DNA from: Planctomycetota bacterium
Lineage (GTDB): Bacteria; Planctomycetota; Phycisphaerae; UBA1845; UTPLA1
Length of the DNA stretch: 64,000 nt
NCBI GenBank assembly: GCA_015654675.1
Contig: JAATGM010000039.1
Location: forward strand, 1-64,000
Direction of reading: 5' to 3'
In this document: one piece after another, positions 1-64,000 of the stretch
How positions within the stretch are numbered: position 1 is the first letter of the stretch
How the letters are laid out: each line of letters begins with the position of its first letter
Made by a program: the position numbers and the translations under genes
The notes under the pieces: generated by a model
Databases searched by the model: none
Seen by the model: the letters and a program-made list of their open reading frames with translations, nothing else
Told to the model about the DNA's origin: nothing

Positions 1-264
1 GGCGGTCCGGGTGGACGCGGCGGCCCGGGCGGCCCCGGCGGCGGGAGCGGCGCTCCTCCGCGGCCGGCAGGACGCTGCCGATACTGCAAAGAGAAGACGC
101 GCGAGATCGACTACAAGGACCTGGGTAACCTTCAGCGGATGCTGTCGGCCCAGGGCAAGATGCTGACCCGCAAGCGAAGCGGACTGTGCGCGATGCACCA
201 GCGCTCGGCGCGGCGGGCGATCAAGCGGGCGCGATTCATCGGCCTGCTGCCGTTTGTGGCGTAG
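1..264 (+). CDS. rpsR: 30S ribosomal protein bS18, 5'-truncated by window edge
   Basis: Frame 1 is open from base 1 to a TAG at 262-264, giving 87 residues with no start in view, so the gene begins upstream. After a Gly/Pro-rich stretch (about 23 residues) comes the bS18 core: CRYCKEKTREIDYKD, a KMLTRKRSG segment and the terminal ARFIGLLPF. bS18 binds 16S rRNA in the platform of the small subunit beside bS6. The Gly/Pro-rich N-terminal extension is longer than in the usual 75-aa protein. It is followed 94 bases later by rplI and then dnaB, the classic rpsF-rpsR-rplI-dnaB order. The Cys pair (CRYC) is the zinc-binding-type version of bS18. Confidence 0.93.
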   Translation, partial: GGPGGRGGPGGPGGGSGAPPRPAGRCRYCKEKTREIDYKDLGNLQRMLSAQGKMLTRKRSGLCAMHQRSARRAIKRARFIGLLPFVA

Positions 265-358
265 TCAGAGAGACGTCGTCGCAGGCGTGTCGAAGAGAAT
301 TGGTCACGTTCCGCCGGACCTGATGTCGGGCGGGCGTCTTGTTGAAGTTGAGGAAGTC

Positions 359-886
359 ATGAAAATCCTGCTGCGCAAAGACATACCCAAGCTGGGCCTC
401 GCGGGCGACATGGTGGACGTTCGCGAGGGCTTAGCCCGAAACTACCTGCTTCCGCACCATCTCGCACTGGAGCCGAGCAAGGCGAACCTCAAGAAGGTGG
501 AGGACGACAAGCGCGTGGCGGCCGAGGAACGGGCGCGACGGCACGAGTTCCTCAAGCGCGAGATCGAGCGCCTGACCGGCGTCGAGGTACACATTTCGGC
601 GGCCGCGAACGACGAGGGGCAGCTCTATGGTTCGGTGACGGCGCGCGAAATTTCGCGGGCGCTCATTGCCGACGGCCACAGCGTGCAGCCGGATCAGATC
701 AAGCTGGACGAGCCGATCAAGCACCTGGACACCAAGACCGTGAAGGTCTCCCTGGGAGACGATTACCATACCGAAGTGAAGGTCTGGATCGTGCGCGAGA
801 AGACCGCGGCCGACATCGCCGCCGAGAAGGAAGCAGCGGCCGCGGAGAAGTCTCCGGAAGCGAGCGACGCAGCCGCGACTGCGTAG
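359..886 (+). CDS. rplI: 50S ribosomal protein bL9
   Basis: 175 residues. The N-terminal domain MKILLRKDIPKLGLAGDMVDV followed by REGLARNYLLPHHLA is the bL9 signature; a long connecting helix (about residues 40-75) and the C-terminal rRNA-binding domain follow. The open frame extends upstream to 254, but the ATG at 359 is chosen because it begins exactly at the conserved bL9 N-terminus and has AGGAAG just upstream. The last 25 residues are an Ala/Glu-rich tail beyond the normal 150-aa length, probably disordered. It lies between rpsR and dnaB and is likely cotranscribed with both. Confidence 0.95.
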   Translation: MKILLRKDIPKLGLAGDMVDVREGLARNYLLPHHLALEPSKANLKKVEDDKRVAAEERARRHEFLKREIERLTGVEVHISAAANDEGQLYGSVTAREISRALIADGHSVQPDQIKLDEPIKHLDTKTVKVSLGDDYHTEVKVWIVREKTAADIAAEKEAAAAEKSPEASDAAATA

Positions 887-901
887 GCAGGAAGCCACGA
901 C

Positions 902-2383
902 ATGCCGACGATCGAGGGCGTCCGCCAGCCGCCGCAAGATCTCGAAGCGGAGATGGCCCTTCTCGGGGCGATGCTGCTCGAACCGCAGGCCATCGGCCAG
1001 GTCTTGCAGATCGTTCCGCGCGAAGAGGCGCAATACCTCTATCGTCCGGACCATCGAAAACTCTACGAAACGCTGATCGACCTGTACGATCAGAATCGTC
1101 CGATCGATTTCACCACGCTGCGCGACGAGCTACTCCGCCGAAACCTGTTTGACGAGGTCGGCGGCGAGGCCTACCTGATCCGCCTGCTCGAATCAGTGCC
1201 GTCGGCGGCCAATTGCGAGTACTACGCGGGCATCGTCCGCGACAAGGGTTTGCTGCGCGAAGTCATCCGCTGCACCACGCGCATCCAGGAGGCGGCGTAC
1301 GACGCCAATGTTCCGACGGCCGAGTTCCTGGACGTTGCCGAAAAAGAAATCTTTGACATCACCGAGCGGCGGATCCGCGGCAAGGTGCAGCACCTTCGCG
1401 ATGTCCTGCAGGAGACTTTCCGTCAGATCGCTGAACGCGAAGGCCACGGCATTACGGGAGTCCCGACCGGTTTCCTGGCGCTGGACGACATGACCAGCGG
1501 ATTTCAGCCGGGCGAGATGATCATCGTCGCCGCCCGGCCGAGCATGGGGAAGACCGCGCTGGCGCTTTCGATGGCGGAGCACATTGCCGCGGACGAGGGC
1601 ATTCCGTGCGTCGTATTCTCGCTCGAAATGAGCAAGCAGCAGGTCGCCATGCGGCTCCTCTCGGCGCGCGGCGCGGTTGAGGCGCACAAGATGCGCACCG
1701 GCCGGATCAGCGATGACGAGAAGAACCACCTCTTCAAAGTGTGCGGCGACCTTTGCGAGAAGCCCATCTACGTGGACGACACGCCCGGCATGACGGTAAT
1801 GGAGCTGCGGGCGAAGGCGCGGCGAATGAAGATGCAGTACGGCATCCGGATTCTCTTTGTCGATTACTTGCAGCTCTTGTCGGAGCCGAAATCGGCGCGG
1901 GAGAGCCGCCAACAGGAGATATCGACGATCAGCCGGGGCCTGAAAGCGCTGGCGCGCGAGCTGGAGATTCCAGTGGTGGCCATGGCGCAGCTCAACCGCG
2001 ATCCGGAGAAGCGCGAAGGAAACAAGCCGCGCATGAGTGATCTGCGGGAAAGCGGGGCGATTGAGCAGGACGCGGACGTTGTGATTCTGCTGCATCGCGA
2101 AGAGTACTACCTCGAGCAGAAGGCGAAAAAGAGCCGTGGCGGGGAGTACGACTCGGCGGCCGAGGCAGACGGCAACCTGGCGATCGATCCGGAAGTGCGG
2201 GGCAAGGCCGAACTGATTGTCGCGAAACAACGTAATGGGCCGACCGGGGCGATTGAAATCCACTTCCAGAAAGAGCTGACGCGATTCGGCAACCTGGCGC
2301 AGACGCCGGGTCTGGCGGAGTACGAGGCGCCGCAGCCGGTGGCTTTTGAAGTGGGACCGGCGGACGAAGAAGCACCGTTCTAA
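902..2383 (+). CDS. dnaB: Replicative DNA helicase DnaB
   Basis: 493 residues, normal family length. The N-terminal helical domain (about 8-110, PPQDLEAEMALLGAML) binds primase and forms the hexamer collar; a linker helix leads to the RecA-like motor. Walker A is ARPSMGKT at 211-218, Walker B is in ILFVDYLQLL, H3 is AMAQLNRDPEKR, and H4 is ESGAIEQDADVVILLHRE. No intein interrupts it, although dnaB is a common intein site. The enzyme unwinds DNA 5'-3' at the fork using ATP. It starts 15 bases after rplI with AGGAAG as ribosome-binding site, so it is read from the ribosomal operon. Its stop is only 21 bases from the convergent stop of the next gene. Confidence 0.97.
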   Translation: MPTIEGVRQPPQDLEAEMALLGAMLLEPQAIGQVLQIVPREEAQYLYRPDHRKLYETLIDLYDQNRPIDFTTLRDELLRRNLFDEVGGEAYLIRLLESVPSAANCEYYAGIVRDKGLLREVIRCTTRIQEAAYDANVPTAEFLDVAEKEIFDITERRIRGKVQHLRDVLQETFRQIAEREGHGITGVPTGFLALDDMTSGFQPGEMIIVAARPSMGKTALALSMAEHIAADEGIPCVVFSLEMSKQQVAMRLLSARGAVEAHKMRTGRISDDEKNHLFKVCGDLCEKPIYVDDTPGMTVMELRAKARRMKMQYGIRILFVDYLQLLSEPKSARESRQQEISTISRGLKALARELEIPVVAMAQLNRDPEKREGNKPRMSDLRESGAIEQDADVVILLHREEYYLEQKAKKSRGGEYDSAAEADGNLAIDPEVRGKAELIVAKQRNGPTGAIEIHFQKELTRFGNLAQTPGLAEYEAPQPVAFEVGPADEEAPF

Positions 2384-2404
2384 CTCTGGAGCGGTCAGGC
2401 AGGG

Positions 2405-3424
2405 TTAACTTCGCGTCGGGGACGCCCAGGCGTGGCGGCGGATCGCATCGGCTATCTCGGTAGCGAGGCGCACATTGTTGAGTCCGTCTTCGGCTGAGAC
2501 GGCGGGCGCAGCGCCCTCCCGCACGGATTTGAGGAAAGCTTCGAGCTCGGCGCGGAGTGGGTCGGTGGCGTCAAACGCGAGCGGCTCGACCTTGACCAGT
2601 TTGCCGAAGTCCACGCCCTGCATCTGTGACAGGTCCTCGAACTTTCCCTGGCGCGACATTTCGAGAATGTCTAGGTTGGCGTCTTTCGTAATCGCGATTC
2701 CGGTCTTCCGTTGATAGTCCGCGGAGACGTAGGCCGTTTCGGAGAAGATGCGGATCTTGCGTTCGGTCTTGAGGGCGAGGCGCGACGCGGTGAGATTCGC
2801 GACGACGCCGCTGGCGAATTCGACGCGGGCGTTGGCGACGTCTTCGTGCCGCACCAGCACGTCGACGCCCACGGCGTCGACACGGGTCCATTCCGAGCGC
2901 ACCAGGTGCAGCACCACGTCGATGTCGTGAATCATCATGTCGGCGACGACGCCGATATCGGCGGAGCGAAAGCTGAAAGGGCTGATGCGGCTGGTTTCGA
3001 TAAAGCGGGGCCGAATGGCGAGGCGTTCGATCGCGCGGACGACGGGGTTAAATCGTTCGGTGTGGCCGACGGTGAGAATGCAATTGAGGCGCTTCGAGGC
3101 GTCCACCAGCTGGCGGGCCTCGTCGACTGTGCCGGCCAAGGGCTTCTCGACGAGCACGGCGATGCCGCGCTCCATGAGCGAACGGGCGATTGGGAGATGA
3201 TGGGCGGTGGGAACGGCGACGCTGGCTGCCTCGATTCCGTCGGGTAGCTCTTCAATGCTGGTCAGCGATTTGGCGCCATAGCGTCGGGAAAGTTCGCCCG
3301 TAGCGTCGGCTGATACATCGACAATTGCGACCAATTCGGCCTGCGGCAGCTCGTGATAGATTTTTGCGTGGTAACCACCCATCCGGCCGGCGCCAATGAC
3401 GGCTACCTTGGTCGGCGGATTCAC
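2405..3424 (-). CDS. Gfo/Idh/MocA-family oxidoreductase, candidate UDP-GlcNAc 3-dehydrogenase (GnnA-like)
   Basis: 339 residues. The N-terminal Rossmann fold starts VAVIGAGRMGGYHAKIY; the family EKP motif is in VLVEKPLAGT, and VGHTERFNPVVRA follows, a segment typical of UDP-sugar 3-dehydrogenases in this superfamily. The substrate-binding half carries a DMMIHDIDVVLHL stretch with the catalytic His. The start overlaps the lpxA stop by 4 bases (ATGA), so it is translationally coupled to lipid A synthesis. In Acidithiobacillus and Leptospira, GnnA sits beside lpxA and oxidises UDP-GlcNAc at C3 ahead of a transaminase (GnnB) that makes the 3-amino sugar. No GnnB is seen here, so the exact substrate is inference. 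Confidence 0.85.
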   Translation of the reverse strand: MNPPTKVAVIGAGRMGGYHAKIYHELPQAELVAIVDVSADATGELSRRYGAKSLTSIEELPDGIEAASVAVPTAHHLPIARSLMERGIAVLVEKPLAGTVDEARQLVDASKRLNCILTVGHTERFNPVVRAIERLAIRPRFIETSRISPFSFRSADIGVVADMMIHDIDVVLHLVRSEWTRVDAVGVDVLVRHEDVANARVEFASGVVANLTASRLALKTERKIRIFSETAYVSADYQRKTGIAITKDANLDILEMSRQGKFEDLSQMQGVDFGKLVKVEPLAFDATDPLRAELEAFLKSVREGAAPAVSAEDGLNNVRLATEIADAIRRHAWASPTRS

Positions 3425-4359
3425 AGTGTCGCCCCGCTCACCCGTGCGGCCTCGGCGTAGAACTGTGGGGGAGGCGTGTTTGAGTCACGTCGGACCGACT
3501 CGAGGTAGCGGCCATACTTCCCGTCCGTCATCGAGCGTTTGAGGAACTGCACAAGGTATTTGCCGTGATCGTCCAGCGCCCCGTTCGACTCGGCCTCGGC
3601 GATCCGCGTCGACAAGCTTAGCGCCCCGCGCCGGGCCCGCCGCGAAAACAACATTTCGAGCAGCGTCTTCGGGCCGCGGCTCTCGTCCTCACGGCCGTGC
3701 CGCGGGAAAAGCTGACGATAAAGCTTCTTCAGATTCGTGCACTGCTCTTCGGTGAAGGCCCAGCGAGCCAGCCCCTTCACGTTCACGCCGGCCAGCGTCC
3801 CGTCATAGCTGATGATCAGAAACGGCGGCACATCGGTCGTGCACCGCGCCATGGCCGCAATGAACGAGTAGCGACCCAGCGTCACGAACTGGTGAATGCC
3901 CGTCATGCCCGCAATATTGACGTGATCCTCGATGTGAACGTGCCCGGCCACCTGAACGCCGTTCGACATGACGCAGTGATTGCCCACCAGCACGTCGTGC
4001 GCGATGTGAGAACCGATCTGGAACTGGTTGTGGCTGCCGATCTGCGTGACGCCGCCGCCCAGCGCCGTGCCGACGTGCACCGTCACATGCTCGCGAAAGA
4101 CGTTACCCTCGCCGATTCGAAGTTGAGTGTCTTCGCCGCTGTGCTTGAGATCCTGCGGCGCCAGGCCCACCACGCATCCGGGATAAAGCAGATTGTTGGG
4201 CCCTAACGTCGTGTTCCCCATCACGACCACGTTGGGCATCAGCCGACATCCCTCGCCGATCCGCGCGCCCGCGCCGATCACGCAGCCGGGCCCGATCTCC
4301 ACGTGATCGCCCAGTTCGCACTTCGGATCGACTGTCGCACTCGCCGCAATCTGACGCAT
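3421..4359 (-). CDS. lpxA: UDP-GlcNAc (or UDP-GlcNAc3N) acyltransferase LpxA
   Basis: 312 residues. The left-handed beta-helix of hexapeptide repeats begins at residue 1 (ASATVDPKCELGDHVEIGPG). The region around HVTVHVGTALGGGVTQIG and SHIAHDVLVGNHCVMSNGV contains the conserved catalytic His (HIAHD) and the HQFVTLGRY segment of LpxA. It transfers an R-3-hydroxyacyl chain from ACP to the sugar nucleotide in the first step of lipid A synthesis, in the cytoplasm. It is about 50 residues longer than E. coli LpxA, mostly in the C-terminal helical part. An AGGAAAGGGA ribosome-binding site precedes the ATG. It lies between lpxC/fabZ (18-base gap) and the coupled oxidoreductase. Confidence 0.93.
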   Translation of the reverse strand: MRQIAASATVDPKCELGDHVEIGPGCVIGAGARIGEGCRLMPNVVVMGNTTLGPNNLLYPGCVVGLAPQDLKHSGEDTQLRIGEGNVFREHVTVHVGTALGGGVTQIGSHNQFQIGSHIAHDVLVGNHCVMSNGVQVAGHVHIEDHVNIAGMTGIHQFVTLGRYSFIAAMARCTTDVPPFLIISYDGTLAGVNVKGLARWAFTEEQCTNLKKLYRQLFPRHGREDESRGPKTLLEMLFSRRARRGALSLSTRIAEAESNGALDDHGKYLVQFLKRSMTDGKYGRYLESVRRDSNTPPPQFYAEAARVSGATL

Positions 4360-4377
4360 CAGTCCCTTTCCTGATCG

Positions 4378-5688
4378 CTACGCCGGTTCCGCGTCCACCA
4401 TCATGAACTTGATCTCCGCCTCGGCGGCCATCTCGCCGCTGACGCGCGCATAACACTGCACATGCCCCGTCCGCGTTTTCACATGCAGCGTGTTCGCCTC
4501 CAGGACGATCTGATCGCCCGGCGTGACCGGACGGCGGAACTTGACCTTGTCCATCGACAGCAGCATCGCCACTTTGCCGGTGTGCTCCAGCTTCTGCGCC
4601 AGCAGCACGCCCGAAAGCTGGGCCATTGCCTCCAGGATCAGCACGCCGGGCATGATCGGATGCCCTGGGAAGTGCCCCTGGAAGTAATCCTCGTTGATGG
4701 AAACATTTTTGATGCCGACCGCCCGCCGGTCGCCCTCGATGCTCACCACCCGGTCGATCATCAGGAACGGAAATCGATGCGGCAACAACCGCTGCAGCTT
4801 GCGAACATCAAACGCCGGCTCGCTCCGGATCGATTCCAGACTCTCCTGCTGTTCGATTTCGCGTAACAGGGCCCGCACCAGTTCGTGATTCAGCGAATGC
4901 CCGCTCTTGTGCGCGTAAATCTTTCCGCGCAAGCTCCGGCCGGTCAGAAACAGATCGCCGATCAGGTCCAGCACCTTGTGCCGCACGCACTCGTCCGGAT
5001 ACCGGAACTGGTTCTCGATCACACCATTTGGACCGATCACGACCACGTCACGATAGGTCAGATGTTTGCCGAGCCCGGCCTCGCGAAGCTGCTGCGCCTC
5101 ATACTCGAACACGAACGTCCGCGCGTCGGCGATTTCCTTGCAGAACGTGTCCTGCGATACGCGAATCGCAAACAACTGCCGCGGCAGCATGCCCGAATCG
5201 CCGTAGTCCAGATCGTAAATAATGTTGAGTGCGTCCACGTCGCCCGGCGCCGCGATAAGCTCCGCATCCGAGTCAGCCACGCGCACCGTCGAGCGGATGA
5301 TTAATGGCTCTAGAACTGGCTCCTGCGCCTCGATGCCCGCCGAAAACAGCGCATCGACAAACGCGCGGCTGCTCCCGTCGCATCCCGGCAGCTCGCCCCC
5401 CTCCATTTCGATCTCGATATTGTCGATCCCCAGCCCGTGCAGCGCCGCCATGCAGTGCTCGATCGTCTCGACCGACGCCGAACCGTTCTGCAAGCTCGTC
5501 CGGCGGGCCCGCTTGGCCACGTTGGCGACAATCGCCGAAATCCGAACCGGCTTCGGCGTATCAATCCGAACGAACTGAACGCCCGTATTGGCAGGCGCCG
5601 GCTTGAAACGAACCGTCACTTCCTGGCCGGTGAACAGACCCAGCCCATGAAGCTCAACCGGCTTGGCTATTGTTTGCTGCTGCCTCAA
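4378..5688 (-). CDS. lpxC/fabZ: Bifunctional LpxC (UDP-acyl-GlcNAc deacetylase) - FabZ (hydroxyacyl-ACP dehydratase) fusion
   Basis: 436 residues with two enzymes. Residues 1-285 are LpxC: the zinc ligands are H78 ([13 protein letters not shown]), H237 and D241 ([11 protein letters not shown]), with H264 (SGHSLNHE) as the conserved active-site His. Residues 292-436 are FabZ, with [14 protein letters not shown], catalytic H339 (FQGHFPGHP) and E353 (ILEAMAQ). LpxC commits the pathway to lipid A, and FabZ draws on the same 3-hydroxyacyl-ACP pool, so fusion joins the competing branches. This fusion is known in Bacteroidota, Chlorobi and planctomycetes. The start appears to be TTG at 5688, 34 bases inside the end of lpxD, consistent with coupling; the protein begins [17 protein letters not shown], the normal LpxC N-terminus. 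Confidence 0.95.
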
Positions 5689-6706
5689 GGGCCTCTACTC
5701 GAAGTGACAGTTTCCGTACCAAATCCGCGAGGTCCGGCAGACGTCTAACAGCCGCCTGCTCTCGGAGGGTCGTCATTCTATCCCGGGCCGGGTAGCTCGC
5801 GACCGTCATGCCGGCCGCTACCGAATGCGTAATCCCGGCCTTCGCGGTTGCACGGACACCGTCCCCGACCTCGACGCCGTCAACAACGCCTACCTGTCCG
5901 GCGAGAACGACGCCGGTGCCGAGTCGAACGCTACCGGCCAAACCAACCTGGCCGGCCAAAATGCACCCCGGACCGATGCGAACATTATGGGCCACTTGCA
6001 CCATATTATCAATCTTGGACCCCACCCCGATTCGCGTCGCGCCGCACTTCGCCCGATCGACGCACGCTCCCGCGCCGACTTCGACATCGTCCTCCAGCAC
6101 CACAGTCCCGATCTGTGGAATGCGCTGTAAACGCCGCTCGCGTAAAATGAAACCAAAGCCGGGACGACCAATGGTCGCGCTCGGCCAGATCACCACTCGG
6201 TTTCCAATTTGGCAGCGATCGCCCACAAACACGTTTGGCCACAGCTGGCAGGATGCGCCAATCGTCGCATCCGCCCCGACAAAAACCCCTGAATACAAAA
6301 CCGTCCCGCGCCCGATTATGGTCCGCGGCCCGATGGTCACAAACGGCCCAACCACCACCCCTTCACCCAGCTCTGCGGTCGGATCAATGTACGCCGATCC
6401 ATCCCGCCCCGCCGGCGGCTGCCATAGAGGCGGCTCGAAGAAGGCGAGCACTTTCGCGATCGCCGCCTCAACGTCGCTAACGATGACCACCGCTCCCAGC
6501 GTATCCGGCAGGTCGGCCGGCCCGATGATTGCCGCCGCGCGACAGACGCTCGCCTTTTTGAAGTAGGTCACGTCCGTGACCCACGCAATTTCATGCGGGC
6601 CCGCGTCGTGAACTGTACCGACACCCTGAATGACGACATCGGGCGAACCGCGCAGCGTTCCGCCGACCAGTCGTGCCAATTCGCCGGTTGTCGCCGTAGG
6701 AGTCAT
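5654..6706 (-). CDS. lpxD: UDP-3-O-(3-hydroxyacyl)glucosamine N-acyltransferase LpxD
   Basis: 350 residues, typical length. An N-terminal uridine-binding domain (1-100, TTGELARLVGGTLRGSPDV) is followed by hexapeptide repeats (about 108-310). The catalytic His lies in MVQAHNVRIG-type context, here DNMVQVAHNVRIGPGCILAG. It adds the N-linked hydroxyacyl chain to the LpxC product in the cytoplasm. The C-terminal helix (about 320-345, [18 protein letters not shown]) matches the LpxD trimer helix. It begins 10 bases after the ompH-like gene and its end overlaps the lpxC/fabZ start by 35 bases. The order skp-lpxD is the same as in proteobacteria. Confidence 0.95.
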   Translation of the reverse strand: MTPTATTGELARLVGGTLRGSPDVVIQGVGTVHDAGPHEIAWVTDVTYFKKASVCRAAAIIGPADLPDTLGAVVIVSDVEAAIAKVLAFFEPPLWQPPAGRDGSAYIDPTAELGEGVVVGPFVTIGPRTIIGRGTVLYSGVFVGADATIGASCQLWPNVFVGDRCQIGNRVVIWPSATIGRPGFGFILRERRLQRIPQIGTVVLEDDVEVGAGACVDRAKCGATRIGVGSKIDNMVQVAHNVRIGPGCILAGQVGLAGSVRLGTGVVLAGQVGVVDGVEVGDGVRATAKAGITHSVAAGMTVASYPARDRMTTLREQAAVRRLPDLADLVRKLSLRVEALEAAANNSQAG

Positions 6707-6716
6707 ACTAAAGGTG

Positions 6717-7391
6717 TTACCGACCGGGGCTTGCGGTGGGCGCGCCTTTCGGATCCTTGAGTTTGGATCGCCCGCCGTGTTCGCGATAGCGTTCGTTCAT
6801 CTTCTTGATGACGGCGTCGCTGACATCGAGACCGTCTGCCGCCCAGACGACGTTGCGGGCATGGATCATCTGGCGGACCTTGTCGACGTCATCGTCGGAG
6901 ATGGCCTCGGGTTTGAAGTCTCGCTTTTGCAGAACCATGGACATGCCGCGGGACGCGGCGACATCGGCGACGGCTTTGCAGCATTCGTCATAGACGACGC
7001 GCGTCCAGTTGAAGTGCTCGCGAGCCAGGTCGGCGCGCGACTGCTGGAGCCAGACGTTGTATTCGATGCTGAGGCGCGTGAATTCGCGGCGGCGCGGCGG
7101 ATAGTCGGGACTGTCCGGGGCAAATGCGGCCAGCTCGGTTTCCTTTTGGGCCAAGACCTTTTTCCGTGCTTCGGATTCCTTCTGATAGGACTCGTTGGCT
7201 TCCTTGAGGAGCTGATTGAGGTCCTTTATTTGGTCGCATTCCTCAAAGACCTTGATGATGTCGACGACGCCGACGGGCCCGGTTGATGTAGCCGAGGAGC
7301 CGGCCGGTGTGGCGCCGCCATCAGCGAACGCGAGCGACGAAGCAGCCACGAGCGGGAGCAGGGTCAGAGCAATGTTCAGACGGCGATTCAT
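6717..7391 (-). CDS. OmpH/Skp-family periplasmic chaperone
   Basis: 224 residues from the ATG at 7391. That start gives a clean signal peptide (MNRRLNIALTLLPLVAASSLAFA) and is preferred over an upstream in-frame extension to 7658. After the leader, VGVVDIIKVFEECDQIKDLN is the Skp beta-strand followed by a long basic/acidic helical hairpin (about 60-165), and then ISDDDVDKVRQ and a DVSDAVIKKMNERY C-terminal segment as in OmpH proteins. Skp-type chaperones hold unfolded outer-membrane proteins in the periplasm. It is the first gene of the lpxD-lpxC/fabZ-lpxA operon, linking outer-membrane protein and lipid A assembly. Confidence 0.88.
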   Translation of the reverse strand: MNRRLNIALTLLPLVAASSLAFADGGATPAGSSATSTGPVGVVDIIKVFEECDQIKDLNQLLKEANESYQKESEARKKVLAQKETELAAFAPDSPDYPPRRREFTRLSIEYNVWLQQSRADLAREHFNWTRVVYDECCKAVADVAASRGMSMVLQKRDFKPEAISDDDVDKVRQMIHARNVVWAADGLDVSDAVIKKMNERYREHGGRSKLKDPKGAPTASPGR

Positions 7392-7444
7392 CCCTGTTAC
7401 TCCGGAAAAAAGGTAGACAAACTTTGCCGTGGCATTGTCGCGGC

Positions 7445-7464
7445 GGCTTGCAAAAACGCAAGCC
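7445..7464. promoter_or_regulatory. Perfect 7-bp inverted repeat in the skp / DUF6600 divergent intergenic region
   Basis: GGCTTGC-AAAAAC-GCAAGCC is a perfect palindrome in the 199-base interval between the divergent OmpH-like gene and the DUF6600-type gene. It could be an operator serving either promoter or a simple stem in a leader; no T-run follows, so it is not a terminator. Function is inference. Confidence 0.35.
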
Positions 7465-7590
7465 ATTGAGGCAATTACCGGGGCTACTATCCGCTGTGCG
7501 GCTGGCGTGTCTGAATGTAGGATGCTGCCGTTGCCGCTGGATGTCGCCTTCCGCGCGACGGCTGCTACGCGACAACCGAGGGAGGAAATC

Positions 7591-8751
7591 ATGCGCTCGA
7601 CAATTGCGATCGGATTAGTCGTTTGTTCGGGATTCTTGTTTGCGCCTACGCGGGCCACGGCGGCTGAGGGGACGGGATTGCTCGCCCAATACGGCGGACA
7701 GCCCTACTCCGGCGACGTTTACGATATCAGCTACTTCTACCGTCCGCTCGCGCCCTATGGCGAATGGGTGAATGTCGCGCCTTACGGTTGGGTCTGGGTT
7801 CCGTACGACGTATCGCCGGACTGGCGCCCTTATTCGAACGGACGCTGGATCTACACGGAATATGGGTGGACCTGGGTTTCGTTTGAGCCATGGGGTTGGG
7901 CTACATATCACTATGGGCGCTGGTATTTCGATGCATATTACGGCTGGGTATGGGTGCCCGGCACGCAATGGGCCCCGGCTTGGGTGGCGTGGCGGTGGGG
8001 CGGCGGATGGGTTGGATGGGCACCGTTGCCGCCGCAATATGTTTTTAACAATGGCGTCGGCTTTTCGAATCCCACTGCGCTCGGGCCGCAAGTGTTCAGA
8101 CGATTTGCCTGGTGCTTCGTCGAGGCGCGGCAGTTCTATAGCCCGAATTTGCGTCCGTACATCGCCCGGTCCGTGCGGAATGTGAATCTGATCAATCAGA
8201 CGCAGGACATCACCAGATATAATTTCCAGAACAACAACTACGTCAACGTCGGAATCGACCTGCGAAACATCGAACGCGCTACGGGCCGATCGGTCGAAAA
8301 GTTCCGCATTGTCGATTCGAAGACCGCGCCCAGCGGAAACGCCGGCGAGATTTCCGGGCGAGACGTGCGTTTGTTCCGGCCGCGGATCAGCGACGGTCCG
8401 GCGAAAACGGACATCACAAAGATTCTCACCCCAGCCAAGCCACCAGCGAAGCCGTCGCTCGACCTCGGCAATCGCCAGAACAACGAGCGGCAGGCGCTCG
8501 AGGAACGTTTGAAGCGCGAGCGCGAGGCCCTGAACGATCGACAGAAACGTGAGGCCGCGCGACTCAGCAAGCAGATGACACCGGATCAGTTGAAGCAATG
8601 GCAACAGCGCGAACTTGGGGCTTTCGACGACATGATGGACCGCGAGCGAAAGCTGCTCCAACGTCAGCAGGACCGCGAGCAGAAGGGTACGACCGGCATC
8701 GGCCAGCCGGACAAGAATCGGTTCAAGATTGACAGCCAGTCGAATCGGTGA
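7591..8751 (+). CDS. Secreted tryptophan-rich DUF6600-type protein
   Basis: 386 residues from the ATG at 7591, which follows GGGAGGAAATC and gives a signal peptide (MRSTIAIGLVVCSGFLFAPTRATAA). Residues about 30-175 contain repeated aromatic motifs: YGEWVNVAPYGWVWVP, GRWIYTEYGWTWVSFEPWGW, YHYGRWYFDAYYGWVWVPG and APAWVAWRWGGGWVGWAPLP. This YGxW/WVWVP pattern is that of the DUF6600 (YXWGXW-type) exported proteins, whose function is not known. The C-terminal third (about 295-375) is a charged coiled coil (ERLKREREALNDRQKREAAR). The protein is transcribed away from the skp-lpx operon, which suggests an envelope location, but no activity can be assigned. Confidence 0.85.
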   Translation: MRSTIAIGLVVCSGFLFAPTRATAAEGTGLLAQYGGQPYSGDVYDISYFYRPLAPYGEWVNVAPYGWVWVPYDVSPDWRPYSNGRWIYTEYGWTWVSFEPWGWATYHYGRWYFDAYYGWVWVPGTQWAPAWVAWRWGGGWVGWAPLPPQYVFNNGVGFSNPTALGPQVFRRFAWCFVEARQFYSPNLRPYIARSVRNVNLINQTQDITRYNFQNNNYVNVGIDLRNIERATGRSVEKFRIVDSKTAPSGNAGEISGRDVRLFRPRISDGPAKTDITKILTPAKPPAKPSLDLGNRQNNERQALEERLKREREALNDRQKREAARLSKQMTPDQLKQWQQRELGAFDDMMDRERKLLQRQQDREQKGTTGIGQPDKNRFKIDSQSNR

Positions 8752-8793
8752 CGTCGAAGTTCGAGTCGGACGAACTTCAGCTATCAAAGACCG

Positions 8794-8832
8794 AACGCCC
8801 GGAGCGACCGCCAAAGGCCCGCTTCGGGCGTT
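8794..8832 (+). terminator. Candidate hairpin terminator after the DUF6600-type gene
   Basis: AACGCCCG at 8794-8801 pairs with CGGGCGTT at 8825-8832, with a tighter internal alternative GCCCG-CTT-CGGGC ending just before GTTT. The T-run is short, so intrinsic termination is only possible, not certain. Confidence 0.4.
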
Positions 8833-8963
8833 TCCATTGCGAGGCAAAACTTGCTGCCTGCGAAGCTTGCGAACAATTGACAAGCCCGGCAGTGTGGGCT
8901 AACTTTTGCCCTCCAGATTCAGGCCGCTGTTCGGCCGTCGAACCGCAGATGGAGTGCTGACCC

Positions 8964-9401
8964 TTGTCTCGCACGGGCTTCGCATCAGTCTTGTTGCTCA
9001 GCGTCTCGCTTATGGCCCTCACGGGCTGTCCGGAAGACGCCCAGCTCGCTCAGCGCACGAATTCGTATATCGCCGATGTCCCGGTTCCCAAGGGCTTTGA
9101 GCGTGCAGTTCGCGAGTCAACCTACAGTTCGACTCCCAAAGCCCGCCGCATTCTGGATGTCTATGAAGGCGGGGCCGATCCGATCAAGGTTCGCAATTTC
9201 TATAAAACCTACATGCCCGCCCAGAAGTGGGAATTCGACGACGAATCTCTCAGCGGCAGCATCTATACGCTGAACTTCACCAAGGGTGATGAGCACTGCA
9301 CCGTTATCGTCGCCAAGAAGAACGAAGGCGGACTCTTCAACCCCACCGAGATCCGCGTCAAGATTGAAGCCAAGACGGAAGCCAAGAGCGATAGCAAGTA
9401 A
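8964..9401 (+). CDS. Small lipoprotein of unknown function
   Basis: 145 residues starting at TTG 8964, the only start that yields a full lipoprotein signal: MSRTGFASVLLLSVSLMALTGC with the lipobox LTGC and acylated Cys at 22. The mature part has VPVPKGFERAVRES, a YEGGADPIKVRNFYKTYMP segment and a beta-rich end (SIYTLNFTKGDEHCTVIVAKK), then a Lys/Glu/Ala-rich tail. The FYKxxMPxxKW pattern recurs in small planctomycete lipoproteins, but I cannot name a family with certainty. It is 42 bases upstream of a membrane-anchored YfgM-like protein and may be in the same transcript. Confidence 0.8.
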   Translation: MSRTGFASVLLLSVSLMALTGCPEDAQLAQRTNSYIADVPVPKGFERAVRESTYSSTPKARRILDVYEGGADPIKVRNFYKTYMPAQKWEFDDESLSGSIYTLNFTKGDEHCTVIVAKKNEGGLFNPTEIRVKIEAKTEAKSDSK

Positions 9402-9443
9402 TCACGATCCCCTGGCGGATCACCGACCCGGATATCAAGCACC

Positions 9444-10160
9444 ATGAAAACCGCCCGACGTCACGAGCTTCAGACCAACGAACTTTCGCATCAGATTGAG
9501 GAATTGCTCGGATACACGCAGCAGCACGGCTGGCGCATCCTGACGGCCGTGGTGGCCGTCGTTGTCGTGCTGGTCGCAATTTATGCGTTCGTTAACAGCC
9601 GGCGGAGCGCGGTGAGCAACGGCTGGGCCGCATACGTGAAGGGTCCGGCGGGAAGCACGACGGCGGAGCAGATTTCGTTTTACAAGGACCTCGCGGCGCA
9701 GGATGTTGAGCCGATGCTGACGGCCTCGTCGCTTTTCAGGGCGGGGCAACTGGCCTTGGGCGAGTCGTCGAAGCCGATGACGAGCGACGCGCAGCGCAAC
9801 GATCTGCTCAAGCAGGCCGATGAGTTTTACTCGCGGGTGTCGAATGGCTTTGCGAACCTGGTCGTCCCGACGAGTAACGCGCGGCTTGCGATCGGCGTCG
9901 TGCTGGAGAGCCGTGGCGATTATTCGGGAGCTCGGGGCGTTTACGAAAAACTGGCTAACGACGCCAATTTGAAGGACTATCCGGCGGGGCTTCAGGCACT
10001 GTATCGAATGAAGAATCTCGCGAGTTGGGAGCCGACCGTTACGTTCCCGCCACCACCGCCCCCGCCGGCATCGGCGCCTGCATCGCAGGCCGTCGAAACT
10101 GTCCCAGTCGAGCCAAAACCGCTCTTTATCAAGTCTACGACGCAGGCCACGTCCCCCTGA
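9444..10160 (+). CDS. Membrane-anchored YfgM-like / TPR-type protein
   Basis: 238 residues. A short cytoplasmic N-terminus (NELSHQIEELLGYTQQHG) leads into one membrane segment (about 33-53, WRILTAVVAVVVVLVAIYAF), followed by a helical periplasmic region with TPR-like spacing (SLFRAGQLALGE, FYSRVSNGFANL, ARLAIGVVLESRGDYSGARG). The end is a Pro-rich linker and tail. The topology and the opening motif fit the YfgM family, which links the Sec translocon to periplasmic chaperones, but the match is by architecture only. It begins 42 bases after the lipoprotein gene and 25 bases before the next gene, so the three may form an operon. Confidence 0.65.
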   Translation: MKTARRHELQTNELSHQIEELLGYTQQHGWRILTAVVAVVVVLVAIYAFVNSRRSAVSNGWAAYVKGPAGSTTAEQISFYKDLAAQDVEPMLTASSLFRAGQLALGESSKPMTSDAQRNDLLKQADEFYSRVSNGFANLVVPTSNARLAIGVVLESRGDYSGARGVYEKLANDANLKDYPAGLQALYRMKNLASWEPTVTFPPPPPPPASAPASQAVETVPVEPKPLFIKSTTQATSP

Positions 10161-10185
10161 GTCGCTGCTTCCCGGAGGATTCCGC

Positions 10186-10875
10186 ATGCTGCGCGACTCG
10201 CTGAACACCCGCGGATTTCATGTGGGCGTTCGGTTTGCGCCGTCGGCGGTTTTTGACAAGGCCAAGCGGCAGGATTTTCAGTTCAAACTGTCGCAGGGAT
10301 TCGACTGGCGGCGGCAGGAGTTTGGGGACACTACCTGGGTTCTTGCGTCACCACAGAGCGAGGGTGATCCGCGGAGCCATACGAAGCTGTCGCTGCAGCC
10401 AGATGTCTTAAATTTCGAGGAGTTCTTTCCCGTTTCGACACTGGATATGTTTCTCGACAATCTGAAGCTTGCGCTGCAGGGCGTCGCGGAAGTTTTCGGC
10501 CCGCGCGTGATCCTGGGATCTGGGTCGATGATTCGCATGACGCTTCAGGCGCCGGGCGGCGACGCGCGGGTTTTCCTGGGAAAGCGCTGCCTGCACCTGG
10601 ATGAGCAACTTGGGCCGATTGGGCGGCCGGTGCATGCGCTGGGGCTGCGGTTGATGCTTCCGCCGGTGGATTCGGGCGGTCAGCCGACCTGGCAAGGGGA
10701 GATCAAGATCGAGTCGCTGGTCGAAGACGTGCGACAGGTCTTTGTTGAGCTGGATGCGAAATGGGGGACGCCCGTGGCGTGGTCGCCGGATGCAATTGCG
10801 GAGCGAGTGAAGGCGGCGCATGAATTTGCGACGGAGAAGGTCGTGAAATTCCTGGAGCAGTTTGAGGGGATGTAG
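10186..10875 (+). CDS. Conserved hypothetical protein, 229 aa, cytoplasmic
   Basis: I do not recognise this family. The product has no signal peptide or membrane segment and alternates beta and helical segments: GFHVGVRFAPSAVFD at the start, a FEEFFPVSTLDMFLDNLKLAL segment, GPRVILGSGSMIRMTLQ, and a C-terminal helical stretch ending ATEKVVKFLEQFEGM. A good ribosome-binding site (CGGAGGA) sits 7 bases before the ATG. Codon use and GC resemble its neighbours. It lies between the YfgM-like gene and a flavin-binding-fold protein on the same strand. No function is proposed. Confidence 0.7.
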   Translation: MLRDSLNTRGFHVGVRFAPSAVFDKAKRQDFQFKLSQGFDWRRQEFGDTTWVLASPQSEGDPRSHTKLSLQPDVLNFEEFFPVSTLDMFLDNLKLALQGVAEVFGPRVILGSGSMIRMTLQAPGGDARVFLGKRCLHLDEQLGPIGRPVHALGLRLMLPPVDSGGQPTWQGEIKIESLVEDVRQVFVELDAKWGTPVAWSPDAIAERVKAAHEFATEKVVKFLEQFEGM

Positions 10876-10923
10876 GCGACGGGGGTAAACGGGTCAGCTT
10901 CGACTTCAACCGTCATTCTGTAG

Positions 10924-11499
10924 ATGGTGGAGAGGGTTGGGCCGATGGCCAAGTTTTTCACTGAGCTGAACGAGATGCTCCGTGATTTCATTTCCGCGCA
11001 GCACCTATTTTTTCATGCAACGGCGCCGACGCGGGGGCGAATTAATCTTTCGCCCAAGGGGCTTGATACGTTTCGGATCTTGAGCGACACGCGCGTGGGG
11101 TACCTTGATCTGACGGGGAGCGAGTGCGAGACGGCGGCGCACGTCATTGAGAATGGGCGGCTCACGATCATGTTCTGCAGCTTCGCGGAGAAGCCGATGA
11201 TTCTCCGGATGTACGGCCGGGGGTCGGTGGTGCGGGCGCGGGATGCGGCGTGGGCGGAGTTGCGGCCGAACTTTGCCGACGTGCCGGGCGAGCGGCAGAT
11301 AATCTTGCTCGACATCGAGTCGATCATGACGACCTGTGGATTTGCGGTTCCGATGTACGAGTTCAAAGGGCAGCGCGATCTGCTTCCTGAGCTTACGTGC
11401 AAGATGGGGGACGCGCGGATGGATGCCTACCGGCGCGACCATAATCAGAAGAGCATCGACGGACTGCCGACGCATTTATTTGATGATGGAGCGGGCTGA
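10924..11499 (+). CDS. Pyridoxamine 5'-phosphate oxidase-fold (FMN-binding split barrel) protein
   Basis: 191 residues from an ATG at 10924; an in-frame ATG at 10945 (MAKFFTELNEMLRDFI) is an alternative. The chain QHLFFHATAPTRGRINLSPKG, VGYLDLTGSECETAAHV and RLTIMFCSFAEKPMILRMYGRG is the pattern of the PPOX-like split-barrel family that binds FMN or F420. The C-terminal part, CGFAVPMYEFKGQRDLL, is also family-like. Members often act as flavin-dependent oxidoreductases of unknown substrate. It precedes a YciI-like gene by about 30 bases. The substrate cannot be inferred from context. Confidence 0.82.
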   Translation: MVERVGPMAKFFTELNEMLRDFISAQHLFFHATAPTRGRINLSPKGLDTFRILSDTRVGYLDLTGSECETAAHVIENGRLTIMFCSFAEKPMILRMYGRGSVVRARDAAWAELRPNFADVPGERQIILLDIESIMTTCGFAVPMYEFKGQRDLLPELTCKMGDARMDAYRRDHNQKSIDGLPTHLFDDGAG

Positions 11500-11527
11500 A
11501 CGAGATAGCGCGTCGGGTGGGTGACGC

Positions 11528-11836
11528 TTGAGCATGCACTTTCTGCTTTTTTATGAGAAGGCAGCGGACTATGCCGAGCGCGAGGGGGCGTTGCGGCCGG
11601 CGCATCGGGCGCATGTGATGGCGGCGGTTGATCGGGGGGAATTGGTCCTCGGCGGTCCGCTGGGTGATCCGGTGGATGGGTCGAATGGGCTGCCGTTTCG
11701 GGCGGATACGGTGGCGGTGGCCGAGCGATTTGCGGCGGATGATCCCTACGTGAAGAGCCGGATTGTTGTTCGTTGGCGCGTGCGCGCTTGGGAGAAGGTA
11801 GTGGGGAGGAATGCAGTGAGGCCATTGGGAAGGTGA
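11528..11836 (+). CDS. YciI-like protein
   Basis: About 102 residues. Translation can start at TTG 11528 or at ATG 11534 (MHFLLFYEKAADYAER), and the latter fits the family N-terminus. The fold is a small ferredoxin-like dimer: the first strand MHFLLFYE, a conserved AHRAHVMAAVDRGELVLGGPL segment, and VAERFAADDPYV. YciI-family proteins are associated with stress or breakdown of small molecules, and their reaction is mostly undefined. It closes the plus-strand run that begins at 8964 and is followed by the promoter of the giant secreted protein. Confidence 0.82.
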   Translation: MSMHFLLFYEKAADYAEREGALRPAHRAHVMAAVDRGELVLGGPLGDPVDGSNGLPFRADTVAVAERFAADDPYVKSRIVVRWRVRAWEKVVGRNAVRPLGR

Positions 11837-11881
11837 TTGGGGATATCCTTCGCGCGATGAATGAATCCGGACGTTTGGTTC

Positions 11882-11910
11882 TTGACAATTTCGGGTCAAT
11901 TGTGTATTAA
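11882..11910 (+). promoter_or_regulatory. Sigma-70-type promoter for the giant repeat-protein gene
   Basis: TTGACA at 11882-11887, a 17-base spacer, and TATTAA at 11905-11910. The -35 is a perfect consensus and the spacer ideal. It lies 121 bases upstream of the ATG at 12032, leaving a roughly 115-base leader. Confidence 0.7.
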
Positions 11911-12031
11911 AACGAGGTTAGCTCGGGTTTTTTGCCCGCAATTCTCTTGAACATCGTTCGGGTTCAACCAGGGTGTTTTGCGCGCTGCGCGGGCTCAGAT
12001 TCTGCGCGTAAGTCGGCGACGGAGGGAAGCC

Positions 12032-15000
12032 ATGAATTCTCCACGAATCAGCCGGGGACGGCTTGTGTTCGCATCGGTTCTATTGAGTGCTGCCCTGGCG
12101 GCGCCGGCGACGGCCGCGCTGAACTATCAGGGGGAGGGACCGATTCCGTCGATCGAGTCGGTGGTTTCGGTTCCGGTGAACGGCACCTGGGTCGTGCTCG
12201 AAGAGGTGATGCAGTCGGTACCGGGCGGGACCTTCTATTCGCCGATCTACATGTTCAGCACCAGCGCGACAACGGTTCAAGTCGATGTGACCGATCTGTT
12301 TGCGGTTTCGGATCGCAATGAGCTGTGGTTTGGGTTGCCGCCCAGTTCGTCGCTGGTTGGGGCGACACCGCTCATGACGGATTGGCCGAGCTTGCCATCG
12401 GCGCCGTCGGGGCCGTTTGTTGATCCGCCTTACACGAATGACCCGAATATCGCGTGGACACGGCCGGAGTTCAGCAAGTCATCGTTCACGCTGACGCTTT
12501 CAGGTTCGGGCCCTTATTACCTGCGATTGAAAAACATTCATATTCCGCCGTTCGCTGGCAGCACGCCGTTCGACACCGGGACGGTAGCGTTCCGGATCGT
12601 GCCGGAACCGACGACGGCGTTCCTGCTCGCGCCGGGCGTCATGTGGCTAACTCGGCGGCGGCGCGGCCGTCGTAGTGGCGTAGTGGGGGCGGGCCTGGCG
12701 GCGGGTCTGCTTGCGACCGTGTTTGCGGCGCCGGCCTATTGCGCGCCTTGCGCGCAGGCGTGCGGGGCGATCAGCGCGTCGGTCAGCGCGGGCAAGCTAA
12801 CGTTGTCCTGGGCGTCGGCGACTAGCGATGAGTCGGTGCGGGTGCTTCTGAACGGCGTTGTGATCGAAGTCTATTCTCCGGCCGGTTCTGCGACTCCGTG
12901 CGCGAGCTTCGACTCGACGGCGTCGGGCTGTGCGTTCACGCAAATTAAAGTTGAGGCGGGCAGCGGCAACGACATCATCGTGTTCGACGACTCGGGCGGA
13001 TCGATCGTGCAGGCCTTTCAGACGGAGATCGACGGCGGCGACGGCACGGACACGATCGCGGCCGGCGTTTCTTTGACGGCGATTCCGCTGGCACAGCTTC
13101 TGACCGATGTGAATCAGTTTCGGCAGGACGTGGAGAATACGATTCCCGAGAGCCGCGTGGAGAACCTGATCGACGCCGGCGCGGGACTGCTGGACACGGC
13201 GAACTCGACGATGATTCTGCCGGGGGTTCAATGCGCGCAAAACGTGCGGCCGACGCTGATCGAGCCGATGCGGCAGATCGTCCGGAACACGGTGGAGCAG
13301 GAGATCATTTCGTGGGTGAACTTCGTCGCGAACGACGCTGAGGCGATCCGTCAGGAGGCGACCACGCTTAATTCGAACATCGATGCAAACGTGGTGGACG
13401 TGGGCGACATCATGGTTCTGACGGCGTGGAATCTGGTAGCGACCGGTCAGACGCTGTACGCGCACGCGGCCAACATGGGGACGACGGCGCAGAGCGGGAA
13501 CCCCGAGGCGTTTGTCGCGACGATCGAGAATTACATCGGGACGCTGGAGTTCTGGGCCAATCAGTGCAACGACCCAAACCAGCCGCCGAATGATCCGGAC
13601 GCCGGCAATGAGAACGCGCAGCTTCCGTCGGGGCTTCCCTATCCGTGCGACGAACTCGAGGCGCTAATTGAGCAACTCGAAGGTGTGATCGACCAGGTGG
13701 AGTCGCGCAACGACATGGTCGAGATGGAGGGCGACGCGCTCGAGGCGGCCGCGGACGAGGAGTCGGGCGGATCGGGATCGTTGGAGGGCATGGCCAACGG
13801 GCTCGAGAACAACGTGGACTTGATCGAGACGCAGATCGAAGGCATGGAGACGGACGGCGAGACCCTGTCGAACAACGCCGAGACGAAGGCGGCCGCGGAG
13901 GAGGCCTGGGGCGCGGCTCAAGAGGCGACATTGGCGGCCGGCGGCAACACGATGGAGCAGTGCTTGCAGTCGATCGACGATGCGGCGGCGGCACTGGAGG
14001 TGTCGGCGGCGGCGTTCGAGGCGACGGCCATGACGATTCCGGCCGACGTAGAGACGCTGTTGGCGCAGCCGACGATTGCGATGCTGACTTCCGACCCGGT
14101 TCTGGCGGCGGAGGAGCGCGCACCGACAGGGTGCATCATCGTGGGTAACTACACCATCACGGGCGGTCCTGGGAACGACATTATCATCGGGACCTGGGTG
14201 AGCGGGAATCTCCTGGGAGGCGGAGGCGTCGATCTGATCATCGGCGGTCCGGGCAATGAATACATCGAGGGTGGCGACGGGCGCGATCTGTTGTTCGGCG
14301 GCGGGGGCACTAACGCGATTTACGGCGGGACCCTGCTGATTCCGGGCGATGACTCCGACCTGTTGGTGGGCGGGAATAAGGCGGATTGCCTGTTCGGAGG
14401 AGGCGGCAGAGACCTTCTGATCGGCCGCGGCGGCAAAGATTATCTATACGGCCAGGACAAGATCGACGTGCTGTTCGGTGGCGGCAGCGACGACAAGATG
14501 TTCGGCGGCGCCGGCGAGACGCGGACAGTGCTGTCGCTCAAGTTCGACCTCGGGAATCTTTTCTTTGGCGAAGGCGGGAACGACGAGATCGTCGGCGGCG
14601 ACGAGAATCCGACCGATCCGGCTGCGCCGAATTTGTTGCCGGGAATCGACATCGCGTTCGGTATGGCCGGTGACGACAAGATTCTGGTGGGGGACGGCGG
14701 GAACATGACGACGACGGCGAGTCAGCCACCGTGCCCGTTTCCGATCAAGCTTGGGAACCTGGTGTTCGGCGGCGACGGTGCCGACACGATTGTCGCCAAG
14801 GACGGCGTTGACGTTTTGTTCGGCGGGGAAGGGAACGACACGATCACGGCGGGGAAGGGACATCTCTTCAGCTTCGATTGCAACCATAACTCGACTCCGG
14901 AATTGAAGATCGCTTTCGGCGACCTGATCTTCGGGCGCGGGGGCGAGGATGTGCTCAACGGGGACGACCCGGACGGCGATCGGGCAGATGACGACATCGA

Positions 15001-18000
15001 TCTCATTTTCGGCGGCGCGGATGCGGACGAGATCAACGGCTTCGATGGCGGGAAGATCGAAGTCGACAGCGACGAGGACGGCTCCAACGAGTTCGAGATG
15101 CGACTGGGCAACCTGGTGTTCGGCAACGGCGGCGCGGATGTCATCAAGACCGGCAAGGGCATCGACCTGATCTTTGGCGGGCCGGATGGAGACACGATTG
15201 AGGCCGGCTACGGCGATCGACTGAAGTTCGGCGACTCGGTGGTGATCGATTTCGGCGATCTGATCTTCGGACAGGGCGGGGCCGACACGATTCACGGCGA
15301 CACGCCCACGGCGCCGGCGACCACCGATCCGGACAAGGGCGAGGTCGATGGGATTGACCTGATATTCGCGGGCGACGGTGACGACGTGGTGTATTCGTCG
15401 GATGGCGGTCTGTTCGCCATCGGCGACATCTCGGATCCGACGAGCATCACGCTGGCGTTTACGTTTGGAAACCTCGTTTTCGGCGGCGACGGCGACGACC
15501 ACCTTTTCGCCAGATATGAGAACCCAAGCAGCACCGGTGGCGACGACAACGAGACGGCCGGCATCGACCTGATGTTCGGCGGTGACGGAAACGACGAGAT
15601 GGAGGGCGGAAAGGGATCGCTGATCTATGTCAGCCCTGCTGCGACCCCGACACTGATTCCTTTCGGGAACATGATGTTCGGCGGGGCGGGAAACGACACG
15701 ATCATGGGAGCGGGGGCAGCACCTGCGCCGCCCGATCTGTTGCCGGTTGATCCGGAAGCAATTCCGGTTCCGGGCGGCACCCTGGGTGACTACCTGGAAG
15801 GCATGGACCTGGTCTTCGCGGGGACGGGCAATGACAAAGTCGAGTCATACGACGGTATCGATTTTGTTTTCGGCGGGGACGGCAACGACGAACTTGTGGC
15901 CGCGAACGGCGGCGTGATGCTCATCGCCGGGACGCCGATCCCATTCGGAAATCTAGTCTTCGGAAGCGACGGCGAGGACATTATTCGGAGCGAAGGCCGC
16001 TCGGCGCTGCTTGAAGCCGATCTGCTGTTCGGCGGGCCTTGCAACGACAACATCTCGGCCGGGGGCGGCTTGCTGAACATCGTGTTCGGCGGCCGGCACG
16101 ATGACACAATTACTGCGGGTGGAGACAGCGCGTCGATCAACCTGCTGTTCGGCAATCGCGGCGACGACACGATCGGAACGACGGGTATCGGCATCAACCT
16201 TCTGTTCGGCAACCGCGGGCGCGACACGATCACGGGCGGCGACGGCTTGAACGTGGGGTTCGGGAATCGCGACGACGACATTCTGACCGGCGGAACGGGA
16301 TTGAGTCTGTTGTTCGGCAACCGCGGCAACGATGTTGTCAGCGGTGGCAACAACGCGATCGGCGTTTATCTGCTGTTCGGCAATCGCGGCAGCGATACCG
16401 TGCAGGGGGGCAACGGGCTGAACCTTGCGTTCGGCAACGCATGCAACGACGTCGTGAACGGCGGCATCGGGACCAATTTGCTGTTTGGAAATAAGGGCGA
16501 CGATCAGGTGAGCGGCGGGTCGGGGCTGACGCTGGCCTTCGGCAACCGAGACAAGGACCGGCTGTCGGCCGGGTCGGGGCTGACGCTGCAATTCGGCAAC
16601 GGCGACAATGATCGACTGGTGATGGGCAGCGGAGTCGGGCTGGCGTTCGGCGGAAGAGGCAATGACATAATCTGCGGTGGTAGCGGGAAGGCGATTGCGT
16701 TTGGCGGCCAGAACGACGACGTGATCATGGGCGGCACGGACTGGAACATTCTGTTCGGGAATGCGGGAAACGACTGGATCGCGGGCGGCGACGGCCCAAC
16801 CGACATCATCTTCGGCAATCGCAACAACGACACGATCTTTGGCCGCGGTGGCGCCAAGGATTTCCTGTTCGGCAACGGTGAAAACGATCAGATCGACGGT
16901 GAGGACGGCAAGGACTACATCTTCGGCAATGGTGGCGACGACGATTTGCAGAGCGGCGGGGGCGGCGGCGACTGGCTGTTCGGCAATCGCGGAAACGACA
17001 ATGTGTTCAGCGGCCCGGACGGGGCCGGCGGCGACTGGTTGTTCGGCAACCGCGGCAACGATCACGTCGATGGGCATCCGAATCCCGGTCCGTGCGGCGA
17101 CAAACGATTCGGAAATCGCGGCAACAACACGAAGACCTGCGACGGCACTTCGGTATCGTTCGCGCAGCCGAACCCGAAGCACGGTTTGATTCGCGGGTAC
17201 GTCAAAATCGACAAAAACAATGACAATGCGTGGGACGTGGGTCACGGAGGCGTGACCGTCACCCTGAGCGGGAACAGCATCAATCTAACCACGACCTCGC
17301 TGCCGGATGACGACGATTGCTTCAGCGACGTCGGGTCGTTTGCATTTGGCGGTCTGCCGCCGGGAACTTACACGATCTGCCAGATGCCGCCATCGGGTTA
17401 TACGGCGGTTTCGCCGGCGTCGGGATGCGTAAACGTGACGATCGACCCATCGTGCGGGGGCGGGCTGGTGGAAAACATCCTGCTTGTGAATCGGGCGGAC
17501 GGTTGCAGCCCGTCGGCCGACGGACTGAGCTGCAGTGGATCGTGCCCGACGACATCGCAGCCGTCGGATTGCCACCCGACAGTGGTTCGTCGCGTCGATC
17601 GGTGTCCCACGACGGGCGAAATTTGCACGCCGGACACGGATTGTCCGTGCGGCACGACGTGCGTGTCATCGTGGGAGGTCGTGGAGTGCGGCTGCGTTCC
17701 CGACCCGACGTGCCATGTCGCGTTTAACGCCGCCAATGATCCGTCGTGTGCGGGTGGCTGCCTGGATGGAACGGCATGCGAACTCGTGCAGGATGGCAAC
17801 CTGTATTCGTGCCAGTGTCCGTGCGCGACGGAGCTGGCATCGATGACGTTTGAGGGGCTGGTTCGGAGCGTTCAGGGTTGCGCCCCGATTCCGGTGCCGA
17901 TCAACGTCGACGATCACTGGCAATTGCGTTATTGGTTCGCGCGATTCGCGCCGGACATGAATCCGTCGCCGCAACTTGGGGAATACGGGATCCTTCACTA

Positions 18001-18610
18001 CGAGCTTCGCATCAACAATATTGTGGTGGCATCGGGCGCGGCGCCGCCGAGCAGCCTGATCAGCGTATTCGACGATGCCGGCGGGCTTACGGGCCAGCAG
18101 GACGCGTATCAGGCCCACGTAGTAACTGCCGTGAACCCGCAGGCCGCGTTTGATCTTCGGCTGGTGGACCAGACCAACGCCCTCACGTCGGATCACCTGC
18201 CGCTCTGCAATGATCTGAATCTTGCCCAGTTCACGGGATGCTGCGGGGGGCCGGCGCTTCCCGCGTGTACCGTGTGTGGCAGCGGGCTGTCGCTAACGGA
18301 GCCGTGCCGCTGTTTTGTGTGGCAGACGGCGACGCCGCCGGTTTGTCCGGGCGGGTTCCGAATCCGCGGGAGCGTGGATTCGTTTGAATGCACCAATTGC
18401 GCTCCGCAGCCGTTGCGGATCTGTCCAGGTGACCTAAACGCCAACGGAGTCTTAGACGCGGATGACGCGCCGTTGTTTGTGGCGGAGCTGTTGTCGGGCG
18501 CTGATTGTGGAGGCGGTTGCCGCGCGGACGTCGACGGTAGCGGCGGGATTGACGGCTCCGACATTCAGTTATTCGTGAATCGCGTCATTTCGGGGCAGCG
18601 ATGCCCGTGA
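12032..18610 (+). CDS. Giant secreted protein: PEP-CTERM module joined to RTX-like repeats, SdrD-B domain and dockerin
   Basis: 2192 residues from ATG 12032, after GGAGGGAAG. Order: signal peptide (1-29); beta-rich domain ending in a full PEP-CTERM signal (VPEPT 190-194, hydrophobic segment, RRRRGRR 208-214); at once a second export-like segment (217-234, VVGAGLAAGLLATVFAAPA); a spacer with an acidic coiled coil (about 540-670); Ca-binding-type glycine repeats (about 705-1705), first as GGDGxDxI units inside larger repeats, then as 18-residue FGNRGND units; a SdrD-B/Cna-B-like domain (about 1710-1815, GLIRGYVKIDKNNDNAWDVG); a Cys-rich zone; and a C-terminal two-repeat dockerin (2131-2192). 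Expected at the cell surface or secreted. The internal sorting signal suggests that two genes fused, or that the frame contains two translation units (possible GTG at 12683). Confidence 0.85.
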   Translation: MNSPRISRGRLVFASVLLSAALAAPATAALNYQGEGPIPSIESVVSVPVNGTWVVLEEVMQSVPGGTFYSPIYMFSTSATTVQVDVTDLFAVSDRNELWFGLPPSSSLVGATPLMTDWPSLPSAPSGPFVDPPYTNDPNIAWTRPEFSKSSFTLTLSGSGPYYLRLKNIHIPPFAGSTPFDTGTVAFRIVPEPTTAFLLAPGVMWLTRRRRGRRSGVVGAGLAAGLLATVFAAPAYCAPCAQACGAISASVSAGKLTLSWASATSDESVRVLLNGVVIEVYSPAGSATPCASFDSTASGCAFTQIKVEAGSGNDIIVFDDSGGSIVQAFQTEIDGGDGTDTIAAGVSLTAIPLAQLLTDVNQFRQDVENTIPESRVENLIDAGAGLLDTANSTMILPGVQCAQNVRPTLIEPMRQIVRNTVEQEIISWVNFVANDAEAIRQEATTLNSNIDANVVDVGDIMVLTAWNLVATGQTLYAHAANMGTTAQSGNPEAFVATIENYIGTLEFWANQCNDPNQPPNDPDAGNENAQLPSGLPYPCDELEALIEQLEGVIDQVESRNDMVEMEGDALEAAADEESGGSGSLEGMANGLENNVDLIETQIEGMETDGETLSNNAETKAAAEEAWGAAQEATLAAGGNTMEQCLQSIDDAAAALEVSAAAFEATAMTIPADVETLLAQPTIAMLTSDPVLAAEERAPTGCIIVGNYTITGGPGNDIIIGTWVSGNLLGGGGVDLIIGGPGNEYIEGGDGRDLLFGGGGTNAIYGGTLLIPGDDSDLLVGGNKADCLFGGGGRDLLIGRGGKDYLYGQDKIDVLFGGGSDDKMFGGAGETRTVLSLKFDLGNLFFGEGGNDEIVGGDENPTDPAAPNLLPGIDIAFGMAGDDKILVGDGGNMTTTASQPPCPFPIKLGNLVFGGDGADTIVAKDGVDVLFGGEGNDTITAGKGHLFSFDCNHNSTPELKIAFGDLIFGRGGEDVLNGDDPDGDRADDDIDLIFGGADADEINGFDGGKIEVDSDEDGSNEFEMRLGNLVFGNGGADVIKTGKGIDLIFGGPDGDTIEAGYGDRLKFGDSVVIDFGDLIFGQGGADTIHGDTPTAPATTDPDKGEVDGIDLIFAGDGDDVVYSSDGGLFAIGDISDPTSITLAFTFGNLVFGGDGDDHLFARYENPSSTGGDDNETAGIDLMFGGDGNDEMEGGKGSLIYVSPAATPTLIPFGNMMFGGAGNDTIMGAGAAPAPPDLLPVDPEAIPVPGGTLGDYLEGMDLVFAGTGNDKVESYDGIDFVFGGDGNDELVAANGGVMLIAGTPIPFGNLVFGSDGEDIIRSEGRSALLEADLLFGGPCNDNISAGGGLLNIVFGGRHDDTITAGGDSASINLLFGNRGDDTIGTTGIGINLLFGNRGRDTITGGDGLNVGFGNRDDDILTGGTGLSLLFGNRGNDVVSGGNNAIGVYLLFGNRGSDTVQGGNGLNLAFGNACNDVVNGGIGTNLLFGNKGDDQVSGGSGLTLAFGNRDKDRLSAGSGLTLQFGNGDNDRLVMGSGVGLAFGGRGNDIICGGSGKAIAFGGQNDDVIMGGTDWNILFGNAGNDWIAGGDGPTDIIFGNRNNDTIFGRGGAKDFLFGNGENDQIDGEDGKDYIFGNGGDDDLQSGGGGGDWLFGNRGNDNVFSGPDGAGGDWLFGNRGNDHVDGHPNPGPCGDKRFGNRGNNTKTCDGTSVSFAQPNPKHGLIRGYVKIDKNNDNAWDVGHGGVTVTLSGNSINLTTTSLPDDDDCFSDVGSFAFGGLPPGTYTICQMPPSGYTAVSPASGCVNVTIDPSCGGGLVENILLVNRADGCSPSADGLSCSGSCPTTSQPSDCHPTVVRRVDRCPTTGEICTPDTDCPCGTTCVSSWEVVECGCVPDPTCHVAFNAANDPSCAGGCLDGTACELVQDGNLYSCQCPCATELASMTFEGLVRSVQGCAPIPVPINVDDHWQLRYWFARFAPDMNPSPQLGEYGILHYELRINNIVVASGAAPPSSLISVFDDAGGLTGQQDAYQAHVVTAVNPQAAFDLRLVDQTNALTSDHLPLCNDLNLAQFTGCCGGPALPACTVCGSGLSLTEPCRCFVWQTATPPVCPGGFRIRGSVDSFECTNCAPQPLRICPGDLNANGVLDADDAPLFVAELLSGADCGGGCRADVDGSGGIDGSDIQLFVNRVISGQRCP
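14146..17140 (+). repeat. Coding tandem repeats, RTX-like with an FGNRGND sub-block
   Basis: About 3 kb of repeated codons. From about 14750 to 15980, longer units alternate GNLVFGGDGADTI-type and GIDLIFGGDGNDEI-type motifs separated by variable inserts. From about 16135 to 17120, some 17 units of 18-22 residues start FGNRG(N/D/R/S)D and continue xGGxGLxxL, and their DNA repeats CTGTTCGGCAATCGCGGC-like cores. Such sequence is prone to recombination and assembly collapse. Confidence 0.85.
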
Positions 18611-18716
18611 CGGCGTCGCGACGTCTCGCGGCGCAGAGCGCTGGCGCACCGCGTACAGAGTGATTTCACTGGAGGGCGTTGCCACCGTTCCGTGATACCC
18701 CACACTTCGGGCACTA

Positions 18717-18745
18717 TTGGATCGACTGGGGATTCGATCTAGTAT
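18717..18745 (+). promoter_or_regulatory. Candidate sigma-70 promoter for acetate kinase
   Basis: TTGGAT at 18717-18722, 17-base spacer, TAGTAT at 18740-18745, each four or more matches to consensus. The -10 ends 17 bases before the ATG, so the leader would be only about 10 bases. Confidence 0.45.
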
Positions 18746-18762
18746 TCGGCTGGTGAGGGCCT

Positions 18763-19863
18763 ATGGACGGCGCGGTTGTCACGATTAATGCGGGATCTTC
18801 CAGCGTAAAGTTTGCGTTGTTTCGGGATGGGAAGCGGATTGAGTCTGGGGCGGGTGGGCGGCTAGACGATGTTGCGGGGTTCATGTCGGAAGTTGGGCGG
18901 TTGCTTCGCGCGCATGGAGTCGAGCGGTCGCTGGTGGGGGTCGGGCATCGGATTGTGCACGGGGGCAGCCGGTTTTTTGAGCCGGTGATTGCTTCGGGGG
19001 AGATTCTCGCCGAGCTGCGACAATTGATGCCGTTTGATCCGGAGCATTTGCCGGCCGAGATTGCGCTTGTCGAAGCGTGTACGCGGGTCTTTGCTGGCGT
19101 ACCGCAGGTGCTTTGTTTTGATACGGCATTTCATCGCGATCTGCCCATAGTCGCGCGGATGTTGGCGATTCCGCGGAAGTATTTTGATGCCGGGGTGCGG
19201 CGGTATGGTTTTCATGGTTTGTCGTATACGTATTTGATGCAGGAGTTGGAGCGCGTGGCGGGGGCGAAGACGACGCGCGGGCGGGTGATTTTGGCGCACC
19301 TTGGGAATGGGGCGAGCAGGGCGTCGGTGCGCGAGGGGCGGTGCGTTGATACGACGATGGCGTTTACGCCGACGGCTGGGCTGGTGATGGGGACACGGAG
19401 CGGCGATCTTGACCCGGGTATTGCGGCATACCTTGCGAGATCGGAAGGTATGAGCGCGGAGCAATTTGCCGCGATGGCGAGCTCGCGATCGGGGATGCTC
19501 GGGGTTTCGGAGACCAGCTCGGACGTGAGAGAATTGTTGGAGCGTGAAAAGAGCGACCCGAGAGCGGCGGAGGCGATCGGGCTGTTTTGTTTTCAGGCAC
19601 GGAAATGGATCGGGGCATTGGCGGCTGGGCTGGGTGGGCTTGATGTGCTGGTGTTTTCGGGTGGGATCGGGGAGAACTCGGCGGTGATCCGGGGGCGCAT
19701 TTGCGAGGGGCTGGAGTTCCTGGGAATAGACCTGGATGCGGGGCGAAATGAGCGCGGCGAAGCGGTGATTTCGCGTGAAGAGAGCATGGCAAGTGTGCGA
19801 GTGATTCGCACGGACGAGGAATCGGTGATCGCGGAAGCGGTATGTCGATTGATTGAGACTTAG
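18763..19863 (+). CDS. ackA: Acetate kinase
   Basis: 366 residues. The ASKHA fold opens with VVTINAGSSSVKFALF; GHRIVHGGSRFFEPV, CFDTAFHRDLP, YGFHGLSYTYL, HLGNGASRASV, FTPTAGLVMGTRSGDLDPG and FSGGIGENS are the acetate kinase motifs, including substrate-binding Arg, the catalytic DTAFH Asp and HGLS His. It converts acetyl-phosphate and ADP to acetate and ATP. It is about 30 residues shorter than the usual 400, through compact loops rather than loss of a motif. Phosphoketolase, a source of acetyl-phosphate, is encoded 2.3 kb downstream on the same strand, so the two probably form a sugar-phosphate to acetate route. Propionate kinase activity is a possible alternative. Confidence 0.93.
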   Translation: MDGAVVTINAGSSSVKFALFRDGKRIESGAGGRLDDVAGFMSEVGRLLRAHGVERSLVGVGHRIVHGGSRFFEPVIASGEILAELRQLMPFDPEHLPAEIALVEACTRVFAGVPQVLCFDTAFHRDLPIVARMLAIPRKYFDAGVRRYGFHGLSYTYLMQELERVAGAKTTRGRVILAHLGNGASRASVREGRCVDTTMAFTPTAGLVMGTRSGDLDPGIAAYLARSEGMSAEQFAAMASSRSGMLGVSETSSDVRELLEREKSDPRAAEAIGLFCFQARKWIGALAAGLGGLDVLVFSGGIGENSAVIRGRICEGLEFLGIDLDAGRNERGEAVISREESMASVRVIRTDEESVIAEAVCRLIET

Positions 19864-19990
19864 GCCAGTTGCCACGGACATGCTATACGCGGGTCGGGAG
19901 ACGGTTATGATCTCAAGCCGTCGCGATTCGGCGATGCGTGCCCAATCCCGAGAATCTCTTCGCCGGTAGAAACGTGCGGAGTGTCCGCGG

Positions 19991-20758
19991 ATGAAAAAGC
20001 GCCAAGCCAAACGAATGTCCACGAGACACGTGGATAGCTCGAGGGCGGCTGTTGACCCAGAGCGGGCTTTCCTCGCTGAATCGAAATTGCCCGGGGACGA
20101 AGCGGCTCGACTTCGGCGAATTAGCGACGAGTTCTCGCGCGGATTTCGAGCGTTGTATCAGATCGGGCCCGCCGTGACCGTATTTGGTTCGGCGCGATTC
20201 AAGGAAAATCATCGTTATTACAAGCTCGCCCGATCAGTCGGGGCCGAATTGGCGCGGGCCGGTTTCGCGACGATGACTGGTGGCGGCCCCGGGATCATGG
20301 AAGCTGCCAACCGGGGGGCGCACGAAGCCGGGGGCGCGAGCTACGGACTGAACATCATCCTTCCGCACGAACAGAGCGCGAATCGGTATGTGGATCGCAG
20401 CGTTGAGTTTCGATACTTCTTCGCGCGGAAGGTGATGCTGGTGAAGTACTCGTGTGCGTTCATCATCATGCCGGGCGGGCTGGGCACGCTGGACGAATTG
20501 TACGAGACGGCGACACTCATTCAGTGCGGGAAGATCGGGCCGTTTCCCGTGATTCTGATGGGCACTGAGTTTTGGGAAGGGATGCGGCGTTGGGGAAAAT
20601 TCATGATGAAGGAGGGAGTCTTTAACGCGTCGGAGGTGAAGTTCGGGCATCGGACGAACTCGCCGTCCGAGGCAGTGGACGTGATTCGCAAAAGTTTGAG
20701 GCCGGCGGACTTGGCGCAACTCAATCGAATCGTCCGTGCGCGCCCCAAGAGGATGTGA
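19991..20758 (+). CDS. LOG-family (TIGR00730-type Rossmann) nucleotide hydrolase-like protein
   Basis: 255 residues. The Rossmann core has VFGSARFKENHRYYKLA, the TGGGPGIMEAANRGAHEAG motif and IMPGGLGTLDELYE, the hallmark PGGxGTxxE of the LOG family (cytokinin riboside-monophosphate phosphoribohydrolases, often misnamed lysine decarboxylases). Members hydrolyse purine nucleoside 5'-monophosphates. An N-terminal basic extension of about 50 residues precedes the fold. The stop overlaps the region of the next start: TGA at 20756-20758 is 5 bases before the beta-CASP gene, so the two are likely coexpressed. Confidence 0.9.
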   Translation: MKKRQAKRMSTRHVDSSRAAVDPERAFLAESKLPGDEAARLRRISDEFSRGFRALYQIGPAVTVFGSARFKENHRYYKLARSVGAELARAGFATMTGGGPGIMEAANRGAHEAGGASYGLNIILPHEQSANRYVDRSVEFRYFFARKVMLVKYSCAFIIMPGGLGTLDELYETATLIQCGKIGPFPVILMGTEFWEGMRRWGKFMMKEGVFNASEVKFGHRTNSPSEAVDVIRKSLRPADLAQLNRIVRARPKRM

Positions 20759-20763
20759 CACAA

Positions 20764-22155
20764 ATGAAGATCAGAGTCATCGGTGCGGCGGGGGGCGAGG
20801 TTACCGGCTCGGCCTATATGGTCGAGACCAAGCAGTCTCGCGTGCTGGTCGATTGCGGAATGTTTCAGGGCGGGCGGAAGAGCGAAGCGCTGAACCGCGC
20901 CCCAACCAAGCCGAACATGAAGCTAGACGCAGTCGTGCTCACTCATGGCCATCTGGATCACACAGGGCGATTGCCGCTGCTGACGAAACTTGGTTGGCGC
21001 GGAACGATCTACGCGACACCCGCGACGCGGCAGATGGCGGCACTCATTGTGCGTGACTCGGCGCGCATTCAATCGAGCGACGCGAAGCGGCAGAGTCTTC
21101 GAAATGCTCGCGAGGACAAGCCGCCGGTCGAGCCGCTCTACAGCACTGAGGACGCCGAAGGGATCATCAGCCGGTTTCGGGATGTTCCATATCAGAAGGC
21201 GTTGCAGGTTGAACCGGGTATTCGAGCGATCTGGACCGAGGCGGGGCACATGCTCGGTTCGTCGAGCATCCAGTTGATTGTGGAAGAAGACGGGCGGTCG
21301 AAACGGGTCGTGTTTTCAGGTGATCTTGGTCCGCGTGCGATTCCGCTGCTTCGGAATTTTGATCCATTCAAGCAGGCGGACCTGGTCTTTCTGGAGTCGA
21401 CCTATGGAGACCGCGACCACCGGCCGTTCATGGACACGGTGGACGAATTCGTAGATGTCGTTCGCCTGGCCATGAAGGCGGGTGGAAAGATCATTGTGCC
21501 GACGTTTGCGGTCGGGCGAGCCCAATTGCTGACGAGTCTGCTGGCCTGGATGTTTCGCAAGAAGAAGTGCAATCCATTTCCGATCTATCTCGACAGCCCA
21601 ATGGCGATCGAGGCGACGAAAATCTACACCGAGCATCGTGAGTTGTTCCACGAGAAGATGGAAAAATTCATCCGCGAGCGTCCGTTGCGGAGCGACCTCC
21701 GGACGATGCGGATGACCGCGACGGCGGATGAGAGCAAAGCGATCAATGCCGTCACGGGGACGTGCATGATCATGGCCGGCGCGGGGATGTGCAACGCAGG
21801 CAGAGTGCTGCACCACCTGAAGGCGAACCTGTGGAAGCCTGAGACGCGCGTGCTGATCGTGGGCTACCAGGGGCGCGGATCGCTGGGGCGGCAACTGGTG
21901 GACGGCGCGGAAAGCGTTCGCATTCATGGCCAGCAGATCGTGGTGAAAGCGAAGGTTCATACGCTCAGCGGCTTCAGCGCTCATGCCGGCCAAACAGACC
22001 TGCTCGAATGGTTCAACGTCATCGCGCCCAGCCGACCGCGAGTGGTGCTGACACATGGCGAGGACGGGCCTCGTGGTGAACTGGCGAAGCTCATTCAACG
22101 ACGGCATCGATTGCGGTGCGAACTGCCGAAGATGGGCGACGTGATCGAGACTTGA
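20764..22155 (+). CDS. Metallo-beta-lactamase/beta-CASP RNase (CPSF73-like)
   Basis: 463 residues from ATG 20764; AGAGGA lies about 11 bases upstream, while a GTG at 20755 would put it too close. The zinc-binding motif is [15 protein letters not shown] (HxHxDH), followed by [20 protein letters not shown] and [10 protein letters not shown]. The beta-CASP insert carries [12 protein letters not shown] and [17 protein letters not shown], then [15 protein letters not shown] and VLTHGED, completing motifs A-C. Such enzymes cut or trim RNA. There is no C-terminal KH domain. It sits between the LOG gene and phosphoketolase; no direct metabolic link to either is evident. Confidence 0.92.
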
Positions 22156-22210
22156 GGGTTTGCTAACAGCGATCCGTAGTGTATCGAATGCTTTTTCGAG
22201 GAGGCCAATC

Positions 22211-24613
22211 ATGACAACGGCGACTACGACTAATCCAATTGCGACGACACCTGCACTGCGACCTGTTGGGGCCGATTTGTTGCGGAAGATGGATGCGTGG
22301 TGGCGGGCGTCAAACTATTTGAACATCGGGCAGATCTACCTGATGGCGAATCCGCTGGTGCGTGAGCCCTTGCGAAAGGAGCACATCAAGCCGCGGTTGT
22401 TGGGGCATTGGGGGACTTCGCCGGGGCTGAACCTTGTCTACGTTCATCTTAATCGCATCATCAGTGAGTACGACGCCAATTTCATTTACATGGCGGGACC
22501 GGGGCATGGCGGGCCGGCGCTGATTGCGAATGTGTACCTCGAGGGGACCTACACGGAGTTTTTCCCGGAGGTGACGCAGGACGAGCGCGGGATGCTCAAG
22601 TTGTTTCGGCAGTTTTCGACGCCGGGGGGCGTGCCGAGTCATGTGAGCGCGCCGACGCCCGGATCGATTCATGAGGGGGGCGAGCTGGGGTATGTGCTGG
22701 TGCATGCGTTTGGGGCGGCGTTTGATAATCCGGATTTGATCGTGGCCGCGGTTGTCGGGGATGGCGAAGCGGAGACAGGCCCGCTGGAGGGCTCGTGGAA
22801 GGGCGTCAAATTCCTGAATCCGGTGCGGGACGGGGCGGTGCTGCCGATCCTGCATTTGAATGGATACAAGATTGCGGGGCCGACGGTCTGGGGGCGGGAG
22901 AGCGACGAGCACATTGCGGAGTTCTTGCGCGGGCATGGGTATGAGCCGTTCTTCGTTGAAGGCGATGACCCGATGACGGTGCATGCCGAATTCGCGACGA
23001 CGCTGGAGACGGCATATCTCAAGATTCGGGCGATTCAGGATTCGGCGCGGAAGCGCGGGTTTTCGAAGCGGCCGGTGTGGCCGGCGATTGTGCTGCGGAC
23101 GCCGAAGGGTTGGACGGGGCCGAAGGTGGTCGACGGCATTCAGATTGAGGGGACGTTTCGATCGCACCAGGTGCCGCTGTCGGGGGTGAGGGAGAATCCT
23201 GAGCATTTGAAAATGCTCGAGACGTGGCTAAAGAGCTATCGGCCGGACGAATTGTTTGACGCGGGCGGGCGGTTCAAGGCCGAGTACGCGGCCCTTTCGC
23301 CGAAGGGGAAACGGCGGATGGGGGCGAATCCACATGCGAACGGCGGGGAGCTGGCAGTGGAGCTCGATCTGCCGAATTACACCGACTACGCGGTGAAGGT
23401 CGAACAGCCGGCGCGGAAGCGGTATGAGTCGCCGCGGGTGCTGGGCGAGCTGATGCGCGACATTTACAAGCGGAACGCGAAGCAGGCGAACTTCCGGCTG
23501 TTTTGTCCCGATGAGACTAACTCAAATCGGCTGGGGTCCGTTTTTGAGGTGACGAATCGGTGCTTCGTCGGTGACCTGATTCCGAACGATGACCATGTTT
23601 CGCATGACGGGCGGGTGATGGAGGTGCTGAGCGAGCACAACTGTCATGGGTGGTTGGAGGGCTACACGCTGACGGGGCGGCACGGGTTGTTCGCGACGTA
23701 TGAGGCGTTCGCGATGGTGGTGGACTCGATGGCGATGCAGCACGCGAAGTGGCTGGAGCATTGCTCACACATTCCGTGGCGTAAGCCGGTGCCATCGTTG
23801 AATTATCTGTTGACGTCGACCTGTTGGCGGAATGATCACAATGGATTTTCGCATCAAGGGCCGGGGTTCATCGACAACATCGTGAACAAGAAGGCAAGCG
23901 TGGTGCGGATTTATCTGCCGCCAGATGCGAATAGTCTTTTGTCCGTCGCGGACCATTGCTTCCGCAGCCGGAACTATCTCAATCTGATTGTGATTGATAA
24001 GCAGCCGCAGCTTCAGTGGATGAACATGGCGGAGGCCCAGGCACATTGCGCGCGAGGGGCGGGGATCTGGAAATGGTGCAGCAACGCGGGCGATGGCGCG
24101 CCGGATATTGTGATGGCATGCGCCGGAGACATTGCGACGGCGGAGACTGTGGCGGCGGCCTGGCTGCTGCGGAAGCATCTGCCGGAGTTAAAGGTGCGCG
24201 TGGTGAATGTGGTGGACCTGATGACGCTGCCGCCTCCGGACCGGCATCCGCATGGGATGAGTCAGGCCGACTTCGTAAACCTGTTTACCGCGGACAAGCC
24301 GGTGATCTTTGCGTTTCATGGCTATCCGGGGGTGATTCATCAGTTGATGCACGGTCGCGGGGACACGGATCGGATCCATGCGCGCGGGTACAACGAAGAA
24401 GGGACGACGACGACGCCCTTTGACATGGTTGTGCTGAACAGGATGAGCCGGATTCACCTGGCCATGGATGCGTTGAAGTACGCGACGCGGTTTGCGGACC
24501 GGGCGTCGGAGTTGATTGCGGCGGGCAATGCGTTGTTGCAGAAGCATCGCGCGTATGTGAACGAGCATTTTGAGGACCTGCCCGAGATCAGCGATTGGGT
24601 TTGGACGGACTGA
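22211..24613 (+). CDS. xfp: Xylulose-5-phosphate/fructose-6-phosphate phosphoketolase
   Basis: 800 residues from ATG 22211 behind CGAGGAGG. The N-terminal thiamine-diphosphate half includes [34 protein letters not shown], and the cofactor-binding [16 protein letters not shown]; the middle part shows [15 protein letters not shown] and the C-terminal half [20 protein letters not shown] and [17 protein letters not shown]. This fits phosphoketolase, not transketolase. It cleaves xylulose-5-P or fructose-6-P with phosphate into acetyl-phosphate plus an aldose phosphate. With ackA upstream it would give ATP and acetate without pyruvate decarboxylation. It ends 43 bases before the sugar-binding protein gene, which may share its transcript. 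Confidence 0.95.
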
Positions 24614-24656
24614 CGGCGGCTGGTATCCTATCCGGCTGGAACAAAAGGAGAGCCGG

Positions 24657-25625
24657 ATGAAACGTTTTACTTGTGGGCTTTTTGCAATTGTCGGGTTGGG
24701 TTTGGCGGCGGTTGCATTTGCCGACGGGCCTGTCAAATACAAGATCGGCCTGATCGCCAAGAGCGAGAACAATCCGGTGTTCATCGCTGCGCGCGTCGGA
24801 GCCGAAGACGCGGCGCGCGAGATTTCCAAAGCGCGCGGATGCGAGATTGAAATCCTGTGGCGGACGCCGGCGGATGAAGATGCCCAAAAGCAGGCGAGCT
24901 TTATCGAACAGCTGGCGATTGCGGGTGTCGATGGAATCGCGGTGAGCTGCACGGACGCGTCGAAAGTGACGCCGGCGATCAATAAGGCGGTGGAGAAGGG
25001 GATCGCGGTCGCTTGTTTTGATTCGGACGCGCCGGCCAGCAAGCGATTTATCTACCACGGCAGCGACGACGAGGAGATTGGCCGAGCGGTGATGGCCGAA
25101 ATGGCGAAGCAGCTTGGCGCGAGCGGCGGGAAGATCGCAATTCTGGCGGGGAACCAGACGGCACCGAATCTTCAGGCACGTGTCCGCGGCGTGAAGGCCG
25201 AGCTGGCGAAATATCCGAGCATCAAGCTGGCGGATGTGTACTACCACAAGGAGACGGCGCAGGACGCGGCCGCAAAGGTGCGCGAGGTGCAGACTGCGCA
25301 GCCGGACATTGTGGGTTGGGCGATGATCGGCGGATGGCCGCTGTTTTCCGACGCGTTGATGGACTGGAAGCCGGGCGAAGTGAAGATTGTGGCCGTCGAT
25401 GCGCTTCCGGCTGAGCTGAAATATGTTGAGAAGGGGATCGTGCAGGCGCTGGTCGCGCAGCGGGTCTACGACTGGGGACATCGAAGCGTCGAGTTGCTGA
25501 TCGACAAAGTAAGTGAGAACAAGGCACCGGCGAGCGCGAAGGACATCTCAAAACTCGAAATGGTGACGAAGGAGAACGTAGGGCCGTTCGCGAAAAACTG
25601 GGACAAGTGGCTGGGGAAGAAGTGA
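24657..25625 (+). CDS. Periplasmic sugar-binding protein of an ABC importer (RbsB-like)
   Basis: 322 residues. Translation starts at ATG 24657 after AAAGGAG, giving a signal peptide (MKRFTCGLFAIVGLGLAAVAFA). The mature protein is a type I periplasmic binding fold: KIGLIAKSENNPVFIAARVG, IEILWRTPADEDAQKQASFIEQLAIAGVDG in two pieces, CFDSDAPASKRFIYHGSDDEE, GKIAILAGNQTAPNLQARVRG and VAQRVYDWGHRSVELL. It captures a monosaccharide (ribose/xylose/galactose class; not decidable here). The next gene, an RbsA-like ATPase, overlaps its stop by GTGA, so binding protein and ATPase are coupled. Confidence 0.9.
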   Translation: MKRFTCGLFAIVGLGLAAVAFADGPVKYKIGLIAKSENNPVFIAARVGAEDAAREISKARGCEIEILWRTPADEDAQKQASFIEQLAIAGVDGIAVSCTDASKVTPAINKAVEKGIAVACFDSDAPASKRFIYHGSDDEEIGRAVMAEMAKQLGASGGKIAILAGNQTAPNLQARVRGVKAELAKYPSIKLADVYYHKETAQDAAAKVREVQTAQPDIVGWAMIGGWPLFSDALMDWKPGEVKIVAVDALPAELKYVEKGIVQALVAQRVYDWGHRSVELLIDKVSENKAPASAKDISKLEMVTKENVGPFAKNWDKWLGKK

Positions 25626-27124
25626 GCGACGGGCGGCCGATACTGGCATTTGAGGGGATTACGAAGCGCTTTCCGGGCGTGACGGCACTGGCGGATGTTT
25701 CGCTGGAAGTGCGGGCGGGCGAGTGTCACGCGTTGATGGGCGAGAATGGGGCGGGCAAGAGCACGCTGGGAAAGATTGTCGCGGGGATCTACCAGCCGGA
25801 TGAAGGGCGGGTCCTGCTTGACGGGGAAGTGATTCGATTTCGCGTGCCACTGGATGCGGCGGAAGCGGGGATCGCGATCGTTCACCAGGAGCTGGCGTTT
25901 TGTCCGAACTTGAGCATCGCTGAGAATCTGCTTCTCGGACGGATGCCGAGTCGCGGCGGGATTGTTCGGCGCGGTGAGATGGAGGGGGAGGCGCGGCGGA
26001 TGCTGGCCGCGGTGGGGCTGCAGATCGATCCGGCGACCTTGATGGAGCGGCTTTCGACGGCGCAGGAGCAGCTTGTGCAAATCGCGGCGGCGGTGGGGCG
26101 GCGAGCGCGAATTATTGTCATGGATGAGCCGACGAGTTCTTTGTCGGCTGTCGAGTCGGAGCGACTGTTTGAGATCCTGGGGCAACTCAAGCGGCAGGGT
26201 GTGACCATCATCTATGTTTCGCATCGCATGGAGGAGATACTTCGGCTGTGCGATCGGGTGAGCGTGCTCCGCGACGGGCGATTCATCAAAACGCTGGAGA
26301 CGGCTGCGACGAGCACGGATGAGATCGTTTCTCTTATGATCGGTCGGTCGGTCGGAGAGTATTTCCCGTCGCATCTGTCGGCGAAGATCGGGCCGCCGCT
26401 GCTGGCTGTTGAAGGGTTGAGTGCGGCGGATCGCGTTCGCGATGTGTCGTTCGAAGTACGCGCTGGCGAAGTTGTGGGGCTCGCGGGATTGGTGGGGGCC
26501 GGTCGGAGCGAAGTGGCTCGGTGCATCTTCGGGGTGGATGAGTTCGAGCGCGGGACGATCCGTATCGACGGGCAGGCAGTGACAATTCGAACGCCGTCGG
26601 ATGCGATCGAGCTCGGGATCGGGCTGCTGCCCGAGGATCGGAAGCGGCAGGGTCTCGTACTATCGATGAGCTGTAAAGACAACCTGGCTTTGGCCGTGCT
26701 ACGGCGGCTGGCCGGCCGGCTGCTTTTCAGTCGGCGACGCGCAGGGCGACTGGCGGCTGAGTATTTCGAGAAGCTACGGGTTCGGGCGGCGCATCCGGAG
26801 GTTGATGTCGCTGGGCTATCGGGTGGGAATCAGCAGAAAATCGCGCTGGCGAAGTGGCTGGCGCGGAATTGCCGGGTGTTGATTCTGGATGAGCCGACAC
26901 GCGGGGTTGATGTGGGGGCGAAGGCGGAGATCTACTCCTTAATCGATGAACTGGCCGCGGCGGGAAAGGCAGTGCTGCTGATCAGTTCGGAATTGCCCGA
27001 GGTGCTTAACCTGAGCACACGGGTGCTGGTGCTGGCCGGCGGGCGGGTTGTGGGGGAGCTGCCGCGCGAGCGGGCGACGCAGGATGCAGTCATGCGTTTG
27101 ATGGCGAATGTGAAGGCGGCATAA
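25622..27124 (+). CDS. Sugar ABC transporter ATPase with two nucleotide-binding domains (RbsA/MglA-like)
   Basis: 500 residues from GTG 25622, which overlaps the preceding TGA; GGGGAAGAA is its ribosome-binding site. First cassette (1-235): GENGAGKSTLGKIVAG Walker A, a LSTAQEQLVQIAAAV signature, and VMDEPTSSLSAVE Walker B. Second cassette (about 245-490): degenerate Walker A GLVGAGRSEVAR, LSGGNQQKIALAKWLA signature and ILDEPTRGVDVGAKAE. This asymmetry is normal for CUT2 sugar importers, where one polypeptide supplies both ATPases. The expected next gene, a membrane permease, is absent; a GH31 enzyme follows 18 bases later. Confidence 0.93.
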   Translation: MSDGRPILAFEGITKRFPGVTALADVSLEVRAGECHALMGENGAGKSTLGKIVAGIYQPDEGRVLLDGEVIRFRVPLDAAEAGIAIVHQELAFCPNLSIAENLLLGRMPSRGGIVRRGEMEGEARRMLAAVGLQIDPATLMERLSTAQEQLVQIAAAVGRRARIIVMDEPTSSLSAVESERLFEILGQLKRQGVTIIYVSHRMEEILRLCDRVSVLRDGRFIKTLETAATSTDEIVSLMIGRSVGEYFPSHLSAKIGPPLLAVEGLSAADRVRDVSFEVRAGEVVGLAGLVGAGRSEVARCIFGVDEFERGTIRIDGQAVTIRTPSDAIELGIGLLPEDRKRQGLVLSMSCKDNLALAVLRRLAGRLLFSRRRAGRLAAEYFEKLRVRAAHPEVDVAGLSGGNQQKIALAKWLARNCRVLILDEPTRGVDVGAKAEIYSLIDELAAAGKAVLLISSELPEVLNLSTRVLVLAGGRVVGELPRERATQDAVMRLMANVKAA

Positions 27125-27142
27125 GGCGGGTGGAGGGATTTC

Positions 27143-30100
27143 GTGGGACGAGTTGCGTTGCAGATGGCGATGGCTGTGCTGGCATTTGAGGGCGCGGTGA
27201 TGGCGCAACTCAATCCAGTGGCAGATACTGGCGCGGTCGTAATTTCTGACGAAGCGCGATTCACCGTGCTGACGCCGCGTTTGATCCGAATGGAGTGGTC
27301 GCCCGACGGGAAGTTTGAAGACCGGGCTTCGCTGGCATTCGTGAATCGGAAGCTGCCGCGGCCGAGCTTTCGGGTCGAACATGTGGGCGGGTGGCTCGAG
27401 ATTCGAACGGATGTTTTGACGCTGCGCTACAAAGAGCACAGCGGCGGCTTCACTGAGACGAACCTGTCTATTGAGCTCAAGGTCGGCGACAAGTCGGTGC
27501 GATGGCACCCGGGCATGCAGGATGTCGGCAACCTGCTCGGCACGGCGCGGACGTTGGACAGCGTTTCAGGCGGATGTATGCTCGAGCCGGGGCTGCTTTC
27601 ACGCGACGGATGGGTGGTGGTCGACGATTCGAAGCGGCCGGTCTTTGATGCGGGCAAAGCCGGCGCGTTGGACTGGGCGGCGGCGCGGCGGCGGTGGGAC
27701 GCGATTGACTGGTATTTCTTTGGATATGGGCACGATTACAAGGCGGCGCTGGCGGATTTTACAAAGGTGGCGGGCAAGATTCCTTTGCCGCCGCGGTTTG
27801 TGTTTGGGTCGTGGTGGTCGCGATATTGGGCCTATAGCGACGCGGAGCTGCGGCAACTGGTGAAGGAGTTTCGCGAGCATGATGTGCCGCTCGACGTGCT
27901 CGTGATCGACATGGATTGGCACCTGGATGGGTGGACAGGATACACGTGGAATCCGAAATACTTTCCCGATCCAGAGGGGTTTTTGAAGTGGGTGCATGAA
28001 CAGGGGCTGCGGGCGACACTCAATTTGCACCCTGCCGATGGTGTTGGAAAGCACGAGAAGCAGTTTGCGGCGGTGGCGAAGCGAATGGGCGTCGATCCGA
28101 AGAAGGTCGAAAAAATCCCTTTTGATTCAACTGACCGGAAGTTCGTTGAGTCGTACTTCGCGGACTTGCATCATCCGCTCGAGCGGCAGGGAGTTGATTT
28201 CTGGTGGATCGACTGGCAGCAGGAGAAGGATACCAAGGTTGAGAATCTCGATCCGCTGTTCTGGCTGAACTACCTGCATACGGAGGACATGATTCGCAAC
28301 CCGGAGAACAAGGGTCGGCGGCCGTTGATCTTCAGTCGCTGGGGCGGGTTGGGAAATCATCGATATCAGATTGGTTTTTCGGGCGACACGTATTGCAACT
28401 GGCCGTCGCTGGCATTTCAGCCGTATTTCACCTCGACGGCGGGGAATGTCGGCTATGCGTATTGGAGCCACGATATTGGTGGGCACCAGCCGGGAAAGGT
28501 CGATCCGGAGTTGTACGCGCGGTGGATCCAATGGGGGATTTTCAGCCCCGTGCTGCGAACGCACACCACCAAGAATCCGCTGGCGGAGCGGCGAATCTGG
28601 GAGTTTCCGAAGCCGGTGTTTGAGGCGGCCCGCGCCGCATTTCGCCTGCGCTATGAGCTGATTCCCTACATCTACCAGGCGGCGCGAGAGTGTTACGACA
28701 CGGGATTGCCGCTTTGCCGGCCGCTCTATTACGAATGGCCCGAGATCGAAGAGGCGTATTCGCGCGGCGACGAGTATCTGTTCGGCGACCAAATGCTGGT
28801 GAAGCCGGTCACAGCTCCGATGGATCTGGACATCGGGGCGACGTCGGTAAACGTGTGGATACCGCCGGGGCCGTGGACGGACTGGTTTACCGGGAAGACC
28901 TATCTCGGGCCCACGACGGTGAATCTGCTGGTTCCGTTGGATCAGATTCCCGTATTCGTGCGGGCGGGTGCGATCATTCCGTCTGCGCCCGCCGCGAGAG
29001 ACACGCGCGAGCAGCGGCGCGACGAATTGATTCTGGATGTGTTTCCGGGACAGCGCGGGCAGACGCGGCTGTACGACGACGACGGTGAGACGCTTGGGTA
29101 TGAGAAGGACGAGCGAACGCTGACGCCGGTGGTGTATGACGGATCGGCGGGGCAGCATCGCGTTCGGATCGGACGCGTCAACGGGCGCTATCCGGGGATG
29201 CCGACGGATAGACGAATTGAAGTTCGACTGCGAGGCGTCTGGCCGGCGGAGAGGGTGACCGCGGATGGCGAGGCGGTTGCGCCGGCGAAGGGGACGAACG
29301 AGGATGGGTACTCGTACGATGCGAAGACGCTGAGCGTGGTTGTGCGATTACCGAAGGGACCGATTGACAGGCCGGTGGAGATTGTCATTCGCACGATTGG
29401 AAAGACGGGCGACGAGCAGCTGATTTCGGATGGGCTGCGCGGGGCGCTCGACAACTTTGAGTCAATGGGGGCGGTGCTGGGAGCCAAGGTACCGATTCCA
29501 ATACAACGTGCGATGACTTTGCGCGGAGATCTGGCTGCGAATCCGGCACGGGCTATCGAAACCGCGAGGTACCTGCGCGACAATTTGCGTGCGATCACGG
29601 TTGAAACAGCACGGGCCGAGACGAATCTGGAGAAGTTGCGACCGATGTTGGCGCGTCTGCTTGGACTGACGCGGCGGTTGACGGTGGAGCAGGCGGGGCG
29701 GCCGGACGCGGTGGTGGTAACGATGCAGATCATGGCTTTGCCGCCGTACGGTACGACGGTGGGGCTGGCGGCGTCGCTGCAGATGGATGATCTGGACGGG
29801 AAGCCGGCGCTGGGGAGCGGGAAATGGCTGGGGATGTCGGTTGGACAGCCGCTGGACGTGCCCGTGCGCGTGGAACTGGGTGGGGCGGCGAAGACGCGCG
29901 TGCTACGCGGGACGCTGCGCTTGAAGGTCGATGAATTCGTGGTCGAGTTTCCGATCGAGCGGACGCTGCTGCCATCGATCGGTGCGTGGTGGATCGTCGG
30001 TCCGTTCGAGACGACGATGGCTGATGCGTTGAAGACAGAGTTTGAGCCCGAGAAGAAGATCGACTTGAAGGCGAGCTATAAGGGGAAGGGCGGCCGCAAG

Positions 30101-30502
30101 ATTGCGTGGCAACGCGTGCAGCGGACGGTCGGGCCGAAGGATGATTTGACGGATGAGTTCCGGGTTGATTTTCACGGTTTGTACAAAGAGCCGATTTACG
30201 AGTCAGCGGCGTATGGGCTGACGTATTTGATTTCGCCGCGGGAAATGAAGGCGTCGCTCGCGATCGGGTCGGATGATGGCTGCCTCGTCTGGCTGAACGG
30301 CAAGGAAGTTCATCGGATGGATGTCGGTCGGGCGTACGGATCGCGGCAGGATCGAGTGCCGATTGAATTGAAGAAGGGCGTCAACACTTTGCTGGTGAAG
30401 ATCAGCCAAGGCGGCGGGGACTGGAGCTTCGGCGTGCACGTCGAGACGCCGGATGGCAAACCGCTGCCCGACGTTGAAGCGCGGTTAGAGCCGACGGAGT
30501 AG
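27143..30502 (+). CDS. Glycoside hydrolase family 31 with C-terminal extension, secreted
   Basis: 1119 residues from GTG 27143 (TGGAGGG upstream). A short signal-like N-terminus (MGRVALQMAMAVLAFEGAVMAQ) is followed by a GH31 beta-sandwich, then the TIM barrel: VFGSWWSRYWAYSD, VIDMDWHLDGWTGYTW, nucleophile D357 in FWWIDWQQE, acid/base D415 in GFSGDTYCNW, GYAYWSHDIGGH, LRTHTTKNP. DUF5110-like strands follow (PVFVRAGAIIP, RLYDDDGETLGY). Residues about 770-1119 form an extra region ending in a sugar-binding-like beta domain (LAIGSDDGCLVWLNGKEVHR). GH31 enzymes hydrolyse alpha-glucosides, alpha-xylosides or related substrates. Placed after a sugar binding protein and ATPase, it likely frees the sugar they import. 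Confidence 0.92.
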   Translation: MGRVALQMAMAVLAFEGAVMAQLNPVADTGAVVISDEARFTVLTPRLIRMEWSPDGKFEDRASLAFVNRKLPRPSFRVEHVGGWLEIRTDVLTLRYKEHSGGFTETNLSIELKVGDKSVRWHPGMQDVGNLLGTARTLDSVSGGCMLEPGLLSRDGWVVVDDSKRPVFDAGKAGALDWAAARRRWDAIDWYFFGYGHDYKAALADFTKVAGKIPLPPRFVFGSWWSRYWAYSDAELRQLVKEFREHDVPLDVLVIDMDWHLDGWTGYTWNPKYFPDPEGFLKWVHEQGLRATLNLHPADGVGKHEKQFAAVAKRMGVDPKKVEKIPFDSTDRKFVESYFADLHHPLERQGVDFWWIDWQQEKDTKVENLDPLFWLNYLHTEDMIRNPENKGRRPLIFSRWGGLGNHRYQIGFSGDTYCNWPSLAFQPYFTSTAGNVGYAYWSHDIGGHQPGKVDPELYARWIQWGIFSPVLRTHTTKNPLAERRIWEFPKPVFEAARAAFRLRYELIPYIYQAARECYDTGLPLCRPLYYEWPEIEEAYSRGDEYLFGDQMLVKPVTAPMDLDIGATSVNVWIPPGPWTDWFTGKTYLGPTTVNLLVPLDQIPVFVRAGAIIPSAPAARDTREQRRDELILDVFPGQRGQTRLYDDDGETLGYEKDERTLTPVVYDGSAGQHRVRIGRVNGRYPGMPTDRRIEVRLRGVWPAERVTADGEAVAPAKGTNEDGYSYDAKTLSVVVRLPKGPIDRPVEIVIRTIGKTGDEQLISDGLRGALDNFESMGAVLGAKVPIPIQRAMTLRGDLAANPARAIETARYLRDNLRAITVETARAETNLEKLRPMLARLLGLTRRLTVEQAGRPDAVVVTMQIMALPPYGTTVGLAASLQMDDLDGKPALGSGKWLGMSVGQPLDVPVRVELGGAAKTRVLRGTLRLKVDEFVVEFPIERTLLPSIGAWWIVGPFETTMADALKTEFEPEKKIDLKASYKGKGGRKIAWQRVQRTVGPKDDLTDEFRVDFHGLYKEPIYESAAYGLTYLISPREMKASLAIGSDDGCLVWLNGKEVHRMDVGRAYGSRQDRVPIELKKGVNTLLVKISQGGGDWSFGVHVETPDGKPLPDVEARLEPTE

Positions 30503-30511
30503 GCGCGGCGA

Positions 30512-31363
30512 ATGAGTGCGAGCGACGAGCCCATTGGCGTGATTGCGGGGATGGGGACGTTTCCGCATTTAGTGGCGGCCGGGGCGCGGGCGGCGGGGCG
30601 GCGTGTAATCGTTGTCGGGCTGCGGGAATGCGCGGATGAGACGCTTCGCAACGAGTCGGACGCGTTTTATCGAGCCGGGATTGTGCAGGCGGGGCGTTGG
30701 ATTCGCATCTTTCGGCGCGAGGGTGTTCGGCACGCGGTGATGGCGGGGGGCGTCGACAAGACGCGAATGCTGCGTCAGTCGTGGTGGCGGCAGTGGTTGG
30801 CCTATCGACCGGATTTCACTAGCATTCGGATATGGTATTTCGGTGCAGGCGATCGCCGTAATGACACGTTATTGCGGGCGACGGCTGATGAAATGGCGCG
30901 GCGAGGCGTGGAGTTGATTGACTCGACGACATTTACGCAGGATGCGATGGCGCCCGAGGGCGTTCTGACGCGTGCGCGTCCGAGCGCGGCGCAGGAGGCG
31001 GATATTGAGTTGGGCTGGCGGATGGCGCGGGAAATGGGGCGGTTGGATGTCGGTCAGTCGGTGGCGGTGAAGGATAAAGATGTGATCGCGGTAGAGGCGA
31101 TCGAGGGGACGGCGCGGATGATTGCGCGGGCCGGCGAGCTTTGCCGGGCGGGCGGCTGGACGCTGGTGAAGGTCGCCAAGCCGAACCAGGACATGCGATT
31201 TGACGTACCAACAGTCGGCCCGGCGACGATTGAGCAGCTTGTGGCGGCGCGGGCCGGGGCGCTGGTGGTCGAAGCGGGCAAGACGCTGATGCTGGAGCGT
31301 GAGAAGCTGGTTTCTGCGGCGGATGCGGCCGGGATGGTCGTTATCGGTCGGGTCGGGGGCTAG
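30512..31363 (+). CDS. lpxI: UDP-2,3-diacylglucosamine pyrophosphatase LpxI
   Basis: 283 residues. The N-terminal half opens PIGVIAGMGTFPHLVAAGARA and carries GVRHAVMAGGVDKTRM; the C-terminal half has GQSVAVKDKDVIAVEAIEGT, TLVKVAKPNQDMRFDVPTVG and ALVVEAGKTLMLERE, which is the DUF1009 domain with its catalytic Asp region. LpxI replaces LpxH in many bacteria, hydrolysing UDP-2,3-diacylglucosamine to lipid X and UMP. It is separated by 23 kb from the lpxD-lpxC-lpxA operon. The gene starts 9 bases after the GH31 stop, so they are probably cotranscribed by position only. Confidence 0.93.
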   Translation: MSASDEPIGVIAGMGTFPHLVAAGARAAGRRVIVVGLRECADETLRNESDAFYRAGIVQAGRWIRIFRREGVRHAVMAGGVDKTRMLRQSWWRQWLAYRPDFTSIRIWYFGAGDRRNDTLLRATADEMARRGVELIDSTTFTQDAMAPEGVLTRARPSAAQEADIELGWRMAREMGRLDVGQSVAVKDKDVIAVEAIEGTARMIARAGELCRAGGWTLVKVAKPNQDMRFDVPTVGPATIEQLVAARAGALVVEAGKTLMLEREKLVSAADAAGMVVIGRVGG

Positions 31364-31427
31364 CGTTTGCCACTCGAGTCTGAATTTCGATTCGATTGGG
31401 GACGATTACGATAATACCTGGGTGGAC

Positions 31428-31466
31428 CCTCACCCTGGCCCGCTCTCCTGAAGGGAGAGGGAACTC
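31428..31466. repeat. REP-like palindromic element
   Basis: CCCTCACCCTGGCCCGCTCTCC followed closely by GGAGAG-GG forms an imperfect hairpin (CTCTCC-TGAA-GGGAGAG). A close relative occurs at 38300-38336. It lies 16 bases upstream of the epimerase start, in the leader. Confidence 0.6.
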
Positions 31467-31481
31467 TTTGGAGACGGTGAA

Positions 31482-32417
31482 GTGAAGTATCTGGTTACCG
31501 GCGGAGCGGGGTTCATCGGTTCGCATATCGCGGAGCATCTGTGCGGTGCGGGCGAAACCGTGCGGGTGCTCGACAATTTCCTCACCGGGAAGCGAAAGAA
31601 CCTTGAGCCATTGGGCGGACGGGCGGAGGTGATCGAGGGCGACTTTCGCGACGCGAATGTCTGCAAACAGGCGTGCAAGGGGATGGATTTTGTTTTGCAT
31701 CAGGGCGCTTTGCCGTCCGTGCCGAAGAGCGTGGCCGATCCGGTGTTGAGCCACACATGCAACATCGACGGGACGCTGAATATTCTGCTGGCCGCGAAAG
31801 AGTGCGGTGTGCGGCGCGTGGTGATGGCCGCGAGCAGCTCGGCTTACGGTGAATCGCCGACGCTGCCAAAGGTCGAGACGATGCGGTCCGATCCGCTGAG
31901 TCCGTATGCGGTGCAGAAGCTGGCGGGAGAGATGTACGCGCGGGCGTTTGCGAAGTGCTATGGGATGGAGACGCTGGCGCTGCGGTATTTCAATGTGTTC
32001 GGGCCGCGGCAGGACCCGGCCAGCCAGTATGCGGCCGCGATTCCGTCGTTTGTGACATCCATTCTGCGGGGCGAGTCGCCGACAGTTTACGGCGATGGCG
32101 AGCAGACGCGCGACTTCACTTATATTGATAATGTGGTGCAGGCGAATCTGCTGGCGACGCGGGCCCCGAAGGCGGACGGCTTGGCCATGAACATCGCCTG
32201 CGGCGAGCGCGTGACGATCAATCATGTCATCGCGCGGATCAACGAGCTGCTGGGGACGAAGGTGAACCCGAAGTATGTCGATTCGCGTAAGGGGGACATC
32301 AAGCATTCGCTGGCGGACATTTCGCTGGCGAAACAGGTGATCGGGTTTGCGCCGAAGGTGCTGTTCGATGACGGGTTGAAGCGGTCGATCGAGTGGTACC
32401 GCAAGAATCTCGGCTAG
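31482..32417 (+). CDS. NAD-dependent sugar epimerase/dehydratase (extended SDR), UDP-GlcNAc/Glc 4-epimerase-like
   Basis: 311 residues from GTG 31482 with GGAGA 7 bases upstream. The NAD-binding fold begins YLVTGGAGFIGSHIAEHLCG; the catalytic triad is the Ser in ASSSAYGE and Y-x3-K in SPYAVQKLAGE; FNVFGPRQDPASQYAAAIP and YGDGEQTRDFTYIDNVVQAN are typical of the WbpP/GalE-like group that epimerises UDP-GlcNAc or UDP-Glc at C4. Such sugars feed polysaccharide or glycoprotein synthesis, and a GT2 gene lies 2.8 kb downstream. It converges on the M28 peptidase gene with only 6 bases between the stops. Confidence 0.9.
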   Translation: MKYLVTGGAGFIGSHIAEHLCGAGETVRVLDNFLTGKRKNLEPLGGRAEVIEGDFRDANVCKQACKGMDFVLHQGALPSVPKSVADPVLSHTCNIDGTLNILLAAKECGVRRVVMAASSSAYGESPTLPKVETMRSDPLSPYAVQKLAGEMYARAFAKCYGMETLALRYFNVFGPRQDPASQYAAAIPSFVTSILRGESPTVYGDGEQTRDFTYIDNVVQANLLATRAPKADGLAMNIACGERVTINHVIARINELLGTKVNPKYVDSRKGDIKHSLADISLAKQVIGFAPKVLFDDGLKRSIEWYRKNLG

Positions 32418-32423
32418 TTTTTT

Positions 32424-33944
32424 TCAATCTCTCAAAGTACCGGGCATATCGGCGAGGACGTAGGAGACTACGGCCATCGCGGCTACGCATTCCCGGAGGT
32501 CTTTTTTGTCGACCTTGTCGAGCGTGTCGGCCTGGGTGTGGTGGTAGTCGAAATAGCGCGAGCCCTCGACTTCGAGGCCGAGCTGCGGGACGCCGCCGGC
32601 GCGCATGGCGCTGATGTCGGCGCCGCCGCCGCCGACGGTGGCGTGCATGTTGAGCGTGGGTTGGAGCAGGGCCAGGACTGCGGCGAGCTTTGCGGCGGCG
32701 TGGTCGTCGCGCGGGGTGGTTTGACGACCTCGTCGCATCGAGTCGAGCACGCGCGAGGTCGAGGCGGTGAACGGGGGCGCGCCGTTTTCGGGCACGCTTA
32801 CACCGATCGACACGGGGCGGAAGCCGCCGGAGTCGGTTTCGAGGGCGGCGACGTGTTTGGCGAGGTCAGCGGCGTGATCGAGTGCGTATTGCTTGCCGCC
32901 GGCGAGGCCATTTTCTTCATTGGTGAAGAGGACGCAGCGGATGGTGCGGCGCGGCGTCAGGTTCAGCCGCTTGAGCAGGGCGAGGGCTTCCATCGACATG
33001 ACGCAGCCGGCGCCGTCGTCGTGAGCGCCCTGGCCTACGTCCCATGAGTCGATATGGCCGCCGATGACGACGACTTCGTCGGGAAGCTCGCGGCCGCGGA
33101 TTTCTCCAATGACGTTGGCTGAGGGGACGAGGCCTTCGTCGTGAGCCGTCATTTTGAGGCAGACGACGACCTTTTTTCCGTCGGCGATCATGCGGGCGAT
33201 TTCTTCGGAGTCTTCGACGGTGATGGCGGCGGCGGGAATTTTTCGCTTGCCGTCGGTGTAGCCCATTGCGCCGGTGTGGGGCGAGCGAAGCGAATGGGCG
33301 GTGACGGAGCGGACTAGGCAGGCGACGGCGCCCTTGTCGGAGGCGAGGTCGGCGCCACGGTGGCGGAAGCGGACGGTCTGGCCGTAGCCGGAGCCCTTGA
33401 TGGGGTCGTATGGCGGCATGGCGTTGTTGAAGAGGACGATTTTGCCTTCGGCGCCGCTGCCCAGTTTGTCCAGTTCGGCTTCTTCGCGGACGACGACCAC
33501 TTCGGCGGTGATGCCTTCGGGCGGGGTGGCGATCGAGCCGCCGAGGCCGAGCATGACGAGCGGCTGGCGGCGGGGCTCGATCATTTCGATGGATTCCTCG
33601 CCGCGGACCCAGCGCGTGACCTGGACGGGCTCTTTGTGGACGTTTTGGAGGCCGTCACGTTGCATGGACTCGACGGCCCAGTCGAGGGCACGGTCGAGGT
33701 TGGCGGAGCCGCTGATGCGGTTGCCAACGTCGTCGCAGAGGCGACGGAGCTTGTCGTAGGCGCCGTCGTCTTTCAGTGCCGCCGCAGTGATCGTGTTTGC
33801 GGTGGCGTGGTAGCGGCTGTGCAGGTCGGACAGGACCTCGGGGTTGGGCGCGACGGCTGCTTCATTATTGATCGTGGTTGTCTGGGCCGCGCAGCCGAGG
33901 AGGAGGATGGCCGGGACGATTCGGACGACGAAGCTTGGTTTCAT
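32424..33944 (-). CDS. M28-family zinc aminopeptidase, lipoprotein with PA domain
   Basis: 506 residues from ATG 33944, which yields MKPSFVVRIVPAILLLGC, a lipobox with acylated C18. A protease-associated (PA) domain occupies about 150-270, including the GAVACLVRSVTAHSL segment. The metallopeptidase domain has the co-catalytic zinc ligands in GGHIDSWDVGQGAHDDGAG, FTNEENGLAGG, ETDSGGF and YHHTQADT. It should remove N-terminal residues from peptides outside the inner membrane. It is close in design to carboxypeptidase Q/plasma glutamate carboxypeptidase. It is transcribed divergently from yggS, with 168 bases between the starts. Confidence 0.92.
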   Translation of the reverse strand: MKPSFVVRIVPAILLLGCAAQTTTINNEAAVAPNPEVLSDLHSRYHATANTITAAALKDDGAYDKLRRLCDDVGNRISGSANLDRALDWAVESMQRDGLQNVHKEPVQVTRWVRGEESIEMIEPRRQPLVMLGLGGSIATPPEGITAEVVVVREEAELDKLGSGAEGKIVLFNNAMPPYDPIKGSGYGQTVRFRHRGADLASDKGAVACLVRSVTAHSLRSPHTGAMGYTDGKRKIPAAAITVEDSEEIARMIADGKKVVVCLKMTAHDEGLVPSANVIGEIRGRELPDEVVVIGGHIDSWDVGQGAHDDGAGCVMSMEALALLKRLNLTPRRTIRCVLFTNEENGLAGGKQYALDHAADLAKHVAALETDSGGFRPVSIGVSVPENGAPPFTASTSRVLDSMRRGRQTTPRDDHAAAKLAAVLALLQPTLNMHATVGGGGADISAMRAGGVPQLGLEVEGSRYFDYHHTQADTLDKVDKKDLRECVAAMAVVSYVLADMPGTLRD

Positions 33945-34112
33945 TCTCTGGTTCCGTAGGCCGCGAGCAGCGCCCCGCCGGCTCTGTGCGGGGTCGGATT
34001 GGCGGCGAGGGGGGATGCTAACCGCGCGCTGGCTTTGACCCAATTGCGGCGGAAGGATTGAAAGGATTGGCTGATTGGGGTATGACGTTATCGGTCCCGA
34101 GAGGCGCGGTGC

Positions 34113-34925
34113 ATGGTTAGCAATCTTCCCAGCGTACGACGAAAGCTGGCTGAAAACTTCAAGCGGGTGCGTGATCGCATCGAGGCGGCGTGCTCGGCTG
34201 CGCGGCGGGACCCGGCGGATATCACGCTGGTGGCGGTGAGCAAGTACGTCGAGATCGACGTCATCCGGCAGGTGCTGGAGCTGGGGCATGTGGAGCTGGG
34301 GGAGAACCGGGCACAGCAGCTCAACCAACGGGCGGGGATGTTGCACGAGTTCATCGAGCGGCGGGCGGTGCTGGCGGGCAAGACGGAGAAGGCAATTCCG
34401 AAGCCACGCTGGCACATGGTCGGGCACCTGCAGCGCAACAAGGTGAAGCTGGTCCTGCCGTGGGCGGAGATGATTCACTCGATTGACAGCATGCGGTTGG
34501 CTGAGGAGTTGCATCAGCAGTCGATCAAGCTTGGGCGGGTGGCGAACCTGCTGCTTGAAGTCAACGTGAGCGAGGAGCGGAGCAAGTTTGGCGTCGCGGT
34601 GGGGGCAGCGCCGCATCTGGCGGAGCAGTTTGCGGCGTGGGAGGGCATCCGGCTGTGCGGGCTGATGACGATGCTGCCGGTGGACGCGACTCCGAACGAG
34701 CAGCGGCTTTATTTCGATCGACTGCGAGATGTGTTTGACGACATGGTGACCGACAAGGTGGCCGGGCCGGAGTTCAAGCACATGTCGATGGGGATGAGCA
34801 ACGATTTTGAGGCGGCCATTGCGAGCGGGTCGACGATACTGCGGATCGGCACGGCGCTGTTCAACGGGTTGTATAACCCGGATGCGCCGCAACCCGAGGA
34901 GACGATTGATCGCGCAGGGGTTTGA
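34113..34925 (+). CDS. yggS: YggS-family pyridoxal phosphate homeostasis protein
   Basis: 270 residues of the PLP-binding TIM-barrel family. The PLP lysine is in ITLVAVSKYVEIDVIRQ; further family motifs are LGENRAQQLNQ, WHMVGHLQRNKVK, LLEVNVSEERSKFGV, GLMTMLPVDA and MSMGMSNDFEAAIASGST with the phosphate-binding RIGTALFNG. It carries PLP without a known enzyme reaction and balances B6 vitamers. It is slightly longer than the 230-aa norm. In many bacteria yggS lies next to yggT, a small membrane protein; here too its stop overlaps a small membrane-protein gene. Confidence 0.93.
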   Translation: MVSNLPSVRRKLAENFKRVRDRIEAACSAARRDPADITLVAVSKYVEIDVIRQVLELGHVELGENRAQQLNQRAGMLHEFIERRAVLAGKTEKAIPKPRWHMVGHLQRNKVKLVLPWAEMIHSIDSMRLAEELHQQSIKLGRVANLLLEVNVSEERSKFGVAVGAAPHLAEQFAAWEGIRLCGLMTMLPVDATPNEQRLYFDRLRDVFDDMVTDKVAGPEFKHMSMGMSNDFEAAIASGSTILRIGTALFNGLYNPDAPQPEETIDRAGV

Positions 34926-35187
34926 CCTGTTTGATTTCTGGCGATGGTTTCTGGCCATCGCCTGCACGGTTTACACGATCATCTTCACGGTGCGCTGGGC
35001 CTGGGACTGGCTGGCTTACCTTTCGTCGGGGGGGCGGAGCATTGCGATGTTGCGGCGATACATCATCGTGCAGGCGCTGCGGCTGCGGGTGCGGCGGTTT
35101 CAGGAGGAGGGGCTGGCGATCGTGGGCTGGGGCATCGTGCTTTTCGTACTGCTGATGCTGGATGGGAAGTTGATGGCTTCGCGGTAG
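34906..35187 (+). CDS. Small membrane protein, TTG start, overlaps yggS
   Basis: 93 residues beginning at TTG 34906, which has GAGGAG 4 bases upstream inside the end of yggS; no ATG fits. It has two membrane segments, FWRWFLAIACTVYTIIFTV and VGWGIVLFVLLMLDGKL, separated by a basic cytoplasmic-looking loop (MLRRYIIVQALRLRVRRFQEEG). It resembles neither the longer YggT nor another family I can name. The overlap with yggS (20 bases) suggests translational coupling, and a GT2 gene starts 12 bases after its stop. No function is proposed. Confidence 0.7.
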   Translation: MIAQGFDLFDFWRWFLAIACTVYTIIFTVRWAWDWLAYLSSGGRSIAMLRRYIIVQALRLRVRRFQEEGLAIVGWGIVLFVLLMLDGKLMASR

Positions 35188-35199
35188 CCGAGCGGCGCG

Positions 35200-36447
35200 A
35201 TGGGTGTCTTTCTTTCGAGTCTGACGGTGGTGCTGGGGTTGGTGGGGCTGGTTTGGGCCAGCCGGCACCTGGCGATTTCGCGCGCCAACCGACTGTTGCC
35301 GCCGCTGCATTCGGGGATGTACAGGGCGAGCAACGGAGATGTGCTGCCTCGGATCAGCGTGCTGGTGGCGGCGAAGGATGAAGAGGCGAATATTGAGGCG
35401 TGTGTGCGATCGTGGATGGCGCAGGACTATCCGGACTTCGAGATCATCGTCATCAACGATCGCAGCGGGGACCGGACAGCGGCGATCATTGACGGGCTGG
35501 CGCGGGAAGATTCGCGGGTGAAGGCGCTGCATGTTCGCGAGCTGCGCGAGGGGTGGTTCGGGAAGAACAACGCGATGCGGGTCGGGATGGAGCAGGCGGC
35601 GGGGCAGTGGCTTTGCTTTTCGGATGCGGACTGCGTGCAGACTTCGCCGCGGAGTCTGGTCGTGGCGATGCGGCATGCGATGGAGCAGGGGAGCGAGTTC
35701 CTTTCCGTGTTGCCGCTGCTCGAGATGCACGGGCTTTGGGAGCAGATCATCCAGCCGGCGTGCGGGGGGATCATGATGCTGTGGTTCAACCCGATGAAGG
35801 TGAACGATCCGCGCCGGCCGCATGCTTATGCGAACGGGGCGTTCATGCTGATGAGTCGGGGCTGCTACGACCGGCTGGGCGGGCATGAGCCGGTGAAGAC
35901 CGAGGTGAACGAGGATATGCACATGGCGCGGCGGGCCAAGGCGATGGGGCTGCGGCTGCGGGTGGTGACGAACTCGAATCTTTACAGCGTGCGGATGTAC
36001 AACAGTTTTGCGCAGGCGTGGCGGGGGTGGAGCCGGATTTTTTATGGGTGCTTCGGGTCGTTCCGGCGGCTGATTGTTTCGTTGTTGGTGATCCTGTTTG
36101 TCAGTCTGCTGCCTTGGGCGTCGCTGGTTGGCGGGGCGATCGGGCTGCTGGCGGGGTCGAATGCTGCGGGTCTGGGGCGGATGACGATTTTCGCGGCGGC
36201 GGCTTGTGCTTTGCAATTGAGCGTGTTGGTGAGATTTTATCGCATAAGCCGGGTCAGCCCGTGGCTTGCTCCGACCTATCCGATCGCGGCGGTGCTGGCG
36301 GCGGGGATGCTGGTTTCCGCGATCAAGCGACTGGGAGGCATGGGGACGACCACCTGGCGCGGGACGACATATCGGGCGGATCGGGTTGAGGAAGCGCCCG
36401 AGAAACAATCATCGAACCATTCACAGTCCACGAGCACCGGTCGTTGA
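35200..36447 (+). CDS. Membrane glycosyltransferase family 2
   Basis: 415 residues. An N-terminal membrane anchor (VFLSSLTVVLGLVGLVWAS) precedes the GT-A domain: ISVLVAAKDEEANIEACVRS, the INDRSGD acidic motif, FSDADCVQTSP (DxD), ANGAFMLMSRGCYD and EDMHMARRAKAMGL. Three or more membrane segments follow (about 285-385, LIVSLLVILFVSLLPWASLV). This topology matches the CrtQ/HpnI-like lipid glycosyltransferases, which glycosylate a membrane lipid on the cytoplasmic face. It starts 12 bases after the small membrane-protein gene. Lipid acceptor and sugar donor are not evident. A strong hairpin lies just past its stop. Confidence 0.88.
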   Translation: MGVFLSSLTVVLGLVGLVWASRHLAISRANRLLPPLHSGMYRASNGDVLPRISVLVAAKDEEANIEACVRSWMAQDYPDFEIIVINDRSGDRTAAIIDGLAREDSRVKALHVRELREGWFGKNNAMRVGMEQAAGQWLCFSDADCVQTSPRSLVVAMRHAMEQGSEFLSVLPLLEMHGLWEQIIQPACGGIMMLWFNPMKVNDPRRPHAYANGAFMLMSRGCYDRLGGHEPVKTEVNEDMHMARRAKAMGLRLRVVTNSNLYSVRMYNSFAQAWRGWSRIFYGCFGSFRRLIVSLLVILFVSLLPWASLVGGAIGLLAGSNAAGLGRMTIFAAAACALQLSVLVRFYRISRVSPWLAPTYPIAAVLAAGMLVSAIKRLGGMGTTTWRGTTYRADRVEEAPEKQSSNHSQSTSTGR

Positions 36448-36472
36448 TACTTGAACCGGTTCGCTTGTCGTG

Positions 36473-36506
36473 GGCCCACCCTTCGCTGCCCGGCGAAGGA
36501 TGGGCC
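36473..36506. terminator. Long hairpin between convergent genes, bidirectional terminator candidate
   Basis: GGCCCACCCTTCGC (36473-36486) faces GCGAAGGATGGGCC (36493-36506), a 14-base stem with one mismatch around a 6-base loop. It sits between the GT2 stop and the stop of the minus-strand repeat lipoprotein. No T-run follows, so it may act as a transcript-end stabiliser or be a dispersed repeat. Confidence 0.5.
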
Positions 36507-36519
36507 ACCCAACTGACGC

Positions 36520-37740
36520 CTAGCGAGTGACAACGTGTCCGCTCGCGGCGCCGTCGTCGACGGCGGGGCTGCCCGACTGATCGTGCGGGACCTGCACGAA
36601 TGCGGTGGCCTCGGTGTGATTCCCTGAAGAATCCGTGACCACGAAGCGAATGCCATAGACGCGGCCATTGCCGCCGCCCTGGCGCTCGGCTCGGACCGAG
36701 AAAGTGTGATCATCGACAATCACGATGTCGCCGGTGGTGTTTCCGTCGCCGTTGGCGTTGTCCGGTTCGTCGCTGTAGATGTCGATGATGACTCCGGCGA
36801 CGTTCAGATCGAGATCGCCTTCGCAGGCATCCGATGCGCGGGCAACGTCGGCGAGGGTGAAGGTGTGCAAGTCGTGATTGGGCGGCCAAAGATCGCGCGT
36901 TCCGGGAGTGACGACCGGCGGCGTGGTGTCCACGACGGTGATCGTGCGAATTACGCTCGGGCCGATGTTGCCACAGGCGTCGATAGCCGCGTAGGTAAGG
37001 ACGTAGACGCCGGACAGGTGGAGATTCAGGTCGCCGGTGATCGTGGGTTGAATGAGGGCGTCGCAGTTGTCATTGATGGTGACGCCGGCGTCGACCCATG
37101 CGGCGCCGCACTCGACGGTGATGGCGGCGCTGCCGTTGAGGGTCATGGTTGGGGGCGTCGTGTCACCGTTGGTGGTGTACGTGGATGAGGCGCTGGTGGC
37201 GTTGCCGCACTCGTCGGTGGCGGTCCAGGTCATGGTTGCCGTACAGCTGCCGGGCGCCGCGGTGCGCTGGCTGGTGATGGTGGTGTTGCCGCAGGCATCG
37301 GTTGACGTGGCGCTGGCGGCCCAGGCCTGCAGGGCGTCGGCCGTACCGGCGTCGCCGCAGGTTACGGTGATGGGTTGTGGGACGATCAGGGCAGGATCGG
37401 TCGTGTCTACGATGCTGAAGATCGCTGAAGCGGATTCGGAATTTCCGCAGAGATCGGTCACGGTCCAGGTGACGGTGACCGCGCCGGTTGCGCCGCAGCC
37501 GTCACTCAGAGCCTGGAAGTTGTTGGTGATGGTTCCGCCGCCGCAGCCCTCCGTGAAGGTTGCACTGTTGAGCCAGGCATTGAGGGCGGCCTGGTTGCCA
37601 TTCCCGTCGCATTCGACAGATTGATTGGCCGGAGGGGTGACGGTGGGTTTCGTGCCGTTTTCGTGTGTGCCGCAGCCGGCCATTGCCACGACTGTGATCA
37701 GGGAAAGTCCGCAGGCGCGCAGGGTATTTGACGGATTCAT
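36520..37740 (-). CDS. Secreted lipoprotein with repeated HYR/Ig-like Cys-paired domains
   Basis: 406 residues. MNPSNTLRACGLSLITVVAMAGC gives a lipobox with acylated C23. The mature chain repeats beta-sandwich units of about 85 residues, each carrying Cys-paired motifs: VECDGNGNQAALNAW, TWTVTDLCGNSESASA, VTCGDAGTADALQAWAA, TWTATDECGNATSAS and YAAIDACGNIGPSV. The DxCGN end of each unit is typical of HYR-like domains of exported planctomycete proteins. The last part (PPNHDLHTFTLADVARASDAC) differs. Domains of this kind act in adhesion; no enzyme motif is visible. It converges on the GT2 gene. Confidence 0.82.
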   Translation of the reverse strand: MNPSNTLRACGLSLITVVAMAGCGTHENGTKPTVTPPANQSVECDGNGNQAALNAWLNSATFTEGCGGGTITNNFQALSDGCGATGAVTVTWTVTDLCGNSESASAIFSIVDTTDPALIVPQPITVTCGDAGTADALQAWAASATSTDACGNTTITSQRTAAPGSCTATMTWTATDECGNATSASSTYTTNGDTTPPTMTLNGSAAITVECGAAWVDAGVTINDNCDALIQPTITGDLNLHLSGVYVLTYAAIDACGNIGPSVIRTITVVDTTPPVVTPGTRDLWPPNHDLHTFTLADVARASDACEGDLDLNVAGVIIDIYSDEPDNANGDGNTTGDIVIVDDHTFSVRAERQGGGNGRVYGIRFVVTDSSGNHTEATAFVQVPHDQSGSPAVDDGAASGHVVTR

Positions 37741-38075
37741 TTGATTTCTTCCTCCGGTGTGCGAGGCGCAGGATCGTAGAATTGTTGGCTGCGGGGCTGG
37801 GGTGGTTTCCGGGATGAAATCTCCGTGAAACGGGGCACTGTGTTTTGTATATGTTCGGTTGGCCTACCGCGAACGATTCCGCGAGGGGTGGGGCCGTCGC
37901 TTGAGCGACGTGGGTGAGACGGTGCGATGAGATTTTTGAGACGACCCTGTTTTTGAGCAAATTCGTCGAGACACGAGTGAGATGAGTGAGACGGGGGGAC
38001 ATTCTCACGGCCGGCCAGATGACAAGACCTGACAATCGGCAACAGCGAGCGACAAACTGCGGGCCCCAGATCGCA

Positions 38076-38163
38076 GGTGATAAAAGTGATAATCGGCCCA
38101 GGACCGCGGGAACTGAGGTCAGGGAACGGGGAGTTGGGTGATAATGGTGATAATCGGCTCAGG
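38076..38163. repeat. 27-base direct repeat pair
   Basis: GGTGATAAAAGTGATAATCG at 38076 and GGTGATAATGGTGATAATCG at 38137 begin two 27-base units ending GGCYCAGG. Each unit itself contains GTGATAA twice. Spacing between copies is 61 bases. Confidence 0.75.
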
Positions 38164-38299
38164 TCAAGGCATCGGCTGCTGGGCGTCTGGATTCACTTGT
38201 CAAAGATCGTGGGCTTGCACCCCCACACCCCTTCCCTCCCCCCCGAATGAGGAGAGGGGAAATTGGCGGGGCGTCGGCGCTGCCCTTTGAGTCGGGTTG

Positions 38300-38336
38300 G
38301 CCCTCACCCTAGCCCTCTCCCAAGGGGAGAGGGGGG
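38300..38336. repeat. REP-like palindromic element, second copy
   Basis: CCCTCACCCTAGCCCTCTCCC followed by AAGGGGAGAGGGG; the arms CCTCTCCC and GGGGAGAGG form a stem. It matches the element at 31428-31466. Confidence 0.65.
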
Positions 38337-38553
38337 CGCAGTTTGACCCCGGTTGCCCCCCAGCATCCCTTTGCCGAGAGCATGTTCGGATACTGTTTAG
38401 TATGCCGGATTCGGGAAGTCAAGGGGCTTCGGTTGCGGATTGTGGATTTCGGGTTGTGGACACATTTGATGGGTCGCAGGGGGCCGCGATCGGGCGGGGG
38501 TTCAGGGTGCGCGGGCAAACGAGGTTGTCCGTGTCGCCCATGATGGGCTTGCA

Positions 38554-39087
38554 TTAAGCCCCGGGCGTTTGGGGTAGGTGGGTGTTCCAGCGGCGGTGAA
38601 GCGCGTCGAGCCAAAGATTCTCTTCATGTGGGTACTTTTGCAGGTTTGCGTCGTGCCTCGACATGAACGAGATGAAACGGGCGATGCAGTGAACATGGGC
38701 CTCGGTCCAGTAGGGCAAGATCCATTCATGAGTCCATCGCTCGATGACACCGAGCAGGTGGCCGGGAAATAACTCCGTGTTGTCTCCGCGCAGGAAGCGG
38801 ATCATGGTTGGCGGGAGGTAATACTGAAGTCCCTTAACTTCGATGAACGAAAAGCCGCCCATGCCCTGGAATGGATTCCACTTCTGATCATCAACGAGCT
38901 TTGTCCAGGGGACGACGCGCTCGGATCGCGCTTTCTCCTCGTCAGGGAGTTTATAACGGTCGGCGGCCTCGCATTCGCTCCAGGTGCGTCCGTGGTTGAC
39001 TAAGTTGGCGCCGCCGAATGCTGAATGGATTTCTGCGATGATTGCATCGCGTTCAGCTTGGGCGTTTTCGTTCAGTTCGTTCGGCAT
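38554..39087 (-). CDS. Hypothetical protein, copy 1 of a duplicated 177-aa family
   Basis: 177 residues beginning MPNELNENAQAERDAIIAEIHSAFGG in two pieces; a nearly collinear paralogue of the same length lies at 40480-41013. Shared blocks: RDAIIAEIHSAFGG, NHGRTWSECEAADRY, GGFSFIEVKGLQYYLPPTMI, RFLRGDNTE and WLDALHRRWNTHLP. The YYLPPTMIRFLRG segment resembles DUF6714-type proteins, but I am unsure of the assignment. There is no signal peptide; the product should be cytoplasmic. The two copies differ mostly in the middle (ERWTHEWILPYWTEAHVH versus ERLTDAEKLSDWTEAQVH). Function unknown. Confidence 0.8.
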   Translation of the reverse strand: MPNELNENAQAERDAIIAEIHSAFGGANLVNHGRTWSECEAADRYKLPDEEKARSERVVPWTKLVDDQKWNPFQGMGGFSFIEVKGLQYYLPPTMIRFLRGDNTELFPGHLLGVIERWTHEWILPYWTEAHVHCIARFISFMSRHDANLQKYPHEENLWLDALHRRWNTHLPQTPGA

Positions 39088-39205
39088 TTGCCAATCTTCC
39101 CGTCATCTGGAAATCATAAACGTTTCGAGGCCCAGGGTCGTCCGGGCGGCTTCAGACTCGCGGCTCGGATATGACGGGGACTGGAGAGACCGCCGAATGA
39201 TTTGG

Positions 39206-39211
39206 TATGAT
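39206..39211 (+). promoter_or_regulatory. Candidate extended -10 element upstream of the 392-aa secreted protein
   Basis: TTGGTATGAT: TATGAT at 39206-39211 with TG one base upstream. No convincing -35 at 17 bases. It lies 37 bases before the ATG at 39248. Confidence 0.35.
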
Positions 39212-39247
39212 GCGGGTTTCGGCGATGGCCTTTCGTGAGGACACTCC

Positions 39248-40426
39248 ATGATCGGTGGCCGACTTTTTCGGTGGCGCACTCTTTCAGGTGGAAGCAAATC
39301 GATGCGGGGCGGGTTTTTGCCGGCTTGCGCGGTGAACGGGCTGGTCGTCGTTCTGTCTCTTTGCGGAGCCGCGATGGGGTTGGATGGGCGGGTGTTGCCG
39401 CCGACGGAAACGCCGGTCTATGAAGATGGCGGGGATTCAGAGTCGCGGTCTAAGGCGTATCGGGCGGCGCATCCGGAGTGGGATGAAGTCTTTGAGCGCT
39501 ACATGAAAGATATGGATGCATTTTTCAACCGTTATCCAGGCGGGACCCCGCTGCCGCCTGAGCAGGCTTCGGCGCTGATTGACGAACTGTACCACGACTC
39601 GGGCAACGATCGACTCAACTGGAGATGGCAGGAAAACGTCCTCGATCGCATTACGGGAGCCGCTCTGAATCGTGAGATTTCGCCGGAGTCAGCCGAGATA
39701 TTCAGAACGGGACTGACTGAGTACCGAAAGCTTGGCGGCGGCAACGCTGGACCGCTCTTGCGAATGGACCTCGCCCTCTCTTATTGCGCCGTGAGCGATG
39801 AATCGCATCCGGAGCTTCAGCAATTCGTGGAGAGCCTAGCCGAACAGTCCCGGAACGAGGCGGAGCAGAGCGGATCGGAACACGCGCGATATCACGTCGG
39901 GCACCGGTTCGGACAGCTCGATTACGTGTATTCGCGATTGGAGCGGTTAGGCCGCATCAAGCCCGGTGCGACCGAATTTCAACGACGGGCTGCATGCGAA
40001 GGCGCATTGCGGCGGCTCGAATCGGTGGATCAGCCGGACGCCGCACTAATCGAGCGCGCCGCTGCGGCCGTCGCGGCATGCGGAGCAGGCAACACACTGA
40101 ATCCGCAGCGCGGACCGGGCCGGCAGGTCGAGACGGACCCGATGGAGCGGCTGCTGGCGGCGTATCAGAAGATCGCGGAGCGCAAGCCGGGTGTGGCGAA
40201 GGAAGTGATCCGGGCGATCGATGGGCGGCTGCTTTGGCTCGCGCAGGATTCGGGGAAGATCGACAGCGTGCGGCGATGGGATCGATGGGCGGACGCTGTG
40301 GCGGCGCTGCGGTTTCGCGGATCGAATGATTTGGGGCGGTTCGTGCATCGGCGACTGAAGGACGAAAAGGACGATGAGATTCGGGGGGCACTGGAGCGGG
40401 CGGAGAAGGGGTTGACCAGTCGGTGA
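39248..40426 (+). CDS. Secreted hypothetical protein between the duplicated genes
   Basis: 392 residues if started at ATG 39248 (GAGGA 8 bases upstream); a second ATG at 39302 would also leave an export signal (GFLPACAVNGLVVVLSLCGAAMG). The mature part is helical and charged: WDEVFERYMKDMDAFFNRYPG, PPEQASALIDELYHDSGNDR, LLRMDLALSYCAVSDESHP, LIERAAAAVAACGAG and WDRWADAVAALRFRGSND. Nothing catalytic is recognised. It lies on the opposite strand to the two 177-aa paralogues that bracket it, with 160 bases to the first and 53 to the second. GC and codon use are as elsewhere. Confidence 0.75.
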   Translation: MIGGRLFRWRTLSGGSKSMRGGFLPACAVNGLVVVLSLCGAAMGLDGRVLPPTETPVYEDGGDSESRSKAYRAAHPEWDEVFERYMKDMDAFFNRYPGGTPLPPEQASALIDELYHDSGNDRLNWRWQENVLDRITGAALNREISPESAEIFRTGLTEYRKLGGGNAGPLLRMDLALSYCAVSDESHPELQQFVESLAEQSRNEAEQSGSEHARYHVGHRFGQLDYVYSRLERLGRIKPGATEFQRRAACEGALRRLESVDQPDAALIERAAAAVAACGAGNTLNPQRGPGRQVETDPMERLLAAYQKIAERKPGVAKEVIRAIDGRLLWLAQDSGKIDSVRRWDRWADAVAALRFRGSNDLGRFVHRRLKDEKDDEIRGALERAEKGLTSR

Positions 40427-40445
40427 GCGTTTGTTGAGCTCGGAT

Positions 40446-40470
40446 GGTGCGTGCAGAGCACACACCGTAC
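40446..40470. repeat. 25-base dispersed repeat, copy A
   Basis: GGTGCGTGCAGAGCACACAC plus CGTAC. It matches copies at 41083-41107 and 42584-42608 (consensus GGTGCGTRCGGAGCRYGCRC plus CCTAC). Located at the 3' side of the secreted gene and of paralogue copy 2. Confidence 0.7.
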
Positions 40471-40479
40471 TTGCTTGCA

Positions 40480-41013
40480 CTAGGCGCCGGGGGTTTGGGG
40501 GAGGTGGGTGTTCCAGCGGCGGTGGAGCGCGTCGAGCCACAGGTTCGCGTCAGTTGTGCATCGGCCCAGTTCCGGGTCGTGCCGGGACATGAAGGAAATG
40601 AAGCGGGCAATGCAGTGAACCTGGGCCTCGGTCCAGTCGGACAGCTTTTCCGCATCGGTCAGTCGCTCGATAACACCGATCAGGTGGCCGGGGTACCACT
40701 CGGTGTTGTCTCCTCGCAGGAAGCGGATCATGGTGGGCGGGAGGTAGTATTGCAGGCCTGCAACGTCGATGAACGAAAAGCCGCCCATGCCCGGGAACGG
40801 ATCCCACTTTTGATCATCAACCAGCTTTGTCCAGGCGACGAGGCGCTCCGATCGTGATTCGGCCTCGTCGGGGTGTTCGTAGCGGTCCGCGGCGTCGCAT
40901 TCGCTCCAGGTGCGCCCGTGGTTGACGAGGTAGACTCCGCCGAACGCCGAATGGATTTCGGCGATGATCGCGTCGCGTTCGGAGCGGACGTTTTCGTTCA
41001 ACTCGCTCGACAT
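40480..41013 (-). CDS. Hypothetical protein, copy 2 of the duplicated 177-aa family
   Basis: 177 residues from ATG 41013, chosen because it aligns residue by residue with copy 1 (MSSELNENVRSERDAIIAEI). DNA identity is high over long stretches, for example around the codons for GFSFI and RFLRGDNTE, which implies a fairly recent duplication. An upstream extension to 41043 is possible but not shared with copy 1. As in copy 1, no signal peptide or known motif is seen apart from the YYLPPTMIRFLRG block. It is bracketed by copies A and B of the 25-base dispersed repeat, which could have mediated the duplication. Confidence 0.8.
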   Translation of the reverse strand: MSSELNENVRSERDAIIAEIHSAFGGVYLVNHGRTWSECDAADRYEHPDEAESRSERLVAWTKLVDDQKWDPFPGMGGFSFIDVAGLQYYLPPTMIRFLRGDNTEWYPGHLIGVIERLTDAEKLSDWTEAQVHCIARFISFMSRHDPELGRCTTDANLWLDALHRRWNTHLPQTPGA

Positions 41014-41082
41014 TTTACAGTGTGCCCTTCGTGTAGGAATCATAGACGTTGCGAGCCCCGGTGGCGACGCGGCAGCTCGGAT

Positions 41083-41107
41083 GGTGCGTGCGGAGCATGC
41101 GCCCTAC
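41083..41107. repeat. 25-base dispersed repeat, copy B
   Basis: GGTGCGTGCGGAGCATGCGC plus CCTAC, preceded by AGCTCGGAT exactly as in copy A. It lies between the start of paralogue copy 2 and the 3' end of the BtuF-like gene. Confidence 0.7.
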
Positions 41108-41135
41108 ATGGATCCGGATGGGGCGCGGGATTTGT

Positions 41136-42044
41136 TTAGACCGACTGAGCGGCTTCGGCTTTGGGTGGCGGCGGAATTAGCTGGGGGTGGATTGCGTGCG
41201 CGAGAATTTCGAGACTATCAACTAGGCGCGGCCCGGGGCGGCTGAAGTAGGCGTTGCCGTCGGTGACGAAGACGCGCCTTGAGCGGACGCAGGCGAGTCG
41301 TTCGTAACCGGGATTCGCTCGGAGAATGGGTAAGTCCTGCTGCGTTCGCGTGGCGTCGAATCCGCAACAGGCGATTATCAAGATCTCCGGGTCGGCACGA
41401 ACGACCTCGTCCCATGCAATGGTGCGGGAACGTTCGCCGGGCCGGCCGATCATTTCGACGCCGCCGGCCATCTCAACGAGTTCGGGTGACCAATGGCCGC
41501 ACGAGAATGGCGGATCGATCCACTCCAGAAGGATGACTCGGGGGCGATTCGTGATCGCGCGTGTGCGATTCACGACCGCGGCAATGCGAGCATGGAGCGC
41601 CGCGATGACCTCGCCGGCCTGATTCGGCACACCGGCTGCTTCGCCAACTTTTCGCAGGCAATCGAATACTTCGTCCAAGGTGGTCGGTTCGAGATTGAGC
41701 ACCGGTGGACGGCCGGGCAGGCCGCAAGCGGCGGCCTGGACCTCCGCCTCGTCCACGGCGCATACGTCGCAGAGGGCCTGAGTCACAATCAAGTCGGGTT
41801 GGAGTTGCGCGAGCATCGGCATGTCCAGGGTGTAGAGGGCGCGCTGCGTCTTCAGTTTTTCGCGCACGGCGACGTCGATCGCGCGACTGGTGGCGTCATG
41901 TGGGATGAGTGTCCGCGTCACCTTGGGCAGTTGGCGAACAGATGGGGGGTAGTCGCATTCGTGCGTCACGCCTACGAGCTGGTCGCCCAGGTTTAACGCA
42001 CATACGATTTCGGTGGCGCTCGGAAGGAGAGAGACGATTCGCAT
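41136..42044 (-). CDS. BtuF-like ABC substrate-binding fold protein (cobalamin/siderophore class)
   Basis: 302 residues. The helical-backbone binding fold of class III proteins is visible: MRIVSLLPSATEIVCALNLG, LVGVTHECDYPPSVRQLPKV, LQPDLIVTQALCDVCAVDE and ADPEILIIACCGFDATRT. The CDVC and ACCGF cysteines are common in the soluble cobalamin-binding group. There is no signal peptide, as the protein begins directly with the first strand, so it may be cytoplasmic or use another route. No permease or ATPase for it lies nearby. It could bind corrinoid or ferric chelates; the ligand is not decidable here. Confidence 0.85.
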   Translation of the reverse strand: MRIVSLLPSATEIVCALNLGDQLVGVTHECDYPPSVRQLPKVTRTLIPHDATSRAIDVAVREKLKTQRALYTLDMPMLAQLQPDLIVTQALCDVCAVDEAEVQAAACGLPGRPPVLNLEPTTLDEVFDCLRKVGEAAGVPNQAGEVIAALHARIAAVVNRTRAITNRPRVILLEWIDPPFSCGHWSPELVEMAGGVEMIGRPGERSRTIAWDEVVRADPEILIIACCGFDATRTQQDLPILRANPGYERLACVRSRRVFVTDGNAYFSRPGPRLVDSLEILAHAIHPQLIPPPPKAEAAQSV

Positions 42045-42056
42045 GGGGCTTGCTCT

Positions 42057-42398
42057 TCAATCGTTCGATGATTGTCCGCACGAGTTGTTGTCCAGCCAAA
42101 ACGCCGTGTAGACCTGCCCGTCGGTTCCGCGCCGGTCTTCGGTCTTTATGCAACCTGCCTCTGATGCGAGCTGCTTCACGATCTCGTTTCGAGTCGGCTG
42201 ATCGACCGATTTGAAATGCCGCGCTTCATCGGCGGTCCATTCGCGCTTTTTTGAAGCGAGGAACAGATCGCGAAAACTCATGCAGCATTCTCGGTTCATG
42301 GGCGTCCTCTTCACATCAGTTTGCGCTGTTGGCCGGTCGGGTGGAATGCAGGCGGTTGCGCCTACCACGCTCAGGGCAGCGAGAAATTGTGCGCGCAT
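42057..42398 (-). CDS. Small putative lipoprotein
   Basis: 113 residues from ATG 42398 (MRAQFLAALSVVGATAC), whose export signal ends in ATAC, a weak lipobox. The mature part has KREWTADEARHFKSVDQPTRNEIVKQLASE in two pieces and CIKTEDRRGTDGQVYTAFWLDNNSC, with two Cys pairs. An alternative start at 42299 (MNRECCMSFRDLF) would give a cytoplasmic 80-aa product. It starts 12 bases from the BtuF-like start region on the same strand, so it is probably upstream in one transcript. Family unknown. Confidence 0.55.
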   Translation of the reverse strand: MRAQFLAALSVVGATACIPPDRPTAQTDVKRTPMNRECCMSFRDLFLASKKREWTADEARHFKSVDQPTRNEIVKQLASEAGCIKTEDRRGTDGQVYTAFWLDNNSCGQSSND

Positions 42399-42583
42399 TG
42401 TCAGAGACTTCAGGGAGAATTGCCGGGGCGCCAGCCATTTTTTCTGCACGGCTCAAGTGTGGTTGGCTTATGGCAGAAAGGCAAACTCGATCTCAAGTTA
42501 CTTGTGGGTCCCGCTCCGGGCCTTATGGCTTCGGCTCTGAATGCGGCATGGGATCTAAAGCCGGGTGTTCCAGCGCTCAGACT

Positions 42584-42608
42584 GGTGCGTACGGAGCGCG
42601 CACCCTAC
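42584..42608. repeat. 25-base dispersed repeat, copy C
   Basis: GGTGCGTACGGAGCGCGCAC plus CCTAC. The arms GGTGCG and CGCACC are perfectly complementary in this copy. Confidence 0.7.
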
Positions 42609-42700
42609 GAGTGCTCGTACCGATTGTAAGGGTCATAGGCATTCGCGCTGGTCTGATCTCTGGTTGAGTGGGGATATCCGCTCTGTTCGCGCGTCACCTG

Positions 42701-42764
42701 CCCGGCCGGGGACGGCCGGGTTCGCATTGCTCGTGCGGTGGGTGCGAGAAGTGATTCTCGCACC
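42701..42764. repeat. Two adjacent perfect inverted repeats
   Basis: CCCGGCC-GGGGAC-GGCCGGG (42701-42720) and GGTGCGAGAA-GTGA-TTCTCGCACC (42741-42764). The second has a 10-base perfect stem with a 4-base loop. They precede the lipoprotein gene and could be operator or RNA stems. Confidence 0.7.
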
Positions 42765-42872
42765 AGCGGGATTGGTGGGTTTGCGTCTGGGGAATATCTT
42801 GTATGATCTGGGCCGGAGTCGGGCGGCGTTGTTCGGCTCGCCTTTGGTCTTTATGCGTTCACGGAGGATTGC

Positions 42873-43682
42873 ATGGCCGGTTCCTCAAAGGTTGGGCGGG
42901 TTTATCGGTGGGTGTTCGGGGCGGTGGGTTGTGTCGGGGCTTTGATGGTGGTGGCGGCTTGCTGCTTTATTCCGGGCGGGTTGCCGGGGGGCGGCGGCGG
43001 TGGCGGGTCGGGGACGAATCTGGTCATTCTGAATAACACGGGACAGACCATTCCGGTGCTACTGACACTGGGGTCGGGATATGGAATCAGCGACGTGAGT
43101 CAGTTGCCGGCGTCGTGGGGGATTTCCGGCTCGGGGTTGAAGGGACAGTTCACGCTGGGGCCGAATCAGTCGGTTTCGTTCAACTCGGGTGACGCTACCT
43201 TCAGCGGGAACATCGCGTTCGGTCCGACGTTTACGTCGCAGGGCTGCGGGCAGACGCCGTGCTATCCGAACGCGACGAACCTGGCGGAGTGGACGCTGAA
43301 CCATCCGGGCGAGACAGTGGACATCAGTGGCGTGAACGGCACGAACGCGTACATTCAGTACCAGCTTCAGGGTGGGGCGAAGTGGACGGATAACGTCACG
43401 TCGGGTGCGATTACGTCGTTCGCGAACGCGCCGATCGGGCAGTATGTGGATACGCCGGGCGTGTATGGATGGCAGGCGACGACGTGCACTGGGAATGCGA
43501 ATCCGCCGAACCCGGTTGGAGGATGCGCGGCGCCGATCAATGCGCCGAATCATTCGGAGCTGGCGAGCGTGCAGCTTTGTAACGTGCAACGGACGGGGGA
43601 TGCGGCGTTTGGCGGGACGGTGCGAATTCTGTTTAACGGGTGGACGCCGAATTCGGAGCCACCCAACGGTTGCGGGAACTGA
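42873..43682 (+). CDS. Secreted lipoprotein with thaumatin-like flavour, unknown function
   Basis: 269 residues. The signal peptide ends VVAACC, giving a lipobox with acylated C30, then a Gly-rich linker (LPGGGGGGGSG). The mature domain is beta-rich with Cys: NLVILNNTGQTIPVLLTLGSG, LKGQFTLGPNQSVSFNSGD, TSQGCGQTPCYPNATN, CTGNANPPNPVGGC and VQLCNVQRTGD. The combination of TIxVxLTxxxG at the start and paired Cys loosely resembles thaumatin-like domains, which is only an impression. A strong terminator follows 26 bases after the stop, so it is probably monocistronic. Confidence 0.75.
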   Translation: MAGSSKVGRVYRWVFGAVGCVGALMVVAACCFIPGGLPGGGGGGGSGTNLVILNNTGQTIPVLLTLGSGYGISDVSQLPASWGISGSGLKGQFTLGPNQSVSFNSGDATFSGNIAFGPTFTSQGCGQTPCYPNATNLAEWTLNHPGETVDISGVNGTNAYIQYQLQGGAKWTDNVTSGAITSFANAPIGQYVDTPGVYGWQATTCTGNANPPNPVGGCAAPINAPNHSELASVQLCNVQRTGDAAFGGTVRILFNGWTPNSEPPNGCGN

Positions 43683-43707
43683 TCGCCGAATCATTGGGAT
43701 TTGTGGC

Positions 43708-43746
43708 CGGCCGTCTCGCTCGCGGGACGGCCGATTTTATTTTTTC
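43708..43746 (+). terminator. Rho-independent terminator
   Basis: CGGCCGTC (43708-43715) and GACGGCCG (43726-43733) form a perfect 8-bp GC-rich stem, followed by ATTTTATTTTTT. It ends the lipoprotein transcript. Confidence 0.88.
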
Positions 43747-43782
43747 CGAGGCGGAAGGGTGCGTCCACGGCGAAAGTCGAAG

Positions 43783-44886
43783 CTATGAGGCGGCGAGGAA
43801 CCAGCGGTCGAGGACGACTTTGCGGGTGAACCAGCGGGTGGCGAAGAGGCGGGCGGCGAGGGCTTGTTTGATTCGCAGGGGGATGTGGGCGAACCAGTTG
43901 TTCTGCGATTCGGGGGGGCCGAAGTTTTTGGCCAGGGCGGTGGTGTAGGGGGTTAGTTGGGCGCGGGCGTAGTTTCCGTCAGCGCTGATCACGGTTTGGG
44001 CGGCGAGGAGGGCGGACTCGATGGCGGTTCGGATGCCTTCGCCGGTTCGCGGGTGGGCGAGGCCGGCGGCGTCGCCGATGAGGAGGGTTCCGTCGGCGAT
44101 TCGTTGCGGGCGGGTGTGGGTGTAGAGGATGTAGGCGTGGCCGTGGAACTTTGCGGGAGTGTCTGGCGGGATGCGGCTGGATTTCTTGAGTTGGTCGACG
44201 AAGCGGGCGACGTGTTGGGAGAGGGCACGGGGGTCTTCGCGACCGAGGCCGACGTTCAGGTGGTTGTGCTTGCGGACGCACCAGCCGTAGCCGGTGAGGT
44301 CTGGGCAGAAAAAGAGCTCGGGGAGGTTGGGGTCGACATTGCAGCGGGCGGCCTGGGCTGGGGACATTTCGAATTCGACTTCTTGCGCGGCGACCAGCGG
44401 CTGGGCAGCTTCGGATGATTCGTTGAGCTTGCGGGCGATGGGGCAGAAGTGGCCGCCTGCGCCGATTAGGAGCGGGGTTTCGATTTCGTTGTTGATACGC
44501 CAGAGATTGTCGTGGCGCTCGAAGGTGCGGAGGGGTTCGCCGAGTTGGAGTTTTGCGCCGCTGCGCTGCAGGAGGTAGTTGTCGAATTCGCATCGGCGGA
44601 TCGCAAAGCTAACGGGGCGGTTGTAATTTGACTCGATGAGCGGGCCGCCGATCTGGCCGACGCGGAAGCCGGTGATGGGCTGGAACTCGCGCGTGCGGCG
44701 GTAATCGTCGACGTCGAGCTCGAGGAGGTCGAGGACGGGCGGGGTGATCCAGCCGGCGCAGGTTTTGTCGCGCGGGAATGCGGCTTTGTCGAGGACGATG
44801 ACATCGAGGCCGGCGCGGCGCAGTGCGCGGGCGGCGGTTGAGCCGGCTGGTCCGCCTCCGACGATGAGGGCGTCGCAGCGGATCAC
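43783..44886 (-). CDS. FAD-dependent reductase of the geranylgeranyl-reductase family
   Basis: 367 residues from GTG 44886, overlapping the stop of the methyltransferase gene as GTGA. The Rossmann FAD site is DALIVGGGPAGSTAARALRR, with TCAGWITPPVLDLL next (GGR family), and the second FAD motif is TLLIGDAAGLAHPRTGEGI. The C-terminal region is basic and amphipathic. Family members reduce isoprenoid chains or act as plain flavoprotein hydroxylases/reductases. Coupling to a cyclopropane-synthase-like methyltransferase suggests a lipid substrate. A long arginine-rich frame that extends upstream is only antisense shadow of that gene. Confidence 0.88.
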   Translation of the reverse strand: MIRCDALIVGGGPAGSTAARALRRAGLDVIVLDKAAFPRDKTCAGWITPPVLDLLELDVDDYRRTREFQPITGFRVGQIGGPLIESNYNRPVSFAIRRCEFDNYLLQRSGAKLQLGEPLRTFERHDNLWRINNEIETPLLIGAGGHFCPIARKLNESSEAAQPLVAAQEVEFEMSPAQAARCNVDPNLPELFFCPDLTGYGWCVRKHNHLNVGLGREDPRALSQHVARFVDQLKKSSRIPPDTPAKFHGHAYILYTHTRPQRIADGTLLIGDAAGLAHPRTGEGIRTAIESALLAAQTVISADGNYARAQLTPYTTALAKNFGPPESQNNWFAHIPLRIKQALAARLFATRWFTRKVVLDRWFLAAS

Positions 44887-46169
44887 CAGGGGCTCCGGGG
44901 CTGGCCGGTGTAGAGGTGGGCGCGGGTGCGCGGGATGTCGTTGTTCTGGAAGCGGTTGAAGACGACCTGGAAGAGCTGGGCCCATCCGCTCGCGAAGGTG
45001 GCGAGCGAGGCGGCGAGGTAGAGGCGGTAGGTGCGGACGAAGCGGTCGTCGAACATCGCTTCGATCTTGTCGGCGGCGCGTTCGAAGCGGTCGAGCCAGT
45101 GGCGAAGCGTCTGGGCGTAATGGAGGCGGAGATTCTCGACATCGAGGACGGCGAAGTTGTGGGGTTCGAGGACCTGGAGCATCTCGCTCAGTGCGGGTTG
45201 TTCGGCGCCGGGGAAGATTCGGGATTCGAGCCAGCGGCTGGAGCCCATGGGTTTGTGGCGGCCGATGGAGTGGATGAGGCCGCGGCCGGCGGGGGTTAGG
45301 GCGCGGTCGATTACAGCGCCGAGTCCTTCGTAGTTTGCGACGCCGACGTGTTCGAGCATGCCGACAGAGACGAAGGCGTCGTGTTTGCCTGCGATGTTGC
45401 GGTAGTCGTCTTCGACGAATTCGACGCGGTCGGCGAGGCCTTCGGCGCGGGCGCGGTCGCGAGCCCAGGCGATTTGCTCGTGCGAGATGTTGAAAGCGCG
45501 GACTCTGACTCCGTAGTTCGCTGCCATGAAGAGCGAGAGCGAGCCCCAGCCGCAGCCGGCTTCGACGACGCTTTCGCCGGGCGTGAGTTCGAGCTTGCGG
45601 CAGACATAGTCCATCTTCGCGAGCTGGGCTTGTTCGAGGGTGGCGTCGGGAGTTTCGAAGTAGGCGCAGGTGTAGACCATGCGCTCGTCGAGCCAGAGTT
45701 TGTAGAAATCGTTGCCGACGTCGTAGTGGTGGTGGATGTTGTCGCGCGAGCCCGAGAGGGTGTTGCGGCGGCGGAGTCGCCAGGAGCGGCCGGCGGGGGT
45801 GCTCATGCGGCGATAGGTTTCGGTGATGAGAGCGGCGAGGTCGCCTTTCACGTCGATGCGGCCCTCGGTGTAGCCGTCGCCGAAGTGGAGGTCGGGGTCG
45901 AGCAGGAGCTTGATGAGGGCGGCGCGGTCGTGGATGCGGACTTCGGCGATGGGCTCGGCGTTGGGCGGGTCGAGCTGGTCGCCATTCCAGAGGACGAAGC
46001 GGACGGGCGGGTTGCCGACCGATGCGAGCAGGCGGGCGACGAGGCGGCGCTCCCAGGATGCGCCTTTTTGCGGGGCGCGATTGCCTCGTGGCTGAGGTGC
46101 GTGGTCGATGGGGGCGGGGGCTTGGTCGGTGCGCGACACGTTTGGTTCCTCCGGGGACGGATTCTCCAA
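44883..46169 (-). CDS. Cyclopropane-fatty-acyl-phospholipid synthase-like methyltransferase
   Basis: 428 residues. After a disordered N-terminus and a helical domain (about 55-140) comes the SAM fold: SRDNIHHHYDVGNDFYKLWL, MVYTCAYFETPDATLEQAQ, VEAGCGWGSLSLFMA, ISHEQIAWARDRA, VSVGMLEHVGVANYEG and GLIHSIGRHK. Against the E. coli enzyme, the residues of the bicarbonate site are kept (Cys in YTCAYF, Glu in MLEHVG, His in LIHSIG, Tyr in RLHYAQTL), but the C-terminal Cys is replaced by Ser in YLAASLATF. It methylates unsaturated chains in phospholipids, forming cyclopropane or branched products. It is followed by a coupled flavoprotein reductase. Confidence 0.92.
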   Translation of the reverse strand: MENPSPEEPNVSRTDQAPAPIDHAPQPRGNRAPQKGASWERRLVARLLASVGNPPVRFVLWNGDQLDPPNAEPIAEVRIHDRAALIKLLLDPDLHFGDGYTEGRIDVKGDLAALITETYRRMSTPAGRSWRLRRRNTLSGSRDNIHHHYDVGNDFYKLWLDERMVYTCAYFETPDATLEQAQLAKMDYVCRKLELTPGESVVEAGCGWGSLSLFMAANYGVRVRAFNISHEQIAWARDRARAEGLADRVEFVEDDYRNIAGKHDAFVSVGMLEHVGVANYEGLGAVIDRALTPAGRGLIHSIGRHKPMGSSRWLESRIFPGAEQPALSEMLQVLEPHNFAVLDVENLRLHYAQTLRHWLDRFERAADKIEAMFDDRFVRTYRLYLAASLATFASGWAQLFQVVFNRFQNNDIPRTRAHLYTGQPRSPW

Positions 46170-46375
46170 AACCGGTGTCGGGATTGTAGTGGGGTGTATC
46201 GGCGAGCGGGTGGTTGGGAACCTGGGGTGGTGGGAATCGTCTAAGAAGAAGGCGGCTGGATCGTAGGATAATTGCCGGAATGCGCGTTGCGGGCGGCGGG
46301 GGTTTTACGACTATTGTTGCGGGAACCGCGAGGTGATTGGACGGTATCAGACTGATGGCCAATTTGGAGACTGAT

Positions 46376-48487
46376 ATGAAGCTTGATAAGCGTTTTGAGC
46401 AGATGGGACTGTCGGGTGCTGTTGGTGCTTCGGGTACCCGGGCTTGCTTTCGTTTCGGCCTCCGGCCCGAGCTTGCGCTCGGGGTTCTGATTGCTTTCTC
46501 TGCGCTCGCGCATGCTGAGGATCCGAAGGTTTCGCGGGTGGCGCTGTTTAACTCCGGGGTTGGGTATTTTCAGGCGGATGGGACGGTTGATGGGGATGCT
46601 TCGTCGGACCTGCGGTTCCGGACGGGGCAGATCAATGACATTATCAAGTCGCTGGTGCTGCAAGACCTCGACGGCGGGACGATTTCGGCGGTTCAGTATC
46701 CTTCGCGCGACCCGATTGAGAAGACGCTGAAGAGCTTTGGCGTGGACATTACGGGCAAGCCGACTTTGGGGCAGTTGCTGGATCAGCTTCGCGGGGTGGA
46801 GGTGGAGATTGGCGCGCCTACGGCGGGGAAGGGGCTGATCCTCGGGGTCGAGAAGCAACGGATGGAAGTCGAGAAGGGGAAGGTTGTCGAGACCGAGGTG
46901 CTGACGCTTTTGACGGACGGGGGGATGCGGACGTTTAAGTTGAACGAGGTGGGTGGGATCAAGATCAATGATCCGAAGATCGAGAGCGAGTTGAAGAAGG
47001 CGCTGCTGACGCTGGCTTCGGCGCATGACGCGGACAAGAAGACGGTGACGCTGAACTTCGCGGGGAAGGGGAAGCGGCGGGTGCGCGTGGGATACATGCT
47101 GGAGGCACCGATTTGGAAGACGAGCTATCGACTCGTGCTGGCGGATGGGAAGAAGCCGTATTTGCAGGGATGGGCTACGGTCGAGAACACGACGGAGGAA
47201 GACTGGAAGGACGTTGCGCTTTCGCTGGTTTCGGGGCGGCCGATTTCGTTCATCATGGATTTGTATACGCCGATTTATGTTCCGCGGCCGACGGAGGAGT
47301 TGGAGCTTTATGCTAGTTTGCGGCCGCCGACTTATGAGGGGGGCGTGCCAGCCGAGGCGGCGGAGATGGCCGACACTCGCGCGAAGCGCGGCACATACGC
47401 GTTCAGTCAGAACAAGCCGGCTGCACCGCGCGCGGCGACGGGGATTGCGGGAAGGGGAGCCACTAACCGAGAGACGGCAGCGCTCGCGTTTAACGATTCG
47501 AGTGTTGAGTCTGTCGCTACCGCGGAGAAGGCGGGGGAGTTGTTTGCTTATGACATCAAGACCCCGGTTTCGTTGAAGCGGCAGCAATCGGCGATGTTGC
47601 CGATTGTTACGGCGGAGATTGAGGGGGAGAAACTTTCGATCTACAACCCGGCTACGCACGTCAAGTATCCGCTCAACGGGATTGAGATCACTAACACGAC
47701 CGACCTGAATCTGATGCAAGGGCCGGTGACTGTGTTTGACGGGAGCACCTACGCGGGCGACGCGAAGATACCGGACCTGCGGCCGAAAGAGAAGCGGCTG
47801 ATGGCCTATGCGCTGGACCTGGCCGTCGAGGTGACGCAGACGCCGCAGACGCAGCCGGAAGAGCTGGTCAGTCTGCGCATCGCCAAGGGAACGCTGATCT
47901 TCAAGCGGAAGTATGTCGACTCGCGAACCTACACACTGAAGAACAAAGACAGCAAGGCGCGGACGGTGATTATTGAGCAGCCGGTGTTTGGGGAGTGGAC
48001 TCTTATTGAGCCGAAAGACGTCTATGAGCGGGCGGGGCAGCTTTATCGGTTCAAGGTGAATGTGCCGGCGAATGCCACGGCGACGCAGAAGGTGGTGCTG
48101 GAGCGGACGGCGGATGAAGGGATTGCCATGTCGTCGATGGGGCTGGACACGATTGATTTCTATGTTCGATCGCGGGTTTCGTCTCCCGCTTTGAAGAAGG
48201 CGCTGTCGGAGCTGGTCGCCAAGCGCGTGGCGATGGATTCGGCGCAGCGGAAGTTGTCTGAGATTGAGTCGCAGATCAGCACGATTGACAGCGAGCAGAC
48301 GCGGCTTCGGGAGAATATTAAGGCGCTTCCTCCGGGTAGCGACATCGTACGTCGGTACCTTACCAAGCTGGATTCGCAAGAGACTGAGATTGAGAAGCTT
48401 CGGTCGGAGGCGAAAGTCGCTCGTGCTGAGGTTGAAGCGAAGAGACATGCGGTTGAGGCGTTTCTTTTGGAGCTTAGCGTTGAGTGA
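46376..48487 (+). CDS. DUF4139-type exported protein
   Basis: 703 residues from ATG 46376, which has GGAGA 5 bases upstream; in-frame starts 20-40 bases earlier lack one. A hydrophobic stretch (LALGVLIAFSALAHAEDPK) acts as late signal peptide. The body is beta-rich: VSRVALFNSGVGYFQADG, SLVLQDLDGGTISAVQYPS, and the DUF4139 core SYRLVLADGKKPYLQGWATV followed by ENTTEEDWKDVALSLVSGRP. The C-terminus has long coiled-coil helices (about 610-700). In animals and bacteria DUF4139 proteins are secreted with unknown role. It is divergent from the methyltransferase gene. Confidence 0.85.
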   Translation: MKLDKRFEQMGLSGAVGASGTRACFRFGLRPELALGVLIAFSALAHAEDPKVSRVALFNSGVGYFQADGTVDGDASSDLRFRTGQINDIIKSLVLQDLDGGTISAVQYPSRDPIEKTLKSFGVDITGKPTLGQLLDQLRGVEVEIGAPTAGKGLILGVEKQRMEVEKGKVVETEVLTLLTDGGMRTFKLNEVGGIKINDPKIESELKKALLTLASAHDADKKTVTLNFAGKGKRRVRVGYMLEAPIWKTSYRLVLADGKKPYLQGWATVENTTEEDWKDVALSLVSGRPISFIMDLYTPIYVPRPTEELELYASLRPPTYEGGVPAEAAEMADTRAKRGTYAFSQNKPAAPRAATGIAGRGATNRETAALAFNDSSVESVATAEKAGELFAYDIKTPVSLKRQQSAMLPIVTAEIEGEKLSIYNPATHVKYPLNGIEITNTTDLNLMQGPVTVFDGSTYAGDAKIPDLRPKEKRLMAYALDLAVEVTQTPQTQPEELVSLRIAKGTLIFKRKYVDSRTYTLKNKDSKARTVIIEQPVFGEWTLIEPKDVYERAGQLYRFKVNVPANATATQKVVLERTADEGIAMSSMGLDTIDFYVRSRVSSPALKKALSELVAKRVAMDSAQRKLSEIESQISTIDSEQTRLRENIKALPPGSDIVRRYLTKLDSQETEIEKLRSEAKVARAEVEAKRHAVEAFLLELSVE

Positions 48488-48497
48488 GCGGCTCCGG

Positions 48498-48527
48498 ATT
48501 GATAATTAGTAATTCGTAATTATTAAT
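48498..48527. repeat. AT-rich imperfect palindrome upstream of the four-helix-bundle gene
   Basis: ATTGATAATTA (48498-48508) and TAATTATTAAT (48517-48527) are inverted repeats with 10 of 11 matches around GTAATTCG. The run is almost free of G and C in an otherwise GC-rich window. It lies 23 bases before the ATG at 48550. Confidence 0.75.
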
Positions 48528-48549
48528 GTCCGATTTGAGGAACTCTTGA

Positions 48550-48960
48550 ATGGGCGAGATTGAGACCGGGGAGGCGCCTCGTCGCATCGCTGACGATATT
48601 GCGGATCGGCTGCTTGAATTTGCGGCGCGAGTTACGAAAGTCGCTCGCGAGCTTCCGCGCGACGTCGCCGGGCGGCATATCGCGGACCAACTTCTTCGGT
48701 CGGGCATTTCGCCGGGTGCACTTTATCAGGAGGCACGCAGCGCTGAGAGCAGACGCGATTTTGTCCACAAGCTCAGCGTAGCCCTAAAAGAGATGCAGGA
48801 GACGCGATACTGGCTTCAATTGACGGCTCGTGCGGGACTCGTTTCATCGGCCCGCCTTGGGGCCGTCACTCGCGAGGCAGATGAGCTGTGCCGCATTCTA
48901 GGGAAATCGAGAACGACGGCTCGACGGCGATTAGTTGGACGTGGCTTACCTGACGAGTGA
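48550..48960 (+). CDS. Four-helix-bundle protein (23S rRNA IVS / Avd-like family)
   Basis: 136 residues, almost fully helical: RRIADDIADRLLEFAARVTK, HIADQLLRSGISPGALYQEA, ARSAESRRDFVHKLSVALKE and ETRYWLQLTARAGLV. The LRSGxSxGANxxEA and FxxKLxxALKExxExxYWL pattern is the four-helix-bundle family first found in 23S rRNA intervening sequences; related proteins (bAvd) accompany diversity-generating retroelements. No reverse transcriptase or variable repeat is seen here. An AT-rich palindrome sits directly upstream and GAGGAA serves as ribosome-binding site. It ends 14 bases before the convergent lon stop. Confidence 0.9.
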   Translation: MGEIETGEAPRRIADDIADRLLEFAARVTKVARELPRDVAGRHIADQLLRSGISPGALYQEARSAESRRDFVHKLSVALKEMQETRYWLQLTARAGLVSSARLGAVTREADELCRILGKSRTTARRRLVGRGLPDE

Positions 48961-48974
48961 CTGAAGCGTAGCAC

Positions 48975-51443
<2,469 letters not shown>

Positions 51444-51468
51444 GCGAGGTTAATCCTCGGGGGTTGGG

Positions 51469-51885
51469 TCAGAGCTTGGGGACAGTGATCCAGAGCAGGC
51501 CATCGAGGTAGCGGGCGGCGATTTCGCCTTGCTGAACGTCCTGCCGGAATTCGATTTCGCGACGAAAGGCGCCGGAGTCGATTTCCATCAGATGCACCTT
51601 GAAGTCGCCGGCGTTGGCGGACTCTGGGGCCGGGGGTTGGCGTTCGCCGCGGATGACGAGCTTGTTTTGGAGGGCCATGACGTGGATCAGGTCAGGCTTC
51701 ATGCCGGCGAGGTCCACGCAGACAAGGAATCGGTCGGTGGCTTCGTAGACGTTGACGCTGGGTTGCCAGACGTCGGTCTGGCTGTAGCGGACGTAGCTTC
51801 GGCCGAGAAGCTCTTCGGTGACGGAGCGAAGAGGGTCGGTTGAGCTTGAGAATCCGCCGCCGGCCGAGGTGAATTGAAGAATCAT
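51469..51885 (-). CDS. Small heat-shock protein (Hsp20/alpha-crystallin)
   Basis: 138 residues. The alpha-crystallin domain covers about 40-137: VNVYEATDRFLVCVDLAGMK, LVIRGERQPPAPES, HLMEIDSGAFRREIEFRQDV and ARYLDGLLWITVPK, which contains the conserved GxLxIxxP pattern in the form GLLWITVP. An N-terminal Ser/Arg-rich arm of about 38 residues and no C-terminal I-x-I tail are seen. It holds unfolding proteins. It starts the hsp20-lon operon. Confidence 0.9.
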   Translation of the reverse strand: MILQFTSAGGGFSSSTDPLRSVTEELLGRSYVRYSQTDVWQPSVNVYEATDRFLVCVDLAGMKPDLIHVMALQNKLVIRGERQPPAPESANAGDFKVHLMEIDSGAFRREIEFRQDVQQGEIAARYLDGLLWITVPKL

Positions 51886-51920
51886 GAGAAATGCCTCTGT
51901 TGTGCGCCTTCCTGAGGCGA

Positions 51921-51949
51921 AGTCTAGGTGGGGGTGCGGGATGCGTCAA
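51921..51949 (-). promoter_or_regulatory. Promoter for hsp20-lon
   Basis: On the minus strand TTGACG (51949-51944), a 17-base spacer and TAGACT (51926-51921). It is 35 bases upstream of the hsp20 start, so the leader is about 28 bases. It overlaps the 13-base repeat TGCGGGATGCGTC (51935-51947). Confidence 0.6.
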
Positions 51950-52037
51950 TTAGCGGGCATGGCGGGGTGCTGCGGCGCGCGGCGGGGGTGACGGTAAGAG
52001 TTTGTGGAGTTATTGGGATGTTGATGCGGGATGCGTC
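51935..52037. promoter_or_regulatory. 13-base direct repeat spanning two divergent promoters
   Basis: TGCGGGATGCGTC occurs at 51935-51947, overlapping the -35 and spacer of hsp20-lon, and at 52025-52037, overlapping the -35 end and spacer of the aldo/keto reductase promoter. Spacing is 90 bases. It may be a shared operator. Confidence 0.5.
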
Positions 52038-52050
52038 GAATGCTTAGAAT
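52021..52050 (+). promoter_or_regulatory. Promoter for the aldo/keto reductase gene
   Basis: TTGATG (52021-52026), 18-base spacer, TAGAAT (52045-52050; five of six matches to consensus). About 48 bases before the ATG at 52098. Confidence 0.55.
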
Positions 52051-52097
52051 GCAGCGGGGCGGCGTAATACCAGCCAGCAAGGTCGCGGATTCCGGCG

Positions 52098-53030
52098 ATG
52101 ATTTATCGAGCGCTCGGGAAAACAGAGCTTGAAGTGTCCGTTGTCGGGCTGCGCGGATGGAGTGAGCGGCCGGACGAATGGGCGGCTCCGGCGGTCAACG
52201 CGAACGAGGTGATCTCGGCGGTTCAGACGGCGCTGGAGCTGGGGGTCAACTATGTCGAGGTTTCGGCGGGGCGATCGGTGGGCGCGGGCGATGAGGCCGT
52301 GGCGCGGGCGCTGGCCGGCGCGCATGGGCGAGTTTACGTGGCCGGGATGTGCGGTACCGGAGATGGGGGGCGGATCGGGCGGCGCGAGCAGATCATCCAG
52401 CAATGTGAGGATGGACTGAGGCGGCTGCGGATCGAGCGGTTTGACGTGTTCTTCTGCCGCTGGCCCGAGGTGGCGGCTCCGATGCCGGAGGTGATCGAGG
52501 CATTGGGGCGGTTGCGGGAGCGCGGCGAGGCGGGTATCGTTGGACTCAGCCATTACGCGTACGAGCATGTAAGCGAGGCGCGTCGGGCGGGCGTGGTGCA
52601 GGTTGTTCGGTCGTCGCTGAACGTTTTAGAGCGCGACGACGGGCATGATCTCATTCCTTATTGCCAGGAGCACGGACTCGCGGTGATCGCGGGCGATCCG
52701 TTCTGTCATGGGCTGCTGAGCGGGAATTTCACAGGGACCACGGCGGCAACCGGAGGCAGCACTAAGGTTTTTCGCAGCGGAAGGTTCGACGCGAATGTCG
52801 CGGCGGCGCAACGGCTGTCGGCCATCGCGGCTGAGGGTGGAATGACGCTGCGACAGCTCGCTTTGGCGTGGGCACTCGGCCAGTCGGGCGTGACATCAAC
52901 GGTAACAGCTGCGGCGCGTCCATCGGAGGTGCGCGAGCAGACGACAGCACTGGGGCGGACGATTCCCGAAGAAATCGGGGGTCGTATAGACGATACATTA
53001 TCGGAACGCGATCGACAGTTGGATCGCTGA
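52098..53030 (+). CDS. Aldo/keto reductase-like protein
   Basis: 310 residues. The AKR barrel is recognisable in MIYRALGKTELEVSVVGLRG, QTALELGVNYVEVSAGRSVG, DGLRRLRIERFDVFFC, GEAGIVGLSHYAYEHV, and the C-terminal LALAWALGQSGVTSTVTAAA. The typical Asp-Tyr-Lys-His tetrad is only partly evident: the TSxxYG-type tyrosine segment reads YVEVSAGRSVGAG, so Tyr is shifted or lost, and it may not reduce carbonyls like the family type. NADPH-dependent activity is therefore inference. It is divergent from hsp20-lon and sits 35 bases before the FHA giant gene, perhaps in one operon. Confidence 0.85.
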   Translation: MIYRALGKTELEVSVVGLRGWSERPDEWAAPAVNANEVISAVQTALELGVNYVEVSAGRSVGAGDEAVARALAGAHGRVYVAGMCGTGDGGRIGRREQIIQQCEDGLRRLRIERFDVFFCRWPEVAAPMPEVIEALGRLRERGEAGIVGLSHYAYEHVSEARRAGVVQVVRSSLNVLERDDGHDLIPYCQEHGLAVIAGDPFCHGLLSGNFTGTTAATGGSTKVFRSGRFDANVAAAQRLSAIAAEGGMTLRQLALAWALGQSGVTSTVTAAARPSEVREQTTALGRTIPEEIGGRIDDTLSERDRQLDR

Positions 53031-53065
53031 GACACCCGGCCAGACCCAACCGAGGTGAGGTGTAA

Positions 53066-56000
53066 ATGTCTGCGGCGCCAGAGACTACCACGCAGGGGCG
53101 GCATTTTCTTACTTTCAATGCCCTTTACCAGAATGCTCGCCAGCCGATTCGAACGCTGGCGGGGCCGTTGATCGTCATCGGGCGAGCGCGCGGATGCGAT
53201 CTTGTGCTCGGCTCGGAAAGCGTTGCACCGGCGCACCTCGCGATCGTGTTTTCACGGGGCGAGTGTTTCGCGTGCGACCTTGGCGGGCCGCGCGGGACGA
53301 TTCTCAACGGACGGCCGATCCGGACGCAGCGGCTTACGGATGGGGATGAGCTGACGATTGGGAACTTCCGTTTCCGGGTGGATGGGATCACGTCGGAGTC
53401 GAGTTCGCGAGCGAGCGCGCCGCGTTTCACGCTGGCTGGCTCGGGGCCGATCGGGCGGTTGAATTGCTCGGACCCGGTGATGGTGATTGGATCGGACCTC
53501 GGGGCGGACCTGGTGATCCGGGATTCGGATGTGGCGGGCGTCCAGTGCTTGATTGCGTGGACGGACGGCGGGGTGATTGCGCGGGATGTGGGCGGCGGGG
53601 CAGGAATTTCGGTGAATGGGCGGCGGTCGTCGGCTGAGGTGTTGCGCGGCGGCGATGTGATCGTGATCGGTCCGCATGACATCCGGTTCGAGGCGGACAC
53701 GGCGAGCTTGCCGGGATCGGGCGAGGCGCCCACGGGCGACGAGCTGGCGAAGGCGTCGGATCGGGCGCTGGCGCCGGTTTCGCGGACGCGCGGAGCGGAT
53801 CTGACGCTGGAAGACTCGGAAGACGCGAACTGGGCGGACTCGCTGGCTGAGTCGGACGAGGTGAATCTCGACGTCGAGCTTTCGCGCGATTTGAAGGATT
53901 TGAAGCAGGCGCGATCGGAGATCGCTTCGGCGAAGGATGCGCTAGAGCGCGAGCGGACGCAGGCGCCGTCGTCGGCGGTTTTGTCGTCTGAGGCGCTGGG
54001 CGAAGTGATGATGTCCGGGGCGCGCGGGGCGACGCGTTCGTTGCCGCAGGCGATGCCGTCAGTCGACGTGGATGCACAACGACGGTCGATCGAGGCGGAG
54101 CGGTCGGTGCTGGCGGCGGAGCGAGCGAACCTCGATGCGCTGCGGGCCGAGATGGAATCGCAGCGGCGGCAACTGGCGACGTCGCGCGGGCAAGTGGACA
54201 CGCGGCAGGCGGAGTTTGACCGGCGGATCGCGGAGATGGAGGCCGAGGGGCGGCGGATCGCGAACGAGCGGCAGATGGTGGAAGCCGACAAGGCGGAGCT
54301 GCGGCGAATCAAGGGGGAGATCGAGTCGCAGGGACGCGATGTTTCGCAGATGCGCAGCCGGCATCGGCAAGAGCAGGCCGAGATGATTTCGCAGCGGTCG
54401 GCGCTGGCGAATGAAGTCGCGGTGTTGACGCAGCGGAAGGCGGATTTGCTGGGCGAAGCGGAGGACGCGGCGCAGCAACAGGCGCGGCAGGCGCAAGTTC
54501 GGAGCGAGCTGGAGGCGTCGCGTTCGGAACTGACGAAGGTGACGGCGGAGACCGAGGGGTTGCGGAAGCAGGCGCTGCGCGACCGTACGACGGTGAGCGA
54601 ATTGATGGCGACGCTGGAGCAGGCGCGGCGGGACCGCGACTCGCTGCGGGCGAAGCATTCGGAAGAGGGGCGGACCAAGCAGACGGAGTTGGAAACGCTT
54701 GGGCGCGAACTTACGGCGCGGACGCAGTCGCTTGAGAAGCGGTCGGACGAGATTGAACAACGCGAGCGGGCGGTCAATGAGAAGGTGGCGGCGCTGCGCG
54801 AGCGGGCCGGCAAAGAGCAGAAGAAGCTCGACGATCATGCGATGGCGCTGCGGACGACGCTGGATGAGCAGCGCGAACGGCAGCGGGTGCGGCAGCTTGA
54901 ACTTGAGGACCTCGGCAAGAAGCTGGAAGAGGCGCGGGCGCGGCTCACGCGGGATGTCGAGACGACACTGACGGACCGGACGCGGGAATTGGATGAGCGG
55001 GGCAAGTCGCTGGATGAGAAGACTACTTCTTTGCAGCGGCGGCTGGAGGAATTTGAGCGTCAGACCGGTGGCATGAAGGAGCGCGAGGACCGGCTGGAGC
55101 GCGCGGCGGCGGAATTACGACAGCGCGAGGCGACGCTTTCGTCGTTTGAGAGCGCGCTGCAGGAGCGGGACGCGCGGTTGCGGGAGTGGCAGGTCCGGGT
55201 CGAGCGGGACGAGTCGAAGCTGGACGACGTTCGGCGAGAGACCGAGACGACGCAGAAGGACGCAACGGCGATCAAGCAGCAGATCGACCGGCAGCGGGCC
55301 GAGATCGAGGCGCAACGCGAGTCGGTCGGGCCGGAGCTGGCGAAGGTGGAGGCGGCGCGGGCCGCACTGACAGATCGCGAGAAGCATCTGGAGGAGTTCA
55401 AGGGGGCGCTGGACCAGCGGGATGCGCAGCTTGCGGCGCGGCACAACGAATTAGAGACATGGGCGGCGCGGGTGGCGTCGCAGGAAGAGCGTCTGGACGA
55501 CGCGAACGCGCGACTCGAAGAGGCGCAGCGGCGCGAAGAGACGGTGACGGCGGGCGAGTCGGCGCTGGTGACGCGGCTGGCGCAGGCGGACCTGCGCGAC
55601 GCCGAACTGACGGCGTTGAAGGAGAAGCTCGATCGGCGGCGGGGCGAGCTGGAGTCGCGCGAGACGGCTCAGCGGGAGCGCGAGACGACGCTGGGGCGGG
55701 CCAAGGCAGACTTTGAGGTCGAGGTTGAGGCGTCTCGAAAGGCGCGCGAAGAGGCGCGTGTCATGCGGGACGAGGCGACGCGACGGGCGGGCGAGGCGGA
55801 TACGCGCGAGTCGGAGAACCAGCGACGGGCGACGCAGCTTGATGAGATGGAAGTCACGCTGCGGACGGAAGAAAACACACTCGAGGATGAGCGGACGGCG
55901 TTGCGACGCGAACAGACACAATTGAAGTCGGCGCATGAGGGGCTGACGGCCGATATGGCGACGCTGGCGCGGCAGCAGAACGAACTGGACCAGCGGGCGA

Positions 56001-59000
56001 GCGACTTCAGCCGGCAGCAGGAAGAGATTCAAACGCTGCGGACGACGCTGCACGATGAGCGAATCCGGCTGGAGGCGATGCGGGTCGGGCAGGCGGACGA
56101 GGGACGGCGCCTGGAGGCGTCGGCGGCGGAGATCGCGGGGCGGCGTGCCGAACTGGAGCAGCGCGCGGCCGAGATCGAGCAGCAGAATCACGAGCTGGCG
56201 AACGCGGGCAACGAACTGACGGCGCGGCGGCAGGCGGCGCGGGCCGAGGACGACGCGCTGGCGTCGAAGCGGGCCGCGATCGACGCGCGGCAAGCGGAGC
56301 TGGATGACCGGGGGCGGGCCGTGCTTCGCGATGAGGCGGCGATCAACCACGTTCGGGCGCAGCTTGACGAGGAGAAGTCGGTGCTGGCTTCGCTGCGGGA
56401 GCAGACGGAGTCGGATCGGCGGCTGGTCGAGCAGACGCGGCTCACTTACGCGGCGGGCCTCTCGCAACTCGAGGCGCGGCAGCGCGAGCATGGAGATCGC
56501 GAGGCACAGTCTGCGGAACAGGCGCGGCAGGCGGCGGCGCTGCAGCAACGGATGGAAGCGGAGCTGGATCGATTGCAGCAGGAGCGCGAGCAGCTTCTGG
56601 GTCTGCGGCAGTCGGACGCGGCTGAGGGCGACCGGTTGAAGGTGCTTTCGGGCCAGCTTGAGACGCAGCGACTGGAGATGAAGCGGCAGGAGGATGCGCT
56701 GATCGCCCACGAGCGGGCGTTGCAAGCGCGGACGGACCAGTTGGCGCAGATCGAAGTGCACCTGCAGAGCCGGATGCGCGAATTGGAAGAGCGATCGACC
56801 GGTGCGGCGCGGGATCGCGAGGACGTGGAACGCGAACGGATCGTCGTTCGGCGCGACATCGAGCAGGAAAAGGCCTCGGTGGCGGAGGCACGGGCGGCGA
56901 TCGAGCAGGAGCTGCGATCGGCGCGGGCGCGCGACGCGGCTGAGCTTGCGGCGGCGCGGGAGGAGTTTTCGCGACGCAAGGCGGATCTGGAGCGCGAGTA
57001 CGCGGAGAAGCGATCGCTGATCGAGGCGTCGGTGCGGCAGAAGATCGCGGGGGAACACGAAGTACGCGGGACGCAGGAAATGCGTCGGGCGCAGGAGACG
57101 CTGGCGAACGCGGAGGCGCGGCTGGCGAGCGTGGACCAGGATATCGCGGAGCGGCTGCGGCAGTTCGAGGTTGAAATGCAGCGGCGGCGGAATGATATGG
57201 AGCAGGATTCAGCGGCGCGGCGCGCGGCGACCGAAGACGCGCTGGCCGAGAAGCAGCGGGAAATTGACGAGCTGGTGGACGAGTTGCGACGGCGGCAGTC
57301 GGCGCTGGCTTCAGAAGAGGCGGCCATCGCCTCGCAGGCCGACGAGCTGAGCGCGGAGAGCGCGGCGGCCGAGCGGCGGATGCTGCGGGCGACGGAAATC
57401 GAACATAGCGCAGAACAGCGGATGCGGGTGGTGGAGACCCGGCAGAGCGAGCTGGCGGCATTCGAGGATGAGATTCGCACTCGACGGACGGCCGAGCTGC
57501 CGAAGCCGGCGGAAGCGGTGCGCGAATCGGAGCCGGACGAGCAGCCAGTCGTAGCTGAAGGGCCGGATGAGCCGGGCGAAGTTAATACGGATGGATCGGG
57601 CGAACTGGCGGTGTTGCTCGGGGATGACACGCCCTTTGCTACGCCGAAACGGTCGTGGGGCCGAGCGGCGGTTCTGACGGGAGTGTTTGCGGGGCTGGCG
57701 GCGATCGGAGCGTGGTACGTACTTCCGACGCCGAGCGGAACCGGAACGCTGAAGCTCGCAAGCGGCGATGCACGGAACGAATTGCTGCGGCAGGTGACGG
57801 ATGCAGATTTCTGGTCGCGAATTTCGACTGCGTCCGGAACCGATCTGATCGCGGCCGTGAATGCCCGGCAACTTACTGTGGTGCCGGAATCGAAGGAGTC
57901 GGTGCGGATTGAGGCCAACTCGCAGGCCATGGCCGACCTGGCGGGTCGGACGATTGCGGCAGACCTTTCGGCGGCGCCGGCGGCGAGCGAGATTCCCGGG
58001 AAGCGCGACCTGGAGCAGGTGCGGAGCGAACGGGCCGCTAAAGCGACAGAGTTGCAGTCGGCAGAGCAAAAGCTTGCGGCACTCTCCGCAGCGGTTTCGA
58101 ACGAAGGCATTGCGAAGAAGATCGCCGACGCGGAACGCATCCGTGAGACGCGGCGCGAGGCCGTGGTGAAGGCAGAGCAGACGGAACAAGGCACCAGCGC
58201 CCGACTGGCGGCGGCCGAGAAGGCCGAGGATTCGAACCGGGAATCGACGCCGGACGATCTGGCGGCGGCCCTGGCCAGCGATCCGTCTTACGGCGAGGCG
58301 AGGCGGGACTGTATTTCGAAGGCGCGCGGGCTGCGAGATGAACTGATTCGAGTGGCCGGCGAGGGGCAGCAGTCGTTTGGATATATGGCGTCTTCGATGG
58401 AGGACTTCCGCAAGGCATCGGAAGCGCAGAAGGCGCAGACAGCCGATGCATCGATCCGAACCACGCTGGTAGAGCTCGAAGGGGCGGCGGACCTGACGGG
58501 CGGACGCTGCATCGAGCTGCAAAAGCAGTGGGACGAACTGTTCACGCCGATCCGCGGGTGGCAGGACGGCAGCGACGCGACGGCGCTGACTTCATCAGTT
58601 GAGAAGGCGTCAGTCTGGATGCTGACATCAGAGCGCGAATTGGCGCAATTGATGGAGGGACTGGGCAAGCGGGTCGACGCGATCACGGCGAACGGATCGG
58701 ACATGGCGGCGCGGCGCGTCATTGAGAGCGGATTGCATAAGCGGCGGCGAGCGTACGAGGAGACCTATCGGCAGCTTCGCAACGCAATCGCGCAGGTGCT
58801 GGCGAAGGAGAACTTCAAGGTTCACGCGCTGAGCGAGGCGATCTCGGATCTGACGCGGCGTGCCGAACGGCGCAAGGCGGCAATCGAGAAGGTCGTGAAG
58901 GCCGAGACGAAACACGGCATGGGTGAGGCACGGCGAAAGACGCTCTCGGCTTTGAGCAAGGATCAGGCCGAGGCGAAGGATCGGCACAATCGGGCCGTCA

Positions 59001-59350
59001 AGGAATTGATGGCCGCGGATGAGGAATTGGCGATGCTGAAGCAGGCGTCCGAGCGGGCATCGCGACGGCGCGATGACCTGACGGCGCAGCACGTCGCAGT
59101 CGGCGATCTGAAAGAAGAGATCAAGCGGCTTGACGCGCGGATCTCGGAGGCGGATTCGGCGGAAACGCCGGCGGCATCGCCCAGCCCGCAGGCCGAGTAC
59201 CAGGCGGCGTCTTCAGCGGGTTTCCTGAGCGGTGGTCCCACCTACGTGCGGCCGTTGATGTCCGGAATTCTGGCCGGACTGTTCTTTGCACTCATGCATC
59301 GGATGTTCAAGGGCGGCCGGCGGCGTGCGGCGGTCGAATCGGCGAGCTGA
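53066..59350 (+). CDS. Giant membrane protein with two degenerate FHA domains, very long coiled coil and two membrane segments
   Basis: 2094 residues. FHA-like domains at about 30-108 (IGRARGCDLVL) and 128-210 (IGSDLGADLVI); both keep the NG turn (N81, N184) but lack the phosphothreonine-binding Ser (A54, A157), and the second also lacks Arg (S143) and His (Q160). About 270-1475 is an almost unbroken Arg/Glu/Gln/Ala coiled coil. TM1 is at about 1530-1550 (AAVLTGVFAGLAAIGAWYVL), TM2 at about 2060-2080 (MSGILAGLFFALMHRMF), with a roughly 500-residue helical loop between them. This TM-coil-TM layout recalls Wzz/GumC chain-length proteins. A GT4 gene follows 42 bases later. Family unknown; a scaffold or envelope-organising role is inference. 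Confidence 0.85.
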   Translation: MSAAPETTTQGRHFLTFNALYQNARQPIRTLAGPLIVIGRARGCDLVLGSESVAPAHLAIVFSRGECFACDLGGPRGTILNGRPIRTQRLTDGDELTIGNFRFRVDGITSESSSRASAPRFTLAGSGPIGRLNCSDPVMVIGSDLGADLVIRDSDVAGVQCLIAWTDGGVIARDVGGGAGISVNGRRSSAEVLRGGDVIVIGPHDIRFEADTASLPGSGEAPTGDELAKASDRALAPVSRTRGADLTLEDSEDANWADSLAESDEVNLDVELSRDLKDLKQARSEIASAKDALERERTQAPSSAVLSSEALGEVMMSGARGATRSLPQAMPSVDVDAQRRSIEAERSVLAAERANLDALRAEMESQRRQLATSRGQVDTRQAEFDRRIAEMEAEGRRIANERQMVEADKAELRRIKGEIESQGRDVSQMRSRHRQEQAEMISQRSALANEVAVLTQRKADLLGEAEDAAQQQARQAQVRSELEASRSELTKVTAETEGLRKQALRDRTTVSELMATLEQARRDRDSLRAKHSEEGRTKQTELETLGRELTARTQSLEKRSDEIEQRERAVNEKVAALRERAGKEQKKLDDHAMALRTTLDEQRERQRVRQLELEDLGKKLEEARARLTRDVETTLTDRTRELDERGKSLDEKTTSLQRRLEEFERQTGGMKEREDRLERAAAELRQREATLSSFESALQERDARLREWQVRVERDESKLDDVRRETETTQKDATAIKQQIDRQRAEIEAQRESVGPELAKVEAARAALTDREKHLEEFKGALDQRDAQLAARHNELETWAARVASQEERLDDANARLEEAQRREETVTAGESALVTRLAQADLRDAELTALKEKLDRRRGELESRETAQRERETTLGRAKADFEVEVEASRKAREEARVMRDEATRRAGEADTRESENQRRATQLDEMEVTLRTEENTLEDERTALRREQTQLKSAHEGLTADMATLARQQNELDQRASDFSRQQEEIQTLRTTLHDERIRLEAMRVGQADEGRRLEASAAEIAGRRAELEQRAAEIEQQNHELANAGNELTARRQAARAEDDALASKRAAIDARQAELDDRGRAVLRDEAAINHVRAQLDEEKSVLASLREQTESDRRLVEQTRLTYAAGLSQLEARQREHGDREAQSAEQARQAAALQQRMEAELDRLQQEREQLLGLRQSDAAEGDRLKVLSGQLETQRLEMKRQEDALIAHERALQARTDQLAQIEVHLQSRMRELEERSTGAARDREDVERERIVVRRDIEQEKASVAEARAAIEQELRSARARDAAELAAAREEFSRRKADLEREYAEKRSLIEASVRQKIAGEHEVRGTQEMRRAQETLANAEARLASVDQDIAERLRQFEVEMQRRRNDMEQDSAARRAATEDALAEKQREIDELVDELRRRQSALASEEAAIASQADELSAESAAAERRMLRATEIEHSAEQRMRVVETRQSELAAFEDEIRTRRTAELPKPAEAVRESEPDEQPVVAEGPDEPGEVNTDGSGELAVLLGDDTPFATPKRSWGRAAVLTGVFAGLAAIGAWYVLPTPSGTGTLKLASGDARNELLRQVTDADFWSRISTASGTDLIAAVNARQLTVVPESKESVRIEANSQAMADLAGRTIAADLSAAPAASEIPGKRDLEQVRSERAAKATELQSAEQKLAALSAAVSNEGIAKKIADAERIRETRREAVVKAEQTEQGTSARLAAAEKAEDSNRESTPDDLAAALASDPSYGEARRDCISKARGLRDELIRVAGEGQQSFGYMASSMEDFRKASEAQKAQTADASIRTTLVELEGAADLTGGRCIELQKQWDELFTPIRGWQDGSDATALTSSVEKASVWMLTSERELAQLMEGLGKRVDAITANGSDMAARRVIESGLHKRRRAYEETYRQLRNAIAQVLAKENFKVHALSEAISDLTRRAERRKAAIEKVVKAETKHGMGEARRKTLSALSKDQAEAKDRHNRAVKELMAADEELAMLKQASERASRRRDDLTAQHVAVGDLKEEIKRLDARISEADSAETPAASPSPQAEYQAASSAGFLSGGPTYVRPLMSGILAGLFFALMHRMFKGGRRRAAVESAS

Positions 59351-59392
59351 CGGCTTCTCCGTCGGCGATTCAAGCATACATTTCGGGGTTTC

Positions 59393-60538
59393 ATGCGGCG
59401 CGTGCTGCTGCTGGTAACGGATTTGCAGCCGGGCGGCACACCGCTGCGGATCGTGCGGACGGCGCGCGAGCTGCCAAAATATGGATTTGAGCCGGTGGTG
59501 GGGTGTTTGGCGGCGGCGGGGCCACTATCGGAGACGCTACGGGGGGAGGGGATTGAGACGTTTGCTTGCGATGCGCGACATCGACTGGATGTCGGGGCCC
59601 TATCGAGGTTGGTAGGGATCGTTCGCCGTTACGATCCGGACATGATCCACTCGACCTTGTTTCATTCGAACGTTGCGGCGCGGATGGTGGGGCGTAGCGG
59701 CCGAGCGCGGCCAATCGTGACGGGTAGCGCGACGATCGAGATTGAACGACGGACGCACCGGCTTGGGGAAGCGCTGACATCGGGATTTTCGGATTGGCAT
59801 GTCGCTAACTCGGTTGCGGTGGCGGAGCATCTTTGCGAGGAGCTGGGGTTTTCCCGCGAGCGGATGGTTGTGATCCCGAACGCGGTTGATGTGGGGCGGA
59901 TCGATGCGGCCGCGCCGATCGACCGGCGCGAGTGGGGGATCGCGAGCGATCGGCCAATGGTCGTCTGGGTCGGGCGAATGGATGTGGTGAAGGGGCTCGA
60001 CACGCTGTTGGACGCGATTGAGCTGGTGCGGTGCGAGCGGGCTTGTTCGCTGGTTTTGTGCGGCGACGGGCCGGAGCGGGGGCGGGTTGAGGCACGGGCC
60101 GGCGGATTGGCGGACATCCACTTCGTGGGGTGGCAGGCGGCGCCGGCGGCGTGGTTGAAGGCGGCCGATGTGATGGTTTTTCCGTCGCGAACCGAGGGAT
60201 CGCCGAACGCCTTGTTGGAGGCGATGGCGGCTGGATGCGCGGTGGTGGCGAGCGATATTGCGCCGTGCCGGGAATTGATCGAGCCGGGCGTGAGCGGGGA
60301 ATTGGCGGAGGTCGGCGATGCAACGGGCTTCGTGCGGGCCATCATACGGCTGCTTGGAGATGCGGGGCTGCGGAGTCGAGAGGTTGAATCGGCGCGGCGG
60401 GCGGTTGAGGCGTCGCACGCGGTGGGGACGGTGATGTCAAAGTTATCGGGCTTTTATGATTTGGTGCTTTGTGGGGGCACTGCCGCGAAAAGAATTCTTG
60501 CGCGTTACGAGCCGCCTGCAAACAATGGATTGACATGA
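59393..60538 (+). CDS. Glycosyltransferase family 4
   Basis: 381 residues of GT-B fold. The N-terminal domain starts VLLLVTDLQPGGTPLRIVRT and includes DPDMIHSTLFHSNVAARMVG; the C-terminal nucleotide-sugar domain has VVWVGRMDVVKGLDTLLDAI, LVLCGDGPERGRVEA and the E-x7-E motif in FPSRTEGSPNALLEAMAAG. It transfers a sugar from a nucleotide donor, with retention, to a glycan or lipid. It lies directly after the FHA/coiled-coil giant and may act in the same envelope polysaccharide process. No N-terminal membrane segment. Confidence 0.9.
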   Translation: MRRVLLLVTDLQPGGTPLRIVRTARELPKYGFEPVVGCLAAAGPLSETLRGEGIETFACDARHRLDVGALSRLVGIVRRYDPDMIHSTLFHSNVAARMVGRSGRARPIVTGSATIEIERRTHRLGEALTSGFSDWHVANSVAVAEHLCEELGFSRERMVVIPNAVDVGRIDAAAPIDRREWGIASDRPMVVWVGRMDVVKGLDTLLDAIELVRCERACSLVLCGDGPERGRVEARAGGLADIHFVGWQAAPAAWLKAADVMVFPSRTEGSPNALLEAMAAGCAVVASDIAPCRELIEPGVSGELAEVGDATGFVRAIIRLLGDAGLRSREVESARRAVEASHAVGTVMSKLSGFYDLVLCGGTAAKRILARYEPPANNGLT

Positions 60539-60600
60539 CGTTCCGCCGGGGGAGTTGTTGTTAAATCCAGAGCGTGTTGAAAAGGTGATATTTTTTGCTT

Positions 60601-60615
60601 GTGGGTGTGGTGGGG
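60601..60615 (+). promoter_or_regulatory. Candidate MraZ-box repeats upstream of mraZ
   Basis: GTGGGTGTGGTGGGG holds TGGGT (60602) and TGGGG (60611) 9 bases apart; MraZ typically binds TGGGN repeats about 10 bases apart in its own promoter. Two imperfect units only. Confidence 0.3.
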
Positions 60616-60676
60616 AATTGTGTATCTTTCGCCCTAGAAATCCCACTCAGTGGTGATTTCTGGAAGCCGGTCCTTA

Positions 60677-61150
60677 ATGATCTTCTTCAATGGCGCACAC
60701 GATCACACGATCGACGCAAAGAACCGACTGGCGATACCGTCGGAGTTTCGGGATCGGATCGATCCGACGCGTGACGGGAAAAAATTCTACATCGTTCCAG
60801 GATCGCCGCGGACTCGGCTCTGGATCTATACGCAGATCTACTTCGAGACGGTCGCGAGCGGGCTTGGCTCGGACCTGATTCGGGATTCGAACCTGCTCGC
60901 CTATGAGCAGAAGACATTTCCGCGGGTAGCGGACGCAGAACCGGACTCACAGGGAAGGATCATCATTCCGGAGTGGATGTTGCGGAAGACCGGCCTGGGG
61001 CGCGAGGTCGTGGTCTGCGGAGTGCGGGATCACATGGAAGTGCGACGCCGCGACGAGTGGGAGAAGGAGCTGGAAGAAGAGTGGGGCGTGGACCCCGAGC
61101 TGGCCTTCCGGGCGGGCAAAGCCGTCGAAGGAAGCCAGCGAGACAGGTAG
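60677..61150 (+). CDS. mraZ: Transcriptional regulator / division-cluster protein MraZ
   Basis: 157 residues from ATG 60677. Two SpoVT/AbrB-like half-barrels are visible: GAHDHTIDAKNRLAIPSEFR (about 6-30) and VADAEPDSQGRIIIPEWMLR (about 85-110), with VVVCGVRDHMEVRRRDEWEK as the second domain end. MraZ oligomers bind TGGGN repeats and control the dcw operon. The ORF opens at 60650, but the conserved N-terminus begins with MIFFNGAHDHT. It is followed by rsmH as usual, but here with a 582-base gap instead of a few bases. Confidence 0.94.
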   Translation: MIFFNGAHDHTIDAKNRLAIPSEFRDRIDPTRDGKKFYIVPGSPRTRLWIYTQIYFETVASGLGSDLIRDSNLLAYEQKTFPRVADAEPDSQGRIIIPEWMLRKTGLGREVVVCGVRDHMEVRRRDEWEKELEEEWGVDPELAFRAGKAVEGSQRDR

Positions 61151-61571
61151 GGCGGCCAGGATGGCCCCCGGTTTTGGCGAAGGTGCGGTTCGGGCGGAGC
61201 CCGGCGGCCAAGTAACGACGAGGCAGCGAACGGAGTCGAGTCTGCTCGGCGGCGCGGTTGTCGGTTGTCCGACGTGACTATCAGTAACGCGCGGTGGGGA
61301 GACAGGAGGTCGTCGGCGAATCAGGGTTCGGACTGGTGACGCAGTCCGACGTGGGATCGACGCGGTTCCCGCCTGACTCGCCCTTCCATCGCCGTCTTCC
61401 GCCAGCACCGGAGTTCCTGACTTCTCCGGAGCCGGCCGGGAACGCATCGCTCAGACGCGGACGATGCGTTCCCCGAACTTAGGGTTGGTCGCGACTGGGC
61501 GACCCATCAGAATGACCGTGTTGTGGTGGCCTTCGGCTGTCAAGGATGATGGCCGGGGCCACCGGTTTTTT
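61151..61571 (+). ncRNA. Candidate structured RNA between mraZ and rsmH
   Basis: No supportable protein. Three successive hairpins mark the 3' part: GGGAACGCATCG/CGATGCGTTCCC (61438-61473, 12-bp perfect), GGTCGC/GCGACC (61487-61504) and GGTGGCC/GGCCACC (61525-61563) followed by a T6 run. CGGACT-GGTGACGC-AGTCCG (61329-61348) is a fourth. It lacks the conserved RNase P GAGGAAAGTCC and other known RNA signatures I can recall. Length about 420 bases if it starts near the mraZ stop. It could be a stand-alone RNA or an mraZ-rsmH leader. Confidence 0.5.
61525..61571 (+). terminator. Intrinsic terminator ending the mraZ-rsmH interval RNA
   Basis: GGTGGCC (61525-61531) and GGCCACC (61557-61563) pair across a 25-base loop and are followed by GG and TTTTTT (61566-61571). 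It would stop transcription before rsmH and separates mraZ from the rest of the cluster. Confidence 0.65.
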
Positions 61572-61732
61572 GTGATCGCAATCCTTTCGACCACAATTCA
61601 GTATAGCCAGCCGGGATAATAGGTTGGGGCGAGTTTTGTCGCAAGCGTCGGCAGGGCTCCTACTGATATTGATGCTTTGCAACCTTCGCAACGACCGATG
61701 CATAGGGCTGCACTCGACGACGCGAGGTAGAT

Positions 61733-62662
61733 GTGCCGGGCGGAATTGATGAGCACGTCCCAGTTCTGGTGGATGAGGTTTTGGCGGCCATCGTGCCGGT
61801 TGCGAAGACGCTCATCGTCGATTGCACCGTCGGGCTTGGGGGACACTCGCGGGCGCTATTAGAGGCGACACCCGCGAGTGTGAATCTGATCGGATTAGAT
61901 GCAGATGCGGGGAATTTGGAGCGGGCGGCGGAGAATCTGCGGCCATTTGGGGCGCGGGTGCAGCTTAGACTCGGGAATTTCACCAGCGTCGCCAGTATTG
62001 TCGGAAGTGGCGCGGCGGATGCCCTGCTGGCGGATTTGGGGGTGAGCAGCAACCAGATTTCGGACCCACGTCGCGGACTGAGCTTCGAGGTGGATGGTCC
62101 GCTGGACATGCGACTGGATCAGCGATCGGGTCCGACGGCGGCTGACCTTGTCAATGATTTGGACGAGGAAGCGCTGGCAAATCTACTTTACGTGCAGAGC
62201 CAGGAACGCAGCAGCCGAAGAATTGCGAAGCGGATCTGTGCTGCGCGGCGCATGGGCCGGCTGAACAGCACTGTTTTGCTTGCGCGGATCGTGGCCGAGG
62301 CAGTCGGCCCGCGTCCTTTCGGACGGGCCGGACGAATCCATCCCGCGACGCGGACGTTTATGGCGTTGCGAATGGCGGTCAACCGAGAAGGCGAGTCGCT
62401 GGCAGCATTGCTGCGGCAGGTCCCGATGGTTTTGAGAGCCGGCGGTCGTGCCGCGATCATCAGCTTTCACAGCGGCGAGGACCGGCTGGTGAAGGAAGAA
62501 TTTCGGATGCTTTCACGCGCGGGGCAATTTGGACTGGTGACCCGCAAGCCGATCTCCGCGAGCGCGGAGGAAGCGGCGCGAAACGCGCGCAGCCGATCGG
62601 CGAAGCTGCGCGTGGCAGAGAAACTGGAAGAACAACTGTCCGATGGGAACGCAGTCGAGTAA
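61733..62662 (+). CDS. rsmH: 16S rRNA m4C1402 N4-methyltransferase RsmH (MraW)
   Basis: 309 residues from GTG 61733 with GAGG just upstream; ATG 61731 is out of frame. Motifs: HVPVLVDEVLAAI (MraW start), VDCTVGLGGHSRALLEATP (SAM site), LADLGVSSNQISDPRRGLSF and DGPLDMRLDQRSGPTA, RRIAKRICAARRMGRLNSTV, HPATRTFMALRMAVNRE and IISFHSGEDRLVKEEF. It methylates C1402 in the 30S P site. The C-terminal KPISASAEEAARNARSRSAKL segment is complete. It lies between the structured interval and a LysM membrane protein that starts 27 bases later. Confidence 0.95.
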   Translation: MPGGIDEHVPVLVDEVLAAIVPVAKTLIVDCTVGLGGHSRALLEATPASVNLIGLDADAGNLERAAENLRPFGARVQLRLGNFTSVASIVGSGAADALLADLGVSSNQISDPRRGLSFEVDGPLDMRLDQRSGPTAADLVNDLDEEALANLLYVQSQERSSRRIAKRICAARRMGRLNSTVLLARIVAEAVGPRPFGRAGRIHPATRTFMALRMAVNREGESLAALLRQVPMVLRAGGRAAIISFHSGEDRLVKEEFRMLSRAGQFGLVTRKPISASAEEAARNARSRSAKLRVAEKLEEQLSDGNAVE

Positions 62663-62689
62663 GTTCTCGCGGACACGGAGGTTTCGGTG

Positions 62690-63952
62690 ATGACGAAAGA
62701 GACGAAGATCGGCCTGTTGGTGGGGCTGGCGTTCATCATCCTGTTTGCGATCATCCTTTCGGAGAAGGGTGCGGGGCCGCGGCCACAGGGAACGCCGCAG
62801 TTTACGCAAGTGGATCACGCGCGCGGCGGGACCGAGCGAACCGGATCCACACTGGTGGATGCGGGCAAGCTGCCGCTGCCGGTTGAACCGGTGACGAACG
62901 AATCGCGGCTTGCGCGGACGAAACCGGCGAAGGCGCTGGGGAACGGCAACGCGCTGGCGCGGCACGATTCGAAAGCGGATGAGTTGTCGTTGCCGACGCT
63001 GGAGCCGGCGTTAATTGGCGGTAAGACGGAAAACAGTTCGCCGACGACGATCGAGAAGCCGGCAGTAGTCGGCAGTGATTCTGGCAAAACGACAGAGCTG
63101 GCTTCGGCCGGCAGCGCTCCGCGGAGCGTCGACTCGGCGCTCGAGAACGCTCTGAATCGGACGAGCTTGACGGCACGGACGGAGAGTTCGACATCGCTGG
63201 ATTCGGCGGCGAAGTTCCCGGCTCCGCCGACGAAGGAGTTCGAGGCGGCGTTTGAATCGACGCCGAAGGGCCGGACCTACGTTGTGCAGCAGGGCGACAC
63301 GCTCATGATGATCGCCCGCCGGAACTACGGAATCGGAACTCCGTCGGCGATCGACGCGATCGTGAAGGCGAACGGCAAGACGATCAAGAATGCGCATTCG
63401 ATCCGCGTGGGGCAGAAGCTGACGATTCCGCAGACGGACAAGCTGGCACTGGTGGACGAGACGACAAAGAAAGAATCGGCGACGCCGGATGACCGGATCT
63501 TCATTGAGCCGGTTGACTCGAATAACAACGTCATCGATACGGAGAAGCCCGAGACGAAGGTCGCGGATTCGGCGAAGTCGAAGAGCGAGAGCCACCTCGG
63601 GACAAGCGGCGAGACGAAGACGCCCAAGACGGACGCGGTGGCGCGGGCAACGGGCGACAAGACGCGCGAGTTGAAGAGCGACAAGCCGGGCGACGCAAAA
63701 GCGGCGGCGGCGCGCGTGTACGAAGTGAAGCCGAAGGACACGCTGCAGCGGATCGCGCGGCGCGAGCTCGGGGATGCGAAGCGATACAAGGAAATTGAGG
63801 AACTGAACCGACAGCTCCTCGGCCGGAAGAGCAGATTGAAGCCGGGCATGAAGCTTCGTCTACCGGGCAAGGATTCGGCCTCGACCACGTTGGGCGGGGA
63901 GAGCGAAGCGTCGGCACGGCGGAGCGCGGCCATTGAGATGGCGGCGCGCTAG
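62690..63952 (+). CDS. Membrane-anchored LysM protein in the division cluster
   Basis: 420 residues from ATG 62690 (GGAGG 8 bases before; GTG 62687 possible). One membrane segment (about 7-25, IGLLVGLAFIILFAIIL) anchors a periplasmic Ser/Thr/Lys-rich chain. First LysM: RTYVVQQGDTLMMIARRNYG to HSIRVGQKLTIPQT (about 190-245); second: ARVYEVKPKDTLQRIARREL to LKPGMKLRLPG (about 340-395). LysM binds GlcNAc-rich peptidoglycan. It sits where ftsL/ftsI would be expected after rsmH, so it may tie the division machinery to the wall. No catalytic domain is present. Confidence 0.85.
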   Translation: MTKETKIGLLVGLAFIILFAIILSEKGAGPRPQGTPQFTQVDHARGGTERTGSTLVDAGKLPLPVEPVTNESRLARTKPAKALGNGNALARHDSKADELSLPTLEPALIGGKTENSSPTTIEKPAVVGSDSGKTTELASAGSAPRSVDSALENALNRTSLTARTESSTSLDSAAKFPAPPTKEFEAAFESTPKGRTYVVQQGDTLMMIARRNYGIGTPSAIDAIVKANGKTIKNAHSIRVGQKLTIPQTDKLALVDETTKKESATPDDRIFIEPVDSNNNVIDTEKPETKVADSAKSKSESHLGTSGETKTPKTDAVARATGDKTRELKSDKPGDAKAAAARVYEVKPKDTLQRIARRELGDAKRYKEIEELNRQLLGRKSRLKPGMKLRLPGKDSASTTLGGESEASARRSAAIEMAAR

Positions 63953-64000
63953 TCTGCGGCGACGATCGAGATTCCCGCGGCGGTAGGCAGGATGCCAGAC

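Follow-up and report, generated by a model that had tools for sequence, protein, structure and literature searches.

What would a planctomycete do with a single 2094-residue protein that joins two FHA domains, through a coiled coil of exceptional length, to a two-helix membrane end, and that is encoded directly ahead of a glycosyltransferase gene? The gene lies in the 64,000-nucleotide stretch of DNA analysed here (the window). Our reading of it, quite possible if a little short of probable, is that the product is an inner-membrane scaffold of the KpsE/Wzz fold with a long cytoplasmic arm, which would dock partners without using phosphothreonine and organise envelope glycan synthesis.

The coordinates of the open reading frame are exact (Table 1). 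Its ATG start is closely preceded by the Shine-Dalgarno-like GAGGTGAGG, and the first residues of the protein (MSA...) are common to orthologues L024 and L036. The initial annotation had described two FHA domains, a long coil and a two-TM end, and the reading frame, Pfam and periodicity analyses show this description to be accurate. The hydrophobic segments TM1 (residues ~1535-1553) and TM2 (~2059-2077) have ~500 residues between them and basic residues at their presumed cytoplasmic ends. The predicted arrangement, two TM helices around one large periplasmic domain, is that of polysaccharide co-polymerase (PCP) proteins such as Wzz, KpsE and Wzc, and would leave the coil and FHA pair in the cytoplasm.

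Table 1. Features of the locus, in positions of the window.
Feature	Position	Strand	Basis or remark
Aldo/keto reductase (AKR), upstream neighbour	52098..53030	+	adjoins short homologues in other families too
FHA-FHA-coiled coil-TM-PCP-like domain-TM protein, 2094 aa	53066..59350	+	homologues ~1950-2600 aa in most family genomes
FHA domain 1 (Arg and His retained, Ser to Ala)	53171..53362	+	Pfam, alignment
FHA domain 2 (Arg to Ser, Ser to Ala, His to Gln)	53483..53671	+	Pfam, alignment
Short DLxxLxxA-type motif, approximate fusion/fission joint	53870..53960	+	aligns with N-terminus of split-gene coil-membrane protein
Heptad coiled coil, residues ~331-1475	54056..57490	+	period 3.52, composition
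TM1, N-terminus inside (inferred)	57668..57724	+	hydrophobicity, model
Periplasmic alpha/beta base domain, KpsE/Wzz-like	57737..57970	+	model, structure comparison, profile-profile alignment
Periplasmic helical bundle and long helices; most conserved part	57995..59158	+	alignment, model
TM2, C-terminus inside (inferred), contains Gly	59240..59296	+	hydrophobic segment
GT4 glycosyltransferase, next gene downstream	59393..60538	+	domain search, conserved in relatives
MraZ, second gene downstream	60650..61150	+	conserved in relatives

The coil region is nearly free of proline (the sole Pro is at residue 756) and rich in Glu, Arg, Ala, Leu and Gln. Its hydrophobic period peaks at 3.52 residues, with a mean power of 0.61 against 0.19 +/- 0.02 in shuffled sequences, and a peak at 3.52-3.54 is repeated in five orthologues. 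A heptad coil of ~1150 residues, close to the ~1200 first proposed, is thereby confirmed. About half of the 70-residue windows along it are individually significant. Because residues 1066-1345 are weakly periodic and a Gly-Pro pair lies inside the coil at 755-756, a single continuous rod of 170-180 nm, such as the ~180 nm originally estimated, is an upper bound only. Coil length differs between relatives, and for this reason a fixed molecular ruler was rejected. The matches of the protein to SMC and HmpF fall far below their cut-offs and rest on coil composition.

Both FHA domains (residues ~36-99 and 140-202) score above the Pfam cut-off and so have the FHA fold by profile. The substitutions that the initial annotation read in them are present: Ala replaces Ser in the first (VAPAH), which keeps Arg (IGR) and His, while the second has lost all three, with Ser at the Arg position (IGS) and Ala and Gln at those of Ser and His (VAGVQ). 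In an alignment of the 15 FHA-bearing family proteins (30 domains), Arg is retained in 2 first and 1 second domains, Ser in 1 first and 2 second domains, and His in all 15 first and 12 second domains; Arg and Ser occur together in none of the 30. Five of the six other FHA domains in the same genome, by contrast, show the intact IGR...S..H pattern, so the loss is a trait of this protein family and not of the genome or of a single protein. The phosphothreonine site is degenerate throughout the family. An orthologue with an intact site would contradict the suggestion that these domains do not read phosphothreonine; none was found among the relatives, and the suggestion is supported family-wide.

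Sequence-only searches with the C-terminal domain against Pfam and PDB gave coiled-coil or chance matches only. An AF2 model of this domain (pLDDT 81) shows the PCP order of elements, TM1-b-aaa-b-b-a-long helices-b-TM2, in which the elongated periplasmic helices return to TM2 via a short strand (534-538, low confidence). Searches with the whole 585-residue model in Foldseek and VIA were uninformative, their lists being filled by helical bundles. The base domain was considered alone, as modelled on orthologue L034 (pTM 0.70). Foldseek by itself gave no match for it under E 0.001. In the structure search the top six rows were all KpsE, the polysaccharide co-polymerase of KpsMT capsule export (PMC11041684), with Z of 7.4-8.5 over 122-132 residues against 6.2 for the next unrelated row, a Z of 8.5 being at the edge of the aligner's meaningful range.

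Profile comparison gave a similar picture. Alignment by hhalign to Wzz proteins of the same order, gathered through PF02706, had a probability of 74 (local) or 84 (global) and a score of 36.5, compared with a maximum of 18.6 in 150 column permutations. In a control with 26 families the best two were the protein's own homologues, and the best non-homologous family reached 23.3. Pfam Wzz (PF02706) itself was absent from the matches listed for the window's domain and from the families shown for 19 members (E up to 1). A Pro-rich segment before TM2 and a Gly-rich TM2 are features of PCP proteins (PMC7809406); Gly is present in TM2 of most members (GILAG here), and the Pro segment is weak and variable. 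The base-domain search and the Wzz profile alignment are two independent lines of moderate strength and they agree, which supports, moderately, an alpha/beta base at the membrane and a predicted KpsE/Wzz (PCP-like) fold for the membrane end. The Wzz-like membrane end first proposed thus holds as a fold, but the closest solved structure is KpsE and no member matches the Wzz HMM.

Those relatives that carry names, picked up in a contig scan with a closer subset of the members, are MAGs under the labels Planctomycetota, Phycisphaerales or Phycisphaerae, and the planctomycete origin assumed in the initial annotation is supported. A search with the window's own C-terminal domain recovered this domain from 15 of the 16 family-mates, in some of them weakly; in the last, G003, a helical-core profile located it. 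The giant coil is confined to this one family, where it occurs in 16 of 17 genomes, some of the proteins being cut by contig ends. Twelve family-mates have a split form consisting of two adjacent genes, one encoding an FHA-FHA-coil protein of ~770-900 residues without a membrane segment and the other a coil-TM-domain-TM protein of ~1950-2600 residues. The one-gene form is found in the genome studied here (G000), in G011 and in G004, where a contig end cuts the C-terminus; in G006 the N-terminal part is lost at a contig end. The fused proteins have, immediately behind their FHA pair, a recognisable counterpart of the N-terminal motif of the separate coil-membrane protein. In a tree of the membrane domain, G000 with G011, and then G004, fall outside the split-gene genomes, so that one fission event is the most economical explanation, although the long branches call for caution. 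Judged from these sequences, the single chain is probably the ancestral form, later divided into an FHA-coil gene beside a coil-membrane gene.

Wider surveys of the order, class and phylum used the conserved helical core as query. The TM1-TM2 module is present in 90 of 114 genomes of the order, nearly always in single copy, and beyond the order the class sample yielded two weak matches to this query and the phylum sample one. The spacing between TM1 and TM2 is about constant (~510-550 residues) whereas the cytoplasmic part ranges from ~50 to 2000 residues, so that the membrane module is the constant part and the arm the variable part. On these sequence comparisons, the module running from TM1 to TM2 forms a distinct protein family specific to the order, and its elaboration with a giant coil and FHA domains is a feature of one bacterial family.

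A GT4 gene downstream, as initially annotated, is confirmed in 16 of 16 family loci with enough contig, immediately after the gene in 15 and at a distance of ~5.6 kb in G010 (L028); in L024 and L078, where antisense ORFs overlie it, it was located by tblastn. Its best-scoring models are those of EPS/exosortase-associated GT4 enzymes, whose cut-offs it does not reach. MraZ is present in 15 of 16 such loci. Gene and neighbour order, which if not conserved in related genomes would have spoken against the initial annotation, is conserved. The G003 protein has 802 residues and its locus retains the order AKR - gene - GT4 - mraZ - rsmH - LysM gene, with no FHA domain found there. Either the GT4 link predates the giant arm, therefore, or the arm was lost in G003. 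Homologues outside the family have an AKR gene upstream in several loci, and no GT4, MraZ or RsmH was found beside them. No Wzx, Wzy or ABC exporter was found among the scanned neighbours.

Several other features of these loci were recorded. A LysM protein (62687-63952) lies between rsmH and the PBP transpeptidase gene, a position often occupied by ftsL, and a LysM gene also follows rsmH in G011 and G003. The whole G000 genome gave no tubulin/FtsZ match, although PBP, Mur ligase and MurG-like genes lie 3' of rsmH, downstream of the locus (L041). Upstream in the window, a 23S rRNA-intervening-sequence-type protein (48550-48960) adjoins Lon, and a 735-residue ORF (46241-48448) has no Pfam or NCBIfam match. 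In the split-gene relative L032, a 731-residue protein with a C-terminal GreA/GreB domain (L032:1091-3286) follows mraZ, and ORFs of similar length occur at the same place in other relatives. In four loci of family f4 (L085, L088, L089, L095) the short homologue is preceded, at a distance of one or two genes, by a related gene; the two that were scanned have DisA-type diadenylate cyclase domains.

In the scaffold reading, the PCP-like membrane module would form a periplasmic scaffold, predicted to be probably an oligomer. Its cytoplasmic N-terminus would be extended into a coiled-coil arm of up to ~170 nm carrying the two FHA domains at its tip, where they would serve for docking or assembly without reading phosphothreonine. 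The arm may keep partners, plausibly the GT4 of the adjacent gene or other glycan-synthesis factors, within reach of the membrane scaffold, and scaffold and arm together would organise synthesis of an envelope glycan.

The PCP-like fold and topology and the GT4 neighbour would also suit a conventional polysaccharide chain-length regulator of Wzz/KpsE function with an incidental coil, the comparison drawn in the initial annotation. This is unlikely: a true Wzz (C56, 581 aa) is encoded separately in the genome, which argues that the 2094 aa protein is not the ordinary regulator, no Wzy, Wzx or ABC partner was seen beside the gene, and an arm of >1000 residues retained across the family would hardly be incidental. 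With coil length varying and homologues outside the family having no GT4 neighbour, the evidence lends no support to control of chain length. A slightly better candidate, though still an unlikely one, is a tether of long reach and purely structural role: its FHA tip would seize another membrane, the nucleoid or a polar structure, and the GT4 link would be no more than operon history. Golgins of eukaryotes combine a long coil with a C-terminal membrane anchor and an N-terminal docking module, and the protein resembles them in this layout by analogy only, without homology. Variation in coil length is expected of a spacer, and the membrane module occurs without GT4 outside the family. However, the GT4 linkage is kept through deep divergence in the family, including the short-protein relative, and nothing points to a second membrane or other target. 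By the same analogy, the protein could be a bacterial golgin analogue, the PCP-fold scaffold serving as a long-range cytoplasmic tether that links the inner membrane with a second membrane or with the nucleoid via phosphorylation-independent FHA tips, in cells without detected FtsZ; we think this improbable.

The gene's position upstream of mraZ-rsmH and a division/cell-wall cluster, in a genome without detected FtsZ, raises the question of a cell-division or wall-synthesis scaffold. Conservation of mraZ downstream, followed by rsmH and the LysM gene in G000, G011 and G003, and the cell-wall genes beyond them in G000, are consistent with such a role. It is nevertheless decidedly improbable, as rsmH was not found within the fetched split-gene loci, a GreA-domain gene follows mraZ in L032, and neither MraZ nor RsmH was seen beside homologues outside the family. 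Further matches of the FHA regions, to Yop-YscD_cpl and weakly to GltG, might suggest a secretion or motility ring component (FHA - TM - periplasmic) like SctD or GltG. The GltG score comes through the FHA part only, however, the periplasmic fold is PCP-like and the scanned neighbourhood holds no secretion or gliding genes, which makes this extremely improbable.

Among its nearest known counterparts, the protein shares with KpsE two TM helices, an alpha/beta base packed after TM1 and long periplasmic helices, but has a giant cytoplasmic coil, an FHA pair and a large helical bundle of its own, and no KpsMT-type transporter was seen beside the gene. WzzB and Pfam Wzz PF02706 (PMC7809406) have the same element order, a profile match from TM1 through the base helix and Gly in TM2; in contrast, there is no HMM match, identity is ~10%, the Pro-rich motif before TM2 is kept only in part and the genome has its own Wzz. 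SctD/YscD are likewise membrane proteins with a cytoplasmic FHA fold, and Pfam Yop-YscD_cpl matches the FHA regions studied here, whereas in the present protein two tandem domains are separated from the membrane by a giant coil and the periplasmic fold is another.

Envelope-glycan scaffolds of the Wzz/KpsE type are known only with short cytoplasmic parts or a kinase. The open-access literature searched holds no description of FHA domains, a giant coil and a PCP-like membrane module in one protein; 'FHA domain' and 'Wzz' co-occur in one open-access paper, on another subject, and no open-access paper was found on Phycisphaerae coiled-coil proteins of this kind. What this family keeps beside a glycosyltransferase is a Wzz/KpsE-fold module whose arm could span much of a small cell, and with it one can test whether Phycisphaerae use long coiled-coil tethers to organise envelope synthesis or membrane shape.

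Follow-up and report, generated by a model that had tools for sequence, protein, structure and literature searches.

Why do mraZ and rsmH lie so far apart in this planctomycete, and what does the space between them encode? In the window, by which we mean the whole 64,000-nt stretch of DNA that was analysed, mraZ ends at position 61150 and the GTG start codon of rsmH follows at 61733. This leaves a gap of exactly 582 nt, the separation that the initial annotation had reported, and both proteins were identified by Pfam:

60680-61150, + strand: mraZ (Pfam MraZ, 2.3e-18), immediately upstream of the putative RNA and probably on the same transcript
61733-62662, + strand: rsmH (Pfam Methyltransf_5, 2.9e-85), starting 161 nt past the terminator

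The window also contains a 2094-codon reading frame (53066-59350), rich in coiled-coil-like sequence, that precedes the genes for a glycosyltransferase and mraZ.

The mraZ-rsmH gap in related genomes

A DNA similarity search of the gap against 100 relatives returned no match except the gap itself. As DNA similarity was uninformative, the loci were compared through gene order instead. Relatives that carry a name belong to Phycisphaerae or other Planctomycetota. mraZ was detected in 58 of 61 genomes. Of the 57 relatives among these, G010 and G024 had fragments at contig ends and were left out, and the mraZ regions of the other 55 were compared. rsmH lies 305-726 nt downstream of mraZ in 42 of these 55 usable loci and was not found in 13. 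Eleven of these are family members, in which the search extended over 4.4-4.8 kb, and in the other two the contig stops early. The two genes overlap or abut in most non-planctomycete loci from the same search. The expectation that mraZ and rsmH are normally adjacent thus holds for most loci outside the planctomycetes but not here, where a long gap is usual.

Hairpins and terminator downstream of mraZ

Repeat and terminator scans of the gap detected the following structures, confirming the T6 terminator before rsmH and the hairpins, one of them a perfect 12-bp stem, that had been read from the sequence:

61151-61571, + strand: putative RNA with four A(N)GGA-loop hairpins; its 5' end is undetermined, possibly lying inside mraZ or being that of an mraZ 3' UTR
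61328-61335 / 61342-61349: 8-bp inverted repeat
61401-61413 / 61424-61436: 13-nt inverted repeat (85%)
61438-61473 (arms 61438-61449 / 61462-61473), + strand: perfect 12-bp hairpin, its loop with GGA but not A(N)GGA
61525-61571, + strand: intrinsic terminator, stem GGUGGCC/GGCCACC (61525-61531 / 61557-61563), U6 tail at 61566-61571

The scan called the terminator on the + strand, and its terminator-like matches on the - strand are located inside mraZ. Folding of 61151-61571 gave only modest support on the + strand, with 2 of 100 shuffles equally stable and a z of -2.26. The - strand folds more stably (z -3.98), so folding energy cannot decide the strand. The - strand was considered as the RNA strand for this greater stability and rejected, having zero A(N)GGA sites.

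CsrA-type sites in the window

Loops of the A(N)GGA type, the signature that CsrA recognises, are likely the key to the function of this RNA. A site was defined as a loop ANGGAN or AGGAN with at least three pairs, a definition set after the relatives' sequences had been read. Four such sites are found in the window RNA (loops in square brackets):

61154-61166 (loop at 61158), + strand: site 1, hairpin GGCC[AGGAU]GGCC
61227-61238 (loop at 61230), + strand: site 2, hairpin CGA[ACGGAG]UCG, with just 3 bp
61301-61311 (loop at 61304), + strand: site 3, hairpin GAC[AGGAG]GUC, with just 3 bp
61538-61551 (loop at 61542), + strand: site 4, UGUC[AAGGAU]GAUG, the tip of the terminator

The shuffle mean was 0.24, none of 500 shuffles reached four sites and the other strand had none. 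At four or more pairs two sites remain, a count reached by 0.6% of shuffles. The same measure gave 8 sites for E. coli CsrB and 3 for CsrC, and 0 each for the RNase P RNA and tmRNA of this genome. Positions 61151-61571 form the densest 421-nt stretch for sites within the 64-kb window, with a fifth site immediately upstream, inside mraZ. No other stretch with four sites was found on either strand of 800 kb of the same genome (about a sixth), and a search for a second copy of the interval elsewhere in the genome gave nothing above chance. Binding at site 4 may be weak, because its terminator stem is long and SELEX-derived CsrA sites mostly have four or fewer contiguous pairs (PMC7652899).

A(N)GGA hairpins across relatives

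Reading through the relatives' gaps revealed short hairpins, with CAAGGATG and CACGGATG among their loops. A first, looser hairpin definition yielded 120 hairpins against 42 in shuffled sequences and 10 on the other strand; it was replaced by stricter ones because of its raised base rate on coding strands. With sites as defined above, 56 mraZ loci contained 126 against 15 after shuffling and 5 on the opposite strand, and only 34 of the loci were individually significant at 0.05. A further 33 Phycisphaerae loci contained 81 sites (7.1 shuffled, 5 on the opposite strand), with at least two in 26 of them. Of the 79 named loci in this second survey, L182 (cut at mraZ) was excluded and nine duplicates were counted apart; three outgroup loci were too short. 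Coding segments of outgroups had 21 sites against 4.8 shuffled, but 16 on the other strand, so that shuffles understate counts in coding sequence.

The loop itself is specific. Among hexaloops A-N-XYZ-N on stems of at least four pairs in 43 gaps (~21 kb), GGA occurred 48 times, the next of the 64 trinucleotides 5 times and the median trinucleotide 0.5 times, with no GGA hexaloop on the other strand. GGA hexaloop hairpins reached 2.28 per kb in the gaps versus 0.31 in adjacent coding sequence, and the first loop letter was A in 48, C in 4, G in 2 and T in none. Flanking complementarity of at least 3 bp was present at 107 of 254 ANGGAN sites in the 56 loci; when 3' arms were swapped among sites, the mean fell to 21.4 with a maximum of 38 in 1000 rounds. 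Stems of four or more pairs surrounded 70 of the 254 ANGGAN sites versus 15 of 509 [CGT]NGGAN sites, and the closing pair was C-G in 49 of the 70. The flanking arms vary from genome to genome with complementarity retained. The hairpin grammar agrees with the CsrA SELEX consensus RUACARGGAUGU, described as having mostly a six-nt loop with AC and GU paired (PMC7652899).

The signature is not universal. No strict hexaloop site with at least 3 bp was found in 4 of the 56 loci, although three of these (L073, L078, L079) do show ANGGA at the tip of a terminator-like hairpin. An automatic terminator search of the 56 loci ranked an ANGGA hairpin first in 34 and another hairpin in 18, and returned none in four. 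Seven Phycisphaerae MAGs showed no such RNA behind mraZ, and six of the seven have csrA. Their mraZ-rsmH gaps (L136 2996-3205, L138, L139, L142, L144, L145, L149) hold a conserved frame of ~65-70 aa with the pattern ...PVEVLRQ.L.G...FSP..EAM...

Other recurrent sequences were observed in the gaps. A GCAGCGAGTGG(AAG) k-mer is present in about ten of the 43 (e.g. L085, L089, L068), early in some gaps and past the terminator in others. Eight loci of other Phycisphaerae (L118, L127, L129, L134, L140, L125, L143, L146) have a common string GCATC(A/G)GTGATCGG behind mraZ, outside the CsrA-type hairpins.

Conservation, covariation and known RNA families

In an alignment of the window with 15 family members, the only invariant columns were those of A and GGA in the terminator loop, plus three further G positions. 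The terminator-loop A-GGA (site 4) is unchanged in 16/16 family genomes, and nearly everything else varies. Besides the loops, the family has a conserved 5' domain and a CAACGCGTTG motif ahead of the terminator. A CAACGCGTTG-like palindrome, which might serve for pairing or dimer formation, stands directly before the terminator in L042-L044, L046, L047, L050, L051 and L053; the window has a diverged form of it (GACCGTGTTG) at ~61515-61523.

The full-length family alignment is weak in the middle (mean column identity 38%), and the covariance model was for this reason restricted to the 3' domain. It was built from 14 relatives, with the window and L052 (different terminator) excluded, and matched the window as follows:

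61495-61571, + strand: 3' domain, covariance model match of 25.7 bits (within the window E 8.7e-5, followed by a match at 0.23)

Over the whole genome this domain remained the top match (E 0.0067); the second match follows closely at 24.0 bits, so the model lacks sharpness. Two-sided changes occur at 8 of 11 pairs of the terminator hairpin, with a covariation score of 0.459 versus 0.162 in shuffled alignments and at most 0.149 with slid partners. Seven Phycisphaerales showed two-sided changes in 18 of 119 pairs.

At gathering score Rfam had no match in the window and none in the loci of 20 relatives. Below threshold (E 10) the best matches were on the - strand and chance-like, among them RsmW with 16.1 of 52 bits, also on the - strand. 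RNase P RNA and tmRNA, which the initial annotation had already doubted, had no Rfam match in the window and both genes were located elsewhere in the genome. The mraW motif (RF01746), from which the region had likewise been set apart, was not matched; it is named after mraW (rsmH) and listed for Actinomycetales (PMC2864571). The TwoAYGGAY motif resembles the window RNA in its two AYGGAY loops, going by its name, and had no Rfam match in the window; PMC2864571 lists it for human gut, gamma-Proteobacteria and Clostridiales. By the Rfam test, the putative RNA belongs to no described family.

The proposal of a structured RNA in the gap would have been refuted by a known Rfam family covering the interval or by a lack of compensatory changes in related genomes. 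No such family was found and compensatory changes are present, which supports it. Judged by comparison of sequences alone, the interval is an RNA conserved among Phycisphaerae (Planctomycetota).

Linkage to mraZ and independence from rsmH

In 11 of the 15 family members examined, RNA and terminator are kept behind mraZ although rsmH is absent from the next 4.4-4.8 kb; the contig of a twelfth member is too short to judge the presence of rsmH. These rsmH-less loci retain the 5' domain, and most also keep the CAACGCGTTG-like motif. In Phycisphaerales, too, both RNA and terminator are present at loci that lack rsmH over about 2.4 kb. As the RNA is retained behind mraZ without a nearby rsmH, it is not an rsmH leader. 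An rsmH leader or dcw attenuator would be expected to stay with rsmH when gene order changes, which is not the case in the 11 family genomes. Control of entry into the dcw genes and an independent RNA had both been suggested, and the evidence favours the latter.

The 5' domain begins at the mraZ stop codon in several family members, which leaves no room for an intergenic promoter; the RNA would have to come from the mraZ 3' UTR or from an internal start. We infer that it is probably one of these two, in the absence of expression data on transcription or processing. The systematic survey was limited to mraZ loci, so the association with mraZ partly reflects how the loci were chosen.

csrA and fliW in the same genomes

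CsrA (PF02599) was found in 59 and FliW (PF02623) in 57 of 61 genomes. CsrA of the window genome retains L4 and R44, two residues highlighted among the CsrA binding residues in a review (PMC7652899). fliW adjoins csrA in these genomes, and in the window genome a flagellin gene lies alongside (G000:C62:142170-144624; L212 2170-4624), a fliW-csrA-flagellin cluster in the arrangement of the FliW-CsrA-Hag switch. The window genome has five CsrA-domain matches (four above cut-off); two of these fall inside open frames, one 286 and one 335 codons long. In one 97%-complete genome (G015) the RNA is kept, yet neither csrA nor fliW was found. Csr sRNAs are placed in Gammaproteobacteria by two papers (PMC7652899, PMC4894983), the first of which also gives fliW as absent from that class. 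This 2020 review regards joint action of FliW and sRNAs in any species as still undetermined (PMC7652899).

A putative CsrA-sequestering RNA

Computation establishes that the RNA is conserved, on which strand it lies, that it has CsrA-type loops on compensating stems and a terminator, and that csrA and fliW are present. The explanation that we favour, with reasonable though not high confidence, is that the interval encodes a CsrA-sequestering RNA, CsrB/RsmZ-like in function and not a member of those families. Binding, transcription and sequestration are all inferred. Binding of CsrA to the RNA at all is judged likelier than sequestration, and there are no binding data. An RNA of ~420 nt would be read in the same direction as mraZ up to the intrinsic terminator. 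It would probably be either the 3' UTR of the mraZ mRNA or the product of a promoter within mraZ, and its amount would then track transcription of the division locus. Several CsrA copies would be bound through the small A(N)GGA-loop hairpins and drawn off their mRNA targets, as with CsrB/CsrC and RsmY/RsmZ.

CsrA could also act on this RNA only in cis. Bound chiefly at the terminator loop, it might control how much transcription continues past mraZ into rsmH and the dcw genes, which would agree with a terminator placed between the two genes, with its loop as an invariant CsrA-type site and with an rsmH kept adjacent in 42/55 relatives. RNA and terminator nevertheless persist in the 11 family genomes and the Phycisphaerales loci that lack a nearby rsmH, and all sites other than the one on the terminator would be superfluous; we regard such control as unlikely. 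Quite unlikely, in our estimate, is that CsrA on the mraZ 3' UTR merely tunes the stability of mraZ mRNA without any titration of CsrA. In its favour, the RNA lies directly behind mraZ in the examined loci, and several family members have no space there for an intergenic promoter, but so many sites are typical of sponges and exceed what a simple mRNA target requires; this does not exclude it.

Other readings dispense with CsrA. A structured RNA of another class, whose ANGGA loops serve a different protein or a ribosome-related role, could account for the conserved non-loop parts of the window family (5' domain and CAACGCGTTG motif), but the loop grammar of A, any nucleotide, GGA, six nt and a closing C-G fits CsrA, and we know of no other family that fits it; we consider this very unlikely. 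That the hairpins are dispersed REP-like palindromes with chance GGA loops appears hardly tenable. Palindromes of the form GCGAGAANGGATTCTCGC are indeed dispersed in the genome, with six exact copies and nine with at most one mismatch (reversed-pattern control 0), and similar ones occur in some relatives' gaps (L069). They are, however, closed by A-T, whereas 49 of 70 hairpins with stems of at least four pairs are closed by C-G on varied stems. The terminator site is moreover conserved in position in 16/16 family members, the interval has no second genome copy, and the arm swap suggests that the sites are not one repeat family with a conserved stem sequence. GCGAGAANGGATTCTCGC palindromes were seen at G000:C45 (L222, 19482-19572) and on G000:C60 and C62; their loop is also ANGGAT, and they are possibly CsrA sites themselves.

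Relation to known CsrA-binding RNAs

CsrB/CsrC and RsmX/Y/Z/W are CsrA/RsmA-sequestering sRNAs of Gammaproteobacteria. The putative sponge shares with them multiple A(N)GGA-loop hairpins, an intrinsic terminator and a genome with canonical CsrA. Its site count (4) is close to that of CsrC (3) and below that of CsrB (8) by our one measure. It differs in phylum, in its place behind mraZ, in a terminator loop that is itself a site and in the presence of FliW in the genome. Membership in the CsrB/Rsm Rfam families was checked by several A(N)GGA-loop hairpins, which the window RNA and its relatives have, by an intrinsic terminator, which the window RNA has, and by a covariance-model match, which was not obtained.

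An origin from a 3' UTR has a parallel in RsmU of Xanthomonas, an RsmA-sequestering sRNA cut from the mRNA 3' UTR of a protein gene (PMC7694677); host gene (comEA) and phylum are different. In Campylobacter, flaA mRNA has covarying ANGGA hairpins and can titrate CsrA in a FliW genome (PMC4894983); unlike those of the window RNA, its sites lie in the 5' UTR at the flagellin ribosome binding site. A literature search limited to open-licence PMC papers turned up no earlier description of an RNA of this kind from planctomycetes.

Implications for CsrA control in Phycisphaerae

CsrA-titrating sRNAs have been described for Gammaproteobacteria, and many other bacteria rely on FliW. What is new here is a CsrA-sponge-like RNA in a new place, behind mraZ, and in a new phylum, the Planctomycetota. 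With fliW beside csrA and a conserved RNA of this kind in the same genomes, the question of joint action of FliW and sRNAs becomes directly testable, and the linkage to mraZ suggests a tie between cell division and CsrA control. Tentatively, and with slightly more doubt than conviction, we propose that Phycisphaerae may control CsrA by FliW and an mraZ-locus sponge RNA at once, which would couple titration of CsrA to transcription of division genes through a sponge of independent, non-gammaproteobacterial origin.
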